Part shown: positions 1 to 64,000 of the stretch, one piece after another
Position numbering within the stretch: the stretch's first letter is position 1
Layout of the letters: the number at the start of each line of letters is the position of its first letter
Origin: Candidatus Thorarchaeota archaeon
GTDB taxonomy: Archaea; Asgardarchaeota; Thorarchaeia; Thorarchaeales; Thorarchaeaceae
Length of the DNA: 64,000 nucleotides
Assembly (NCBI GenBank): GCA_011364905.1
Contig: RDNZ01000006.1
Span: forward strand, 34,865-98,864
Direction of reading: 5' to 3'
Position numbers and translations under genes: made by a program
Notes under the pieces: generated by a model
What the model was told of the DNA's origin: nothing
The model's input: only the letters and a program-made list of their open reading frames with translations
The model's database searches: none

Positions 1-2
1 TG

Positions 3-98
3 AGCGACTATATTGAGATGAGTTCACCTCCAAAGAAGAATAGGAAGAAATCCAAGAAACCTTCGAAGCAAAAGAAGAGGAGGGCTCGAAAGAAGTGA
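3..98 (+). CDS. C-terminal end of a truncated CDS with a very basic Lys/Arg tail
   Basis: Frame from nt 3 reads SDYIEMSSPPKKNRKKSKKPSKQKKRRARKK* and stops at 96-98, overlapping the GTG start of the next gene (GTGA). Confidence 0.6.
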   Translation, partial: SDYIEMSSPPKKNRKKSKKPSKQKKRRARKK

Positions 99-1600
99 GC
101 AAGAAGAAAGGCGTCTTGGATTTGAACATCTATGAAACTAAAGCAATGAGAGAACTGAAGAAGATTGCATATGACATAGACTCGCCTGATTTGGGTGTGA
201 TGTATGATGCTGTTGGTAGATTAGCAGCTCACAATACAGGTAGATCACTTCTTCCTAAAACAATGGAGCTTCTTAGCTCCACAGATCAGAATGTGAAGCA
301 GGCTGCATTCACAGTCGCCGGAAAATATGCCTTTGGAGCCTACATCGGAGAGTTCTTCACTGAGCTAAAGAATCTGAATCCTGTCGAAAGGGAGCAGGTT
401 CTTCAAGGGATTCAGGAAATGTTCTATCAAACAGGAGGGCCTGAATCAGTTTCTGAGCAGAAGAATTGGATAACAGCACTGGAAGGTCTCGGCAAAGAGC
501 ATCAAAGCGCTGTTTTTGTTTTAATGAGGTTCCTCGGAGACCATGGTAGAAGGTGGGTAACTCGTCAGATTCGCAATAATATTGAAAACATGTCGTTGGG
601 AGCTGTCCCGACTCTCAATGGATTTCCTAAAGGTACCCGGAAAAGACTAATCAAACTCTTGGCAAAAACGGCATCCAGCAAGAGGAGAGATATGCTACCC
701 TACATATGTGGGATTGTTGACCACTCTACATTCAGCAATCTCTCAGTGTTTCTTAAGGGAAGTAAGTGGCAAGAAAGAGTTGAGATTGCGTCAGCTATCT
801 CAGGTATTGGAATCAACTCAGCATCGGGGTTGATAATGGAACTAGTTGGGGATTCTAATTGGCAAGTGAAGCAAGCCCTACTTGAACATCTGAACATACA
901 TAGCTCTAAGTTTTCTGCAGTCACAAAAATTCTGAGTTTCCTCGTGAAGGAAACTCATAGTAGAGTAAGAGGGCAAGCTGAGCGGACTCTATTGATGCTA
1001 GGTTCAATAGCTTGTTCGAACTCCAACTTAGGTGATCAGCGAAGAAAACTGGAAAAACAATATCGCACACAATTGCTTAAAGCGGCTCAAGCCAACAAAG
1101 ATGTGGATACTGGTTGGTTGGGTATTGAGGTTGAGAAAGCAGATCCTATGTATGAGATTATGAAGAAGGTGACCATTGAAGACAGCGAATCACCAGAATC
1201 AATACCTGAACCGGAGGGGGTTTCGCTTTCTGATTTGGAAACTCCTGCTTCCAAAGGAGAAACGCCAGGTCTAGAACAGGAAGATAAGTCAATACTCCTA
1301 AGTGCTCTATTAGGAGCCCAAAAGAAATCTGTGGAAGAATCAGCTGAGGTAGAAGAAATCAGTCCACAGGATCTCCCTCTTGATCCAACAATCCCAGCTC
1401 CAAGCAAGTTCTTGTTGCTTCTGCAGCGATTAACAGAAAAAGTTGGCAAAGATGTTCCAGTGAATGATTTATTGATCAAAGCTGAGGAATCAGGCATGAC
1501 CGAGGATGAGTTCACAAATGCAATGCAGGACCTAGAGAAACAAGGAATCATCTATCGATCAAAAAAGGGAACTGTTAGCTATGTTGACATTGAACTCTAG
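95..1600 (+). CDS. HEAT-repeat-like protein with C-terminal winged-helix-like domain
   Basis: Repeating amphipathic helices (e.g. LLPKTMELLSSTDQNVKQAAFTVAGKYA, LIMELVGDSNWQVKQALLEHL); acidic linker; C-terminus VPVNDLLIKAEESGMTEDEFTNAMQDLEKQGIIYRSKKGTVSYV resembles a wHTH. Confidence 0.75.
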   Translation: MSKKKGVLDLNIYETKAMRELKKIAYDIDSPDLGVMYDAVGRLAAHNTGRSLLPKTMELLSSTDQNVKQAAFTVAGKYAFGAYIGEFFTELKNLNPVEREQVLQGIQEMFYQTGGPESVSEQKNWITALEGLGKEHQSAVFVLMRFLGDHGRRWVTRQIRNNIENMSLGAVPTLNGFPKGTRKRLIKLLAKTASSKRRDMLPYICGIVDHSTFSNLSVFLKGSKWQERVEIASAISGIGINSASGLIMELVGDSNWQVKQALLEHLNIHSSKFSAVTKILSFLVKETHSRVRGQAERTLLMLGSIACSNSNLGDQRRKLEKQYRTQLLKAAQANKDVDTGWLGIEVEKADPMYEIMKKVTIEDSESPESIPEPEGVSLSDLETPASKGETPGLEQEDKSILLSALLGAQKKSVEESAEVEEISPQDLPLDPTIPAPSKFLLLLQRLTEKVGKDVPVNDLLIKAEESGMTEDEFTNAMQDLEKQGIIYRSKKGTVSYVDIEL

Positions 1601-1668
1601 TTGACTGAAGTCAACACAAAGACTAATCTTGCAGCCTGCAGATACATCAAACTCGGCGGAGCATAGCA

Positions 1669-3000
1669 ATGAGTGAAGATCTCCTAATCAAGAATGGTAT
1701 GATTGTCACTGGCGACAAGAGAGGAACTGTGATCTCAAAGGGCTTTATCAGGGTAAGTGGCGCTAGAATCGCAGAAATAAGTGAAGGCAATCCGAACTTC
1801 ACTGCTGACAAAGTAATCGATGCAACAGGTTGCTTAGTCATTCCGGGACTGGTCACCGCACACACTCATCTCTATGGAATTTTATTGCGCGGTGCGAGCC
1901 TGAATATTAGTCCGCCTACAGATTTTGCACAGGTCCTGCAACGAGTATGGTGGCCAGTTGATGAGGCCCTGACACTTCAGGATGCCTATGCAAGCGCTCT
2001 TTCTGCCAGTGCAGATATGCTTAGGAATGGTTCAACCCTCTTTGCCGACACTTATTCTGGTCCCAACTCCATAGAAGGAAGCCTTCAGGAAATCGCTCGA
2101 GGTACGAAGGAGGTAGGAATGCGCGGTGTCTTGGCATTTGAAATGACTGAGAGAAACAATCCAGAAGAGGCGCATAGAGGCTTCCAAGAGGGTGTGAAAT
2201 TCATTCAATCCTGCAAGAAAGATGACCTTGTTTCTGGCATGGTTAGCCTTCATGCATCATTTACGGTGGGTGACAAAACAGTCGAAGAGGCAGCGAATGA
2301 GGCAAAGAAACTCGATGTTCCAATCACAGTTCATACTTCTGAGGGACTTGTTGACCTTTACCATAATCTTGAGGCCACAGGAGAGCGCACCGTCGAGAGG
2401 CTAGATAGATTGGGTGTATTGGGCCCAAAGACAGTCTTGGCTCACTGCGTCCATGTGAATGACCACGAGATAGAACTGATTGCCAAAAGGCGGGCTTCAG
2501 TTGCGCATAATCCAATGAGCAACATGCTGAATGCAGTGGGAGTAGCCCCAGTAACAAAGATGCTTGAGAAGGGAATCACGGTCGGTCTCGGAAATGACGG
2601 TTGGATTTACGATCCATTTGAGAATATGAGATGTGCGCTTACTGTTCATCGATTAGCTAGTGGCAATCCCAGTGCAATAGGTCCTGAAGAGGTTTTCAGA
2701 ATGGCAACAATCGAAGGTGCGCACTGCTATGGTTTTGGAAACGATCTTGGAAGTCTTGAAAAACGGAAACTCGCAGACATTGCAATTCTTGAAGGCTCTC
2801 GAGTACCAACGCCTCTTACTTCCGAATCTGTAATCGGACATCTAGTCAATACATTTAGTGGACGAGATGTGAGAGATGTAGTCGTAAATGGAGATATTGT
2901 TGTCCAGAATAGACTTCTCACAAAAACAACAGATACTCACGTTTCGAAGGTTTCAAGGGAATCAGCCATGGGCCTTTGGTCAAGAATTAACTTAAAATGA
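1669..3000 (+). CDS. Amidohydrolase-family (SsnA / S-adenosylhomocysteine-MTA deaminase-like) metal-dependent deaminase
   Basis: VTAHTHLYGILLRG metal motif, HTSEG, VLAHCVHVND, GLGNDGW; 443 aa. Confidence 0.88.
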   Translation: MSEDLLIKNGMIVTGDKRGTVISKGFIRVSGARIAEISEGNPNFTADKVIDATGCLVIPGLVTAHTHLYGILLRGASLNISPPTDFAQVLQRVWWPVDEALTLQDAYASALSASADMLRNGSTLFADTYSGPNSIEGSLQEIARGTKEVGMRGVLAFEMTERNNPEEAHRGFQEGVKFIQSCKKDDLVSGMVSLHASFTVGDKTVEEAANEAKKLDVPITVHTSEGLVDLYHNLEATGERTVERLDRLGVLGPKTVLAHCVHVNDHEIELIAKRRASVAHNPMSNMLNAVGVAPVTKMLEKGITVGLGNDGWIYDPFENMRCALTVHRLASGNPSAIGPEEVFRMATIEGAHCYGFGNDLGSLEKRKLADIAILEGSRVPTPLTSESVIGHLVNTFSGRDVRDVVVNGDIVVQNRLLTKTTDTHVSKVSRESAMGLWSRINLK

Positions 3001-3014
3001 AAAAGAAAGAGGAG

Positions 3015-3031
3015 TGGGGCAAAACCCCACA
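3015..3031 (-). terminator. Hairpin GTGGGG-caaaa-CCCCAC followed (minus strand) by T-rich tract
   Basis: Lies just 3' of the minus-strand gene ending at 3036; minus strand reads GTGGGGTTTTGCCCCACTCCTCTTTCTTTTTC. Confidence 0.5.
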
Positions 3032-3035
3032 TCAA

Positions 3036-3728
3036 TTACCTACGGCGAATGCAGACTACTGCACCCAAAATGACGATTACTCCAACTCCAATTCCCACAT
3101 ATAGGATGTTATCTTGAAGAAGCTGCACTATGTCAAGTCCAAGCCCATCACGAACCAGCGAAAATGAGCTCTTCTTGTGTGATGTGCTGTTAGTTGATTC
3201 AATGTTGAACCTTGCGCAAACACCATTGGATTTGGAATACTGCACATAAATCTGGGAGGGAGAGTCGTCATCCATGTAGCTGAGCCTAATTCCCCAAAAC
3301 GCTGAATCAGAGACTATCGTATGATTCACTGTCCACCATGGAGCAGCTGCAGCCAAATCAGCAAGAAGTGAAAAATTCCCTATTGGAACAATGAAGACTC
3401 CTCCCACAAGAATCGACGCGAAACCAATAACCACGGCTTCAGCAATTGCAGGCGTTCCGTTGGTATACACCATATTTGCAAGGACGACGGGGATGCTGAG
3501 CCAAGTCGTTAATGGATCAGAAAGGGCAGGTGTGCTACCAGTTACAGTTATGTTCATACCTTCATCATAAGTCTGTACTCCTTCATCCACCATTCTCAAG
3601 CGGTAGGTGAACTCATCATTCTGCGCTACACCCCACTCCAATCCCTGAGTTGTTGCTGCTGCAACTGGGGAGATGAGGATCATAGCTAAGAATGACATTA
3701 CTAGCACTGTCTGTAGCGTGCGTTTCAA
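3036..3728 (-). CDS. Secreted/membrane-anchored hypothetical protein
   Basis: N-terminal signal-like segment (VLVMSFLAMILISPVAAA), C-terminal TM plus basic anchor (IGVGVIVILGAVVCIRRR). Confidence 0.7.
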   Translation of the reverse strand: MKRTLQTVLVMSFLAMILISPVAAATTQGLEWGVAQNDEFTYRLRMVDEGVQTYDEGMNITVTGSTPALSDPLTTWLSIPVVLANMVYTNGTPAIAEAVVIGFASILVGGVFIVPIGNFSLLADLAAAAPWWTVNHTIVSDSAFWGIRLSYMDDDSPSQIYVQYSKSNGVCARFNIESTNSTSHKKSSFSLVRDGLGLDIVQLLQDNILYVGIGVGVIVILGAVVCIRRR

Positions 3729-3854
3729 TTTCTTTTCTCCTAAACCCGCGTATGCGGTTCACATCGATGAAAAAAAGTAGATAGAAAAAGGCTTTGTGCA
3801 CGTACTGGTGCTAGAGGGACAGAGTTTTCAATGAGAAGTATATTGCCGCAATAG

Positions 3855-4805
3855 GTGCGACCACTGAACCCTGAATTAACATTTAACGAACCAATTTTCG
3901 ATGCTCATGTTCACCTAGTTGATACTGATGCTTTGGATACGTTAGTTCAGGTGGGCAAAGACTTCGGAGTAAAAGAGTGGCTTCTTATCTGCCACAGTCT
4001 CGGTGCAAAGAAATATGCTAAAGAAGAATATCCAGGTTGCTTCACCTTCGCTAAGTATCTCCCAGGGGTAATGCGTTTCGTCGATGGCATAGAGCCAATT
4101 CTCAAAGAGATTGCCACTCTACATGAAGAGGGCTATCAAGTGGCAAAGATGCAGTCAGCTCCTGTAATGAGAGGAAGAGCTTCGGCCGATCCGGAAGCGT
4201 TGCGAATGGATGACGATGAGATGGCGAGAATGTTCGATGCACTGAAAGACGAGGAAATTCCATTCTTACTTCACCTATCTGACCCAGACACATATTATGC
4301 AACAAAATACACGGACTCCTCAATTTATACATCTAAAGAGAGAGATCTTGAAGAAATGGAAGGAGTGCTCAAAAGACATAGTTCTTTGAATATTCAATTA
4401 GCACACTTCGCAGCTCAACCAGAAATTCCCAGACTGGATAATCTTGCACGATGGTTCGACACGTATTCCAACTTCATCATCGATACTAGCTCTGCAAGAT
4501 GGGTGTCAAGAGAACTTAGTAAGAATCCGAAGAAGGCTAGGGAGTTCCTTGTCAAGTACCAAGACAGAATCGTCTTTGGTACTGACTGTGTCGCATGGAG
4601 ACCTCAGAGAGACTACTACGCTGGAAGATACCTTGCCCTCAGACTATTGCTTGAATCCTCAGTTGAAAATCGTCCATTGCCATTTCCAGATGCAGACACG
4701 GTCGATTCTGGAGGTACCTTCATCAATGGCCTACACCTCCCAATAGGTGTCCTTGAGAAAATCTATTGGAAGAATGCCAAAGATTTCTACGCAGAATTCA
4801 TCTAA
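3855..4805 (+). CDS. Amidohydrolase-family TIM-barrel hydrolase
   Basis: FDAHVHL motif, FLLHLSDPD, IQLAHFAAQPE, IVFGTDCVAW; GTG start. Confidence 0.8.
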   Translation: MRPLNPELTFNEPIFDAHVHLVDTDALDTLVQVGKDFGVKEWLLICHSLGAKKYAKEEYPGCFTFAKYLPGVMRFVDGIEPILKEIATLHEEGYQVAKMQSAPVMRGRASADPEALRMDDDEMARMFDALKDEEIPFLLHLSDPDTYYATKYTDSSIYTSKERDLEEMEGVLKRHSSLNIQLAHFAAQPEIPRLDNLARWFDTYSNFIIDTSSARWVSRELSKNPKKAREFLVKYQDRIVFGTDCVAWRPQRDYYAGRYLALRLLLESSVENRPLPFPDADTVDSGGTFINGLHLPIGVLEKIYWKNAKDFYAEFI

Positions 4806-4808
4806 ATT

Positions 4809-5579
4809 CTAAAGCATGATAGATAAACAAGTAAGTGCACCATCGCATTTCTCAAACTCGCTCATGTCAAGCTGGACTGTATCGAAGCCAGCTTCTTTGA
4901 CAAGTTGCGCTGTTTTATTGTGACGCTTTGACAGAATGACACATCCCTCTATCGTAAGTGTGTTTGCGGAATGCGATTCATTCGCAGGAAGTATGATTTT
5001 GGTAAAGGGTTTTAGAACAGGTTCACCCGCATACTTTTCATTCACGAGCACGATGTTCCTATCTAGATATGTGACATGGCTCTTGATATGCATGATTCTT
5101 GGATCCTCAATGATTCTGACTGGAACCTCTAGCCATTGTTCCATCTGAGAAGCGCCTTCAGGATTGGTTCGCTGAGTTATGCCACATATTAGCTGGCCAG
5201 GCACGTGGACTACATCACCTCCTTCTAATGTTCCAGGTGTGGTCACCGAGGAAACCTGTAGAAACTCAGAGAGAACCTCCTCAACTCTGGTGCTTTCACC
5301 TCTCCGGCTTTCTTTCGCCATCCGTCCGATTATTGCACGTGAACCATGTACCACAACAGTGTCTTCAACAAAACAAGCATCAGGGTGTTCGTCATCAGGC
5401 GTCAGTTCCACGAGTTCTATTCCCAAATCCTGAAGAGTCTTGCAGTAACGTCTATGCTGATCCAGCGCTAATTCGAGGTTCAAAGTGTGATGAAAGGGGT
5501 GACGGGACAGACACTTTTTGAATTCCCGCCCTGGCGGACGGACAATTGCTCGTTTTAGCATCTCAGACACACACTGCAA
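4809..5579 (-). CDS. Dimethylargininase (DDAH)/arginine deiminase-superfamily protein
   Basis: LTPDDEHPDACFVEDTVVV, GTLEGGDVV, HIKSHVTYLD, C-terminal DGALTCLS catalytic Cys region. Confidence 0.85.
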   Translation of the reverse strand: MQCVSEMLKRAIVRPPGREFKKCLSRHPFHHTLNLELALDQHRRYCKTLQDLGIELVELTPDDEHPDACFVEDTVVVHGSRAIIGRMAKESRRGESTRVEEVLSEFLQVSSVTTPGTLEGGDVVHVPGQLICGITQRTNPEGASQMEQWLEVPVRIIEDPRIMHIKSHVTYLDRNIVLVNEKYAGEPVLKPFTKIILPANESHSANTLTIEGCVILSKRHNKTAQLVKEAGFDTVQLDMSEFEKCDGALTCLSIML

Positions 5580-5633
5580 GACGAGCGTGCCTTTGATATA
5601 TCTGGTTTTTCGTGACTATAGCATGGCGTACTG

Positions 5634-5936
5634 CTAGTTCTTTGACCTCTTTTTTTTCTTTGAAGAAAGGAATTGCGTCAAGTCACTCTGTTGAACAGGA
5701 CCAAATCTCCATGCCAGACTTTGGGGATCACGCTCTATGATTTCCTCTCGTAACAGGTGCTTCAAATGGTAAAGAACAGTATTGTATGTAACATTCACTT
5801 GCTGAGCTATTTCCGTCGTGGTGATCCAAGATTCATTATCAAGAAGCCTGATTATTTCAGTACGCGTGAGAAGACCTCTCCTAACATTCCGAATCATGCT
5901 TAGATACGCAAGCCGGTCGATGCTCAAAGTCCTCAC
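5634..5936 (-). CDS. Small ArsR-like winged-helix DNA-binding protein
   Basis: TTEIAQQVNVTYNTVLYHLKHLLREEIIERD helix-turn-helix; 100 aa. Confidence 0.8.
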   Translation of the reverse strand: MRTLSIDRLAYLSMIRNVRRGLLTRTEIIRLLDNESWITTTEIAQQVNVTYNTVLYHLKHLLREEIIERDPQSLAWRFGPVQQSDLTQFLSSKKKKRSKN

Positions 5937-5986
5937 CAGATAAAAGCAATACTCAACCGACTAAGTGTCTTCTGGTTAGCAAGATA

Positions 5987-6307
5987 TCAGTCAAGTTTGG
6001 TGCCAAGTAGGTGTTTGAAGGCTGCAGGCTCATTATCCTCAGAGATAGGACGAATCCGATAATCGGGATATCTATGACTCAACTGCGCGGCTGCCCGAGT
6101 GCCCATGAGTTTCTTAAAGATGTCAGCCCCCTTTCCTCTCCATAAATAGACGGTCTTGTTTTCATGAACTATAAAGACAAGTACCTGGTTTGTGTCGACT
6201 TCTACAACAGTGGCTTGTGATTTAGTCATCTTGGCCTCTGAATCGATTTCGAACGCTTCAACCATTTCTTTAGCCTCAAGCTGCATCATCAATTCATGCA
6301 GACCCAC
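5987..6307 (-). CDS. Single-domain gelsolin-like protein
   Basis: QVLVFIVHENKTVYLWRGKGADIFKKLMGTRAAAQLSHRYPDYRIRPISEDNEPAAFKHLLG matches the gelsolin-repeat pattern (tl-WxGKGA...A..L.......v..E..EP..F...LG). Confidence 0.75.
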   Translation of the reverse strand: MGLHELMMQLEAKEMVEAFEIDSEAKMTKSQATVVEVDTNQVLVFIVHENKTVYLWRGKGADIFKKLMGTRAAAQLSHRYPDYRIRPISEDNEPAAFKHLLGTKLD

Positions 6308-6439
6308 TTATGAGGGTTTTTCAGTGAAAATCAAAGGTCCGACATATCGTTAAATATGCACTCTGAGATTGGAAGTTGCTCAAAAGGATGAAATTTGTTC
6401 CCTTAAAGAGAAGAGATCACACAAAGAGTACATCGCGAT

Positions 6440-7180
6440 GTGAGTCTGTTGCCAGAAAAGAGACAATCAACAATCAAGTTTATTGATCGTCATATGCGTA
6501 AGATTGACATTAACCTAGGCGGACTCGATATTTCTTTTCCATTGAATGCAATCCCAGATATTCTCTATGAAGCATTGGTGAACACTCTTGAGGGAGCCAG
6601 AGATACAGAAGAAAAGGTTCGTAGGTTGTACGAATCCACTCTTATGAAACCCACAATCTCCACGCAGAATGCAATGGGGATTTTCCCAATAAACGCAGCC
6701 AAAAAGATTGTTCGACTGACGCTAACAGATGAGGCACTCGAGGAAAAAATTCTAGAACTTGAGGGAGCTGAGCTATCATTCCAAGGCAGACCTTTCTCTG
6801 AAACTGTAGATGAACGCATTGAGCTCTATCAAGATGTTATGTTAGACGACAAGAAAATAGACAGATACCGTTTTGGTTGTGCCGAGATGTACGGAGACGT
6901 GACCTACCAAAATATACTTCGCGATCCCAGAGTCAGTCTAAGCTTCTTCTGGGTACAATCCGATGAACCTCAGAACCAGAGCTATCAAATCAATTGCATT
7001 GCAGAAGTAGTGCCTCCTGGAGACCCCTTCTTCAGATATATGCGAATCATGAGGCGTCTTTTTAGCTCCAAGCTTCTTGATCTTCGAGGAACGGAGGATT
7101 ATGTCTGTGCGTACAAGTTCTGGGTGTGTGAAACAAAGGAAAAGTCTCTGACAGAGAAAGCAGGGTATTCCCGACTTTGA
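6440..7180 (+). CDS. Hypothetical protein, possible divergent FMN-binding split-barrel C-terminal region
   Basis: 246-aa ORF with GTG start; NILRDPRVSLSFFWV...YQINCIAEVVPPGDP weakly resembles pyridoxamine-oxidase-like domains. Confidence 0.6.
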   Translation: MSLLPEKRQSTIKFIDRHMRKIDINLGGLDISFPLNAIPDILYEALVNTLEGARDTEEKVRRLYESTLMKPTISTQNAMGIFPINAAKKIVRLTLTDEALEEKILELEGAELSFQGRPFSETVDERIELYQDVMLDDKKIDRYRFGCAEMYGDVTYQNILRDPRVSLSFFWVQSDEPQNQSYQINCIAEVVPPGDPFFRYMRIMRRLFSSKLLDLRGTEDYVCAYKFWVCETKEKSLTEKAGYSRL

Positions 7181-9733
7181 TCAGTAGTTTGTGACCCTCA
7201 ATAGTTTCTCCGGTAGTTCCTCAATGGAAGCGATATCTAAGACCACTCCATGAGCATGCTTGGCTAGGGCATCGGCGGCTTGAGGATTATAGGAAGATTT
7301 TGGAACGATTATAATCATCTTAATCCCTAATGGCTTCATTCGCTCAGCAAGTTGTTCGCATATAGCTTGATCACTCAAATACATGTCAGTTGAGAAGATG
7401 AAGACTTTTTCTTTCGCACGAGTGTCCTCAAAATTCTGAAGAGCCAGTTTCATTGACTCTGCGCCACCCGTTCCACCTCCAGCTCTCGCTTCCAGGAGAT
7501 CAGCGGCAACCTTGTCTACTGAAACATTCTTTTCCGACATGGTCTTGACAACATGAGTGACGCTGTCGAAGAGAACAACCCCAAAATCGTCACGTTTGAT
7601 TCCATAGAGTCCGGCCATCACCGAAATTGCTAACATACCCAGTTTCTCAGCTGAGTTCATGGAGCCACTCTTGTCCAATGCCCAGTAGAAAGCACGGTGT
7701 CCTTGATATGTTTCAGTCACCAAGAAGTCGGAGTCCTCGATCATCTTGAAGTTTGTCTGCCCTTGAGACATCAAAGACTCAATGGTCTCTTCGAGGTCTA
7801 TAAGATCAAAGTCATCCCCTATCCTGAAAGGCCTGACTGTTGTCGACTCTAAGAGACCGCCCAGCATGCTACTGCCCATTGTTTGTCTGGCATATCTCAT
7901 CCCCAAGTCTATCAAAAGACGCCTTGCGATCTCTCTGAGTTTCTTTTTGAGCTCATCTGGCAACTGGTCTCTGTATGCATACCAAATGCGGATGATGTTG
8001 GTTGCAGGACCGCCTAAAAGTCCCCCAAATGCCATTTCGGCACGATTCTTATCATAGGGCTGAGACCCCGTTCCTCCCCCAGGTCCAGTGCCAGATCCAT
8101 ATCTTTGGGCACCATAACCTCGACTTCCAGTTCCCAATGCCGCATGAAGGTCTTCGTGAGCAATTGCACCAAGTGCGCTTTGATTTCCCTTCTCTGCGGC
8201 TATATCAGCAAGTTGCCGCAATTGCTGACCAGAAAGACCAGCTGCAGAAACAAGATTGTGAAGACGATCAAAATCTGACACGCCCGCCTCAATCAGTTTC
8301 TTGATGACATCATATGAGGGATTCAGGAGTTCAAGGATTTCTGCCTCTGACATCCCAAGACGATCTCCTGCTTTTCTAATCGATTCTTTTGAGGGCACTT
8401 GACCCATTCGAGAGAGTTGCTTGACAGTGTTTCGAAGATGCGTCTTAGTAGGAGATGTGTCGCATGCGGCATCAGCAAGCTTTTGCATGGCTTTGCCCCA
8501 TTCCTTTTTTGTATGGTTGGTTGAAAGCTCAGAACTCATTCCCATCCCTTGAGATACTGACGATCTCAAGAAATCAGAAGGGGAGGATCTTGCTTTGGCG
8601 TCCTGAATCGTTGACTCAGTTTGTTTCTCAAGAAGACTGTCCCAACTCTGATTGTCACGAGCAGAGTCCGCCAATTGTCGCATGTCTACATTGTTGTGTC
8701 CGCCGTTGTCATATTCCGCATCGTAGGCCTTGAGAAGGTCCTCCATTATGTCTTGACCTGTATGCTTCTTGATTTTCTCAGCAAAAGCAGCAGAGTCACT
8801 GAGAGAGTATCTAGTTGCTGCGTCCTGAATATGCTTTTCCAGATTATCAGGCACACGTCCCAGCTCAGCTGCGTAGTCTGTAACCTCGCTAAGGTCAGAG
8901 AGATTATCTTGTAGAGTTTGGTCCAAAGATTCCCTAGTCTTCTCATCAAGAGTTCCCATTTCTTCCATATGTTTCAGAGCTCGCGCGGCAGTGCTCGGAT
9001 CTCTACGTGCTAAGTCCGAAAATGATTGCTCAATGTCTTTGTCGCCGCGAAGAGCTTTTCCTGCCAACTGCTCTGCGGCGTTTGGCAACTCGCAGACTTC
9101 ATCCAACACCTGAAGGGTCTGAGAATTCTTCAGGTCTTGGGAAGTGAGCGCACCAGCTTTATCAAGAAGTTTAGAGCTAGCATTATCCATAAGCTCCTGG
9201 TTGCTCGTGATACCGCGAAGCACGATATCCCCATCTGTCAAGTAATCTGTCGCAGCCTCGTATAACTGCTGGTCTCCATTCTTGTGAAGTTCTTGTAAGT
9301 AGTCGTAACCAGCTTTCACCTTCTCTTTCTTTATGACCTTCGCGAGCTCTTGTTCTCGTCGAATCTGGTCCATCACCTTCTCTAAGGCGTCTTTCTGTTT
9401 CTTTGAGGCGTCAGCTGCAGCAGCTGCTTGTTCCTTTTCACTGGGTTTTGGCCGTTCTACTTTTTCTCGTCCAAGAAGAATGTCCTCTGCAATCTCCCTA
9501 GCAATATCCTGATCTGGCGGATATGTTGTGAAGACAGCCGCTTCGAGGAAGTCTTCAAGGGTCAGTTGTCCATTCCTGAAATATCTGGCAGAAAGGAGTT
9601 GTGGGATCGACTGTGTCTGCCGGACACTTGGCTTTTTGGCCACATCCCTTCTATTTCGCATCCGCTTGGTAAACTCGTAAGCAAAGGGAGGTGCATTACT
9701 AGGCACAGGAGTGACTCGAGGCTCAGTAGCCAT
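7181..9733 (-). CDS. Large VWA (MIDAS) domain protein with long helical N-terminal region
   Basis: FYWALDKSGSMNSAEKL MIDAS (DxSxS), GGTGGAESM, IFSTDMYLSD; upstream gene is a MoxR-type ATPase. Confidence 0.87.
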   Translation of the reverse strand: MATEPRVTPVPSNAPPFAYEFTKRMRNRRDVAKKPSVRQTQSIPQLLSARYFRNGQLTLEDFLEAAVFTTYPPDQDIAREIAEDILLGREKVERPKPSEKEQAAAAADASKKQKDALEKVMDQIRREQELAKVIKKEKVKAGYDYLQELHKNGDQQLYEAATDYLTDGDIVLRGITSNQELMDNASSKLLDKAGALTSQDLKNSQTLQVLDEVCELPNAAEQLAGKALRGDKDIEQSFSDLARRDPSTAARALKHMEEMGTLDEKTRESLDQTLQDNLSDLSEVTDYAAELGRVPDNLEKHIQDAATRYSLSDSAAFAEKIKKHTGQDIMEDLLKAYDAEYDNGGHNNVDMRQLADSARDNQSWDSLLEKQTESTIQDAKARSSPSDFLRSSVSQGMGMSSELSTNHTKKEWGKAMQKLADAACDTSPTKTHLRNTVKQLSRMGQVPSKESIRKAGDRLGMSEAEILELLNPSYDVIKKLIEAGVSDFDRLHNLVSAAGLSGQQLRQLADIAAEKGNQSALGAIAHEDLHAALGTGSRGYGAQRYGSGTGPGGGTGSQPYDKNRAEMAFGGLLGGPATNIIRIWYAYRDQLPDELKKKLREIARRLLIDLGMRYARQTMGSSMLGGLLESTTVRPFRIGDDFDLIDLEETIESLMSQGQTNFKMIEDSDFLVTETYQGHRAFYWALDKSGSMNSAEKLGMLAISVMAGLYGIKRDDFGVVLFDSVTHVVKTMSEKNVSVDKVAADLLEARAGGGTGGAESMKLALQNFEDTRAKEKVFIFSTDMYLSDQAICEQLAERMKPLGIKMIIIVPKSSYNPQAADALAKHAHGVVLDIASIEELPEKLLRVTNY

Positions 9734-9738
9734 TTCAG

Positions 9739-10644
9739 CTAGCTCCCCAGATTTCGTCGTACAATTGAGTTAACAGCTGGCTCGGGTTCTATCCCAGGTC
9801 TGAAGCGCAGTGCGCCAACCAACACATATGTTGCTGCTTTCGAGAGAGTGGAATGTGATATCGATGACTCCTTCATCCTTTTCGTCATTTGTGCCGCAAG
9901 CCTTGAGATTGATATCCCTGCCCGAATGCTAGCGGGGATCTCGATGTCGGTGTTGGCCCTAGTAGATGACACTAGACCATAGACCTTCTCGAGCACAGCA
10001 TCACTTAACTTGTACTCAGGACAGTTCATCTTCACGATTTCTATCTCGGTCTCCTTTCTCGGGTACCCGAGACGTATCCACACTCTAACACGGTCTCTCA
10101 GTGCCTCGCTTAGTCTGTGAGCTCCTGACATCTCCTCCGGGTTCATCGTCAAAACAGGATAGAATCCCTCGTTAGCTCGTATCCGACCCAGCCTCTGCAC
10201 GCTGATGGAACGCTCTTCGAACGGGTCCAGTAAGGAGTTTTGCACAAACTCACTGAGACGATTCCCTTCATTGAGACCAAAGACTCCTCCGAAGACCATG
10301 CTTTTGAGCAGTGGTCCAGGTTCGAACGCCTCCAGCGTGAATCCTTTGTTAAGAACTATACTCGGATTGAACGCACCTACCAGATGTGAGGGTCGCACTC
10401 CTTCGTCCCCAGTGATCCAGTAGAGTTCCCTCTTGCTTCTCTCCGCATAGGCTCGCAAAAGAAGCGTTTTTCCGACGCCTGGAGGTCCTATTATGCCAGG
10501 TATCAGATTCGCGTTCTCACAGTCGGTGAGTACCCCAAACGCATCAGCGTATTGCTCTTTGATGACGATCCGGACCTTCTCCGAAGTGGCGGCCTTCAGT
10601 CGTTCATCAAAAGCCTCCTTGAAAAGAGTGTTCTCGTTCTGCAT
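9739..10644 (-). CDS. MoxR/CbbQ-type AAA+ ATPase
   Basis: Walker A GPPGVGKTLLLRA, GGVFGLNEGNRL, PVLTMNPEEMSGAHRLSEALRDR; start placed at MQNENTLFKE (10644) rather than the 10755 ORF limit. Confidence 0.87.
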   Translation of the reverse strand: MQNENTLFKEAFDERLKAATSEKVRIVIKEQYADAFGVLTDCENANLIPGIIGPPGVGKTLLLRAYAERSKRELYWITGDEGVRPSHLVGAFNPSIVLNKGFTLEAFEPGPLLKSMVFGGVFGLNEGNRLSEFVQNSLLDPFEERSISVQRLGRIRANEGFYPVLTMNPEEMSGAHRLSEALRDRVRVWIRLGYPRKETEIEIVKMNCPEYKLSDAVLEKVYGLVSSTRANTDIEIPASIRAGISISRLAAQMTKRMKESSISHSTLSKAATYVLVGALRFRPGIEPEPAVNSIVRRNLGS

Positions 10645-10830
10645 ACAACGCCCCCATTGTAACTGATAGGGAGTATGGATGTAGGGTATATAACCTGCTC
10701 CATTTTCTACTTTATGGAGAGATGAGTAGACCAAAATTAGCGTGGTACGCTTCATTGTGAAGTCATTGATTCGAATATCTTATTAGAAACAGAGGATAGT
10801 AATGATTAGAGGTTAGCGGGAGTATACGTC

Positions 10831-10986
10831 ATGAGCGAAAGAAAAATCACACAGACAGCACATATTGAATTCACCGCTCCACGAGGATCCCTCTTCAATA
10901 ATTCATTCTGTATATTATGCAGACTAGTTGGAGTGGTGCTTTTCATAATAGGGTGGGTCTATATCACATTGTTCCCAGTCACATGA
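10831..10986 (+). CDS. Small (51 aa) putative tail-anchored membrane protein
   Basis: ATG at 10831, TGA at 10984-10986; MSERKITQTAHIEFTAPRGSLFNNSFCILCRLVGVVLFIIGWVYITLFPVT; hydrophobic C-terminus. Not in the supplied ORF track. Confidence 0.4.
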   Translation: MSERKITQTAHIEFTAPRGSLFNNSFCILCRLVGVVLFIIGWVYITLFPVT

Positions 10987-10993
10987 CCCGCTT

Positions 10994-11977
10994 CTACTTC
11001 TTGCCAAGTTCAGAATAAGTGAAGAGAGCTGGTTCTCCGCCAGTATGGTAAAACAGAGTTGGAGAGTCTGAAGCAATGTCGCCGGCAAGAGCCATCCTAA
11101 TGAGAGCAAGTCCCGCTTTTCCCGTATACACTGGATCGAGGAAGACACCATCCATCTTGGCAAACATCTCGATTGCACTTACCACGCCATCCTCAAGGAC
11201 GCCGTACCCTTTGCCAATGAAGCTGTCATCCACATGAATCTTGGGTTCGAATGGCTCAATCTCGGGATAGGTCTCAGTTGTTCGCGTAATGAGATCTTGG
11301 ACTTCATCCTTCATCTCATCAGCAGGTTTACTCACTGAAATGCCAATCACATCTATGCCGAGATTCAGCATATGTTCTCCTAGGATCAATCCTGCCAGAG
11401 TTCCTCCTGTGCCGACCGCAACGAGTATCCGGTCTGGAAAGAAATCATTAGCTTGAAACTGAGTGTTTAGCTCCTCCATTGCCAACGCATAGGGAACGAT
11501 ACCTACCGGCATAGCAGCTCCAGCTGGGATTGCATATGGGGACAGACCGAAGTCAACAAGTGTCTCCATGATGGCATCAAGGCGTTTGCTCAAAGTGAAG
11601 ACCGATTCATCTGGGAAAAACTTAATCTCTGCTCCAAGCATCTTATCAAGCAGGAGGTTACCAGTGTATTCCTCAGGCTCATCGCCCCCGAGGAGAAGGA
11701 TGCACCTCATTCCTGCTACAGCTGCTGCTCCCGCTGTTTGTCGACAATGGTTGCTTTGAATCCCGCCAACAGTCACAAGTGTGTCACATTTGTTTGCCTT
11801 TGCATCTCCCAAGACGAATTCGAGTTTCCGTGTCTTATTCCCTCCAAAGGAGAGTCCCGTTTGGTCATCACGCTTGATCCAAAGCTGATCAATCCCAATC
11901 GATTCTCCAAGATTCCTCAATTGGTGAAGTGGCGTTGGAAGAAATGCGATTCGCTCTCGAGGAAGGCTTTCAAACAT
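10994..11977 (-). CDS. PLP-dependent D-cysteine desulfhydrase/1-aminocyclopropane-1-carboxylate deaminase family
   Basis: LWIKRDDQTGLSFGGNKTRKLEFVLGDA, GGIQSNHCRQTAGAAA, VGTGGTLAGL; start at MFESLPRERI. Confidence 0.88.
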   Translation of the reverse strand: MFESLPRERIAFLPTPLHQLRNLGESIGIDQLWIKRDDQTGLSFGGNKTRKLEFVLGDAKANKCDTLVTVGGIQSNHCRQTAGAAAVAGMRCILLLGGDEPEEYTGNLLLDKMLGAEIKFFPDESVFTLSKRLDAIMETLVDFGLSPYAIPAGAAMPVGIVPYALAMEELNTQFQANDFFPDRILVAVGTGGTLAGLILGEHMLNLGIDVIGISVSKPADEMKDEVQDLITRTTETYPEIEPFEPKIHVDDSFIGKGYGVLEDGVVSAIEMFAKMDGVFLDPVYTGKAGLALIRMALAGDIASDSPTLFYHTGGEPALFTYSELGKK

Positions 11978-11979
11978 CG

Positions 11980-12648
11980 CTACCCGACTGCTCCTGTAAT
12001 ATATGAAACGATAACCATTAGAATCGCAGTCATAATGCCAGCGAATAGGGTCTTGGCTCCATAAGACCAGATGTTCTTCTTTGATACGGAACCTAAGAAA
12101 AGACCAAGCGCAAAAAGCAGGGCAAGACAAATACCAATGGCAAAGTAAAATGCCATTCGATATCCAAGAATTCCACTTGGCACAAAAAAGAGCGGAATGA
12201 TGATGATAAATGCGGCAATTGCGGGAGATGAGCCATCAATGAGGGCAACAACAACCGATGTCGTTTTCGAAGCTTTTGCATACATGGAATCACTCATGTC
12301 GCTCAGCATAGCTTTTCCAATTTCTTCGACCTCACGGTCACGTTCCGCACTCTCAGTTAAATACGATCCACTAAATCCTGAGATGGCCATGGCAATACTC
12401 GTCCCTGCTGCTGCCAGAAGTATTGCATCGAACTGAAGATGTGCCTGATCTGGTATGGCAGGGTTTATTGTTAAGAGGCCACCAAGAATGAGCCCCATCA
12501 TTGTTAGAGCTCCATCAAACGCATTCATTGCAAGGTACCTTCGAGCTATCTCAACACCCTGAGTTAGCTCAAGAGCTCTCATAATTCGCTGAACACGCCC
12601 ACCTTCAAGGGTGGGGTATGTATGGTTGTCTTCGTCAGAATTGGACAC
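11980..12648 (-). CDS. VIT1/CCC1-family metal transporter-like membrane protein
   Basis: MNAFDGALTMMGLILGGLL, multi-TM, DGSSPAIAAFIIIIPLFF. Confidence 0.75.
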   Translation of the reverse strand: MSNSDEDNHTYPTLEGGRVQRIMRALELTQGVEIARRYLAMNAFDGALTMMGLILGGLLTINPAIPDQAHLQFDAILLAAAGTSIAMAISGFSGSYLTESAERDREVEEIGKAMLSDMSDSMYAKASKTTSVVVALIDGSSPAIAAFIIIIPLFFVPSGILGYRMAFYFAIGICLALLFALGLFLGSVSKKNIWSYGAKTLFAGIMTAILMVIVSYITGAVG

Positions 12649-12724
12649 CGAGTTCGTTGCTCCAGGAGTCAGATGTTTGGACTACTGATTGAGGCGTGTT
12701 ATAAATCAATGCATTTGAGATTTT

Positions 12725-12913
12725 CTATGGAAATAGCCCAAAGAGTGCGAATCCGGGTAACATTAAGGCAAGTACAATCAATAACACGAACAGAAGAATC
12801 ACGGCCAAAAGAATCCACATCCAGCATTCGCAACATCGAGTACAACAACCTTTTTCCTTTGGTGGCGGTGGTTGCTGATAACCATAGTCTCCAGGCATCG
12901 GTATCTCAGTCAT
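12725..12913 (-). CDS. Small Cys-rich tail-anchored protein
   Basis: MTEIPMPGDYGYQQPPPPKEKGCCTRCCECWMWILLAVILLFVLLIVLALMLPG; start at 12913. Confidence 0.55.
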   Translation of the reverse strand: MTEIPMPGDYGYQQPPPPKEKGCCTRCCECWMWILLAVILLFVLLIVLALMLPGFALFGLFP

Positions 12914-13068
12914 ATTAATCACAACGGGGATAGTCAAGTGCTGGCAGACTGGAAATTTCCCCCTATGAATCTTACCTGCTTGTAGCCGTAGAGGTTTTAA
13001 GGGCTCAAACAGAAGGGGTGACGTGAATTGAGCCAGACTCATGGTCGCGCTTATAGGGGTCAGATGTT

Positions 13069-14550
13069 TTGACTGGAGAAAACAGAATCTACACCATTTT
13101 GGACAGGCCTTGGGGACTTCGCATGATTGGTGTTACCCAGATGACTTTTGGAGTATTTGGTCTGTTTGCATCTATTGGAATTTTCCTTGGAACTTTCTTT
13201 GGTGCCTTGGGCTCAATAGGATACGTCTATGGTATGCTCCTTTTTGGAGGGGTAGCATTTCCATGCCTTGTTATTGGTAATTATGTGGATGACTTAAGAA
13301 GAAGAGCGGTAGCTGCGCAAATAGTCTATAGTCTTATTGCTGTAGTCCTAAGTGGCTATTTTCTGTACGTCCAGGGAATTTCCTATTATTGGGGTTTTCC
13401 GATTTTCGGCAATCCTGACTTTGGGATTGCCATAGGTAACATTGCCGCTTTCATAGTTGCATCACAGTCATTAATCATTCTCTATCTACTTGCCCGTTGG
13501 AAGGCAGTAGCGCCTCCGCCTGGAGCATCGGTTGAAAGAGATAAAACACGAGCCAGGTTGCTGAGATCGACTCATGTACCATCACCCCTAGAGCCAGCTC
13601 TTTTGGCACCTGATGGCAGCACATTGTCTCCAGATGAGGAGCAGAAGATCCTCGGCGTGACAAAAGTGGTCACGGAGGAAGGAATGGCTATCCTCTGCTC
13701 TAACTGCAATGGCGCAACTCCTCTCTCAAAGGTTGGAGAGGATAATACACTGCATTGTGATTTTTGTGGAGTTCTCCTTGGCGTGAGTAGTGTATTCGTT
13801 CCCTGTGAGAATCACAAGGAGTATTTGGCTGCGACAACCTGCAATGTGTGCGGGAAACACTTTTGCAGACAGTGCCTAACTGTGCAAGAGCCTCCAGTCG
13901 ATGAAAGATGGGAGGGCTCCGCGGTCTATCTCTGCAAGAAATGCTTTGAAGGTCGTTATCGTCCAGCTGTCACCACTGCATCACTTGTGATACCGATTGA
14001 CCAACTATTCTCAACCGCAGGCAGTAGATTCTCAAGAGTCGGACAGCTGTACCGTAGCTTCTTGGGAGCTTACGCAAGTGGCATGAAGTATCTCTGGAGA
14101 GTCCCCCTCGAACTACTCGCAAGTATTGGGAAGTCGGGTGGCGGAAACAACGATAACTGCGCAGGGGCTTTGATTTTGATGGTCATCGTCATCATCGCGA
14201 TACCTATCCTTGCAGGGATACTGATGATTTTGGGTGCCATTATTATTATCCCGATCCTCTTCTATGCTGGTCTAATTGCGGTGACAGTCGAAGCGGCAAA
14301 GATAGTCAGTGGCACGGACTTTCAGTCTGTTGACAATGCTCGTGTTAGAGCAATTCATGATCACCGTCATCCGAAGGTCACTGAGTCGAAGCTACGACCC
14401 TCTGTACGAGTATGGGAGGATGAATACAGAAGAGCCTCTAGTGAACATCGGCGGCTAATAAGAGGAATCGAGGCTGAAAAACGCGAACATGAGAGAAGAA
14501 GGCGCTCACGGGAGCCATCTGCATCTTTCTGGAGAGATGAGTATGACTGA
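13069..14550 (+). CDS. Multi-TM protein with Zn-ribbon and B-box-like zinc finger
   Basis: Several N-terminal TMs; CSNCN...CDFC ribbon then CENHKEYLAATTCNVCGKHFCRQC...CKKC; further TM segments; TTG start likely. Confidence 0.75.
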   Translation: MTGENRIYTILDRPWGLRMIGVTQMTFGVFGLFASIGIFLGTFFGALGSIGYVYGMLLFGGVAFPCLVIGNYVDDLRRRAVAAQIVYSLIAVVLSGYFLYVQGISYYWGFPIFGNPDFGIAIGNIAAFIVASQSLIILYLLARWKAVAPPPGASVERDKTRARLLRSTHVPSPLEPALLAPDGSTLSPDEEQKILGVTKVVTEEGMAILCSNCNGATPLSKVGEDNTLHCDFCGVLLGVSSVFVPCENHKEYLAATTCNVCGKHFCRQCLTVQEPPVDERWEGSAVYLCKKCFEGRYRPAVTTASLVIPIDQLFSTAGSRFSRVGQLYRSFLGAYASGMKYLWRVPLELLASIGKSGGGNNDNCAGALILMVIVIIAIPILAGILMILGAIIIIPILFYAGLIAVTVEAAKIVSGTDFQSVDNARVRAIHDHRHPKVTESKLRPSVRVWEDEYRRASSEHRRLIRGIEAEKREHERRRRSREPSASFWRDEYD

Positions 14551-15406
14551 AGCTGGGCAAGAACAGATTATGTGTCCAGTCTGCGGCGGTCCGGTCATTA
14601 TTGACAATAAAGACAAGGTCAATCGTTGCCAGTACTGTGCAAGCCCTGTCCTTGGTCCCAGTCAGAGTCGAGACTGCGTTAATCATCCAGGAGTATTGGC
14701 AAAAGAGGTCTGTCATGTCTGTGGAGACCTTGTCTGCGAGAAATGCATGCAAAAACGTGTGGGAGAGTACGGCGGTAAGCTCTTGACCATTGTCAACTGC
14801 CAAAAACCGTCCTGCATCGCTGAGAGTGAGTGGGCCAAACCACTCAATGAAGAGTATCAGAAACTTGCCAATATGGATTGGGCGGACAGGATTGACAATA
14901 TCATCCTTCGAATCACAGGCTTCGGTGCGATAGTCATGATGGTCTTTGAGCTGCTGTTCTTTCTAGGGGTCTTGTACTTTCAATACTTCACACCCTGGAG
15001 CATGCCAGAAGTCAGACTTGTTCTCGGCTCATCTTTTGTAGTTGGACCATTCCTCATGATTCCTGTGTCGATTTTGGTGTTCTGTATTTTCGGAAACCTA
15101 CTCGCAGCTATATTACTTCAATCAGCTTTGCAGGTGTATGTCCCTGATCGCCAGCTTGGTGCAGGTGTAACGCTCCTGGTGATTCTCATAATCGAGGTCG
15201 CTCACCTTCTCTTCCGAGGGCTATTCTTTGGTTTATTGACCCTTCCCAATCCCTACTTCTTGCCCCTCATGATTGGCGCATTCCTATTTGGCACCGTTCT
15301 GGTCTTCATAGGTTCACTCATGGCTATCTATGTGGGCAATAAGAAACGAATACAGCTGAAGAAAGCCAGAATCCAGTTGAATCTAACTCTCAAGAAAGGT
15401 ACCTAG
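14537..15406 (+). CDS. Zn-ribbon/B-box-like zinc-finger membrane protein (paralogous to upstream gene)
   Basis: CPVCGGP...CQYCASP, CVNHPGVLAKEVCHVCGDLVCEKC; C-terminal TMs; start inside end of upstream ORF. Confidence 0.75.
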   Translation: MSMTEAGQEQIMCPVCGGPVIIDNKDKVNRCQYCASPVLGPSQSRDCVNHPGVLAKEVCHVCGDLVCEKCMQKRVGEYGGKLLTIVNCQKPSCIAESEWAKPLNEEYQKLANMDWADRIDNIILRITGFGAIVMMVFELLFFLGVLYFQYFTPWSMPEVRLVLGSSFVVGPFLMIPVSILVFCIFGNLLAAILLQSALQVYVPDRQLGAGVTLLVILIIEVAHLLFRGLFFGLLTLPNPYFLPLMIGAFLFGTVLVFIGSLMAIYVGNKKRIQLKKARIQLNLTLKKGT

Positions 15407-15433
15407 TTCCGTCATATGGATACTTGCGTTAAA

Positions 15434-17179
15434 TCACGCTGGCACCTCAAAAAGGTCGATAAGTCTGAACCGATCTACATCTACAAGACCCAAGTCAGTT
15501 ATCTTGAGTTTTGGAATTACGGGTAATGAAAGGAACGCCATTGCCATGAAAGGCTCATCCAGAGGTGTGCCAAGTTTATGCGCTGCAACCTTCAAATCAT
15601 TAATTCTTTCACTCACATGTTCAATTGGTTGATCAGACATCAAACCAGCAATTGGAAGAGGCAAGGATTCAATCACATTCCCGTCTTTCGCAACTGCAAT
15701 CCCTCCTTGCATTCTAACAATTTGAACGGCAGCCTGAATGAGGTCTCTGTCATTTGTTGCTACAGCTACTATGTTATGTGAATCATGAGCAATAGAAGAA
15801 ACCAACGCGCCTTCTTTGATTCCAATTCCTTTTACAAAACCTACAGCTCTTGGTTCAGACGCGTTGTGGCGCTCAATTATCGCAACCTTTGCAATATCTC
15901 GATCAATATCAGGAACAACAAGTCCATCTTTCACCTTTGGTTCTTCGATAAGATGTTCAGTAATGATTTGATTGGGAATCATTCCTATAACGTTCATCCG
16001 ATTACCACGCGCCTTGACTTGGAAGTCTTCAGGTTCGAGGTAATGTATATTCACAGAGCGCCTAAGACGAGGCTGTTTTTCAACTCCGAATTTCTCCGTC
16101 ATCTTTCCATCTTTTGCCACTAGTACACCTTGTTTGAAGACCATTTCCACATGGATCTTTTCAAGAGAATCAAGGACCACAATGTCAGCATGGTAGCCAG
16201 GTGCTACAGCGCCTAGATACTGGAGACCATAGTGTCTGGCAGTAGATAGTGATGCCACCTTTATTGCCAGGATTGGGTCAACACCATAGCCTATAGCCTC
16301 TCGAACCATGAAATCGATGTGCCCTTTTGTTATCAAATCCAGAGTGTTCCTATCGTCTGTGACAAAGGAGCAGAAATCTGCCGTATTCGGCTTGATTAAA
16401 GGAGCCAAGGCTTCCAGATTCTTTGCAGTTGAACCCTCACGAATATGAATGTGCATTCCGCAAGCAAGCTTTCTTCGAGCTTCTTCGATATCCACGCTTT
16501 CGTGATCGGATGTAATTCTGGCGGCTGCATACGCATTCAGGTCAAGACCTTTCAGCTCTGGAGCATGACCATCAATTCTCTTGCCCATACTAAGCGCGAC
16601 TCGTATCTTCTCAAGGATTGATGGGTCTCTGTAGATTACTCCTGGATAATTCATCGCTTCAGCCAACCCAAGCACATAGTGCTCAGTCATGAGCGGTTTG
16701 ATATCCAGGAAGTCAAGGGATACACCATTTGTTTCCAGATCTGTGGAAGGAACGCATGAGGGGAGCATCATATAGAACTCAAGAGCACCTCCACGCATGC
16801 TCTTACTCATATAGAGTATGCCCTCCATGCCTAGCACATTAGCAATCTCATGAGGGTCTGCGATCACAGCTCCGGTGCCATGAGGAACAACTGCACGAGC
16901 ATATTCTATGGGCATTACCATTGAGGACTCTACATGAACGTGGCCATCGATAAATGAGGGAGAAACATACTTCCCCTTCAGATCAATGATTTCGTTACCT
17001 ACATATTCGCCAATTCCAGCTATATAGGCTCCATGAATGGCAATATCACCGGGAGTCACATCGCCGGTGAAGACATTGACAACATTTGCGTTTTTCAGAA
17101 CGAGGTCAGCGCGGGTCCTTCCTGCGGCCACATCAATCATATGATCAAGTGGATAGTCCTCGGAACGTGACAGAAACAT
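15434..17179 (-). CDS. ade: Adenine deaminase
   Basis: DLVLKNANVVNVFTGDV, SFIDGHVHVESSM, ADPHEIANVLG, DGHAPELKG, SDHE; 581 aa. Confidence 0.93.
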   Translation of the reverse strand: MFLSRSEDYPLDHMIDVAAGRTRADLVLKNANVVNVFTGDVTPGDIAIHGAYIAGIGEYVGNEIIDLKGKYVSPSFIDGHVHVESSMVMPIEYARAVVPHGTGAVIADPHEIANVLGMEGILYMSKSMRGGALEFYMMLPSCVPSTDLETNGVSLDFLDIKPLMTEHYVLGLAEAMNYPGVIYRDPSILEKIRVALSMGKRIDGHAPELKGLDLNAYAAARITSDHESVDIEEARRKLACGMHIHIREGSTAKNLEALAPLIKPNTADFCSFVTDDRNTLDLITKGHIDFMVREAIGYGVDPILAIKVASLSTARHYGLQYLGAVAPGYHADIVVLDSLEKIHVEMVFKQGVLVAKDGKMTEKFGVEKQPRLRRSVNIHYLEPEDFQVKARGNRMNVIGMIPNQIITEHLIEEPKVKDGLVVPDIDRDIAKVAIIERHNASEPRAVGFVKGIGIKEGALVSSIAHDSHNIVAVATNDRDLIQAAVQIVRMQGGIAVAKDGNVIESLPLPIAGLMSDQPIEHVSERINDLKVAAHKLGTPLDEPFMAMAFLSLPVIPKLKITDLGLVDVDRFRLIDLFEVPA

Positions 17180-17246
17180 CTCTTCTCACTCGCAAAGCAC
17201 TGTGCGGCTATCATGAAAAGGGTTTCTCATGACACTACTAGTGAAT

Positions 17247-18005
17247 CTATTTCGTAGCTACAACAACCAATCGTTCAGCTTCGTTGTCGTAGGCGCGTCC
17301 ATCCAATCCGCCATAGATCTTTACATCAGAGAATCCTACGCTCTCAAGCATAGAACGAATCTCGGCTCCTGAGTAAATCCAATGAATCACATCCCATCTA
17401 TGCACCGTACCATCTCTTTCAATGAAAATCCATTTGTTATACATTCGACTCCAGTTATCGATGGCTTCTCTCTCCTCAAGCATGAATCCTTGAGGCCACT
17501 CAGACCAACTATGACGGGTGAAAATCCTCGCTAGAACCTCTTTGCCCATTGATTCAAAAATGAACCTGCCGCCAGCCCTAAGAGAAGTATAGATGTTGCG
17601 AAGAACAAGTATTTGCTCCTCATGGTCCTCAAAATAGCTGAATGATGTGAACATACTAAGTACAAGATCAAAGGAATTCTTTCTGTAAAACGTTCTCATA
17701 TCGTCGAGAACAAACTCAATATTGAGATCTTCATCCGCCGCACTCTTTCTTGCCTTTTCGAGATACTTGATTGTCCTATCTACTCCCACAACCTTGTGAC
17801 CTCTTCTCGCAAACTCCAATGAATGACGGCCAATACCGCAACAAAGATCCAATACGCTCTCATGAGGAGTGACATGACAGAGGGACTTGATTGCGTCTAC
17901 TTCGTTTGTTGTAAAAGCGATTCTTGCTTCTGTGAACATTACAGGCTCCATAATCTCCCACATTTCATCATCCTCAAACCAATTCGTCGAAGTTTTTTCT
18001 GACAT
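17247..18005 (-). CDS. Class I SAM-dependent methyltransferase
   Basis: VLDLCCGIGRHSLEFARRGHKVVGVD, FDLVLSMFTSFSYF. Confidence 0.9.
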   Translation of the reverse strand: MSEKTSTNWFEDDEMWEIMEPVMFTEARIAFTTNEVDAIKSLCHVTPHESVLDLCCGIGRHSLEFARRGHKVVGVDRTIKYLEKARKSAADEDLNIEFVLDDMRTFYRKNSFDLVLSMFTSFSYFEDHEEQILVLRNIYTSLRAGGRFIFESMGKEVLARIFTRHSWSEWPQGFMLEEREAIDNWSRMYNKWIFIERDGTVHRWDVIHWIYSGAEIRSMLESVGFSDVKIYGGLDGRAYDNEAERLVVVATK

Positions 18006-18086
18006 TGATCAAGCCACCATCTACTAGTACTCAAACTTAGACTGGAAGCCAAAAGAGAAAAGGATTTGGAAAAAAAAAGAGAGAAA

Positions 18087-18117
18087 AACATCGGTCTCAA
18101 AAAACAAGACCGATGTT
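18087..18117 (-). terminator. Perfect 11-bp hairpin plus T-tract (intrinsic-terminator-like)
   Basis: Minus strand: AACATCGGTCT-TGTTTTTTG-AGACCGATGTT followed by TTTCTCTCTTTTTTTTTCC, immediately 3' of the stop at 18124. Confidence 0.7.
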
Positions 18118-18123
18118 GTATTT

Positions 18124-20442
18124 CTATTGCTTGAATTTCTTGACATACACTATATAGACGATAACTACAACCCCGACAATAACAGCTGCTGGAAGTGCTA
18201 CACCGCCTAGCATTGCAAGGACATTGGGACCAACAGGAGTTATCTTCTCAACCGATAGTTGAGGTGTCGGTAGTGGCGTGAGTTGAACCCACAAGAAACC
18301 ATCTACACCTAGATTTCTAGAGATTGCCATACTCAAGAGCGAGTTATCAGAGATTGCGCCGAATTGGAACGAGAAATCAGCAATATTTCCGACATACTCA
18401 TCGTTGAGATCACCCCATGGGGTTGAGTGAGCCCTGCCATCGTATGCGCTTAGAAGTGTACTACTGAAACCAGTGACATCTCCAGTCTTAACCGACACAT
18501 TATACCAGGTTCCTGGAGTTGTGTTTAGTAGCAATCCATAGGTTCCACTCCCACTTCCAGGTAGTGGCAATGAGAAGTTAGTCCATGCAGAGGCCGCACC
18601 AACATCAAGAGTCTCAATGTCGGCGTAGATGTCATTCATTCGATTCTGCCAATCGATTGTGAGACTCACTGGGTAGTTCATGTAGACGTTTGTTGCACCT
18701 TGTGTGTTATTGCTAACTTGGTATGTACAGATACCAACAAAGGCAAACCCCTCATAGTAACCCTGACCTCCGTAGTTAATGGTCCGGTTATTCGGTATAG
18801 TAGGATGCGCTTGTATCTGAGATCCATCCCATCTGTTTGCAACGGTCGTTGAACCTGATACCCGTACAGCACCAGATGCATCATAGATCGAATACTCGAA
18901 GTTTACTGTGACATTATCTTGGTTGTTCAGGTACAAAGTCATGTTGTACATCTGGAAAAGGTGTGCATCAACAAAGAAACCACCCACATTAACGATGTCA
19001 GTGGTAGTCTCGTCAACAATGGAGCCAACATTGAAGCGGACCCATTCATTCACGTTGTTCGAAACGTACAGCTCAACATGGTACTTTCCAACTGGGAGAT
19101 AGTATTCATTTGCAGCCTGGATGGTAGCAGGATGATTAGGTGATCGAACACTGCGATAGCCGTCCTCAGAAGATCCAGTCAAAGCAATTGACAGTTCCCC
19201 AGCAGTTGCAGTTGAGTTTACTCTCAGTATTGAGGGTTGATCAATATCCAGCGTGTAACTCTGAGCAGCCGTTGAACCAATGTAGTTCTCTAAGTGCATT
19301 TTCTGATTAAGAGGAAGTGCACCTTGGGAGCTAGATTGATGATAGAGTGTATACTGTGTTCCATCTCCACCATAGACTGTCACATAGTAAGGCCCACCTC
19401 TGAAGAAGTACTGACCGTTGCTTGGAAAGCCTGAACCTTCGTCATAACGTGTTCCCCCATTATGTCCATAATTGAACTCATTGCTTGTGAATTCTATGGC
19501 AACTGGTTGTGTAGTGGGGAGGATGCCATTGGGATAGTTGAATGTGTATGCTAAAGATGCAACATCATTTCTGGAGTTGACCTTGTAAGTTCGGACAGTT
19601 GGTGCCATTTCTTTGTACACCCAACTTCCTGTATCCTCTACAACTATTTCACCCGTATTTAGTTCGTCTGTGATGACACCACCAGCGGGGATCAGCTGGG
19701 GCGAAACCGCAACAGGAAATAGGTCAAAGAGGGCAAAAGTTCCCGAAGTTGGTGTTGCTTGGAGAAAGATGTAGTATGTCCCTGATATTGAAGGTTTGAA
19801 AGGAATGGTAATGATGTCTCCTTCTGAACCAGAATCTCCATTCATGTAACGTCCTTGTGGATCCACTATAGCGACACTCCACGAAACGCCGTCCTGTCTG
19901 CTAGCAATGGTCAGGTGGACAAACTCCTGCCCACTGATTCCGAGAGTTCCATAGTATGTGTAACCTCTATCCACTGATACTGGAGTGTGTTGACCAAAAG
20001 TAAGTCCAAATGTTCTGGTTTCGATTGTTGTATTGACAACAAAGTCACTGCCATCAGATGCAGTCCAGTCATAGAACTCTGGAAGGTATGCAGGATTCGC
20101 GAATGGCCCCGTGTTCCAAGTACTGAATGATGTCCAATCATAGGGAACATTCATATCTTCCGCAAAGGACGAAGTTTGTCTGGTCCATCCAGTGGTGTCA
20201 TAACGATAGATCCAATAGTCAAGATCTTCGTTCACATTCATTGTACTTCTAGACTGAAAGTCTAGTGGGTTAGGCTCCACATACATGTATGTATGATTAT
20301 TGGCGCCTGAAGCATAACCCTGATTATATGTTTTAATTTTGATATTTGTCTGAAGTGCGGATACTGGGGCGGCAATAGCTCCGAGTAGGAAAATCATCGA
20401 AATCGTAATGCCTAGTACCGTCTTCATATTGACGTGCTTCAT
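18124..20442 (-). CDS. Large secreted surface protein with C-terminal TM anchor
   Basis: Signal-like N-terminus, beta-rich Thr/Ser/Asn/Tyr-rich body, C-terminal ALPAAVIVGVVVIVYIVYVKKFKQ. Confidence 0.8.
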   Translation of the reverse strand: MKHVNMKTVLGITISMIFLLGAIAAPVSALQTNIKIKTYNQGYASGANNHTYMYVEPNPLDFQSRSTMNVNEDLDYWIYRYDTTGWTRQTSSFAEDMNVPYDWTSFSTWNTGPFANPAYLPEFYDWTASDGSDFVVNTTIETRTFGLTFGQHTPVSVDRGYTYYGTLGISGQEFVHLTIASRQDGVSWSVAIVDPQGRYMNGDSGSEGDIITIPFKPSISGTYYIFLQATPTSGTFALFDLFPVAVSPQLIPAGGVITDELNTGEIVVEDTGSWVYKEMAPTVRTYKVNSRNDVASLAYTFNYPNGILPTTQPVAIEFTSNEFNYGHNGGTRYDEGSGFPSNGQYFFRGGPYYVTVYGGDGTQYTLYHQSSSQGALPLNQKMHLENYIGSTAAQSYTLDIDQPSILRVNSTATAGELSIALTGSSEDGYRSVRSPNHPATIQAANEYYLPVGKYHVELYVSNNVNEWVRFNVGSIVDETTTDIVNVGGFFVDAHLFQMYNMTLYLNNQDNVTVNFEYSIYDASGAVRVSGSTTVANRWDGSQIQAHPTIPNNRTINYGGQGYYEGFAFVGICTYQVSNNTQGATNVYMNYPVSLTIDWQNRMNDIYADIETLDVGAASAWTNFSLPLPGSGSGTYGLLLNTTPGTWYNVSVKTGDVTGFSSTLLSAYDGRAHSTPWGDLNDEYVGNIADFSFQFGAISDNSLLSMAISRNLGVDGFLWVQLTPLPTPQLSVEKITPVGPNVLAMLGGVALPAAVIVGVVVIVYIVYVKKFKQ

Positions 20443-20589
20443 GGCACATCGTCACCTCAATGAATTCATGTCTACAATCTTTTATGAACTCATTTCGTTC
20501 AAAGGTAATCTTATTTTTCGAAAATTCGAAAACTTAAGGCAATCACCTTTTATCTTGGTTATGAACACGGCGTCACTAATGGTGAGAAT

Positions 20590-21420
20590 ATGAGCCTTCA
20601 GCAGTCCTACCAAAAAAGCATTGTAGTAGCCGTCATTGCCTATATTGCTGCAATTGGCTTTTTATTGCTGAGTTTAGAAGCGGACATTCCTGAAGCCAGT
20701 CAACAAAACTACACACTCTTTGCCTATTTTCTACCAGCGGTAGGGACATTATTTCTCTATCTAGCGTTCTACCTATGGAAAGGAGGAAAGCGAATAAGAA
20801 CAGACTCTAGGAGCATAGCAATTCTTGCCATATTTGCCGCTATGGTTTTAGCTCTCGAGATTTTTCCAATTCCCTTTCTGACTGACATACCACTGTTTGG
20901 AGGCTTTACACTTGATCCGACTGGTATTCCAATATGCTTTGTTTTTCTTGCATACGGTAATGTGTTCTCATTCCTCCTTTTGCCAATAATGTGGATTGCG
21001 ATTGGATATCGAAATATCATCGGCTCTGTTTTCAAGTTGTTCGCAGAATTCTTCACCTTGTTGGGACTCGTTGTGGCAAAATTCGTCCTAAGGGGTCGAT
21101 CCTACGATTGGAAGGTAGCAACTCCAATCTATCTTATCTTTGGTGTAGTCTTTAGAGCAATCGGCATGTATATTGCGAACATCTACCTGATTCAATGGCT
21201 TTATGGACTCCCATTGGATGTTGCAATCGCATTATCTGTTAGCTTTGTAATTCCCAATATCATTCAAGCAGCCATCAATGTCTTGGCCGGAATACTTCTA
21301 TTTGTCATTATTCCAGAGAATTTGGCAATCGAAGCACGCTTCGGCAAATATGGAACAGATGAGTATAGCGAATATCAAGAAATCCCACCAGACGAGTTAG
21401 AGTCGATCAATGATGAGTAA
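20590..21420 (+). CDS. Multi-pass membrane protein, possibly ECF-transporter S-component-like
   Basis: SIAILAIFAAMVLALEIFPIPFLTDIPLFGGFTLDPTGIPICFVFLAYG resembles ECF S-components; overlaps cofE by 11 nt. Confidence 0.6.
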   Translation: MSLQQSYQKSIVVAVIAYIAAIGFLLLSLEADIPEASQQNYTLFAYFLPAVGTLFLYLAFYLWKGGKRIRTDSRSIAILAIFAAMVLALEIFPIPFLTDIPLFGGFTLDPTGIPICFVFLAYGNVFSFLLLPIMWIAIGYRNIIGSVFKLFAEFFTLLGLVVAKFVLRGRSYDWKVATPIYLIFGVVFRAIGMYIANIYLIQWLYGLPLDVAIALSVSFVIPNIIQAAINVLAGILLFVIIPENLAIEARFGKYGTDEYSEYQEIPPDELESINDE

Positions 21421-22168
21421 TAGAGAGGTCCAATTGATTCCAATTCAAGGATTTCCGATTGTTCAGAAGGGAGACGAAATTTCCTCGCTCATTCAGACTG
21501 CAATTGAGAGGAGTCGAATCACTCTTACCAAAGGTGATATCATCGTTGTGACTCACTCTATTATTTCAATTACAGAAGGTAGTCTCTATCAATTGGATAA
21601 AGTGGAGGTTTCAGAGAAAGCAAAAGCTCTCGCAGAAGGATCGGGACACGCTCCAGAAATAGTTGAGGCCGCGTTGAGTGAAGCAAGTGAGGTTCTACGA
21701 GAAGGCCCGGTTCTAATAACAAAGACAAAACAAGGAGTGATAACGGACTATTCAGGCGTTGATGAGAGCAATGCTCCTTTGGGAAACTTGATTGCACTCC
21801 CTGAAAATCCTGATGAATCAGCAAAGAAAATCAATGTTTCATTATCTGAATCCAGTGGATTCAATGTGCCAGTGATAATCACAGATACTCAGGGCAGACC
21901 CTGGAGGAAAGGCGCTATCAATCTGGCAATAGGAATAGCAGGGATGTCACCTTTTACCAGCAACGCTGGGAAAGAGGACATTTTTGGTCATCGGCTTCGA
22001 GGATCTGTTGTGTGCTTGGCGGACCAGATTGCAGCTGCTGCGGAGCTTGTAATGGGTCAGGCTGATGAAGGAATTCCGCTAGTTGTCGTACGTGGAATCA
22101 ATTTCACAGAGGACGTTGGAGCGGCCTCTCAAATCATCCGCTCTCGGTCAGAGAGCCTCTATGGCTAA
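21410..22168 (+). CDS. cofE: Coenzyme F420-0:L-glutamate ligase
   Basis: LTKGDIIVVTHSIISITEG, ITDYSGVDESNAP, VIITDTQGRPWRKGAINLAIG, ADQIAAAAELVMGQADEGIPLVVVRG. Confidence 0.92.
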   Translation: MMSNREVQLIPIQGFPIVQKGDEISSLIQTAIERSRITLTKGDIIVVTHSIISITEGSLYQLDKVEVSEKAKALAEGSGHAPEIVEAALSEASEVLREGPVLITKTKQGVITDYSGVDESNAPLGNLIALPENPDESAKKINVSLSESSGFNVPVIITDTQGRPWRKGAINLAIGIAGMSPFTSNAGKEDIFGHRLRGSVVCLADQIAAAAELVMGQADEGIPLVVVRGINFTEDVGAASQIIRSRSESLYG

Positions 22169-24438
22169 TCAACAGACATACCAGGTTTCTTTTCACTTCT
22201 CACGAGTATGAGAGCAATGAGTCCCATAACTGCTCCAGCTGCAATAACTAGACCTGCTGGGAACGTTGGCATCGAATGATCTATAGTTAATGCAGTACTA
22301 GTCGTTTCGTTCCAATTGGGATAATTGTCTTGATCATTCACATTTATGATGTATGGACCTGTGCCAGTATAATCAGACCACCAATTCCCGGTATCGACTT
22401 GATTATCCCAATGATTGGAGGAACCCTCACAAATCGCATTAGGCGCATTGTATGCAAACGCATTTTCATAAATGTCATTACGATTGGATGAGAAGTCAAG
22501 AGAGATTCCGGCTCTTGTGTTGTTGTATATATTGTTCCCGGTTATTAGGCAGTCAGATGAACTATTCAACTGAATCCCTCTTGAGTTGAAGTAGATGATG
22601 TTGTTATGGATATAGCACCCGTCAGAGTCCTCGAGAAAAATGGAGTCATTGTTTTGAAAGATGGTATTCCGTAACAGCGTCATGTTAGTGCTGCTGACAA
22701 AGCTAATGGCTTCGTCATTTTCCCAAATTAAGCAATTATGAATGACACAAACCCAAGACCAGCTGGCATCTATTCCCTTGAGATTTGCTCTGACATAAAC
22801 ATCCAAAATGACGATATCTTCTGAATGCGAGAGAACTATTCCAGTCCGAGAATGGTAGGAACTGATACTCTGTCTGAATACACAACTCGAGGAGTATTGA
22901 AAACTGACTCCAATCGTATTGTTGTGAAGAAACACATTCGTGAGTTCACAATCACTGCAATTCACGAGAGTAATCGCTGTTGCTTCACCGAAATCTGGGT
23001 ATGCATCGTCCTTGAAGGAAGAACTGATTCCATAGAAACTGCCTCCACTGATCGTGACGCCAATGCAGCTCACAAGATATAGTTGGCCGTACTCATCCCC
23101 ATTGATGCTTTCAGTTTGCAGATTCGCAAAAAGCCCAATCTTTCGTCCACTCACCGTATTGTTCAGAAATCGGATTGTATCAAAGTTCCAAAGATCAAAG
23201 TTCGGAATTTGTGGATAGAGTCCGCCACCATCAAAAGAGTTCCCAATGATGTCACAATCATCTGATGCACCATCAGGAACATTGTACCAGTTGGAATAGT
23301 AGCCAAAACCAAATCCGTATCTATCATCCGTGACTGAATTAGATGATATATTGTGGGCTTGTCCCCCCTGTAGAATTACTCCGTATCCAACATCAGAAAT
23401 AGAATTCGCATAGATGTCCGATGCGGATCCGCCGTGAATAGAGATGCCAGTTCCATAACTGGTGTATTTCCCTTTAATGATGTTTTCGTATACCTGTGTA
23501 TTATTTGTGTTGACAAGGTCTATACCTTCCGAATTGTTGATGAGGTTATTTCGTCTTAAAATGCAGTCATTTGCCGAAATAATGATACCTGATTGACTTG
23601 AACTAACATTATTGCCCTCGATTACACAATTAGCACCATAAAGTATCTCCATGCCGCTCCAGATGAAACTGGCAACTTCATTCCTACTCACATTACTATT
23701 GAGGATGCCCAAAATCTCTATTCCAGCGAATGGGTGGCTATCAGGATTTTTTATTCCAGTGATCAGATTATCATGTATACTGGAATCATTGATTGTCCAT
23801 GCAGTAATGCCATAGCCCAAGATAATACCAAACTTGTTTTCATAGATGTCGTAGTTGCTTCCCCCATAGACCTCGATTCCACTATAGCATTCGTCAAACT
23901 CCTGCGTATTGTTGAATATTGTTGTGTGGTTGCTCCACAGAATCATTATTCCTTCATTAGTAGCATTTAGGACGTTGCTCGAGATTTTGCAAGCATCGAG
24001 GGCATATCCTGAAATCCCACTTGTGCTGTTTCTCCAATGGTTTCCGTACAAGATGCAATTGCTTACGTTCGTGAGTGTGACTGAAAACACAGGTTGAATT
24101 CCTTGATAGTACAGAACATCAGACTTGAATAGACAATTTCTAATAACGAAATAACTTGTCGTGTTGATTATCCAAATGCAGGTTGAATTCTTGGCTGTGA
24201 TGTTTAGATTCTCTATGATGTAGGGAGTTGTTGCAGAACCGTTCCCAGGCCATGATTGTATTTCGAAGTCTGCATCTGAAGTGATATTGAAAGGTTCATG
24301 CGAAACATATGCGGGTTCATGCTTGTTGGGTGTAAGAGCCGCTTCTTGAACAACAGCGTAATTTATGATGGAGGTCTGAACTAAAAACGCAAGACCAAGC
24401 ACAGCAACAAAGCAGAGAGCCAGCCCACGATTAATCAT
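22165..24438 (-). CDS. NosD-like right-handed parallel beta-helix surface protein with C-terminal TM
   Basis: Repeated N-x-I/x-G-N and SS-C-I-x-N-N motifs (e.g. NSSSDCLITGNNIYNNTRAGISLDFSSNRNDIYENAF); terminal TM and basic tail. Confidence 0.85.
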   Translation of the reverse strand: MINRGLALCFVAVLGLAFLVQTSIINYAVVQEAALTPNKHEPAYVSHEPFNITSDADFEIQSWPGNGSATTPYIIENLNITAKNSTCIWIINTTSYFVIRNCLFKSDVLYYQGIQPVFSVTLTNVSNCILYGNHWRNSTSGISGYALDACKISSNVLNATNEGIMILWSNHTTIFNNTQEFDECYSGIEVYGGSNYDIYENKFGIILGYGITAWTINDSSIHDNLITGIKNPDSHPFAGIEILGILNSNVSRNEVASFIWSGMEILYGANCVIEGNNVSSSQSGIIISANDCILRRNNLINNSEGIDLVNTNNTQVYENIIKGKYTSYGTGISIHGGSASDIYANSISDVGYGVILQGGQAHNISSNSVTDDRYGFGFGYYSNWYNVPDGASDDCDIIGNSFDGGGLYPQIPNFDLWNFDTIRFLNNTVSGRKIGLFANLQTESINGDEYGQLYLVSCIGVTISGGSFYGISSSFKDDAYPDFGEATAITLVNCSDCELTNVFLHNNTIGVSFQYSSSCVFRQSISSYHSRTGIVLSHSEDIVILDVYVRANLKGIDASWSWVCVIHNCLIWENDEAISFVSSTNMTLLRNTIFQNNDSIFLEDSDGCYIHNNIIYFNSRGIQLNSSSDCLITGNNIYNNTRAGISLDFSSNRNDIYENAFAYNAPNAICEGSSNHWDNQVDTGNWWSDYTGTGPYIINVNDQDNYPNWNETTSTALTIDHSMPTFPAGLVIAAGAVMGLIALILVRSEKKPGMSVD

Positions 24439-24504
24439 ATTCTAAACCCCGGTCCAATACTGATAAGATAAGCTTTGCTCGAAACAAAATGAACCTTGAC
24501 TCCT

Positions 24505-26352
24505 CTAGAGAGATTCTTCAAAGAACTCAGCAAGACGACCTAGAAGAATCTTAACATTCTTCTCACGAACGATACCATGACCTTCATCGTCAAACACAAG
24601 CTTCTCATATCTAATCTTATTAGCCTCCAATCGCTTCTCTACTTCCAACATGTTTGCTTTTGTCACATTGGGGTCTCTGAGACCCTGAACAATCAAGAGT
24701 CTGCCACGAATGTTTTGTACGTAGTTGATGGGAGACCGCTCTCGATATATCTCAGGCACATCATTTGGAGAACCTCCAAGCATCTCCTCCGAGTATGTTC
24801 GTAGGTCAGGACGAGTTGTTTCATAATCAACAACTAGATCTGTCATTCCGCATATCGGTGCGGCTGCTGCGATGATGCCTGGCGGAAACTGCGTGATAGC
24901 CAACCAACTCATATAGCCACCATAGCTCGTTCCAGTGATACCGACTTTATACGAGAGGGCAATCCCATTTTCTATCAAATGCTCTATTCCAGAACGAATA
25001 TCTTCCTTATCCAGACCTCCCCATCCATCTTGTTTGATGAGCTCACGAAAACGCACACCATAACCTGTAGAGCCTCGATAGTTGGGTTCCAGGATGTTGA
25101 AACCTAGAGAACACAGATACTGAATCCCATAACCAAACTCGTCCTCTGAGTGGGCAGTAGGACCTCCATGAACTCTCACAATCGTTTTACCATTAGGGTT
25201 TCGAGCTGGATATAGCCAGCCGTGAATTGGTGTGTCATCCGCTGAAATCCATCTGACATCCTGAGCTGGGACAAGATCTTCACGTTGAATCGTTGTGCGG
25301 CCAAGGAGGTCAGTGATCAAAGTGAACCTTGATGGGCTTAACTCATTGAGGTTGAAACGCACAATTTCTCCAGGATGAGTTGAGCTATAATAGACACCCA
25401 ACCAGTCCCCATTTGCCAAGTTGGTAATTAGTGAGAGGGTTCCTCGATGTGGAGTCGCGTTCTGCAAAACATCGGTATCCAGATCAAGAATGAAGGTTTT
25501 CTTTCTCGCATTTTGCTCCTCCACAAACACAACATGGTTGGAGTACCTAGGGACCTCCGAAGAACTATAGACTCCCCTCTCAGTTGGATTGGATAGCCAA
25601 TGGATCTCACCTGAGGAGATATCATAGAGTCCAATGCCAACGGAGTCATGACGGACACCATCAATGGTATCAGTATCAAACAGCACTCTACCATCATGGG
25701 TCCAATCTGCGTTGACCTTTGCTTTTGGACCAAAATTCAATATCTCTCGATCTTCATTTCCGTCTATCGATGCAATCCACCACTGAGTACCTGAAGGGTC
25801 CTCATCTGCTCGATTATATAGAACATATCTACCATTGGGGTCCACAAATGGAGTTAGGTCAGTCGCTTTGTCGGGTCGTGCAATAACAATCCTAGTAGAT
25901 GACTCTAAGTCATGAACAACGACCCTGAAGGTCTCAGTTTCTTTCTTGGTGTCATAATCATAGTTCACCGAGTATGCAATGAAATCGCCTCGAGGACCAA
26001 AACTGCCCCCGCGCAGGAAAAAGTTGGGCTTTGCTTCAGTCACAGGAATCATGTTTCCGGGATCATCGAGGAAAACCCTATAGAGTGTAACTCGCTCATC
26101 TCTCGCTGTATCCTCACCAACAAGAACTGATTTCGAGTCTGGAGCCCAATCCTCCACAGAGGTGAGTTCTGGAGTGTTAGTGAGAGGTGTAAGAACTCTG
26201 GGCTCATCGATGGATAGCAGGAAGATGTCATAGTTCTCCTGGATTCTGTCTATCGATAGTGCCAGGTGTGTCTTTTGGGGAGAAATTTCATACGAGTCGA
26301 TAGATGGGATGCTCATCAATGAATCCAAGTCAAGGGCTCTGTAGGAAGGCAT
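24505..26352 (-). CDS. S9-family prolyl oligopeptidase/acylaminoacyl peptidase
   Basis: VRVHGGPTAHSEDEF, GITGTSYGGYMSW (GxSxGG), LIVQGLRDPNV, DDEGHGI. Confidence 0.93.
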   Translation of the reverse strand: MPSYRALDLDSLMSIPSIDSYEISPQKTHLALSIDRIQENYDIFLLSIDEPRVLTPLTNTPELTSVEDWAPDSKSVLVGEDTARDERVTLYRVFLDDPGNMIPVTEAKPNFFLRGGSFGPRGDFIAYSVNYDYDTKKETETFRVVVHDLESSTRIVIARPDKATDLTPFVDPNGRYVLYNRADEDPSGTQWWIASIDGNEDREILNFGPKAKVNADWTHDGRVLFDTDTIDGVRHDSVGIGLYDISSGEIHWLSNPTERGVYSSSEVPRYSNHVVFVEEQNARKKTFILDLDTDVLQNATPHRGTLSLITNLANGDWLGVYYSSTHPGEIVRFNLNELSPSRFTLITDLLGRTTIQREDLVPAQDVRWISADDTPIHGWLYPARNPNGKTIVRVHGGPTAHSEDEFGYGIQYLCSLGFNILEPNYRGSTGYGVRFRELIKQDGWGGLDKEDIRSGIEHLIENGIALSYKVGITGTSYGGYMSWLAITQFPPGIIAAAAPICGMTDLVVDYETTRPDLRTYSEEMLGGSPNDVPEIYRERSPINYVQNIRGRLLIVQGLRDPNVTKANMLEVEKRLEANKIRYEKLVFDDEGHGIVREKNVKILLGRLAEFFEESL

Positions 26353-26386
26353 ACCAGAACAGAGTAGAACGAGGTTTTACATCTTT

Positions 26387-27088
26387 TTACAAGAGGTAGA
26401 ACCGAAACCCGAATAGCTGAATAAAGAGTAGCAGACCGATGAAAGCAAGAACTATCCCAACAATGAGTTCGATTTTCCGAGCTTGCTGAGAGATTGTTGA
26501 TGCCATTCGCATCCTAGCCTCACCCGTCACTGCTGCAATCAGGAAATACGGAATCGAAATTGCGATTGATAGGACTAAGAAAAGGAGAGCAATGATGAGG
26601 AAGTCGCTCTCCGCTCCAAAAAGAGCAATCGTACCAAGAATAGCGGGACCTGAACAAGGAGCTGCCAACAACGAATACCCTAGTCCAACTAGGAAAACAC
26701 TCAGGAGGTTGGTTGGAGCTGTTGGTTGCGATCGAAGATTTAGTGAGGTGAATCCAAGTTTCTCTTGCAGGGTAGTAGAAATCATTACAAAACCGAGAAA
26801 GAGAATTATGAGCCCCATTATGGCTTGAAACTCGATATAATACTCAATTAGAAAGCTACCGATAAAGCCAGCAATCAGAACGAAGAATCCAACAGAACTC
26901 AGAATGCCTAAAACAAGGACCGCAGTGACCAGCGCGCTTCTGCCTCGACTATCAGCTGATTGAAGACTATTTATCAAAAACAATGGAAGAAGAGGAAACA
27001 GACATGGGGATACTGCAATATACAAACCAGCTCCAAAGACTCCAGTTAGTTTTGCCAAAAGGAGTCCAAGTTCAACGAAACCCTGCAC
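26387..27088 (-). CDS. CcdA/DsbD-like transmembrane thiol transporter
   Basis: FGAGLYIAVSPCLFPLLPLFL and AAPCSGPAILGT: paired Pro-Cys membrane motifs typical of CcdA. Confidence 0.87.
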   Translation of the reverse strand: MQGFVELGLLLAKLTGVFGAGLYIAVSPCLFPLLPLFLINSLQSADSRGRSALVTAVLVLGILSSVGFFVLIAGFIGSFLIEYYIEFQAIMGLIILFLGFVMISTTLQEKLGFTSLNLRSQPTAPTNLLSVFLVGLGYSLLAAPCSGPAILGTIALFGAESDFLIIALLFLVLSIAISIPYFLIAAVTGEARMRMASTISQQARKIELIVGIVLAFIGLLLFIQLFGFRFYLL

Positions 27089-27103
27089 TCCATTAGTCTC
27101 CTT

Positions 27104-27688
27104 CTAAAGAATTGATGTCACCCTTGTGGATATGCTCGCATCTGACCACAAACCAACATGGAAGTACCTGAAGATTCCATTGCTATCAATCAGAACCATT
27201 GATGGAATTGATGTGATAACGAAGTAGTTCATGAACTGCGTATCATCCACACCGTGTGCCCATGATAGACCTCGTGAAGATTTGTAAAGGGCCATCATAG
27301 AGGGCGATTCAGATGTATCAACAGTGAGCGAAACTACAACTACTGTCCCAGCCATATCGTCGGCTATTGTCTGAAGATATCCATTCTCCGTGGAACATGT
27401 TGAGCACCAAGTAGCCATAAGGTCCACAAGAACGACTTGCCCTCTCAGACTACTTAATGAGAGTGTAGAATTGTCAGACATCTCAAACTCCCAGTTACTC
27501 GGAACTTCTAGTCCAAGCTCCAATAGGTCTCTGTCTGTGGTGGTTTTTGTTAGCGGACTAGCTTCAGGGAATGTGAGAAATGATGCGCCAACAACTATTC
27601 CAACAACAACAATCACCATGGTTGCTCCAACAAGTGCAAGTTTCCCAGATTCCATAGTAGATGGCCCTCTCACAATAGGGTATATCAT
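27104..27688 (-). CDS. TlpA/ResA-like extracytoplasmic thioredoxin
   Basis: N-terminal TM; VDLMATWCSTCSTENGYL active site, TSIPSMVLID cis-Pro region. Confidence 0.9.
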   Translation of the reverse strand: MIYPIVRGPSTMESGKLALVGATMVIVVVGIVVGASFLTFPEASPLTKTTTDRDLLELGLEVPSNWEFEMSDNSTLSLSSLRGQVVLVDLMATWCSTCSTENGYLQTIADDMAGTVVVVSLTVDTSESPSMMALYKSSRGLSWAHGVDDTQFMNYFVITSIPSMVLIDSNGIFRYFHVGLWSDASISTRVTSIL

Positions 27689-28232
27689 GTTTGGTCTTCA
27701 GGCAACTTAAATCAGTTGTGTAAGTAGCATGCACAACCGAAGGGATCTCCCAAGGGATCTACAACTCTTTCCTATTAGTTCTCTGTTTCTTGATTATGCT
27801 ACCACACCAGGAGCGGATAATGTAGGTCCATGGAATTTTCATTTTGTAGTTTGGATAATATCGGTTCAAACGACTGATTCCACTAAATTTCCTGCGTGGA
27901 CGGATGACTGCAAGGCTCGCATAGCTAAGACCCCTGACGACGTCACTAGACGAAGGTTCGGTCGTCCAGCATGAAAGATTCGACTGACTTCTACACCAGT
28001 TTCCAGTCATGCAATGAGCTGCTACAGACCTGCCTCTATTCGTACATTCGCAATACAGTATTCCTGCAAATTCGATTAAATCACTGCAATAGTAGCAATT
28101 CAGGCAGGTTTTCGTAAGACTCCCTCCGTTTCAAGTTTATTGGGACACAACTTCATATAGATTTCGAACATGATGAAATTCAAACACACATCAAGAAAAA
28201 ACTGCGACGTCGCTTTTAGGATTAAATGATCA

Positions 28233-28436
28233 CTATGCTTCTTGAGTATCTTCTTTCTGCATCTCTTCAATCTTCTCATCAATATGTTTGATGTGATCCT
28301 CAAGTCTTGATTTAAAGGCCTCTAGACTCTTGATTTTAGTTTCCTTGCTTTGTTCGAATGGTGCGCATCCCATTGAGTACATGAAAGGACCCATGAAGTA
28401 GCCAAGATTTCCATGACCTCTGTGTTCTCTACACAA
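28233..28436 (-). CDS. Small coiled-coil protein of the type found beside PadR regulators
   Basis: 67 aa; GNLGYFMGPFMYSMG then KIKSLEAFKSRLEDHIKHIDEKIEEMQ; 4 nt downstream of padR-like gene. Confidence 0.6.
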   Translation of the reverse strand: MCREHRGHGNLGYFMGPFMYSMGCAPFEQSKETKIKSLEAFKSRLEDHIKHIDEKIEEMQKEDTQEA

Positions 28437-28439
28437 CTC

Positions 28440-29018
28440 CTATTTCTCACCTCCATCCTCGCTATTGGAGCTCTTCATATCACTCAGTTGTTTGTTGACC
28501 CAATTGAGTTCATGCTGCAGGTAAGAACGATACTGTTTTAGGAACTCGAGGTGTTTCTGAGAGCAACTGCCAGTTTCGCATCTGGCCTTCATGGCTGCAA
28601 ATCCAATTGGGCTACGTTCACGAACGGTCCAGTCCAATAGAGGCGCAGCCGCCCTCTCACCAGCCTGACTCACAAGAAAACGCCAGATTTTTCCCTGAGC
28701 GCCCCACTCAACATCGAGGTTTTGTAGAGCAGCGGAAAGCACTTGTTTTCCCTTTTGGGTCAGTTGATATTCAACAGTGTCCGGCCCTTCTTCTTGAAGG
28801 ACATGAGTGCCTTGGATCAACTCCTTTTCGACCAGTCGATGAAGCGCAGGATAGATAGTCCCGCTCTTTACCCTCCTTGGCCCAAGGCGTTCTCCAAGTT
28901 TCTGGATTACGATGTATCCATGAGCTGGATTGTTCTTTAGAATTGCGAGAATGAGCAGTTCAACTGGACTGAGTCTTGTCCCTTGAGATGTGTGCCTGCT
29001 CATACCATGGAAAGCCAT
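28440..29018 (-). CDS. PadR-family transcriptional regulator
   Basis: LSPVELLILAILKNNPAHGYIVIQKLGERLGPRRVKSGTIYPALHRLVEKELI; start may be 29018 or 29003. Confidence 0.92.
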   Translation of the reverse strand: MAFHGMSRHTSQGTRLSPVELLILAILKNNPAHGYIVIQKLGERLGPRRVKSGTIYPALHRLVEKELIQGTHVLQEEGPDTVEYQLTQKGKQVLSAALQNLDVEWGAQGKIWRFLVSQAGERAAAPLLDWTVRERSPIGFAAMKARCETGSCSQKHLEFLKQYRSYLQHELNWVNKQLSDMKSSNSEDGGEK

Positions 29019-29072
29019 ATGTAGACACCAACTTATGTAGAGCTCTACTTATGCTATGTAGACATCTACATA
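29018..29072 (-). promoter_or_regulatory. PadR-type operator region: half-site plus two palindromes
   Basis: TATGTAGACACC (29018-29029), TATGTAGAGCTCTACTTA (29034-29051, core GTAGAGCTCTAC perfect), TATGTAGACATCTACATA (29055-29072). Confidence 0.75.
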
Positions 29073-29262
29073 TAAGTCTTGAGCAATGTTGTGAGTATTA
29101 TAGACGTGCCATTGACATTGGGATCGGCCACGACAAGTCTTGGATGGAAAGTCGGATTACCATTCATGGTAATGGCATTTATCCTTCCAATTATCATGCT
29201 CAATGAGTTAACTGTCAAATGAACAAGTCCGATACTGCAAAGAATAACAAAAGCTCTAGGAG

Positions 29263-29949
29263 CTAACGAGGTTCAATTTGAACGTGTTGAAAAGACTCCT
29301 GCGGATGGTCATGAAGAACCACCGAACTCTGGGTTTGTTTGAGGTTCCACGGAGCAGTAAGAAATATGATTGCATGAGGACGAGACTTCTTATCAACATT
29401 GACGTAACCCTTCTTCATAAGCTCCTTCACAAGTTTCCTGATAACGCTCTTTTTATCGCCAGTGACTTGAGCAAGCTGTTTGTAGTCAGTACGGTGATAT
29501 CTTTGGATGACTTTGAGAAGATTGAACTCCGGAATTGAATCGATCGCCGCGTGAAGAGATTCGTTCTCTCGTCTGATTGCGTTCTCATCACCCTCCAGAA
29601 GTCTGCCTATCTCCGCTCGGAGGTCTTGGATTTCCTCGTTGAATGATAGACGTTCAGCTTCATAACGTGCAATGACACCATTCGACGAATGGACCAGCTC
29701 AGCACTTAGATCATTTCCCAATCCATCTAGTGCCTCGCGTGAGGCCATTCGGGACTCTTTGATGATTCCAATAATGTCTTCAGTTTCCAACCACTGGCCC
29801 TCAATCAAGTCCTCCATCTGTGAAAAATACGTGTCCAGCCTTTTAACCCATAAATCACGGACCTCCTGCAATACCCCAGCAACACGAAGAGTCATTCTTG
29901 CCGCATTGTCATCGGTGGTTGTCATCAGTGTCACAATCACAAAATGCAT
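29263..29949 (-). CDS. Coiled-coil protein with C-terminal winged-helix domain
   Basis: Long heptad-like helix then FNLLKVIQRYHRTDYKQLAQVTGDKKSVIRKLVKELMKKGYVNVDKKSRPHAIIFLT. Confidence 0.75.
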   Translation of the reverse strand: MHFVIVTLMTTTDDNAARMTLRVAGVLQEVRDLWVKRLDTYFSQMEDLIEGQWLETEDIIGIIKESRMASREALDGLGNDLSAELVHSSNGVIARYEAERLSFNEEIQDLRAEIGRLLEGDENAIRRENESLHAAIDSIPEFNLLKVIQRYHRTDYKQLAQVTGDKKSVIRKLVKELMKKGYVNVDKKSRPHAIIFLTAPWNLKQTQSSVVLHDHPQESFQHVQIEPR

Positions 29950-30001
29950 CTTGGCAAAATTAGAGCTAGTGTCACGTGGGTATGACCTGCGTTGCCTTTG
30001 G

Positions 30002-30838
30002 TCATGCTTCTACCCAAAAAACCCTATCTTTAATGCTCTCAATTGTACTTGGCCAAAGATTGTATGATAGTCCAACATTTGCCATAAGAGGAACTGTGTC
30101 ATCCACCATAAATACCTCAAGACCTGTACAGTAGTACAATGGTGTGATATCAACCGTCTTCATCTGATTCTCACTTATGTCAAGCCACAGGAGATTCGGA
30201 CACTCACGCAAGGTGTCCAAGTCGATTTGGAGAAACCCTGCAGACCTCAACCAAAGACCTTCTAGAGCTTTGCAGTTCTTCAGTGGAGATATGTCCAATT
30301 GCTCCAGTTGATTGCCCTCAAGAAACAGCTCCTGAAGATTCAAACAACCTGACAGGGGTTCCAAACCAATATCATAAAGCTCATTGTTATCAAGTCTTAG
30401 AAATCGAAGTACTGCACTCTTTCTCAGGGGTGAAAGATCAATCTCGTGGAAGTCATTAGACTGAAGATTCAACTCCTGAAGTTTCAAACAGGACATTAAT
30501 GGAGATAAATCAATACGCTGAAGTTTGTTGATCTCAAGAGACAGCGCATCAAGATTGGCACAACTCTCGATTCCAGTGAGATCGATTGAAGATATCAGAT
30601 TAGAACTTAGATTCAGTCTCTCAAGACTTGGACAATCCCTCAACGGCTCAAGATCTATTTTTCTGATTAGATTGGCTGAAAGATTGATTTCTCTCAGTGT
30701 TTTGCACTGAGTTAATTGTGACAAATCAATTTCAACGATTTTTCGTCCAGAGAGGTCAACCACCTTGACATCATCTTGTGTCTGGAAGTAGAGCTCGACA
30801 CCATTTTCGATTCTGAACGAGATATTGATTTCAACCAT
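30002..30838 (-). CDS. Leucine-rich repeat protein (about nine 24-residue repeats)
   Basis: Repeats IDLSPLxxCxxLxxLxLxxNxLxx. Confidence 0.92.
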   Translation of the reverse strand: MVEINISFRIENGVELYFQTQDDVKVVDLSGRKIVEIDLSQLTQCKTLREINLSANLIRKIDLEPLRDCPSLERLNLSSNLISSIDLTGIESCANLDALSLEINKLQRIDLSPLMSCLKLQELNLQSNDFHEIDLSPLRKSAVLRFLRLDNNELYDIGLEPLSGCLNLQELFLEGNQLEQLDISPLKNCKALEGLWLRSAGFLQIDLDTLRECPNLLWLDISENQMKTVDITPLYYCTGLEVFMVDDTVPLMANVGLSYNLWPSTIESIKDRVFWVEA

Positions 30839-30908
30839 ATAATAGACTCCAGCCTATCTTTCACGTGTGTTTGCTACGTTCTTCTCATAAATCGTTAGGT
30901 GTTATAAT

Positions 30909-31643
30909 TCAAACTCGTGTTGAGTGTTCCGGTACCTCGTGGGACCATTGTATTTCTTCTAACCTTTCATTGATCGGGTCAGGAAAGTAAGGAAGATGTT
31001 TGAGCTTGTGATTGGCGGTCAACTCAACAATGTCATCCACAACAAATGACTCCAAATTATCGAAGTGAAACAGCACCGAAATGTCAAGAGTATGCATCTG
31101 GTTTTCGTTGAGGTGAAGATATCTCATGTCCGTGGAGCGCTCCAAGGGGCTAAGATCAATTTTCCGAAGGCGGTTACCCGAAAGTACCAGATATTGTAGT
31201 TTTGATAGCTGTTTGAGAGGACTAAGGTCCAATTCCGTAAGCTCGTTGTCAGCCATATAGAGCCATCTCAATTCTTTGCACGACTGTAGCGGCGATATAT
31301 CCGCATCAATGAGCTGGTTATCAGAGATCTCAAGTGCTTGAAGCTCGAAGCACCTAGATAATGGTTGCAGATTTATGTGAGTCAGCTCATTAGAAGTAAT
31401 ACTGAGAATCTTCAGATTCCTACAGCCTGCCAAGGGCGAGAGATCAATCTCAGTGAGGAGATTCGAGTCAAGATTGAGTTTCTCCAGTTTTCCACATTGA
31501 TTCAAAGGCTCTAAGCTCACTGATTTTATACTAGTGTCTGAAAGATCAATCTCAGTGAAGTAGTCATCTTTAACGACCTGATACTTCTCTCCGTCTGATG
31601 CAACATACCTAATGGTGAACCGTGTCACCTCGTTCCTCTCCAT
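30909..31643 (-). CDS. Leucine-rich repeat protein (about seven 24-residue repeats), paralog of neighbour
   Basis: Same repeat consensus and same C-terminal cap (LESFVVDDIVELTANHKL vs LEVFMVDDTVPLMANVGL). Confidence 0.92.
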   Translation of the reverse strand: MERNEVTRFTIRYVASDGEKYQVVKDDYFTEIDLSDTSIKSVSLEPLNQCGKLEKLNLDSNLLTEIDLSPLAGCRNLKILSITSNELTHINLQPLSRCFELQALEISDNQLIDADISPLQSCKELRWLYMADNELTELDLSPLKQLSKLQYLVLSGNRLRKIDLSPLERSTDMRYLHLNENQMHTLDISVLFHFDNLESFVVDDIVELTANHKLKHLPYFPDPINERLEEIQWSHEVPEHSTRV

Positions 31644-31745
31644 TTTTTATTTGTAGTTTCCCTTGATTTCTTTTGCGTTTATGTCATGAACCATAATAAA
31701 GGTCACTCGTCAAAGAAAAAATGTCGCGAAATGTGTCAATATGCT

Positions 31746-32297
31746 TCAACTTCGGTCTAAATGAGCCCATGGCAGAGGGTCTGGTATAGTTTGCGCAAAC
31801 CTGTTGATGATTTCTCGAACGCCATCTGGGTTGTGAACTCCATCGAACACAAGAGCGGGTTTTTCGTCGTCCACTGATGTGTATATCTCAACGTCACCCA
31901 TCCCCACTTTCCGTTCATCAGGAGGCCCAGAGCAATGAAGCATTGCAATTTCATCATAAAAGACTCTCTTGGTCTTTCGTGAAAAGACTCCTGTTCGTAC
32001 TCTCACATTCCAGGTGGTTATAATGTATAGTGTAAACCATCGCCTGCTTTCAGCCCAGGCAACCAATATAATACCAAAAATCATTGCCCCAGCACTTAAT
32101 GACCAAGATACCAAATCACGAGGAAGCCCGCCATAAGAAGTAACGGTCATAAAACCCATCCCGACAATAAAGACAACAGTCCCAAATACATAGTAAAAGA
32201 TGAATGAGGCTCGCTTGGGATAGAATATACTCACCAATCGTTCCCTCGATTCTGCGGGGAAAGGTTCTTCGGGACTTGTTTCAGTCATAAGGTCCAC
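31746..32297 (-). CDS. Two-TM protein with bacterial/archaeal PH-like (DUF304/bPH2) domain
   Basis: Two TM helices then WFTLYIITTWNVRVRTGVFSRKTKRVFYDEIAMLHC. Confidence 0.75.
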   Translation of the reverse strand: MDLMTETSPEEPFPAESRERLVSIFYPKRASFIFYYVFGTVVFIVGMGFMTVTSYGGLPRDLVSWSLSAGAMIFGIILVAWAESRRWFTLYIITTWNVRVRTGVFSRKTKRVFYDEIAMLHCSGPPDERKVGMGDVEIYTSVDDEKPALVFDGVHNPDGVREIINRFAQTIPDPLPWAHLDRS

Positions 32298-32372
32298 TCG
32301 GGAGGTTCGTTGTAATCAACTTATGAAGATGTCGACAAATCTATCCAGTATTTTTGCCATATATTTTCTTTT

Positions 32373-32960
32373 CTAGAGTTTCGCCCCACACTCTGAACAC
32401 TTTGTCAAACCTTGCTCATTCTTTGCACCACAATTGGGACAACTGATTAGTACTACTTTTTCCCGTTCTATGGTATGTCTCACTTCTGGCGTTGGAGTTA
32501 CTTGATCTCCTGAGGTTGGAGTTTCATGTTCTACTGCTTCATCGGTAGGATAAATCTCCCATAATCTATCACACGCATGCACAACATGACCAACTAGAGT
32601 CTTAACTTCGTCACCAGTAAGGTCCGTGTCGTTGCTTTCTGCAAGGACAATGATGTCATCTTCGTTATCAATAGCAAACTTCACACCATTTGCTTTCCAA
32701 GATTCTTTTAGCATATCATACGCAAGTTTCATCCTATTTGCTTCTGCAACTTCATAGAAATTAGTGAATGGTGCGATGATGTAAACCCACGTTTCCTCTT
32801 CATTTGATTCAATCCTAATTTTTAGGTCTTCAAAGTGGTTCGTCTTCCACCTCATCATCAAGACGCGGTCTTCTCGTGTATACTTAATTTCGAGAGAATC
32901 AAGCAATGAAGCAATATGGTCTATAACACTCAATGCGAGCACCTCTTTGGTGCATGCCAT
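32373..32960 (-). CDS. YbjN/secretion-chaperone-like domain plus C-terminal zinc ribbon
   Basis: DDLKIRIESNEEETWVYIIAPF-like N-domain; CPNCGAKNEQGLTKCSECGAKL zinc ribbon. Confidence 0.65.
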   Translation of the reverse strand: MACTKEVLALSVIDHIASLLDSLEIKYTREDRVLMMRWKTNHFEDLKIRIESNEEETWVYIIAPFTNFYEVAEANRMKLAYDMLKESWKANGVKFAIDNEDDIIVLAESNDTDLTGDEVKTLVGHVVHACDRLWEIYPTDEAVEHETPTSGDQVTPTPEVRHTIEREKVVLISCPNCGAKNEQGLTKCSECGAKL

Positions 32961-33122
32961 TGGTTACATATTAAGGTGTTTGGGGCCGGTTGGAGCGGAT
33001 TCCAAGTGAACCTGTAGTACATCAGAAGAATCACTGGCTCAGGTTTATTTACCTTCAAACGTATAGCTAAACAAGTAGCCAGCAGCAGGGTAAAACTCGT
33101 CAGTAGGAGATGCGCGACAGAT

Positions 33123-34091
33123 ATGCAGAGCTTAATTGCAATGGCGGCACTGTTGAGAGAGATATCATTTGGAATACTGATAGCTGGATTAGTCTACACG
33201 TTTGGATTGTTCGCGCTAGGAAGACTCTTTGCCGCTATTTCTGACCATGGCTCATTTGACCATGATGTTGATCATGACATAGATCATGATGTTGACCACG
33301 ATATCGATCATGGCGTAGACCATGATATTGGACATGAAGTCGACCACGACTATGACCATGATATCGGACATGAGGTCGATCATGACTATGATCATGATGT
33401 TGGACACGGATACGATGTTGAACACATAGAGGTCGATCATGACCTTGACCATGATGTTGACCACGGAGAGGTTGACCATGACCTTGACCATGATGTTGAC
33501 CACGATATCGATCATGGCGTAGACCACGATGTAGATCATGGTGTAGACCATCACATTGAACATGATCATGACATTGATGTCCATCATGAAGTCCCAGTTG
33601 ACAAATCAGGATACTTTGAAACTGAACGCGGTGCACCAATGGGTGTTACGATAGGAACCTCACTTGTCACCTTTGGTTTTTTGGGCTCTATTCTTTATTA
33701 TGAGGGAATCATGTTCCCACTTGTTGGAAAACTGGCTGTTCATTTCATTAGCGTTGCAGTATTGGTCTATGCAGTGCGAAGTGTTCTCGGAAAAGTATTC
33801 GTTGAAGCTGGTTTCATGATTGAACCCAGACATTTGGTTGGCAAACAAGTAGAAGCAGTTTCGACAATAAATGATGGATTTGGCGAAATTCGAATAGAAA
33901 CTGAAATGGGGCTTCGGCGTTTCCACGCAAGGCCATTTCAGAAAGGCGTTGTGTTTCAAAAAGGAACAGAATTGTATATTGTATCAGCAGATGACAAGTT
34001 CGCCTATGTTGACCCGAGAAAAGATGTCGTCAAATGGCTTCAAAAGCAAAGCCAGAAACCTCGGGAAGAAAAGCTGACCAAGAAAGACTAG
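33123..34091 (+). CDS. NfeD-like membrane protein with His-Asp repeat insertion
   Basis: N-terminal TM, HD repeat, further TMs, C-terminal OB-fold-like HLVGKQVEAVSTINDGFGEIRIETEMG...; followed by SPFH gene. Confidence 0.75.
   Translation: MQSLIAMAALLREISFGILIAGLVYTFGLFALGRLFAAISDHGSFDHDVDHDIDHDVDHDIDHGVDHDIGHEVDHDYDHDIGHEVDHDYDHDVGHGYDVEHIEVDHDLDHDVDHGEVDHDLDHDVDHDIDHGVDHDVDHGVDHHIEHDHDIDVHHEVPVDKSGYFETERGAPMGVTIGTSLVTFGFLGSILYYEGIMFPLVGKLAVHFISVAVLVYAVRSVLGKVFVEAGFMIEPRHLVGKQVEAVSTINDGFGEIRIETEMGLRRFHARPFQKGVVFQKGTELYIVSADDKFAYVDPRKDVVKWLQKQSQKPREEKLTKKD
33243..33590 (+). repeat. Approx. 12-nt tandem repeat encoding DHDV/DHDI/DHGV units
   Basis: Residues 41-156 contain 30 His; from residue 47 to 95 His occurs every 4 residues without exception. 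Confidence 0.95.
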
Positions 34092-34288
34092 TTCTCTGCG
34101 CAGATTTATATCCCCTCAAAACAAAGAGTAAACAAGTGCGTTCGTAGGATGGCTACCAACTGCTCTGAGAGAGACACGTTGAGAGTGGAGTTCACTGTCA
34201 CTCTATTCAGTGATACGAAGCAAAAGGTGTCGGACGGACAGGGGGTAAAATGGACGAGGGCACAGAGATAAAGTAAGAAGGAAAACAA

Positions 34289-35611
34289 ATGCAAGCAAGT
34301 ATAATGGACTGGTTCGCAAACAACATTGCGCTCTCCATCGCTTTATTGATTATAATGGTTATACTTCTGTCTTTCATCTACGTTAGAAAGTATGTTAGGA
34401 TATTCGATCCAAACATCTTCTATGTCCATTTGAGACGGGGCAAAGCGATCAAACAGGGTGAAGGAGGCATGGTAATCCGAATTCCCTTCTTCGATCGCAT
34501 CCTGGCAGTGGATAGGACCGTTCAACAGCTGAATATATCAGCTGAATCAGTCCTCTCAAAGGAAAAGCAGAAGATTCGACTAAGTGCTGTTCTTCAATGG
34601 CAGGCAGAGAATGCTATTGCCACCATAAACAATGTGATGTGGAAAGAAATTCCAAGTAGACTAACAGCAATTATTGAGTCAGTTATTCGTACAGCATGCG
34701 CTCAGTTATCAGTCGAAATGATTCTTGAAGAACGGCAGTTGATCATTGAAGCAATCAAGAAGGAACTAATCGACATTGTTTCGGAATGGGGCCTAAAGGT
34801 TGTTACTGTAGAACTGGTCGATGTCACAGTGGTCAACGAATCATTCTTGAGAGATATGTCTAAACCTCGTGAAGCTGAGATGCATCGCCTTGCGCAAATC
34901 GCTCTTATCGAGGCTGATCAGTCAACAGGCACCCGAGATATTGAGAGAAGCAAAGTCCTTCGCGAGCAGGAAATTGCGCGTGACAAGGTCATTGGTGTAC
35001 AGGAACAATCTCAGTTGAGGGACATCCAAGAGGCCGAGAAGCAGCGTGAGCAGAGTGTCCTTGAGATTGCACTTCAGAAAGACCTGATGCAGAAGAAATA
35101 CGAGAAGCAACAAGCTGAGGTTGAAGCCTCAAAAGACCTTGAAGTTGCAAAACTTGCAGCTGAAGCACAAAAACAAAGAAAGATCAAGGAAGAGGTCGAA
35201 GTCCAAGCGCAGAGGATAGTTCAAGAAGCTCAGGCTGAAGCTAACAAAATCAGCATGGTCGCTGAGGCTGAAGCAGGCCAAATCCTGAAAGTCACAAGTG
35301 CGCAAGCTGAAGGTATCAAGAAAACGCTCGAGGCAGCACGAGACTACTCTCCACAAGCCTTTGCCAGAGACTTTCTACAGATACTACCTGAGATCTACAA
35401 GCAGATAGACATTGGCGATGTCACACTGTTTGGTGGTGGAGCAGGTACAGGCGGCGTTGAAGGTGAAGAGGGCGGAGGAGGAGCTCAAGCATTCCAGGTG
35501 TTTGGCAATGTATTGATCCCGATGATGCTCATGGCACGAATGATGGGTTTTGACTTCAAGAGTCTCATGAAAGATGCACTGGGCGAGATGGCCACAAAGG
35601 ACGAGAAATAA
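34289..35611 (+). CDS. SPFH-domain (flotillin/stomatin/prohibitin superfamily) protein
   Basis: N-terminal TM; GGMVIRIPFFDRILAVDRTVQQLNISAESVLSKEKQKIRLSAVLQWQ; long Ala/Glu/Lys coiled coil; Gly-rich C-terminal region. Confidence 0.93.
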   Translation: MQASIMDWFANNIALSIALLIIMVILLSFIYVRKYVRIFDPNIFYVHLRRGKAIKQGEGGMVIRIPFFDRILAVDRTVQQLNISAESVLSKEKQKIRLSAVLQWQAENAIATINNVMWKEIPSRLTAIIESVIRTACAQLSVEMILEERQLIIEAIKKELIDIVSEWGLKVVTVELVDVTVVNESFLRDMSKPREAEMHRLAQIALIEADQSTGTRDIERSKVLREQEIARDKVIGVQEQSQLRDIQEAEKQREQSVLEIALQKDLMQKKYEKQQAEVEASKDLEVAKLAAEAQKQRKIKEEVEVQAQRIVQEAQAEANKISMVAEAEAGQILKVTSAQAEGIKKTLEAARDYSPQAFARDFLQILPEIYKQIDIGDVTLFGGGAGTGGVEGEEGGGGAQAFQVFGNVLIPMMLMARMMGFDFKSLMKDALGEMATKDEK

Positions 35612-35713
35612 CGAAAACAGAAAAAGTAGAGAAAGTCGGCGAGGGAATTATATCTTCGCCGGCTTGAATTCTAAGGAGCGTCCTACCTGAAGCTCACTGC
35701 GTAATTCTGTTTC

Positions 35714-35953
35714 TCACTTTACACGCTTGATGTACCAGATGAGTTTATCGCCTTCTTCAACAACCTCGAGGATTTCATTTCCAGTCCTGGAAGACCAGGC
35801 TGGAAAGTCCTTCTTGGTCCCAACGTCTGTGGCGATGACCTTCAAGATCTCGCCGACAGCAACTTCCTGAATCTCTTTCTTCGTCTTCAAAATAGGCATT
35901 GGACACCTTAGTCCGCTGGCATCAAACTCTCTTGCTACTTGATGTTCTGTCAT
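35714..35953 (-). CDS. TusA-family sulfur carrier protein
   Basis: FDASGLRCPMPILKTKKEIQEVAVGEILKVIATD. Confidence 0.93.
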   Translation of the reverse strand: MTEHQVAREFDASGLRCPMPILKTKKEIQEVAVGEILKVIATDVGTKKDFPAWSSRTGNEILEVVEEGDKLIWYIKRVK

Positions 35954-36100
35954 AGTCTATCGCCTTCCGTTCGACTTTTACGGGGTTTTATGCATTCCTA
36001 TACCGCAACGATGAGATGTAGCTCAAACCGGTGGTTACAACGAAGTTCGTCGGATTAGACATATTTATTAATTATTATCTGAAGCATCGGCAAAATAAAG

Positions 36101-36502
36101 GTGTACGAAATGGCACTGTTCCAATTAATTCTGTTCGTTCTACTAGCCCTGAATGTGAGCACGATGTTCTCAGGATTCATGTTGGCTAGGAGGATGGGCT
36201 ACTATCTTATGACTCAAGTCATGTTGTTGATGATAGCGATGTTTGTTAGCATTGGTGTACTGCTAGTTGGAGTTTTCTTCCCGCCAGTTCCAACAATGTT
36301 TGACTTGCTTCATATCCTACTTATTGTAGACTTCGTATTGATACTATTGGCCACACTGATGCAATTTGTAACAGTTGTTCCAATTCTTATGAAGACAATG
36401 CAGGGCGGTCCCTTCCATAGCTCTCACAACACCAACCTATTGGTGACTCTGTTCTTGCTACTTGGACTTGTCCTCTATTATGTTGAACTCGCAGTACTTT
36501 AG
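36101..36502 (+). CDS. Four-TM hypothetical membrane protein
   Basis: Mostly hydrophobic 133-aa ORF, 14 nt upstream of DsrE-like gene. Confidence 0.7.
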   Translation: MYEMALFQLILFVLLALNVSTMFSGFMLARRMGYYLMTQVMLLMIAMFVSIGVLLVGVFFPPVPTMFDLLHILLIVDFVLILLATLMQFVTVVPILMKTMQGGPFHSSHNTNLLVTLFLLLGLVLYYVELAVL

Positions 36503-36515
36503 GAGATGATATAGA

Positions 36516-36878
36516 ATGCCTAGTATTTACATAATTTCCCAGTGGGGTCCCGAAGCGGCTGAGCGATGTTTTGGTCCTTTCGTTACCGGTACCACTGCAC
36601 AAGCTCAGGATGTTGATGCTAACATCTTTTTGATGATGGATGCAGTTATGTTGGTGAAGAAGGGGGTTGCAGGAAAGGTAAAAGCGCCTGGGTTCCCTCC
36701 ACTTCCTGATTTAATCGACGCTTTCCTTGAAGCAGGTGGAAGTATTCAGGTTTGCTCCAATTCAGCAGAATTTAGAGGCATTACTGAGAAAGACTTTTGT
36801 GACCCGCGAATCGAGATTGCTGGCGCTGCCACAATGATCGATGAAACCCTCAAGCACGACAAAACAATGTTCTTCTAG
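36516..36878 (+). CDS. DsrE-family protein
   Basis: ANIFLMMDAVMLVKKGVAGKVKAPGFPPLPDLIDAFLEAGGSIQVCSNSAEFRGI. Confidence 0.8.
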   Translation: MPSIYIISQWGPEAAERCFGPFVTGTTAQAQDVDANIFLMMDAVMLVKKGVAGKVKAPGFPPLPDLIDAFLEAGGSIQVCSNSAEFRGITEKDFCDPRIEIAGAATMIDETLKHDKTMFF

Positions 36879-36889
36879 AACTTCAAATC

Positions 36890-36907
36890 AGAGGGGTTCG
36901 CCCCTCT
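36890..36907 (+). terminator. 7-bp hairpin with TTCG loop plus T-rich tract
   Basis: AGAGGGG-TTCG-CCCCTCT then CACTTCTTATTTTTG, 11 nt after the DsrE-like stop. Confidence 0.6.
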
Positions 36908-36936
36908 CACTTCTTATTTTTGTGACTAATTTCATT

Positions 36937-38709
36937 CTAGGTCATGTAGGGATAACACTGTGTCATGAGTAGGTTCAAGACGGAACTACGGACGGAACTC
37001 TCAGAAATGAAACCGGTCAGTTCGTTTTCGCATATCTTGATGTAAGGAAGCATGGGAAGTTCTTCAACTGGAATGTCGACATCTGGATCATCAACATTGA
37101 TTGTTTCAACCATGCTTAGAGGTACCCCCAATGAGTCTAGAACTGCAGTCAGTATCTCCATTGCAGGTTCGCAGAAGACACAATGATTCGATTTGTAGAA
37201 AGTGATACAGGTTTGTCTTCCGCAGTGTAGTTCCGGAGTTTCAATCCAGAGCGGCAGCATCAGAATGAATCTTGCACCTTGGGAGTGATTTCCTTTCACC
37301 CGGTCCTCAACCCGAATCTTACCGCCTATGTTCCTAACAATCCTATCGACAAGTGTTAGTCCAAGCCCTCTCCCGACTATCTGCTCATCCGGACTTCCTG
37401 TCCTTCGAAAGATGAACTCCTTTGCATTGTCGGGGACCCCCGGTCCATGGTCTATGAACTCAATTCGGACCATCTTCACTTCTTTGACTATCTCTGCAAG
37501 AACCTCCATGTGTACGACATCTTTCTCATCAAACGTCATGGCATTGTGAAGTAGATTGAAACACACCTGTTCGAGATACTGGTGACCAGCTACCTCAAAC
37601 AGTCCTTTCTCGACATTTGTAGTCAACTCAAGTGTCTTCCACGGAAAGTCTCTCTCAACTGAATCCTTGGCAGTTTCAAGATAATCGTAAAAGTCAACCT
37701 TTGTTCTTGTTGGCGGTTCATTTGCCAACCTAAAGAGAGACCTTAGATTCGCAATCATTCTCGCAGCTCTTCTGACATTCCAGCTTGATTCATGCAGCAA
37801 TGGTCGATATTGCTCAGGAATGTCTTGGGAACTCTCCATTAGCCCTGTCGAGAACAGAAGGCTCTGGTTGACATTATTCAGATCGTGAGTCATGACTTCT
37901 AGGTATAAGTTGGCACGTTCACGCTCAACTTGCTCCCTCATTTCAGCATTCTTTCTTCTGTCAATATCAAGTGCCATTAACGCGATTGTAGATGATTGGT
38001 CGGGAACCTCCAAAAGATTCGCCGTTACACTTACCCACGTTGTTCTTCCGTCAGCAGTTTTCAACTGCAGTTCGAAGTCTTCAACACTTTTGCCATTAGC
38101 CGCTTCTGAAATCATTTGTCCAACGATTTCTTTACCGTTACCATTAGGAAGGAACGATGAGAAATTCCTTCGAAGTAAATCCTCTTCTTTGTACCCTAGC
38201 AACCTGGCTGCGGCTTTATTGACTTGCAGGACATTGCCCATTAAACTCAAGGAGAAGTAAGCTATTGGAGATGAGTCATATAATGCTCTATATTTACTCT
38301 CTGAAACATCAATCGCGGCCTCAAGCTCAACTTGATGGGATACATTGCGGACTATAGCCATAACAGCCGGCTTTCGAGAGAGAGCGAAGTCAGAGGTACT
38401 AATTTCGACATGGATAATGCTTCCATCCTTTTTCAAAAATCGGGCTCTGAAAGAGGGACGCTGAGTTTGACCCCAATTAAACGCATCCTGAACCTCACTG
38501 AATTGATGGGCTGTGGTTGGTTCCAGAAGATCAGTAACTTGCTTTCCCTCAAGACTAGCAAAATCATACCCCATCATTTCTAGAAACGCAGGATTTGCCA
38601 TGACAATCCTATCATCCTGTAATATGATGATTCCATCATTTGCCAACATCATCATGCCAAAGTATTCATCTTCGACATTGGTGGTGTTCTTGTTGGATTG
38701 ATCCTGCAA
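36937..38709 (-). CDS. PAS-PAS histidine kinase with C-terminal thioredoxin/glutaredoxin-like domain
   Basis: Two PAS domains, H-box VMTHDLNNVNQ, N-box NLLHNAM, DHGPGVPD, GRGLGL; C-terminal ITFYKSNHCVFCEPAMEIL...LPMLPYIKI. Confidence 0.88.
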   Translation of the reverse strand: MQDQSNKNTTNVEDEYFGMMMLANDGIIILQDDRIVMANPAFLEMMGYDFASLEGKQVTDLLEPTTAHQFSEVQDAFNWGQTQRPSFRARFLKKDGSIIHVEISTSDFALSRKPAVMAIVRNVSHQVELEAAIDVSESKYRALYDSSPIAYFSLSLMGNVLQVNKAAARLLGYKEEDLLRRNFSSFLPNGNGKEIVGQMISEAANGKSVEDFELQLKTADGRTTWVSVTANLLEVPDQSSTIALMALDIDRRKNAEMREQVERERANLYLEVMTHDLNNVNQSLLFSTGLMESSQDIPEQYRPLLHESSWNVRRAARMIANLRSLFRLANEPPTRTKVDFYDYLETAKDSVERDFPWKTLELTTNVEKGLFEVAGHQYLEQVCFNLLHNAMTFDEKDVVHMEVLAEIVKEVKMVRIEFIDHGPGVPDNAKEFIFRRTGSPDEQIVGRGLGLTLVDRIVRNIGGKIRVEDRVKGNHSQGARFILMLPLWIETPELHCGRQTCITFYKSNHCVFCEPAMEILTAVLDSLGVPLSMVETINVDDPDVDIPVEELPMLPYIKICENELTGFISESSVRSSVLNLLMTQCYPYMT

Positions 38710-38855
38710 ATCGTTTTCCGCCTAGATGCATCCAAAGTCGCCGCATCTGCTCTTGCGCTATTCATGTGTCAAGTATAATCTACATATAGATTGCTTGTGT
38801 AAATCAAGAGCAACTCCGTATTCCGCAAGGGAATTGCTTTTAAGGCCATTTTCTA

Positions 38856-38887
38856 TCATTTCAACACTTGTATAATCGTTGAAATGT
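38856..38887 (+). promoter_or_regulatory. Inverted repeat, candidate ArsR/SmtB-family operator
   Basis: ACATTTCAAC-(12 nt)-GTTGAAATGT, perfect 10-bp arms, overlapping the first ATG of the ArsR-family ORF. Confidence 0.65.
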
Positions 38888-39225
38888 TGTGTGGGAAAAT
38901 GACAGCCACAAAAAAGGCATCTGAAAATCAGATTGAGTTCAAAGGCGATGAATTGAACAATGTGATAGCAATTTTCAGAGCACTCTCTGATCATTCACGT
39001 GTTCGAATCATATCGGCTCTCTCGAATAATGAGAATCTTTGCGTATCTGACATCGCCGAATTACTTGAGATGCCGATCAGTAGGGTGAGTCATCATCTCA
39101 GCACATTGAGGATGCTGGGATTTGTGAAGTCGCATCAAGATGGAAAGCAGGTCTTTTACACTATTGACGACGATTGCATTACTGACATCATGAAGAGGGC
39201 AAGAGACCATGTCGCAGGAAACTGA
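38884..39225 (+). CDS. ArsR/SmtB-family metal-responsive regulator
   Basis: IFRALSDHSRVRIISALSNNENLCVSDIAELLEMPISRVSHHLSTLRMLGFVKSHQDGKQVFYTI; alternative ATG at 38899. Confidence 0.92.
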   Translation: MLCGKMTATKKASENQIEFKGDELNNVIAIFRALSDHSRVRIISALSNNENLCVSDIAELLEMPISRVSHHLSTLRMLGFVKSHQDGKQVFYTIDDDCITDIMKRARDHVAGN

Positions 39226-41122
39226 AACTGCGTGTACAACCTGCGCCGCTACTGCAGGAACTGAAACCCACAAGTCAAGACAATACAAGTACAGAATGGC
39301 AGTCTTGTCAGCATCCATGCTAGTTCTTGGTATCGCTCTTGGATTCTTGAGCGCAAATATCATCCTCATTTACTGTGTATTTCTTGCCTCTATGCTATCA
39401 GCTGGACAGTTCATTCTTCCAAGAGGGGCTCGAGGATTAATGAAACTTCGACTTGACATGCACTTTCTAATGTCAACAGCGTCCATAGGAGCATTCATCA
39501 TTGGCGCTCCGGCTGAAGGCGCAGCAGTCATGTTTCTCTTCTTCATATCGATGCTACTTGAAGAAAGAGCAGAAGATCAGGTGAGGCACGAGCTAGAACA
39601 ACTCATACAATTAGAACCTCCATCAGCCACTATCAAGATGAAAGATTCTGAAGCTTGCATACCGACATCAGAGGTCATGCGGGGAGATGTTTTGATTGTG
39701 CGACCTGGAGGAAAAATAGGCCTGGATGGAGTTGTCGTATATGGCGAAACCTCAGTAAATCAAGCTCCGATAACAGGAGAGTCGATTCCTGTCACAAAGA
39801 TAATTGGGGACAAGGTGTATGCAGGGACAATAAACCAAGAGGGATACATCGAGGTCGAGGTAACCTCGAAATCAAATGAAACCGTTCTTTCAAAAATAGT
39901 AGAATTGGTAGCAGATGCAAAGAACAAGAAGGCACCGACGGAGAAGCTAATAGATAGATTCTCCCAAAAATATACTCCTGTTATGGTCACTCTAACAATC
40001 TTGCTTGGATTGGTAACATGGATCCTTGGTGCATCACCTGTCGACGCCACTTATCGTGCATTGACACTACTGGTCATCAGTTGCCCTTGCGCTTTTGTTG
40101 TATCAATCCCAGTTAGTATTGTGTCATCCATAGCAGGCTCAGCAAGAGATGGAGTCTTGGTAAAAGGCGGAATCTACATAGAGCAAGTAAGCAAGACGAA
40201 GACTGTTGCATTCGATAAAACGGGCACTCTCACGGATGGCGAGTTGTCAGTGAAAGAGGTCTGTCTACATAACAATTTCAGCAGAGAGGAAGTTCTCATA
40301 ACAGCCGCCACTTTAGAACAGATGTCTGAGCACCCGATAGCACGAGCATTGGTCGATGTAACTAAGAACGAAGACATGGAGCTAAGAGAGACTTTCGGAT
40401 TCTCTGCAATTCCAGGACTCGGCATTGAGGGTAAAATCGGAGATGCAACCTATCTCGTGGGAAACCGGAGACTCTTGATGGAACAAAGTATCATGCTGGA
40501 TGAACCTTCTAAGCATAGTTGTGGAGTAGGTACTCTAGTCTATGTTGCACAAGGCAACATGCACCTCGGGACTATTGTTTTGGCAGACTCACTTCGGGCT
40601 GGAGCAGTTGAAGCTGTGCGTGAACTAAAGAGCATGGGCATACGTACCATTATGCTCACCGGGGATAGTGAAACAGTAGCGAAAGACATAGCGCAAGAGG
40701 TTGGTGTTGATGAATACATGGCAGAGCTTCTTCCAGAAGAGAAGGTGGCTGCAATAGAGGAGATTTCAACAAACGGCTCATCGATAATGGTTGGCGATGG
40801 CATTAATGATGCACCGGCTCTCGCTACCGCAGATGTGGGAATTGCTATGGGCGCAGTTTCTTCGGATGCCGCACTTGAAACATCAGACATCGCCTTGATG
40901 CAGCAGGATCTGAGGAATGTGCCTGGTATTATCAAGAAGGCAAAAAAGACAATGAGAATAGTACGCCAAAATATTACTCTCTCAATATCTGTAAAGCTCT
41001 TCATCGGTATTTTTGCTGCCTTCGGTCTCGTGAGTCTGTGGATGGCCATTGGAATAGGGGATATGGGACTAACTTTTGCAGTAATTGCCAATGCTCTAAG
41101 ATTGGTAAGGAAAAACACCTAG
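39209..41122 (+). CDS. P1B-type heavy-metal ATPase (Zn/Cd/Pb-type)
   Basis: SCPCAFVVSIPVS, FDKTGTLTDGE, APITGESIPV, MVGDGINDAPAL; overlaps the ArsR gene by 17 nt. Confidence 0.93.
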   Translation: MSQETETACTTCAATAGTETHKSRQYKYRMAVLSASMLVLGIALGFLSANIILIYCVFLASMLSAGQFILPRGARGLMKLRLDMHFLMSTASIGAFIIGAPAEGAAVMFLFFISMLLEERAEDQVRHELEQLIQLEPPSATIKMKDSEACIPTSEVMRGDVLIVRPGGKIGLDGVVVYGETSVNQAPITGESIPVTKIIGDKVYAGTINQEGYIEVEVTSKSNETVLSKIVELVADAKNKKAPTEKLIDRFSQKYTPVMVTLTILLGLVTWILGASPVDATYRALTLLVISCPCAFVVSIPVSIVSSIAGSARDGVLVKGGIYIEQVSKTKTVAFDKTGTLTDGELSVKEVCLHNNFSREEVLITAATLEQMSEHPIARALVDVTKNEDMELRETFGFSAIPGLGIEGKIGDATYLVGNRRLLMEQSIMLDEPSKHSCGVGTLVYVAQGNMHLGTIVLADSLRAGAVEAVRELKSMGIRTIMLTGDSETVAKDIAQEVGVDEYMAELLPEEKVAAIEEISTNGSSIMVGDGINDAPALATADVGIAMGAVSSDAALETSDIALMQQDLRNVPGIIKKAKKTMRIVRQNITLSISVKLFIGIFAAFGLVSLWMAIGIGDMGLTFAVIANALRLVRKNT

Positions 41123-41125
41123 AGA

Positions 41126-42703
41126 TTATTTGTAGGTATCAAGAGCATGCACAGATGCTGCGAGAAAGCAATAGACAAGTGACAGGGTATAAAGAGGAAG
41201 AATGACCAAGACTAAGACACTGTCAGAGTAGAATGCAACAAGAAGCACCAATAGAGCTCCAAGTCCAAGGTTTATGATTGGAAATGAGAATGCAAGTGGG
41301 ACTGGTAGTGTTTTTGGATCATTAGTAAAAACGGGGACATATGCGCCTACAGCAGTACCAGTAGCTGTAAATAGAATTGTTAAGGGAATTGCTAGGGTAA
41401 CCACAGAGAGATATCCCCCGACCTGAATGAAATAAATAAGGAATCCGCACGCAGGAATGACTGCTATAGCAACCTCAATAAGACTAAGCAGATATTTCGA
41501 AAGAACAATGTCACTTGTACGGAAAGGTGACGCCTTAAGCATATACACGTTTTCACGTTCATCAACAAAGCTAAGCATTGATGTTACACTAGCCATTTGA
41601 ATGAAGAGTATCAACATAAGAATGAAAGCTGGTACGACTGCAAACGCAAGGCGTGGTGGAATAGTCACTGAGGGAAACCATGCGGGACGAATAGTATTCA
41701 GGTAAATGACAAAGGCAGTGCCAAAAACTGCATAGATGTACTTCCAAATCTGCATAGGTGATCGAAGGCGGCTCCAGAAATCCTTTAACATTATCCACAA
41801 CATAGGGTCATTTAGTCGAGATCGGGAAAAGTCAACCTCACCATGAATTATTCTACTGAATCTGCCTTCTGTCTCTTCCCTTCCTCTAGTAGCTGAATAG
41901 ATCTCATAATGCTCGTAGCCAGTGATGTTGGCTGTAAGGAGAAGACAAATGGTGAATCCAATCACTAGAAGGATGACACCATATAATGGACTTTCTCCCT
42001 GAGCGAAAATGCCTGTGGATTCGATCAGGAACAAAGCGAAAGCATTTGATGGAGCAACATAGAGTGCTGTAAATCTTGATAGAAGATATGGATGGGCAGG
42101 CAAAAGCACGAGGACCCCTAAAACGACAACCATCAGATGGCGGATCCTTCGTTTTGTCCTTTGTGAAATCCAAAGCCGAACATATGAACTCAATGCACCA
42201 AGGAAGTAATTCGTTTCAAGGAAGATGATTATGACTATAACCAGAAAGACGGTTGAGTAGAACAGCAAACTGGCTGAAACAAGAAGGGGAAGAATAGCCA
42301 GGATACCAAGAGTCAGGAAGGATATCTTTCTGACAATTCTGCGAATATAGCGACTCAAAAAAATCTGGTGAGGTTTGACTGGAGCAGACATCATGAGGTT
42401 TTCATCATCGATGGTGAGCACAGCAGCTGGACCAAGACCAAAGTATCCACTTACCACTGAGGAGGCACTGAAAACAGCAGTGGCAGCATAAATCATCGGC
42501 GCACTAATTGTATCCTCGAGCAGGTCACCGAAATTGAAAAGAATGGGGGAAAATGATACAAGACCTGTTATGACAGAACTAACAAAGAAAACCCCGAAGA
42601 AACTGACACCGTAAAAGAGGAGCATGGACGGGGTTGTGATTGTTTGTTTGAATTGATTGTACAACATGCGAATCTCATTCTTCATGAGTTTGTATGTTGA
42701 CAA
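41126..42703 (-). CDS. ABC-type transporter permease
   Basis: 525 aa, ~12 TM; immediately downstream of ABC ATPase gene. Confidence 0.82.
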   Translation of the reverse strand: MSTYKLMKNEIRMLYNQFKQTITTPSMLLFYGVSFFGVFFVSSVITGLVSFSPILFNFGDLLEDTISAPMIYAATAVFSASSVVSGYFGLGPAAVLTIDDENLMMSAPVKPHQIFLSRYIRRIVRKISFLTLGILAILPLLVSASLLFYSTVFLVIVIIIFLETNYFLGALSSYVRLWISQRTKRRIRHLMVVVLGVLVLLPAHPYLLSRFTALYVAPSNAFALFLIESTGIFAQGESPLYGVILLVIGFTICLLLTANITGYEHYEIYSATRGREETEGRFSRIIHGEVDFSRSRLNDPMLWIMLKDFWSRLRSPMQIWKYIYAVFGTAFVIYLNTIRPAWFPSVTIPPRLAFAVVPAFILMLILFIQMASVTSMLSFVDERENVYMLKASPFRTSDIVLSKYLLSLIEVAIAVIPACGFLIYFIQVGGYLSVVTLAIPLTILFTATGTAVGAYVPVFTNDPKTLPVPLAFSFPIINLGLGALLVLLVAFYSDSVLVLVILPLYTLSLVYCFLAASVHALDTYK

Positions 42704-42717
42704 AAACCAAGCACCTC

Positions 42718-43641
42718 CTATTCAGGAATTCCTCCGGTCAGGTTGAGAAAGATTTCCTCAAGGTTTGCAGCTTCAGGATGCTGCTTTCTAAGTTGGTCAT
42801 AAGAACCTCGTCCAACAATGTCACCTTCATTCATTATCACGAATCTATCACACAGGTCAGCTGCAACCTCAAGGATATGTGTGGAGATGAGAATCGCCGA
42901 TCCAGTATCTCGTAGTTGCCGTAGTAGTTTCTTGAGATTCCAAGCCCCTCTTGGATCTAGTCCGTAGATTGGCTCATCGAGCGCAAGAACAAAGGGAGGT
43001 TCTCGGGAGAAGATGCCGATCAGGAGGGCACGCTGCAAATTGCCTTTGGAAAGAGTTCCAACGTATGAATCAATGAACTCGTCGAACTGAAACAAATCGA
43101 CAAACTCTCTCATCCTGATTAAGGCGGTTTCCTGGGGGACACCATATATGCGTGCTGTAAACATGACATATTCTCGAGCAGTCAGACTGGGATAACATGT
43201 TGGTTTCTCGGGGATATATCCAACTCGCTGCTTTGCAAGAATAGGCTCTTTCTTTAGATCGTGTCCATTAACTTGAATGAACCCACTAGTCGTGCGGATT
43301 ATTCCTGTCAGCATTCTCAGTGTCGTTGTTTTCCCTGCTCCGTTTGGTCCAACAAGTCCTACGATTTCGCCGGGATTGACTTCAAGATCAAGACTACGAA
43401 CTGCAGTCTTCTTTCCAAATCGTTTAGAGACCTTTTTGAGTATGATTGCAGGAGATTCCAAGATTACAGGAGGAACAGAGAGCTCATCTCGTTTTTCCAA
43501 CTCCTTCATGAGCTCATCAATAAGCCAACTCCGCTTTATCGTTCGTTTGAAAATGGGGATGTTTAGAACACGAGCAAGACGTATTAGCTCCTCGCCACGC
43601 ATTCTTTCAACATCGGTTCTAGCTGTCACAGACGGTTTCAC
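42718..43641 (-). CDS. ABC transporter ATP-binding protein with N-terminal SAP/Rho-N-like extension
   Basis: LVGPNGAGKTTTLRML Walker A, LSKGNLQRALL signature, LALDEP Walker B; extension EELIRLARVLNIPIFKRTIKRSWLIDELMKELEK. Confidence 0.92.
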   Translation of the reverse strand: MKPSVTARTDVERMRGEELIRLARVLNIPIFKRTIKRSWLIDELMKELEKRDELSVPPVILESPAIILKKVSKRFGKKTAVRSLDLEVNPGEIVGLVGPNGAGKTTTLRMLTGIIRTTSGFIQVNGHDLKKEPILAKQRVGYIPEKPTCYPSLTAREYVMFTARIYGVPQETALIRMREFVDLFQFDEFIDSYVGTLSKGNLQRALLIGIFSREPPFVLALDEPIYGLDPRGAWNLKKLLRQLRDTGSAILISTHILEVAADLCDRFVIMNEGDIVGRGSYDQLRKQHPEAANLEEIFLNLTGGIPE

Positions 43642-43722
43642 CCCATCAACATGTCAGGGTTTCTACATGTGCGCTTTTAACTCTCGCCAATAATAAGGCA
43701 GTGGTTTAAGTAGAGTACAAAA

Positions 43723-44439
43723 TTATGTCTTGACCACGAAGTAGTCGAGCTCGAATGGTATGATCTCCTTCAACTGTAAGTCCCAGTCAATGACTTGCGT
43801 CACAAGGGGAAACACTTCAACGCCCTTTCTGTGAGCATAACGAAGCGCATCGGCAAAAACGGGGTCTGTCTTGTCGTTCGGAGAAAAGACAGAGGCATCC
43901 GGACGCTGAATAACGAAGATTACAGCAGCACGGTCAACGCACTTGATATTCAATGCTTCAGCAAGATTTCGAAGATGGCGCGAACCTCTTTTTGTGGGTG
44001 CATCGGGAAAGATTGCCCGATTGTTCTCGACAAGTGTGCAAGACTTAACCTCGATGAATGCAGACATTTCAGGTCCTATTAATTTGAAATCGAACCGTCC
44101 ATCAAATGCGCGAGGCTCAGGAATAACTGTATCATAGTTGTCGAAAAAAGAAAGACGATGTTCTAAAAACAATCTTTTTACAAACCGATTTGGCAGATAG
44201 GAATCGATTGAGACCAGAACCCCGTTGTATTCCAAGCCTATCATGTTATAGTTGGTCTTCCTTTTTGCACTCCGTTTTTCCCTGACAAACACTTCAGTTC
44301 CTGGAATCATGAGCTCGAGCATCCTTCCAGGATTAGGAATGAAGACTTCAGTTGTCCTTCCATCAATGAGCACTCTACCTAGGAATCTGTTTGGCCGATC
44401 AATGAAAACTGCCTTGCTGATTCCTCTGACTGAATTCAT
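43723..44439 (-). CDS. sfsA: SfsA family protein
   Basis: RFLGRVLIDGRTTEVFIPNPGRMLELMIPGTEVFVR, AFIEVKSCTLVENNRAIFPDAPTKRGSRHL. Confidence 0.93.
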   Translation of the reverse strand: MNSVRGISKAVFIDRPNRFLGRVLIDGRTTEVFIPNPGRMLELMIPGTEVFVREKRSAKRKTNYNMIGLEYNGVLVSIDSYLPNRFVKRLFLEHRLSFFDNYDTVIPEPRAFDGRFDFKLIGPEMSAFIEVKSCTLVENNRAIFPDAPTKRGSRHLRNLAEALNIKCVDRAAVIFVIQRPDASVFSPNDKTDPVFADALRYAHRKGVEVFPLVTQVIDWDLQLKEIIPFELDYFVVKT

Positions 44440-44563
44440 TGTAGCACCATTCCTTGTAGGATTACGTATTGAAACTACTTCTTACGCGAAAACCTATTAT
44501 CCTAGATGCGATAAGAGTACTACTAAAGCACAACTTTGTGTGTTTTGGGGCGTGGTTAGGTCG

Positions 44564-45172
44564 GTGACACGTGTTCTACTGGTTGATGACGATATTGAGC
44601 TCCTTGATATAGCGAGGATACTATTTGACCAAAAAGACCCTGATTTAGAACTGGTTGTTTCCTCATCGGTCAAGGATGCACTACAGAAATTAGAAAGAGA
44701 AAATTTTGACATTGTTATTTCTGACTACTTGATGCCAGATGCCTCAGGGTTGGACTTGCTAGAAGCGCTTCGTGAAGGCGGAGACGACATTGGATTCGTA
44801 ATGTGGACCGGACACTCGAACGAAGAAATCGCCATCAAATCGTTAAACCTTGGTGCGGATTACTACATTCTCAAAGGCCAGGATTACCGAAACCAGTTCT
44901 CCATTATTCAGGAGAAAATCAAGAGTGTCTTAAGCAGGAAATCACATGCGGAACTTCCTGTCATAAAACAGGAAAAAGCGAGCAAGTTCATACACAAATT
45001 ATCGCATGACATTATCGGGGTCGCTCAAAATATTATGGGGTATGCAACGCTTCTGGAAGAAGAGAGCAATCCGAAGTATATTGAGGGAATTAGCAGGCTT
45101 TTAGCGAAGCTCGATGACAGAGTTAAAACTGCTGTCACACAAGTCGACGACGGTTTGCTAAATGAAAAATAG
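44564..45172 (+). CDS. Response-regulator receiver domain fused to HisKA-like segment lacking an ATPase domain
   Basis: TRVLLVDDDIELLD...VISDYLMPDASG...YILKG; then KFIHKLSHDIIGVAQNIMGYATLLEEE. Start at GTG 44564 (or 44552), not the 44252 ORF limit. Confidence 0.85.
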   Translation: MTRVLLVDDDIELLDIARILFDQKDPDLELVVSSSVKDALQKLERENFDIVISDYLMPDASGLDLLEALREGGDDIGFVMWTGHSNEEIAIKSLNLGADYYILKGQDYRNQFSIIQEKIKSVLSRKSHAELPVIKQEKASKFIHKLSHDIIGVAQNIMGYATLLEEESNPKYIEGISRLLAKLDDRVKTAVTQVDDGLLNEK

Positions 45173-45178
45173 TCTATT

Positions 45179-46282
45179 CTATAGATACTCAGTCAAGCAG
45201 AGTTGTTCAGATGCTTCACTTAGGCCGGACACTTTAACACCAACAAGACGGATGGATTTTTCACGTTCCTCACGTTGGTCAAAGATTTCAACAGCGAGTC
45301 TGTGCAGAATATCTGAATTGTTTGTTTCAACGGGAATGCTCCTACTTCTCTGTATGGTTGAATAATCGCTAAATCTCATCTTGACTGTGACTGTCTTGAA
45401 TTTCAAAGCTTTCTTCTGAAGACGCGCTCCTATTTTTCCACACATTCCTCCTAGAACTTCGTGAATGTAATCAACTGCATCTGGTTCAACATCTTCGAGA
45501 AATGTTCTATCCTTTGACATAGACTTTCTTACCCTGGGTCCGTTGTCAATAAGGGGGCGTTCATCAATGCCTCGGGCGCGTTGAAAAAGCCACGGAGATC
45601 CACGACCTAAGGCGGGCCATAATTCGGAAATAGTCATCCGTTGAATTTGTCCGAGTGTAGTAATACCGAACTTCTCTAGCCTTTCGGCTGTCTTTCTACC
45701 AATTCCATTGAGAGCAGTAACAGGAAGCGGTTCGAGGAACTTCATTATGTCACTTGGTTCAGGACCCACAATAGTGATACCCCTTGGTTTGTTCATTCCC
45801 GTCGCGACCTTTGCAACCGACATATTAGGGGCCGCTCCAACTGAGCAGGGCAAGTTTGCTTCATGCCAGATTGAATCCTGAATCCACGCGGCAAGGTTTC
45901 TTGGTCCCCCAAAGACTTCAACACCCTCAGTCACTTCGATATATGCTTCATCGATACTTGCCCTTCGGACTCGACCTCCATCAGCGTACTCATGAAGGAT
46001 GTCCATAAACTCGTCAGAAGCAACACTGTAGCTCTCAAACTCACCGGGTATAAAAGCCGCATCAGGGCACAGATGGTAAGCCTGAGATACCGGCATCCCA
46101 GCATGAATTCCCTTGGCACGGGCTTCATACGAGGCAGCACGGACAACTCCTCTGCCTCTACCTCCCTTTGGGTCATGACCAACGCAGACCGGACGTCCTG
46201 CAAGTTCTGGATGATTCCTGTATTGCTCTACTGAGGCAAAGAAAGCATCCATATCAACATGCATAATCCAGCGTGATTTCAT
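45179..46282 (-). CDS. dinB: Y-family DNA polymerase IV (DinB/Dpo4)
   Basis: IMHVDMDAFFASVEQYRNHPELAGRPVCVG, RRASIDEAYIEVT, LNGIGRKTAERLEKFGITTLGQI. Confidence 0.95.
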   Translation of the reverse strand: MKSRWIMHVDMDAFFASVEQYRNHPELAGRPVCVGHDPKGGRGRGVVRAASYEARAKGIHAGMPVSQAYHLCPDAAFIPGEFESYSVASDEFMDILHEYADGGRVRRASIDEAYIEVTEGVEVFGGPRNLAAWIQDSIWHEANLPCSVGAAPNMSVAKVATGMNKPRGITIVGPEPSDIMKFLEPLPVTALNGIGRKTAERLEKFGITTLGQIQRMTISELWPALGRGSPWLFQRARGIDERPLIDNGPRVRKSMSKDRTFLEDVEPDAVDYIHEVLGGMCGKIGARLQKKALKFKTVTVKMRFSDYSTIQRSRSIPVETNNSDILHRLAVEIFDQREEREKSIRLVGVKVSGLSEASEQLCLTEYL

Positions 46283-46482
46283 GACCCTGCTAGTAGTAAT
46301 GCTACTCCCATTAGCAATTACTCATTGGTCTTGTAGGCTATACTGTATCCCGGGGGCTCAGGGAGATAGCCGAAGGTAATTACGAAGAGAGGAATGCAGC
46401 GTACATCCTAGAGAGCTCTATATGCTTCTGAGAAGTATATCAATAACCACCTTCCATCCATTAACTAGCTACAGGGGATTGT

Positions 46483-48768
46483 ATGAAAGACCTAGAAGCT
46501 GTTACGAATAGTACGATAAGTCAGGAAGAGGAAGCAAGTCGCTATAGGGCACTCGTTGACTCGATGAATGATGGATTTGGTATTATAAACCGTGAGGGTG
46601 TATTCACCTATGTCAACTCACGATTCACTAAAATGCTTGGTTACTCAGAAGAGGAAATGGTAGGAAAAAAAATACTTGACTTTGTAGATGATAAGAACAA
46701 AAAAATAATACGCGATAACATCAGGCACCGACAAGAGGGTGAGTCAACCCAGTATGAGGTTGAGTGGAAAAAGAGCTCAGGCGATCCGCTGCCAGCAATC
46801 GTATCAGGAGCACCGATGTTTGATGAGGATGGCAATCATCGAGGTTCATTTGCTGTAATCACTGATATTAGCGAGCTTAGAGCATCTCAGATGGCTCTTG
46901 AAGAAAACGCAGAGATGATGCGTCAAATTTTCGATGAATCGCAAATCGGAATAGAACTATTCGACGCAAATGGAATTCTTGTTGCAGCGAATCGAGCAGC
47001 TCTAAAACAGGGCGGAATCAAAGAGCTCAAGGACCTTTTAGGCTTCAGCCTTTTTGATGATCCTAATGTACCAAACGAAATCAAAGCCAAATTAATCAGA
47101 GGCGAACCAGTCAAGTATGAGACAACTTTTGATTTCGAGAAAGTTAAAGCTGAAGGTCTCTATGAAACAACCAGGTCCGGGCAGATTATTCTAGATGCAT
47201 GGATAACACCGTTAGGGATAGAGAATGGCGGAGAAATCAAGGGATACTTGAGTCAACTTCTTGAGATAACAGAAGAGAAACAAACGGAAGCAGCACTAGA
47301 AGATTCCGAGAAACGATATCAGCTTGTAGCTGAAAATGTGACTGATGTAATCTTCACATCCGATCTTGAACTAAATGTCACCTATGTCAGTCCTTCAGCT
47401 GAGCATCTTTTGGGTTATATGGCCAAAGAACTTGAAGGAGTGTCGTTGATTGAGCTTATGGCCCCCGCTTCAGTCTGGACAGCCATTGAGGCTGTAAAAG
47501 AAGCACTTGAACTTGAGAAGGTATCAGATCAAACAAAGACAAGAGGTGATGCGCCACCTCTCGAAATCCAGCTCAAAAGAAAGGATGGATCAATGGTTTG
47601 GACTGAGGTGGCAAGGACTTTCACAAGAGATGAGAAAGGCAAACCCACTGGAGTTTTGGGAGTGGCTAGGAATATCGAGGAAAGAAGAGAAGCCCGAAAA
47701 GCTCTGGTTGAATCAGAAGCCAAATATCGAACCCTCATAGACCATTCACTTCAAGGATTCCTAATTATTCAGACAGCACCATTACAGATTAGGTTCTCAA
47801 ATCCAGCTTTTGCAACTTATTTGGAAAGGTCCGTTGACGAACTTCTTACTCTCACTCCAAAAGAGATTTTGGACCTAATTCATCCAGATGATCGGGACTT
47901 GATCCTAAATCGCCTGCAGGACCTAATGAAAGGAGCACCTCCTAACAGGATACCTACAATAATCCGGGTGTTTCAAAAAGATGGCGATATGCAATGGCTC
48001 GAAGTCTTCGGTAGACGAATAGAGTTCGAAGAAACCCCAGCCATTCAAGTTGTGGCTATGAACATCACAGACCGGTACGACGCAGAAAAACACATTGAAA
48101 CGCAGAAAGAGCGAGCGTTGCATCTAATCGATCTTATGGCGCACGACTTTCGGAATCAACTCCAGATAATCTTGGGCAGCACGATGGTAATGGAATTGAA
48201 ACTGCAGGATCCTGAAGCCCGCCGTCTTTTGGGGCAAATTGTCTCATCTGTTGAAAGATGTCAAAGTATGATATCCAAAGTAAAAGTAACTGAACCACTA
48301 ATGTCCGTGCCATTGCGAATCAGAAAGCTCGACACTGCTATTGATTCAGTCATTGAATCGCAGAAATCCCAACATAGGGATGTCAGTTTTGAGATTTCAC
48401 TGGATGCTGACAATTCACTGGTGGAAGCAGACCAATTCCTTGAGCAGTTGCTGGAGAACATTATAGAGAACGCAATTGAACACAATCATAGTGATGAAAG
48501 GATCGTCTGGATATCGCTCAAGGAATCTGGAGATGGGTATGAGATTTCAATCGGGGACAACGGGCAGGGAATTTCAAGCTCTCTGAAGACTGCAATCTTT
48601 GATGTTTCAAGGCGCTATGGTGGCGTTGGTCTCAATCAATCAAAACAGATCTGCGATAAATATAGCGGAAGAATAGATGTGAGAGACCGCATTGCGGGAC
48701 AACCAACAAAGGGTGCTGAGTTCATAGTGTGGTTACCCAAAGCACGAGAACAAAAGAACTCATCATAA
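46483..48768 (+). CDS. Multi-PAS sensor histidine kinase
   Basis: Successive PAS/PAC domains; H-box DLMAHDFRNQLQIILG; N-box ENIIENAIEHN; GDNGQGISS; GGVGLNQSKQI. Confidence 0.92.
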   Translation: MKDLEAVTNSTISQEEEASRYRALVDSMNDGFGIINREGVFTYVNSRFTKMLGYSEEEMVGKKILDFVDDKNKKIIRDNIRHRQEGESTQYEVEWKKSSGDPLPAIVSGAPMFDEDGNHRGSFAVITDISELRASQMALEENAEMMRQIFDESQIGIELFDANGILVAANRAALKQGGIKELKDLLGFSLFDDPNVPNEIKAKLIRGEPVKYETTFDFEKVKAEGLYETTRSGQIILDAWITPLGIENGGEIKGYLSQLLEITEEKQTEAALEDSEKRYQLVAENVTDVIFTSDLELNVTYVSPSAEHLLGYMAKELEGVSLIELMAPASVWTAIEAVKEALELEKVSDQTKTRGDAPPLEIQLKRKDGSMVWTEVARTFTRDEKGKPTGVLGVARNIEERREARKALVESEAKYRTLIDHSLQGFLIIQTAPLQIRFSNPAFATYLERSVDELLTLTPKEILDLIHPDDRDLILNRLQDLMKGAPPNRIPTIIRVFQKDGDMQWLEVFGRRIEFEETPAIQVVAMNITDRYDAEKHIETQKERALHLIDLMAHDFRNQLQIILGSTMVMELKLQDPEARRLLGQIVSSVERCQSMISKVKVTEPLMSVPLRIRKLDTAIDSVIESQKSQHRDVSFEISLDADNSLVEADQFLEQLLENIIENAIEHNHSDERIVWISLKESGDGYEISIGDNGQGISSSLKTAIFDVSRRYGGVGLNQSKQICDKYSGRIDVRDRIAGQPTKGAEFIVWLPKAREQKNSS

Positions 48769-49743
48769 CAGCTTTGAGAAGAATCCTGTCAAATCGATAT
48801 TCCCGCCACTGATGATTACGCCTACACGCCTGTCGTTTAGCTTATCGTTCATCTTAAGAAGTCCAGCCAATGATACGGCCCCGGATGGTTCAACAACCAG
48901 TTTCATGCGTTCCCACAAGAGTCTCATGGCGTCGACAATCTCTTTCTCTGACACTGTGACTATTGAATCGACGTACTCCCTGATGATTCGAAAAGTAATA
49001 TCACCAAGTTGTGTCCTAAGGCCATCAGCAATTGTATTTGGTTTGACACTTGGATAGATTACGCCGTCCCTAAACGATCTAAAGGCATCGTCCGCATTTT
49101 TTGGTTCAACTCCAATAACAGAGGCATCAGGACACAACCCCTTCGTGGCTATAGATGTTCCACTCAAGAGACCCCCACCCCCGACTGGAGCGAACACATA
49201 GTCTAGTTCCTCAGCCTCCTCAATAAGCTCCAAGGCAGCCGTCCCGGCTCCAGCTACTATCCTTTCATCATTGTAGGGATGGATCAAGACATAATTGTGC
49301 TCTTTGATCAACTCGTTAGCTACCTGAACTCGACTTTCAGTTGAGTTCTCACAAAAGACAACCTCAGCCCCATAGCCTCGGGTAGCGTTCACCTTGACCA
49401 TTGGGGAGTTCTTTGGCATCACTATAGTTGCTTTTATTCCCAAGATGGATGCAGCCAAAGCAAGTGCCTGAGCATGATTCCCTGAGGAGTGAGCAATCAC
49501 CCCTCGTTCCCGTTCTTCCTTTGTCAACTGCGACACAGTGTTGAAAGCCCCTCTGAACTTAAACGCACCAACTCGTTGGAAATTCTCGCACTTGAAGAAC
49601 ACCTGACAGTTGACCATTTTGTCTATGGTCGATGAAGTCATGACAGGAGTCCAGAGGGCATAATCTCGGATTCTCGTATGAGCGTCATAAATGTCCTGAA
49701 TATCAACCATATTCGAAGATGGCTTCCTGTTGTACAAAAACAT
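48763..49743 (-). CDS. PLP-dependent threonine/serine dehydratase
   Basis: FFKCENFQRVGAFKFRGAFN, HSSGNHAQALALAA, VGGGGLLSG; 326 aa. Confidence 0.93.
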   Translation of the reverse strand: MFLYNRKPSSNMVDIQDIYDAHTRIRDYALWTPVMTSSTIDKMVNCQVFFKCENFQRVGAFKFRGAFNTVSQLTKEERERGVIAHSSGNHAQALALAASILGIKATIVMPKNSPMVKVNATRGYGAEVVFCENSTESRVQVANELIKEHNYVLIHPYNDERIVAGAGTAALELIEEAEELDYVFAPVGGGGLLSGTSIATKGLCPDASVIGVEPKNADDAFRSFRDGVIYPSVKPNTIADGLRTQLGDITFRIIREYVDSIVTVSEKEIVDAMRLLWERMKLVVEPSGAVSLAGLLKMNDKLNDRRVGVIISGGNIDLTGFFSKLL

Positions 49744-49792
49744 TACTCGAAATGTTTAACCACCCCTTTGGCACAACTCTCCTCGAAACCTA

Positions 49793-50284
49793 ATGAGAGG
49801 AATTCGAAGAAAAGAAAAAGCGATAGAGAGCATGGAAGAGATTATTTCCATCCTTAAGAAAGCGCGGTACATCACAATAGCGATGAGCCTTGAAGATGAG
49901 CCATATCTTGCGACATTGAGCCATGGCTATGATGAAGACGATTACTGCATCTACTTCCACTGTGCCCAGGAAGGTAAGAAGATAGATATTCTCAAGAAAA
50001 ACAACATCGTATGGGGACTGGCGCTTAACGATGAGGGCTATGTGGATGGCTCTTGTGATCATCTATATGCGACTGCTCAGTTCAGGGGACGGGTCGAGTT
50101 CATCACCAACGTTGAGCAGAAGAGGCATGCGCTTGAGGTCATGATTCATGCGCTTGAGTCGAATCCACAAAAAGTGATAGAGGAACAAATAACTGAGGAC
50201 TCTCTAAAACGGGTTAACATCGGGAGAATTGATATCGAATACATGAGTGGTAAGAAATCTAAGGACGTAATCATTTCACTATAG
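49793..50284 (+). CDS. Pyridoxamine 5'-phosphate oxidase-like FMN-binding protein
   Basis: ARYITIAMSLEDEPYLATLSHGYDEDDYCIYFHCAQEGKKIDILKKNNIVWGLAL. Confidence 0.85.
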   Translation: MRGIRRKEKAIESMEEIISILKKARYITIAMSLEDEPYLATLSHGYDEDDYCIYFHCAQEGKKIDILKKNNIVWGLALNDEGYVDGSCDHLYATAQFRGRVEFITNVEQKRHALEVMIHALESNPQKVIEEQITEDSLKRVNIGRIDIEYMSGKKSKDVIISL

Positions 50285-50678
50285 ATTCTGGAATTTCCTC
50301 GAGAATTTGTAGAGCATCATGAACTTTTGAGTATGGAACGAATAGATGGTCATGATAGTATGCTGAAACTACATTGACACTTATTTCTGAGTCTGCGAGG
50401 GCATTGGTCACCGTAGCAAGTAGTCCAACTGCTTCAAGATCCGAATGAACTGATAAGGTTAGTAACCCCCATGTATTCTCAAAGGATAGCGAATGCTTCA
50501 AAGCGACTTCCTTAGGGACAACTACTGTTATTCCCTCAGATTCTCTGTACATTAAAAGAGGAGTGTTTCCGAGCGATTGAAGATCTCTTGAATCAATTGA
50601 ACAAAAAACGAACTCACCTGGAACCTCTTGAGGCTTCATTTCTCTGACTAGTACCTTTAGATTACTCTCTCCTGTCAT
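50271..50678 (-). CDS. ACT-domain protein
   Basis: WGLLTLSVHSDLEAVGLLATVTNALADSEISVNVVSAYYHDHLFVP; start probably 50678 (MTGESNLKVL). Confidence 0.8.
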   Translation of the reverse strand: MTGESNLKVLVREMKPQEVPGEFVFCSIDSRDLQSLGNTPLLMYRESEGITVVVPKEVALKHSLSFENTWGLLTLSVHSDLEAVGLLATVTNALADSEISVNVVSAYYHDHLFVPYSKVHDALQILEEIPESIVK

Positions 50679-50694
50679 CCCAAAACCGACCGAC

Positions 50695-51210
50695 CTACTT
50701 CTTTCCGCCATATCTCTCCCAGGATATGATATCTTCAAGAGGAAATCTTGTGCTGGTTCGCTCTTGGTTTCCATACCCCACAGAAACTGAACATACAACA
50801 CGTAGCTCCTCTGGAACACCTAGTGCTTTTCGAAACTGTGGCTCATAGTCCGTGTCTCTTACGCCCATCCAGCAGGTTGCGAGACCAAGTGCGTGAGCTG
50901 CCAGCAACATGTTCTGCACAGCTTGATGAGGGTCTGCAAGATAGTATCTCGGATGTTTTGCGGGATCTGCAAGTACTACAATCACAACAGGAGACTCCTT
51001 CATGAACCTTCCATACGAATGTATCTCAGCAAGGTGCTTTCTCATCTCTTCATTCTTAATAATGATGAAATGCCACGGTTGCCTGTTTGATGCTGAAGGA
51101 GCCCATCTGCCAGCCTGCAGAATTGTGTCAAGGTCTTCTTCGGAAACAGCGTCTGGTTTGTACTTGCGAATACTTCTTCGATTTCTAATAGCCTGTATAG
51201 TATCTATCAC
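50695..51210 (-). CDS. Nitroreductase-family protein
   Basis: IRNRRSIRKYKPDAVSEEDLDTILQAGRWAPSASNRQPWHFIII, LGLATCWMGV. Confidence 0.93.
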   Translation of the reverse strand: MIDTIQAIRNRRSIRKYKPDAVSEEDLDTILQAGRWAPSASNRQPWHFIIIKNEEMRKHLAEIHSYGRFMKESPVVIVVLADPAKHPRYYLADPHQAVQNMLLAAHALGLATCWMGVRDTDYEPQFRKALGVPEELRVVCSVSVGYGNQERTSTRFPLEDIISWERYGGKK

Positions 51211-51251
51211 TCACACGCTCCTTATCTTACACATACACACGGGGTAAAATA

Positions 51252-52760
51252 TTGCGCGCTATCATAAACCTAAAAGGAGGAACTCCTTCGCGCTCGATGC
51301 ATCTGATTGGTGAACACGAGATGATTGTGAAAACAAGGCGCAAAGAACTGACCAGTGTCGGTATCGATATCGGATCTTCGACATCACATGTCGTGTTCAG
51401 TCAGATTGTTCTCGAGAAGAATGAGAATTTGCGAACTGAAAAGTTTGAAGTGGTAGAACGCAAAATACTGCATTCTGGCCCAATACATCTGACACCATTC
51501 AAAGATGCTAGGAATATCGACTTTGAAAAATTGACAGACCTTCTACTGCATGATTATGAAGCTGCAGGAATTGAGGTCTCACAGATAGATACTGGAGCCG
51601 TCATAATCACTGGAGAAACTGCAAAGAAAGAAAACGCAGAGTGGATTGTTAGTGCTCTTGCAGGAGAAGCTGGAAAATTCGTAGCTGCAACTGCCGGGCC
51701 AAATTTCGAGGCGGTTTTAGCCGCATATGGTTCTGGTGCAGTCGCAAAGTCCGCCGACACAGATGAGACTATAATGAATGTCGACGTGGGCGGAGGATCA
51801 TCTAATCTCGCAGTTTGCAGGAAGGGCAGAGTAGTTGCCACGACGGCGATAAATGTGGGAGGGAGGCTCGTAGCCATTGATGATGAACAACGGATTGTTC
51901 GATTGGAAGACACTGGCAAGAGAGTTGGAGAAGCTATTGAAGTCCATTTAGAACTTGGCCAAACCATCTCCGAGGAAGAAAAGGAGAAACTTGCGGATGC
52001 CTTGGCCGAATCTCTTCTTGAATGCATCAAACAGGAACGATCATCTAAAGTAACTTCGATGCTAATGATGGCACCACCACTACAGTATGACGGGAATATC
52101 GATCGCATCACATTTTCAGGTGGCGTTGCAGAGTACATCTATCATAATGAGAAGAGGGAGTTCAATGATCTCGGAGTAGTCCTAGCAGAGGCGATAAGGA
52201 AGAAAGTGGCAATGGCGGGCTTGCCAATTATTAAGCCTGAGCATAGAATTCGCGCAACTGTCATTGGCGCTGGTAGTTTCAGCCTTCAGGTAAGTGGCTC
52301 GACCACCTTCCTCTCATCAGGTCTCAAATATCCTCTCCGCAACCTGCCGGTTGTTGAACCTTTTATCAACACCCGGAAGCCTACATCGGATGATGTCAAA
52401 AGCTCTATTGAGAACGCACTATCAAGATTCGACTTGGCTGAGGGCGTAGATCCACTAATCCTTGCCTTCAACAATTCGGTTAGACCTTCTTATGAGAACC
52501 TCCGAGAGTTTGCAGTTGGTGTCGTCGAAGCACTCAAGAATTCTATCAGGAATCAGACCCCTATTTTCATGTGCTTTGATGCAGACATCGGAAACAGTGT
52601 CGGTAATGTCATGAAAAGAGAAACAGGAATTGCCAATGAGCTATTGTCTATCGACGAAATCAAATTGAAGGAAGGAGACTTCGTAGATATTGGAGAGCCA
52701 ATAATTGAGGATGTTGTGGTTCCAGTGGTGATCAAGACTTTAGTCTTCGGTTCAGTATAA
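51252..52760 (+). CDS. eutA: EutA-like ethanolamine ammonia-lyase reactivating factor
   Basis: LTSVGIDIGSSTSHVVFSQI, IITGETAKKENA, NVDVGGGSSNLAV, ITFSGGVAEYIY; TTG 51252 or ATG 51297/51321 start. Confidence 0.85.
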   Translation: MRAIINLKGGTPSRSMHLIGEHEMIVKTRRKELTSVGIDIGSSTSHVVFSQIVLEKNENLRTEKFEVVERKILHSGPIHLTPFKDARNIDFEKLTDLLLHDYEAAGIEVSQIDTGAVIITGETAKKENAEWIVSALAGEAGKFVAATAGPNFEAVLAAYGSGAVAKSADTDETIMNVDVGGGSSNLAVCRKGRVVATTAINVGGRLVAIDDEQRIVRLEDTGKRVGEAIEVHLELGQTISEEEKEKLADALAESLLECIKQERSSKVTSMLMMAPPLQYDGNIDRITFSGGVAEYIYHNEKREFNDLGVVLAEAIRKKVAMAGLPIIKPEHRIRATVIGAGSFSLQVSGSTTFLSSGLKYPLRNLPVVEPFINTRKPTSDDVKSSIENALSRFDLAEGVDPLILAFNNSVRPSYENLREFAVGVVEALKNSIRNQTPIFMCFDADIGNSVGNVMKRETGIANELLSIDEIKLKEGDFVDIGEPIIEDVVVPVVIKTLVFGSV

Positions 52761-52761
52761 A

Positions 52762-53898
52762 TCAAGTTTTCTTGTGACGGAGCTTGCGGACTTTCGACAT
52801 CAGGAGATAGGTGAGAGGAACTTTTACCGATTCGTCACCAGATTCTGTTGCATGAGGTTTTTGCCTCTGGTCATACCACATCTTGGACTCGTAATCTGGC
52901 CAGAGCTCGTCTTTCAAAGGCGTGGTTCTGCTGAATTTAATGAGGGCAATGCCGGCAAATAGGAGAATAGGTGTCGGAAAAATGAGGAGAATTGCAGCAG
53001 GGGATATATCCCTGCTTAATGCCAACAATGTGATTATAGCAGATGGGAGTATCTCACCAAGAATTCCTGTAGATGCAACTCTACTTCTGTTGATAATATG
53101 TTGTTGGTACCGAAACAAATCCCGTACGAACACGAACCTTACTGAGGAGAGAAGAGCGGTTATTGGCAGAGAGATAAAATCAGTGCTTATCAATGTAAGA
53201 GAGCCCATGGCAGGTATGACTTGTGCAAGAAGAGAATAGGCAGAGTAGTTCATGATATAGAAAACAGACAAAGAGGATAACCGGAATGTCCACCATGTGG
53301 TATCCAAACCCAATAGGAATGGACAGAACAAGAGACAAAACCAAAAAAGCGTGGAAAGCACTTTCTCGCGTTTGAACCTCTTCTGAAGAAGGGAGTTTAT
53401 TACCTGATATCCCAATTGACGATGGTCCACTGAAACAAAACTCAGCGCAGACTGACGAAGAATCAATGGGAGAACCACAAAAAAGGAAATTCCTAGTATA
53501 GGTGCATAGAGAGTAGCCGCTTGGGCATAAGGCGCGCTGTTAAATGCCAAAAGAAGTATGTTGGGAGGAGGATTAACCAAGCGAGTGAGTTGAATTGCCA
53601 AAGCGATTCCACAACTCGAAGCACATGCAGCAGCTACCTGTTTCCGAACAGTTCTTGAGATTGAGCTGGAATATAGCAATCTTTCAAAAAAGATGCATGG
53701 TAACATCACGATCAAACCAATCAGAAGGGCAGGTATAGACGTAAAGAAGGGAAACTGATTGTTTTGAACGACTAAAAGAAGAGATGTCCAACGAAAGTTC
53801 GGTGGAGCTATAACCATTTGCAATGGAAAAATCAAGACAACTAGCATCTTGACAAGAAAGATTGGTATGCGTCTTCTTTTAGCAACAGTATCAGTCAT
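52762..53898 (-). CDS. Multi-pass membrane protein, unknown function
   Basis: 378 aa with about 8 predicted hydrophobic segments. Confidence 0.75.
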   Translation of the reverse strand: MTDTVAKRRRIPIFLVKMLVVLIFPLQMVIAPPNFRWTSLLLVVQNNQFPFFTSIPALLIGLIVMLPCIFFERLLYSSSISRTVRKQVAAACASSCGIALAIQLTRLVNPPPNILLLAFNSAPYAQAATLYAPILGISFFVVLPLILRQSALSFVSVDHRQLGYQVINSLLQKRFKREKVLSTLFWFCLLFCPFLLGLDTTWWTFRLSSLSVFYIMNYSAYSLLAQVIPAMGSLTLISTDFISLPITALLSSVRFVFVRDLFRYQQHIINRSRVASTGILGEILPSAIITLLALSRDISPAAILLIFPTPILLFAGIALIKFSRTTPLKDELWPDYESKMWYDQRQKPHATESGDESVKVPLTYLLMSKVRKLRHKKT

Positions 53899-54014
53899 AT
53901 TGGTCTTAGGATTGGCACATCCGCCTATTAATAATGCGTCGAGTCTTCCAATATAATTTCGAATTTAGGATATCATTCAAATAGATGAAATTCTAATCCT
54001 TTTGGGAGATTGAT

Positions 54015-54941
54015 ATGCAGACTACAACCACAATGTCACCTCCGCCTAATCCTGTAGCCGACCCCTGGGGATATATCGTCTATTACATCAACCTTTTCTT
54101 CCCATACATCATGGTGGTTGTATCACTCATCATTCTAATGCTTCTTTATTTCGTAATCACTCGTCTGGTTAAGAGGTCGCTCAGATCTATTGGGATGGGA
54201 ATCGAAGCGGCAACAGGGATAGTCTTGGTTCTCAGGCTCGTCTTCTTCATGGCGGGCATAATGATCGTGATTGGTGCTTTTGAGGCAAGCATTGCAACAT
54301 TGCTTTCACTGACGGCGATTTTTGGTACCGCACTAGGTCTCGCGTTCTCTCAGGCACTGGGCAACATTGTCAGCGGGTTATATGTCTTGGCTGCGAGACC
54401 TTTCAGAGTGGGAGACTATGTACGTGTCGGAACTGTCGAGGGAATAGTGAGAGAGATTACTCTTAACTACACAAGAATTCTTCTTGCTGATGAAACGAGG
54501 CAACTACTTCCAAATAGTAAGGTTGTAACGAGCGAGGTCACAAATTTCCGCGTTACAGTGTCTGATTTAATCAAGAACACGGAGGAAGAAGCAGAAACCA
54601 TTCACGAAGAGAAAAAGAGAAGGTCATATCTCCAATCCATTGATGCCGCAATAGGCAAGCTTCGAAACATGGCAAGCGATGCAGACGCATTCAAGTACAC
54701 ATTCGATATGAACATCCACATGAGCTACGACCAAAGAGCAATGCAACGACACTTTGACAAGGTTTGTAAGGATTATGAAAAGGTGTTTCTGGCTCGTCCA
54801 ACCTATCAGATTTGGGCAAAGCCTGTGGCCGCGGTCACTTATCGATTCACTTTCATCGTGGACGAGCCTATGATGATAATCACCAAAACTTCTGAGTTCA
54901 TGGAAGATCTCTTAGAGGTCTATATAGCAAACCAAAAATGA
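54015..54941 (+). CDS. MscS-family mechanosensitive channel
   Basis: TAIFGTALGLAFSQALGNIVSGLYVLAARPFRVGDYVRVGTVEGIVREITLNYTRI. Confidence 0.92.
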   Translation: MQTTTTMSPPPNPVADPWGYIVYYINLFFPYIMVVVSLIILMLLYFVITRLVKRSLRSIGMGIEAATGIVLVLRLVFFMAGIMIVIGAFEASIATLLSLTAIFGTALGLAFSQALGNIVSGLYVLAARPFRVGDYVRVGTVEGIVREITLNYTRILLADETRQLLPNSKVVTSEVTNFRVTVSDLIKNTEEEAETIHEEKKRRSYLQSIDAAIGKLRNMASDADAFKYTFDMNIHMSYDQRAMQRHFDKVCKDYEKVFLARPTYQIWAKPVAAVTYRFTFIVDEPMMIITKTSEFMEDLLEVYIANQK

Positions 54942-54942
54942 C

Positions 54943-55485
54943 TCACTTAGTATATCGTGGTTCCAGACCCTCAAACCATGGTGCGACCTTTGTATCATCC
55001 ACTCTATCAGAAGAGGGGAGATATGGTTTGATATCGATAATCGGCGAACCATCTTTCGCATCCATGTGATCGATCTTAAGACGCTTGCTTTCAGTTTCTA
55101 CCGATTCAAGCATGACAATAGTGTGTCCTATAGGATTTGGTCTCAATGGTGTTCTACAAGAAAAGGCGCCTGAGGGTTCTTTCCCTTTTCCTCTTGGTGG
55201 ATTTGAAAGAAGAGTACTACGATCCTCTTTTGTATCACGTTCATGTATCCACCAGAGAACAATCAGATGAGAGAACAGTTCTACATGCACAGTCGCATCC
55301 CAGAATTCGGGATCAATAACAAGATAGATACCATCGTCGTTCTTCTCTACACGACCAATAGGATGGATATAGTAGTCCAATAATGTCACCTCTACAAGAT
55401 AGGTGGGGAATTCATACTGATTAATACGACTATAGATTGCTACTATTCTCCGGCCACGTGGCAAAACCATAGAGTCCAAGTTCAC
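54943..55485 (-). CDS. TrmO/TsaA-family tRNA methyltransferase-like protein
   Basis: IHPIGRVEKND, FSHLIVLWWIHERD, GAFSCRTPLRPNPIGHTIVML, IDIKPYLPSSD. Confidence 0.88.
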   Translation of the reverse strand: MNLDSMVLPRGRRIVAIYSRINQYEFPTYLVEVTLLDYYIHPIGRVEKNDDGIYLVIDPEFWDATVHVELFSHLIVLWWIHERDTKEDRSTLLSNPPRGKGKEPSGAFSCRTPLRPNPIGHTIVMLESVETESKRLKIDHMDAKDGSPIIDIKPYLPSSDRVDDTKVAPWFEGLEPRYTK

Positions 55486-57221
55486 CCTGACATCAATAGC
55501 ATTGACGTGATTTCAGCTCTCAGGTCATCTTCAGAAACATATCCAGCAATCTGTTTGCTGCCCATGTGAATAGTTGGAAGAGCAGGTAAATCTCCTTCAG
55601 CAACACCTGATGCAGGGTCATCAACATTGATGAGATTGATAGTTGATGGACTAATATTCATCTCTGCTAAGACTGCAGTTAGAGACTCCAAGACCGGACT
55701 ACAAAATACACAATGTTCAGATTTGTAAAACACAATCGGAGGAATCTTGAGCTCTTCCTTCCATACTGGCAATAGCAAAACGAACCTATTGCCTTTTGTC
55801 GGATCAGATGGGTTTCTATCTTCAACCCATACTCTCCCGCCCAGATTTTCGATATACCTGTCAACAACAATTAATCCAAGACCCTTCCCTGCTAATTGTG
55901 CCTCAGGATCTCCATCTCGCCTGAAAATCTGGTCCTTGAGATCATCAGGAATTCCAGGACTATGGTCTAGAAATTCGATTCGGACCATGTCGCCATCTTC
56001 AGTGCTAGCAGCCGTAATCTCAAGTTTTACAGTAGTATTCGGATCTTCACTCGCGCAGTAGTGTATAATATTGAAGAAGATATACCACATGAAAGCATGA
56101 CCCACAACATCAAACGACTGCTTGGGAATGTTCGATTCGATATCAAGAGTTTTCCACGAGAAGTCTCGTGTAGCCTCTCTAACAGCTTTATTGAAATGAG
56201 GCTGAAGGCGTGTTTCTACCTTTTCGGGAGGCGATTGGCCAAGTGAAATCAGCACGCCCATGTTGGCAATCATTCTGCCTGCACTTCGAACACTCCAAGC
56301 TGTTTCACCTAAGAGACCTCGGAGACGGTCCGGAAGGTCAAGCGAGATAGTCAGGTCCTCCAGAGCAAACAAAACATTCTGGTTAGTCATGTTCAAGTCG
56401 CTACTCATGACCTCCATGTACAAGTTTGCCCGTTGACTCTCGTGTCTGAGTCTAGCCTCCACAGCGCGCCTGGAGGTCACATCAAATGCAGTGAGTCCGA
56501 TTTCGCTTAACTTCTCGGTTCCTGATGAAAGAGGACTTGAGGAAATATTGGTCCAGATGATCTTTCCGTCCCCTCTCTTCATCTGAATCTCTAGACCTCT
56601 GACAGCTCTCCCTCGTAGGGCTTCTTTAACAATGTCTGCACCTGGGTCATACCGAGGTTCTGGATCCGGTAGAAATTCAGAGAGTGATTTGCCAATGAGC
56701 TGATCAGCTTCACAGCCAAGCAACTCCTCAGCCGCAGCATTCACTTGCTCAATGTTGCCATTCCGGTTCAGAGTGAAGTATGCAACAGGAGACATATCAT
56801 ACAAAGTAGCGAAGCGGTTCTCCAGCTCGGAAACTGCTGCTTCAAGCTCCATCTGAGTTGTGACATTTCGAATAGTAGCAATGACAGCAGGCGAGCCTTT
56901 CAGTTTGATCTCTATTGGAGTAATTTCAACATGAAGAATCTCATTATTGCTTGATACCAGACGAGTGTTGAATCGAGTCGAGTCTTGACCGGTAGTAAGT
57001 GCCTCAATCATATCTTGGTCGCGCCTTCGAGACATTGGCTCGACGAGTTCCACGAAAGGCATGTCAAGAAGGTCTTCTTTCTTGAATCCAAGCATATCAG
57101 TGAACGCACTATTTGAGAGAATAATGTCCTCATCCTGAATGACCACAAATCCATCTCGGACAACTTCCATGACCTTGTGTAACCAAGATGTTTCGTCATT
57201 CGTATCAGGCACTTGTGACAC
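55482..57221 (-). CDS. PAS-PAS histidine-kinase-like protein (probable pseudokinase) with C-terminal thioredoxin/glutaredoxin-like domain
   Basis: Same architecture as 36937-38709; VMSSDLNMTNQ in place of VMTHDLNNVNQ; NIIHYCA in place of NLLHNAM; C-terminal IVFYKSEHCVFCSPVLESL...LPALPTIHM. Confidence 0.88.
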   Translation of the reverse strand: MSQVPDTNDETSWLHKVMEVVRDGFVVIQDEDIILSNSAFTDMLGFKKEDLLDMPFVELVEPMSRRRDQDMIEALTTGQDSTRFNTRLVSSNNEILHVEITPIEIKLKGSPAVIATIRNVTTQMELEAAVSELENRFATLYDMSPVAYFTLNRNGNIEQVNAAAEELLGCEADQLIGKSLSEFLPDPEPRYDPGADIVKEALRGRAVRGLEIQMKRGDGKIIWTNISSSPLSSGTEKLSEIGLTAFDVTSRRAVEARLRHESQRANLYMEVMSSDLNMTNQNVLFALEDLTISLDLPDRLRGLLGETAWSVRSAGRMIANMGVLISLGQSPPEKVETRLQPHFNKAVREATRDFSWKTLDIESNIPKQSFDVVGHAFMWYIFFNIIHYCASEDPNTTVKLEITAASTEDGDMVRIEFLDHSPGIPDDLKDQIFRRDGDPEAQLAGKGLGLIVVDRYIENLGGRVWVEDRNPSDPTKGNRFVLLLPVWKEELKIPPIVFYKSEHCVFCSPVLESLTAVLAEMNISPSTINLINVDDPASGVAEGDLPALPTIHMGSKQIAGYVSEDDLRAEITSMLLMSG

Positions 57222-57372
57222 CAGTAACTATACCGTGCTACAAGGGTGTACATAAACAATCGTCGCCTAGATTCACTCGATTTTTAAGGCAAACTAAATA
57301 GTGCATCTCCTCTGCCATTGTCCAACCTTGAAGATATCCCGATGGGTCTTCGCCCAAGGCGTGGGATTCGTT

Positions 57373-58659
57373 ATGAGATATGAGTGTGTTAAAGCAAAGT
57401 CACTCCTTTCCAAGCCACATGTTGCAGAAGGGTGGTTCCACATGAACAGAAGCCTGAATGCATACAGAGGGTGTGAGCATGGATGTGTTTATTGTGATGG
57501 CAACTCAGAGTACTATCATGTAGATAACTTCTATTCCCGTATCCAAGTGAAGGAAAATGCAGCACAAGTTCTGCGTAAGGAACTCAAGAAAATTGGATTT
57601 ACTTCCAGGTCCGAGTTAGAAACTGAAACACTATGGAAATTCCTCGATGATGAAGATGCAAAGAGGATTGCGGAAAAGGTACCGCGAAAGATAGTGATTG
57701 GAGTTTGTGGAGGAGTGAGTGACGGCTTTCAACAAGCGGAACAAGTACACAAGGTGACCTATCGAATTCTGGAATCTCTTCTCGACTATGGCTTGCCAGT
57801 GTTCATTCTCACAAAATCCACCTTGGTATTAGAATACTTGGATCTCCTCAAGGAGATTAATGAACGAGCATTTGCGAATGTTGTGTTCACAATAACCTGT
57901 GCTGATGATAGTGTTCAAAGTGTTTTCGAGCCAAAAGCTGCTTCAACATCTGAACGGTTCGATGCACTGAAGGAGATACGAAAAGCGGGACTTTTTGGTG
58001 GAGTAATGGCGACACCTATCATTCCAACAATTGGGGACAATGTTGAGAATATGACCAGTCTCGTGAAGAAAACGAAAGCAACGGGCGGCGAGTTCATTCA
58101 GTTCGGAGGCATGACACTCAAGCCGGGTCGTCAAAAGGAATACTTCATGCGAGTGATAAAAAGACGGTATCAAGAAAACTATGACCTGATTGAAAGGATC
58201 TATGAGAATAACAATACCTATGGTCAACCAATCTGGAAACGATTGCCCGTCAATGTGATGGTCATGGGACACCATCTTTGCAAACAACACGGTGTGAGGG
58301 ATAGAAGCGTTCGACATAAGATACCTTACGAATATGAGTCCAATAACAGGGTCTTGGCGGTCTTGCTTGACATTGTCTTCAGAATGAACATGTTCTTTGG
58401 AATGTCCAGAAGTGCAACGAAACCATATTGGGAACTCGCTGCAAGAATCGAACGCGGTGTCGATGAGCTTGCGAAACTTCGGTCAGAGGGCGAGCTGGAA
58501 GAGCGTCTTATGATTAATGACACAATGGGTGAAACAGTGAATGAAATCTTGGATTCAGGAACCTGTAGAGTGTTGGAGAACCTTGAAACAAGAATAGATA
58601 CAATGGCAAACATGGAGATCGATTCAGATATCAGAACTTCGCCTGATGAGTTTGTTTAG
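57373..58659 (+). CDS. SPL/Rv2578c-like radical SAM protein
   Basis: SLNAYRGCEHGCVYCDGNSEYYH (CxxxCxxC), VFILTKSTLVLEYLDLLKEI; start at MRYECVKAKS (57373). Confidence 0.87.
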   Translation: MRYECVKAKSLLSKPHVAEGWFHMNRSLNAYRGCEHGCVYCDGNSEYYHVDNFYSRIQVKENAAQVLRKELKKIGFTSRSELETETLWKFLDDEDAKRIAEKVPRKIVIGVCGGVSDGFQQAEQVHKVTYRILESLLDYGLPVFILTKSTLVLEYLDLLKEINERAFANVVFTITCADDSVQSVFEPKAASTSERFDALKEIRKAGLFGGVMATPIIPTIGDNVENMTSLVKKTKATGGEFIQFGGMTLKPGRQKEYFMRVIKRRYQENYDLIERIYENNNTYGQPIWKRLPVNVMVMGHHLCKQHGVRDRSVRHKIPYEYESNNRVLAVLLDIVFRMNMFFGMSRSATKPYWELAARIERGVDELAKLRSEGELEERLMINDTMGETVNEILDSGTCRVLENLETRIDTMANMEIDSDIRTSPDEFV

Positions 58660-58710
58660 CAAGGCCATGTTTCAAGGGCACTTTTTGAAGTGCTATCTAA
58701 TATGCAAGGT

Positions 58711-59790
58711 TCATTCAGCAGATTTGAATAATACTACTTCGTGAAGCGTCGAGCCTTCCTCTCTATAGGTTTGACCTTTGTGAGTCACCTCAAGATCAAA
58801 ATTAGAAAGCAGTCGGAAGTATCCTGGTTTCATTCGAAGCACATACTTTGCAAGGAAACGGAGAACAGGATTGAAATTCTCCAACATGTCCTGAGCCTCA
58901 AGCACCTTATCGACTTCCAATGTAGCCTTCATCTCATTAGGAACAATGATTGAAATCTTGTGGGGAAAACTGTGCTTTGCTTTTGGGCTAAACTCAAAGT
59001 CTTCCTTGATGAACTCATATTCACCTGAGCTGATAATAGGCTCTTCGCCCTTTGCAAGTAGGAGGACTTTCACCGGATGTCTGTTTACTTTTTCATTGCA
59101 TTGTATGAAAGCATATGCTACCGTGAAGTTCTTGGAATAGATTCTACCCCACATCCAATATTCAATGATGCTTTGGAATGCAAAATTCAACCAGTTGTGA
59201 TCGTGATATCCTACACCCTTCACTGACATTGTTTTTGTGCCATCTCTTACTATCCCTTCCACTGAAGCTCTAGGTAATGGGACGACCCATGCAAAATAAC
59301 CAAGGTCTGCAAAATGAGAATATCCATTACCAGGTTGCCAACCTTTAACCTCTGCCTTGTAGGTCAGGTCGAACATGAGATCCTCATCTTCAAGGAAGAT
59401 CTTGTAAACTGGAAGACCATCATCAGATAGTTCTGCTTCCAACGTGTTGTTTCCAATGGTAACATGAGGCGTTTCTCGTGAAGCATAGAATTGGGATTTG
59501 TTGTACTTGATGACCTTCTGGGTCTTACGACCATCAGGTCTCAGAAGGGTCAGTTCAACTGCTATTTTGCCCTGATCGAGCCCCGGGTTTGGATATGCGG
59601 CGTAAAAGAATGCAACTAGAGTGTAACCGCCCTCTAAATGAGCATCAAAATACCACCACTCAAACTGGTTCTTTGCTCCAACTTCAATATGTAGCGCATT
59701 TTCTTCATGTCTCATAGGAAGTATTGTCCCATCTCGCCTTCCAGGTCCAGTCCATCCTTCCTTGACTATAGAGTCTGTGTTTTCTTCCAC
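58711..59790 (-). CDS. AttH/CrtC (carotenoid 1,2-hydratase)-like lipocalin-fold protein
   Basis: QFEWWYFDAHLEGGYTLVAFFYA, GVGYHDHNW, WMWGRIYSKNFTVAYAF. Confidence 0.8.
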   Translation of the reverse strand: MEENTDSIVKEGWTGPGRRDGTILPMRHEENALHIEVGAKNQFEWWYFDAHLEGGYTLVAFFYAAYPNPGLDQGKIAVELTLLRPDGRKTQKVIKYNKSQFYASRETPHVTIGNNTLEAELSDDGLPVYKIFLEDEDLMFDLTYKAEVKGWQPGNGYSHFADLGYFAWVVPLPRASVEGIVRDGTKTMSVKGVGYHDHNWLNFAFQSIIEYWMWGRIYSKNFTVAYAFIQCNEKVNRHPVKVLLLAKGEEPIISSGEYEFIKEDFEFSPKAKHSFPHKISIIVPNEMKATLEVDKVLEAQDMLENFNPVLRFLAKYVLRMKPGYFRLLSNFDLEVTHKGQTYREEGSTLHEVVLFKSAE

Positions 59791-59796
59791 ATCTTA

Positions 59797-61377
59797 CTAC
59801 TCCTTTTTGCTTGCTGAAATGTAGTGACTTGAGTCTCCAACCCCTTTTGGATCGAATGTAGCCTTTATCTTCCGTAACCACTTGGGATAGTCCATGGTTC
59901 TAGGCCCATAGTAATCATGCACTTTGTCTCCAACGATAAAGAATGGCATACCAAGTGCATTTTGAAGATCAACTTCATTACATTCGTCCTGATACTCAGT
60001 GTATCCTTTACAAGACTCCACTGACGCTGCGTTATAGACGGTGGGAACTTCAAGGTGGGCTGTATGCCCGCCCTCGTAAGCCGTAGTCCACACGCCTTCG
60101 CCTCTGTCATCGCCTATCACACCTTTCTCGATGTATTTGGCTTTGATTGGCTGGTTGATTTCTGCAATCCTAACTGCAAGAGAGATTGAATCCATCCCTC
60201 CGTGAGTGCTCTGAAAACAGTTAGAAAATCGAAATGCATGACCACCTAACATGTTCCTGACTGACTCAGCATAATGAGAGTCCCTAGGAACGATTACTCC
60301 GTCTTCTATTAGGTCATTTCCGCCATGTTTCTCCATTATGGCTTTGATAAGTTTGGTTCGATAGTTAAACTCACGCTCAGTGTGCGCAGTCACGAGGACT
60401 ATGAAGTATCTCTTTGCGTGAAGAAGAACTCCTCCGAAAATTGCTTCAATTGCCTCCATCTTTGTATCTGTGAATAGACCTGCCAATCCCTCAGCAGAGG
60501 AGCAACTCGCCATCATGACTGCATCGTGATCATTCACTTCATAGAATGCTGGTTCAAACTGCTCCCATTCAGTGAAGTTCAGTACGAACATTTTCCAGTA
60601 AGGGGGTATTTTCCATTCATAGTGCGGGACTGTTCCGCTGATCTCCCATTTCCAGTCACTTGGGGCTGGCCAAGAGTAGAGCTTGATCGCAGCTTTAGTG
60701 AACACGCCAAGCCCGCCATAGGCACCCATCCAGCCTCGGATCACACCGCGCATGCTGAATCCAGGGCCATCACCACTGAACCATTTTCCACTGTGCTCAT
60801 ACGAGCCAATCTTCAGGAGTTCACCGTTCGGAAGTACCCATTCTGCGCCTAGAAGATTTCGACCGCTAAAACCCGTGTAAGGCGAAGTGAAACCTGGTCC
60901 GACAAACGACGTGTGACTCGCCAGTGGTGATGTCTGTGGACCTGCACCCTGAGCATGATGCATGAGACCATACTTGAAAAGCTCAGCTTGAAGCTCAGCA
61001 TTCGTCACATAGGGTTCAATGACCGCATACATGTTTTTGGCATCGATTTCGATGATCCTATTCATCCGTCTTAGATCAATTTGGATGGATCGGGTATGAG
61101 AAACACCGGCCCATGGCCCCATGCCAGTGCTGAGTGCCTTGAACTTAATGTCATGTTCGTTGCAGATTTTGACTATGGCTTGTACTTCATCGGTTGTTTC
61201 GGGAAGAACTACCGCAGCAGGCCTTGTACCGAATCGTGTAGGTTCCTTCCCCCTTTGTACGCTTTCGATTTCAGTGCCCCATTGGAATGCATATGTGTCC
61301 AGAATTGCTGGAGATTGCGTGATGAATTTCTCGCCCACAATAGCACTAAGCTTTCCGTAGACGTCAGGCTCTAACAT
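59797..61377 (-). CDS. FAD-binding (PCMH/GlcD-type) oxidase subunit
   Basis: PAAVVLPETTDEVQAIVKICNEHDIKFKALSTGMGPWAGVSHTRSIQIDLRRMNRI; C-terminal KATFDPKGVGD. Confidence 0.9.
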   Translation of the reverse strand: MLEPDVYGKLSAIVGEKFITQSPAILDTYAFQWGTEIESVQRGKEPTRFGTRPAAVVLPETTDEVQAIVKICNEHDIKFKALSTGMGPWAGVSHTRSIQIDLRRMNRIIEIDAKNMYAVIEPYVTNAELQAELFKYGLMHHAQGAGPQTSPLASHTSFVGPGFTSPYTGFSGRNLLGAEWVLPNGELLKIGSYEHSGKWFSGDGPGFSMRGVIRGWMGAYGGLGVFTKAAIKLYSWPAPSDWKWEISGTVPHYEWKIPPYWKMFVLNFTEWEQFEPAFYEVNDHDAVMMASCSSAEGLAGLFTDTKMEAIEAIFGGVLLHAKRYFIVLVTAHTEREFNYRTKLIKAIMEKHGGNDLIEDGVIVPRDSHYAESVRNMLGGHAFRFSNCFQSTHGGMDSISLAVRIAEINQPIKAKYIEKGVIGDDRGEGVWTTAYEGGHTAHLEVPTVYNAASVESCKGYTEYQDECNEVDLQNALGMPFFIVGDKVHDYYGPRTMDYPKWLRKIKATFDPKGVGDSSHYISASKKE

Positions 61378-62649
61378 TCACTCATCACCCTCCAAACTTT
61401 TCGCTACAAGTTGCGTGAGGTCATAGAAGTCCATAGGGTCATCTCTGGTACTCAGTGCATCCTGAAGGTTTGTTTTGCAGAATGGGCATGCTGAAACCAA
61501 AGCGTTGGCACCAGTGGACTTAGCCTCTTCAACCCGCTCATTTGCGGCGAAGAGTGCGAAATCAGGATAGGCCGACTTACATCCAGCCCCAGCTCCGCAA
61601 CAGTAGGAGTACTCACGTATGCGTTCCATTTCAACTAGCTCCACGCCCGGAAGTTGCTTTAGCACATTACGTGGAGCATCATAGACTCCGTTTGTGCCCT
61701 GTCGCAATGGCTTCGGAGGATCCCAGATAAAGACCTGAGACAGGAGTTCCACTTTCTCTCCTTCATATGGTTCGTAAGGCTCAGACATCCTACCTAGATG
61801 GCAAGGGTCGTGATACGTGACCTTGAGAGGGATCTCCTTAGTAGGCTTTAATCGACCCTCCTTAAGGAGCTCATCAACAAGTTGCGATATGTGAATAACC
61901 TCAAAGTCATGCTCCACAAATCGCGGATACTCGGTTTTGAGCATGTTGAAACAGCCTGCACAAGAAGTGATGATCCGTTTGATCCCAAGCTTGGTGAAAT
62001 GCTTCACATTGCTTGACATGATTTCGATTGCGCTCTTCCTGTCACCCACTCGATAGACTGGACTGCCGCAACACATTTCGTCAGACCCGAGTATTCTGAA
62101 GGGCTCTTTGGCTGCATTGAGGATTTTTGCAGTGCTGCGAGCTATCTCTTCTCTCCTGAGAGAAGCAGTGCATCCAACGAAGTAGAGAGTGGTTGAGTTC
62201 TCATCTAATTCAACATCCTCGGGTAGCCAGTCAGATCTCTTCTCAATTGGTTCACCGTACGGATTCTGGTTTTTCTTGACAAGCTCAATGTACTTCTTAT
62301 GAGCCGGCATTGGGCCAACGCCTTCTTCGACAGCCAGAGTTCTGAGTTCATGGATCACTTCGTTTGGTTCAAAATCATACACCCATTTACAGGCAACGTC
62401 GCAACCACCACAATTTGTGCACTGATAGAGTACATCAAGCATTTCGGGAGTCCATTCAAGGCGACCTTTATGATAGGCATTGGCCATGATCATCCTCCCG
62501 CCGCCGGAATATGCATGAAAATTGTAATATTGTATCGATGGGCAGACATGAGAGAATCTTTTACTCTTGATGGCAATCTGTGGGATATACTTGCATTTCG
62601 AGCATCGGACACAGCTGTCCATCATCTCTTCGAACTGCTCAAGACTCAT
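61378..62649 (-). CDS. Fe-S oxidoreductase with CCG domains (GlcF/HdrD-like)
   Basis: CVRCSKCKYIPQ, CTNCGGCDVACKW, FVGCTASLRREEIA, CCGSPVYRVGD, CCGAGAGCKSAYPDFA; start at MSLEQFEEMM. Confidence 0.92.
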   Translation of the reverse strand: MSLEQFEEMMDSCVRCSKCKYIPQIAIKSKRFSHVCPSIQYYNFHAYSGGGRMIMANAYHKGRLEWTPEMLDVLYQCTNCGGCDVACKWVYDFEPNEVIHELRTLAVEEGVGPMPAHKKYIELVKKNQNPYGEPIEKRSDWLPEDVELDENSTTLYFVGCTASLRREEIARSTAKILNAAKEPFRILGSDEMCCGSPVYRVGDRKSAIEIMSSNVKHFTKLGIKRIITSCAGCFNMLKTEYPRFVEHDFEVIHISQLVDELLKEGRLKPTKEIPLKVTYHDPCHLGRMSEPYEPYEGEKVELLSQVFIWDPPKPLRQGTNGVYDAPRNVLKQLPGVELVEMERIREYSYCCGAGAGCKSAYPDFALFAANERVEEAKSTGANALVSACPFCKTNLQDALSTRDDPMDFYDLTQLVAKSLEGDE

Positions 62650-64000
62650 TTGGGCACCTCCTTGAAACATAAAGTGCCAGGATTCAACACATTGTTTGGA
62701 TCAAAGATCTTCTTTACACTCCGAAGTGCCTCCACCATTTCAGGTGATGCCTTCTCAAACACAGAGTCAGTGATTACACCATATGGTCGACTGAAGAAAG
62801 CGCCTTCGTCTAGTAGTTGCTGCTGACCTTCATTCAACAATTGTCTTGCATTCTCTGTATCTTTTGCATCATCAGGATTGTAGTACAAGTCAAAACTGCA
62901 GTGGGTGTTCACCCCTTGGACTACTGGTTGTATATACACACCGATTTGATCAGATGGAAAGCCGATGTTGTTTGCGGCTCCTAAAAATGCAGAGTAGAGC
63001 TTTGGAACTTGGTCCAGCGTGGTGGAGAACAGTACTTCACTGCAGCTCCCCTTTGGAAAGAATTTCCAATAAGGCTCAGTACTTGGTCTGTTCAGAAGCG
63101 ACTTCACATCCTCAGCTTTGAGAGGTCCGAGGGTATCACCGAGGTCTACATCTTTCTCTTTGGCGATATCCATAGTGTCTCCAACGCGATACTCAATCTC
63201 ATTTTTCGCGAGAATGCCATGACCGGAGACCCCTATCACTAGTATCCATGGAGGGAGTTTCTCATTCCGCCCTAAAGCAGCGTTGAGGCAAGTCCGGTTC
63301 AGAATGAAGTGCTCATCAGCCAATCTTCTCCTAAGGAGCTGGTAGTTGAATGCTTCTAGGTCTTCCAAATCCCCAGCACCTGCGAAGAGAACATTGTGTT
63401 TCTCTGGGAGGAACTCACATTTCATTGAAATCCAAGTAGTAATCCCAATCGTACCTTGAGACCCTTGTATTATTCTGAAAGGATCAAACTGAGAGGGCCC
63501 TTGAGGATTCTTCTGAGCTTGTCCAGATGCCCACTGCTCCTCTAGGCTACCGGGCCCAGCTGCAGAGCCAGTCCTTAGAATTTCCCCAGAACCAAACACC
63601 GTTTCCGTGCAAAGTAGGGGGTCAGAAGAATCCCAATGAAAACGAGGAGTGGTGATAGGTTCTCTGTCCAGGCAACTGGCCAAGACTGATTTTGATGCTT
63701 TCGGGAGAAAGGGCATCAATGGGCGAAGACCATGTTCTCCCAGGGCGGGAATAAGCTCTGAAAATGTAACCCCAGGTTCGAGCATCACGACCTTGTTTTT
63801 CCTATCGATTCGTATGATTCTCTTCATCCGACTCAGATCAACGATTACTGCATCATTTCTCTTGGGCAGTGATGAACCTCGACGTCTTGGTCTGCCTGAA
63901 CTCACAGGAATGAGTGCTATTGAGTTTGCATTGGCCCACTTCACGATTTCAAGCACTTCATCAGGTGAGTCTGGCCAGACAACCAATTGAGGAGAGATCG
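62646..64000 (-). CDS. FAD-binding (GlcD-type) oxidase subunit, 5' end beyond window
   Basis: Frame continues open to 64000 (ISPQLVVWPDSPDEVLEIVKWANANSIALIPVSSGRPRRRG); C-terminal KKIFDPNNVLNPG. Confidence 0.9.
   Translation of the reverse strand, partial: ISPQLVVWPDSPDEVLEIVKWANANSIALIPVSSGRPRRRGSSLPKRNDAVIVDLSRMKRIIRIDRKNKVVMLEPGVTFSELIPALGEHGLRPLMPFLPKASKSVLASCLDREPITTPRFHWDSSDPLLCTETVFGSGEILRTGSAAGPGSLEEQWASGQAQKNPQGPSQFDPFRIIQGSQGTIGITTWISMKCEFLPEKHNVLFAGAGDLEDLEAFNYQLLRRRLADEHFILNRTCLNAALGRNEKLPPWILVIGVSGHGILAKNEIEYRVGDTMDIAKEKDVDLGDTLGPLKAEDVKSLLNRPSTEPYWKFFPKGSCSEVLFSTTLDQVPKLYSAFLGAANNIGFPSDQIGVYIQPVVQGVNTHCSFDLYYNPDDAKDTENARQLLNEGQQQLLDEGAFFSRPYGVITDSVFEKASPEMVEALRSVKKIFDPNNVLNPGTLCFKEVPK

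Follow-up and report, generated by a model that had tools for sequence, protein, structure and literature searches.

Kinase and phosphatase output of HisKA histidine kinases depends on an acceptor histidine and on the asparagine at H+4, the phosphatase-type position. The window analysed here, a stretch of 64,000 nucleotides from a Candidatus Thorarchaeota genome, codes for two paralogous proteins that join a PAS-bearing histidine kinase to a thioredoxin-fold domain. One of them, B, is intact. The other, A, has neither of the two residues, and an earlier note, made from the DNA letters alone, took it for a pseudokinase. This raises the question of whether the loss is genuine and conserved, and what such a protein might do. 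Our comparison supports the pseudokinase part of the earlier reading: the histidine is absent from all 31 orthologs, spread over ten genera, no conserved DHp histidine takes its place, and the gene is under strong purifying selection. Loss of the acceptor across orthologs under purifying selection is one mark of a pseudo-histidine-kinase, and A is almost certainly a genuine, conserved member of this class.

Two kinase-thioredoxin fusions in one family of Thorarchaeota

A and B (Table 1) share 39% identity over their full length, and in both proteins the two PAS domains and the HATPase_c domain score above the Pfam cut-off. The middle segment of A was modelled with AlphaFold2 (pLDDT 86) as the DHp-CA core of a histidine kinase, with fold matches to HK853, ZraS and DivL; hence, A has the DHp hairpin and HATPase_c fold of an orthodox HisKA kinase. 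Identity between the paralogs is highest in DHp helix 1 (47%), followed by the thioredoxin (45%) and CA (43%) domains, and lowest in PAS1 (25%), a pattern suggesting a common core with divergent input.

The C-terminal 90 residues or so have no Pfam match at the cut-off. Modelled from the family alignment, they reach a pLDDT of 84.5, and Foldseek matches them best to thioredoxins (E 1.4e-4, TMq up to 0.74). The CxxC of A, within the motif YKSEHCVFC, opens the first helix of this model (the cysteines are its residues 17 and 20, with a helix at 20-33 and a strand at 9-13), and Pro549 of LPALPTI, the predicted cis-proline, occupies position 62, directly before strand 63-66. Both features are conserved in 30 of 30 A proteins, in line with the preservation of the CxxC that had been noted from the window. 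Outside the family, the similarity of Asgard proteins to B ends at or just past the CA domain, and the four long-frame thioredoxin matches that we inspected contain no kinase; nor did we find a kinase-thioredoxin fusion like A or B in the open-access literature. The window's own genome also carries two stand-alone, cysteine-rich thioredoxin-like proteins of about 115 residues (L182 on C23 near 9889-10167 and L184 on C28 near 6436-6714). Proteins of this type occur across the family, have a CGxCxC...CxxC...C...CFC pattern and are related to the kinase C-terminal domain; they are the likely source of the fused thioredoxin domain.

Table 1. Features of the two paralogs, in window coordinates
Feature	Coordinates	Strand	Basis
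A: PAS-PAS-DHp-CA-Trx pseudo-histidine-kinase, 579 aa	55482..57221	-	ORF with GTG start and no internal stop
A, two PAS domains (about residues 13-250)	56472..57185	-	Pfam PAS, 2 stretches, E 7.5e-26
A, DHp helical hairpin (about residues 251-330)	56232..56471	-	AlphaFold2 model of the core segment, helices 2-42 and 47-78; fold matches HK853 and DivL
A, Ser274 codon AGC at the phospho-acceptor His site	56400..56402	-	His in 0/31 A-clade and 35/35 B-clade proteins
A, Met278 codon ATG at the H+4 Asn site	56388..56390	-	Asn in 0/31 A and 34/35 B
A, CA (HATPase_c) domain	55752..56231	-	Pfam HATPase_c, 49.8 bits, over cut-off
A, Tyr388 codon TAC at the N-box Asn site (HK853 N380 position)	56058..56060	-	Asn in 0/16 of the window's genus and 14/15 other A
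A, C-terminal thioredoxin-fold domain, CxxC (Cys504, Cys507), cis-Pro motif LPALPTI	55485..55745	-	AlphaFold2 pLDDT 84.5; Foldseek
B: PAS-PAS-DHp-CA-Trx histidine kinase, intact, 590 aa, six Trx-region cysteines	36937..38709	-	

We collected 31 A-clade proteins (ten genera) and 35 B-clade proteins from 47 genomes of one family-level group of Thorarchaeota comprising 13 genera; a search of the whole order returned the same 47. The relatives of the locus that have a name are Candidatus Thorarchaeota assemblies; their depositors called two of them simply "archaeon" and a third "Lokiarchaeota". The A clade is monophyletic (support 100/99), and its sister group is formed by intact kinases of genus g13. 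As read from this tree, a kinase-thioredoxin fusion was duplicated within the family-level group, giving rise to A. A third kinase-thioredoxin copy in G011 (L026, on C187) is nearly identical to the g13 kinases and probably lies on a foreign contig in that bin, whose stated contamination is 7%.

The A frames are open in 31 genomes of ten genera, with 29 complete and two cut by contig ends. By the Nei-Gojobori method, dN/dS is about 0.03-0.11 for the whole protein and 0.03-0.13 for its separate domains, much as in B. The values are rough because synonymous sites approach saturation in the more distant sets; a g13 set of low divergence (dS about 0.5) gives 0.11. Such low ratios indicate that A is not a pseudogene. 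As judged from these substitution patterns, strong purifying selection has held the fold of A, its DHp helix 1, the CxxC and the cis-proline.

Stepwise loss of the catalytic residues

The H-box of A reads VMSSDLNMTNQ where that of B reads VMTHDLNNVNQ, which bears out the serine codon singled out in the earlier note. None of the orthologs retains the histidine, and the position is occupied by Ser in 20 proteins, Gln in seven, Asn in two, and Arg and Lys in one each. What is fixed across the lineage is thus the loss of histidine, and not serine itself. A sequencing error or a recent mutation can be ruled out as the cause, because AGC is at least two base changes away from a histidine codon and the 30 relatives from other genomes share the loss. 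Among the 15 histidine kinases that we read in this genome, A alone has no H-box histidine; B, the PAS4 kinase at 46483-48768 and 12 others have it. The loss maps to a single change on the tree. The second asparagine of HDLNN, at H+4, is likewise missing throughout the A clade, and the acidic residue at H+1 has been kept (Asp in 28, Glu in three). On the phylogeny, the acceptor histidine and the H+4 asparagine were both lost once, on the stem of the A clade.

Another histidine could in principle have taken over as acceptor, as the earlier note had cautioned. However, no DHp histidine is conserved across the 31 A proteins. His342 is invariant in A, but it belongs to the beginning of the CA domain, and seven B proteins have it too; we rejected it as a replacement.

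The N-box has a different history. The note had contrasted NIIHYCA with NLLHNAM of the other copy, and this holds: A reads FNIIHYCA and B reads FNLLHNAM, with Tyr388 replacing the asparagine. A profile alignment of A, B, their relatives and the Thermotoga maritima HK853 structures places residue 388 at the second asparagine of the HK853 motif NLLNN, which we take to be the Mg2+-ligand position. This asparagine has been lost from 17 of the 31 A proteins, that is, all 16 of the window's genus (Tyr in 14, Phe in one, His in one) and one other, through two changes on the tree that are younger than the loss of the histidine; 14 proteins keep it. Within the window's genus, the absence of asparagine is therefore fixed and tyrosine largely so; outside it, neither holds. 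Because the N-box loss is later and confined to some lineages, it and the histidine loss are events of different age. More broadly, seven ATP-site residues that we checked are all canonical in ten of 31 A proteins, versus 34 of 35 B proteins. The G-box-like GKGLGL is retained in the window protein, as had been read, and the G-box glycines are eroding in several members of the clade.

A further loss, absent from the earlier note, concerns the thioredoxin region. The six cysteines of B in this region (C496, C501, C510, C513, C560 and C585) are invariant in the 34 proteins with a complete C-terminus, the 35th being cut off after four of them. Seven basal A proteins, six from genus g13 and one from g8, keep all six. 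The remaining 23 A proteins that reach the region have the CxxC only and none of the four accessory cysteines, with a gap at the last cysteine position in one of them. The four were lost together on one A branch, and each of the three accessory positions tested requires one change on the tree. Their joint loss suggests that they form one unit, through disulfides or a metal site, in the active kinase. In the fold model, C501 would lie before the first strand and C560 would end the antiparallel strand after the cis-proline, so that these cysteines would sit opposite the CxxC pole. Taken along the tree, A lost the acceptor histidine and the H+4 asparagine first, then the four accessory cysteines, and later, in some lineages, the N-box asparagine and some of the glycines.

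Gene neighbourhood of the two paralogs

B was found in 24 of the 31 genomes that carry A. All seven in which we could not detect B are drafts, and in four of them the contig ends ahead of the syntenic place of B. Conversely, B occurs in ten genomes that lack A, several of which are 93-99% complete. A and B lie on the same strand and bound a conserved gene block, present in the window's genus and in g4 and g11 genomes, with about 17-24 kb from start to start. This gene order may reflect slow rearrangement rather than function. A adjoins TrmO, and we considered a common operon. In the window the two genes overlap, but this does not hold generally, since they are more than 1 kb apart in G013 and G010.

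Between the A and B copies of the window's genus, a conserved gene on the plus strand (44570-45172) codes for a receiver domain followed by a short hairpin of helices; its LSHD motif is invariant, and it has no ATPase domain. In its G013 counterpart (L081), the receiver part seems lost and the histidine-bearing part remains. Nine receiver domains were found in the genome. We considered the 44570-45172 protein as a phospho-partner of A and set it aside: it accompanies the PAS4 kinase in the blocks of the window's genus, and in two other genera the A/B blocks lack both, so that the protein goes with the PAS4 kinase.

Within 36516-41122, a DsrE-like gene and a divergent heavy-metal P1B ATPase gene lie on either side of B. 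Both neighbours are kept in several genera, which suggests metal or sulfur stress as the context of B. Elsewhere in the window, a membrane protein (33123-34091, plus strand) has an extended array of D-H-D-V-D-H type repeats between its membrane segments and possibly binds metal; its gene adjoins a flotillin-like (Band_7) gene (34289-35611) near the heavy-metal ATPase. Two adjacent leucine-rich-repeat proteins with IDLSPL-type repeats are encoded at 30002-31643 on the minus strand.

Possible roles of the pseudokinase

With neither the acceptor histidine nor the H+4 asparagine, A should have no HisKA output: neither autophosphorylation nor the dephosphorylation of a response regulator would be open to it through the HisKA mechanism. 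A regulatory role fits its conserved core, divergent PAS1 and invariant CxxC. The reading that we favour as a whole, at roughly even confidence, is that A is a non-catalytic regulatory pseudokinase with a redox thioredoxin domain, which modulates a partner, most likely B. The DHp-CA core would take its conformation from PAS signals and from the redox state of the CxxC, and would act on the catalytic partner by DHp heterodimerisation or by competition. The redox-sensing part, which the earlier note had also proposed, is suggested by the thioredoxin fold. B is a plausible natural candidate: it is a paralog of A with the same architecture and a conserved DHp helix 1, it co-occurs with A, and the two genes are linked in several genera. 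We hold this identification somewhat below even confidence. High identity in DHp helix 1 would also be expected on structural grounds, which weakens the argument for pairing, and the thioredoxin and CA domains follow close behind.

The main rival dispenses with B: like DivL of Caulobacter crescentus, A could work as a homodimer, sensing through its DHp-CA core whether a response regulator is phosphorylated and signalling this to another kinase. DivL combines PAS domains with a histidine kinase core, its acceptor histidine is replaced throughout its orthologs, and it needs no kinase activity (PMC4211667). The core of A fits DivL (4q20) with a TMq of 0.69, the highest among the 50 matches listed, and retains the acidic H+1 residue. 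However, this fit is only marginally above that to ordinary kinases, and we found no response regulator to partner it. DivL itself is alphaproteobacterial, has no thioredoxin domain and carries Tyr or Ala at the histidine site, as against Ser, Gln, Asn, Arg or Lys in A; it is known to be linked to CckA and to bind DivK~P, whereas A has only a candidate partner. We consider this reading possible, if doubtful.

Alternatively, A could be chiefly a PAS-controlled thiol-disulfide oxidoreductase, with its thioredoxin domain acting as an enzyme on unrelated substrates and the kinase core reduced to a dimerisation scaffold. Indeed, the CxxC and the LP(T/A)I cis-proline motif vary little or not at all even as the ATP site decays, and the same genomes encode stand-alone relatives of the domain. 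Yet DHp and CA evolve as slowly as the thioredoxin domain, beyond the constraint on a mere scaffold, which makes this role unlikely. It is less probable still that A is an ATP-binding enzyme whose CA domain phosphorylates the histidine of B or of another DHp domain in trans. The CA fold is retained and some members keep an intact set of the ATP-site residues checked, but the loss of the Mg2+-ligand asparagine throughout the window's genus, together with the eroding glycines, rules this out as the general function and makes it least likely for the window protein. That A is a decaying, functionless duplicate, as its missing catalytic residues might imply, is refuted by the low dN/dS, the open frames in 31 genomes and the invariant CxxC.

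RetS keeps its own kinase features and has no thioredoxin domain, in contrast to A. Still, RetS and GacS form a hetero-oligomer in which one sensor kinase controls another (PMC9491836), as proposed for A and B. In Corynebacterium glutamicum, a dead variant of ChrS affects signalling via the intact paralog HrrS, and the native paralogs heterodimerise (PMC9491836); that variant is a laboratory-evolved truncation that keeps its histidine, whereas A represents a natural, old clade without it. Incomplete kinases are common in archaea, and the archaeal "HisKA, no HATPase" proteins have lost the opposite half, keeping the histidine and lacking the ATPase (PMC5847659). An Asgard sensor kinase without the catalytic histidine, KKK40347.1, is mentioned in one sentence of PMC10343646, which treats it as a single protein and reports neither an ortholog analysis nor a thioredoxin domain.

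RegB is a redox kinase with cysteine-based control. ArcB, too, is under cysteine-based redox control (PMC3364231), as A may be; unlike A, both are active and have single or paired cysteines in a PAS domain or linker instead of a whole C-terminal thioredoxin fold. One specific form of our preferred regulatory reading, which we put forward as speculative and rather improbable, is a thiol-gated A-B heterodimer, in which the two-cysteine thioredoxin of A would swap disulfides with the six-cysteine thioredoxin of B. The accessory cysteines of B would then be one disulfide or metal unit, and the dead subunit would write its redox state onto the live one.

Conserved pseudo-histidine-kinases have rarely been documented, and the Asgard precedent that we found is the one-sentence mention above. 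In A, the stages of decay can be read on one tree, from the acceptor histidine through the accessory cysteines to the ATP site last, with an intact twin still present in most genomes that carry A. That the four cysteines were lost all together or not at all yields a concrete claim, that they may work as one unit in the active kinase. If the thiol-gated heterodimer were true, it would amount to redox two-component control of a kind so far undescribed.
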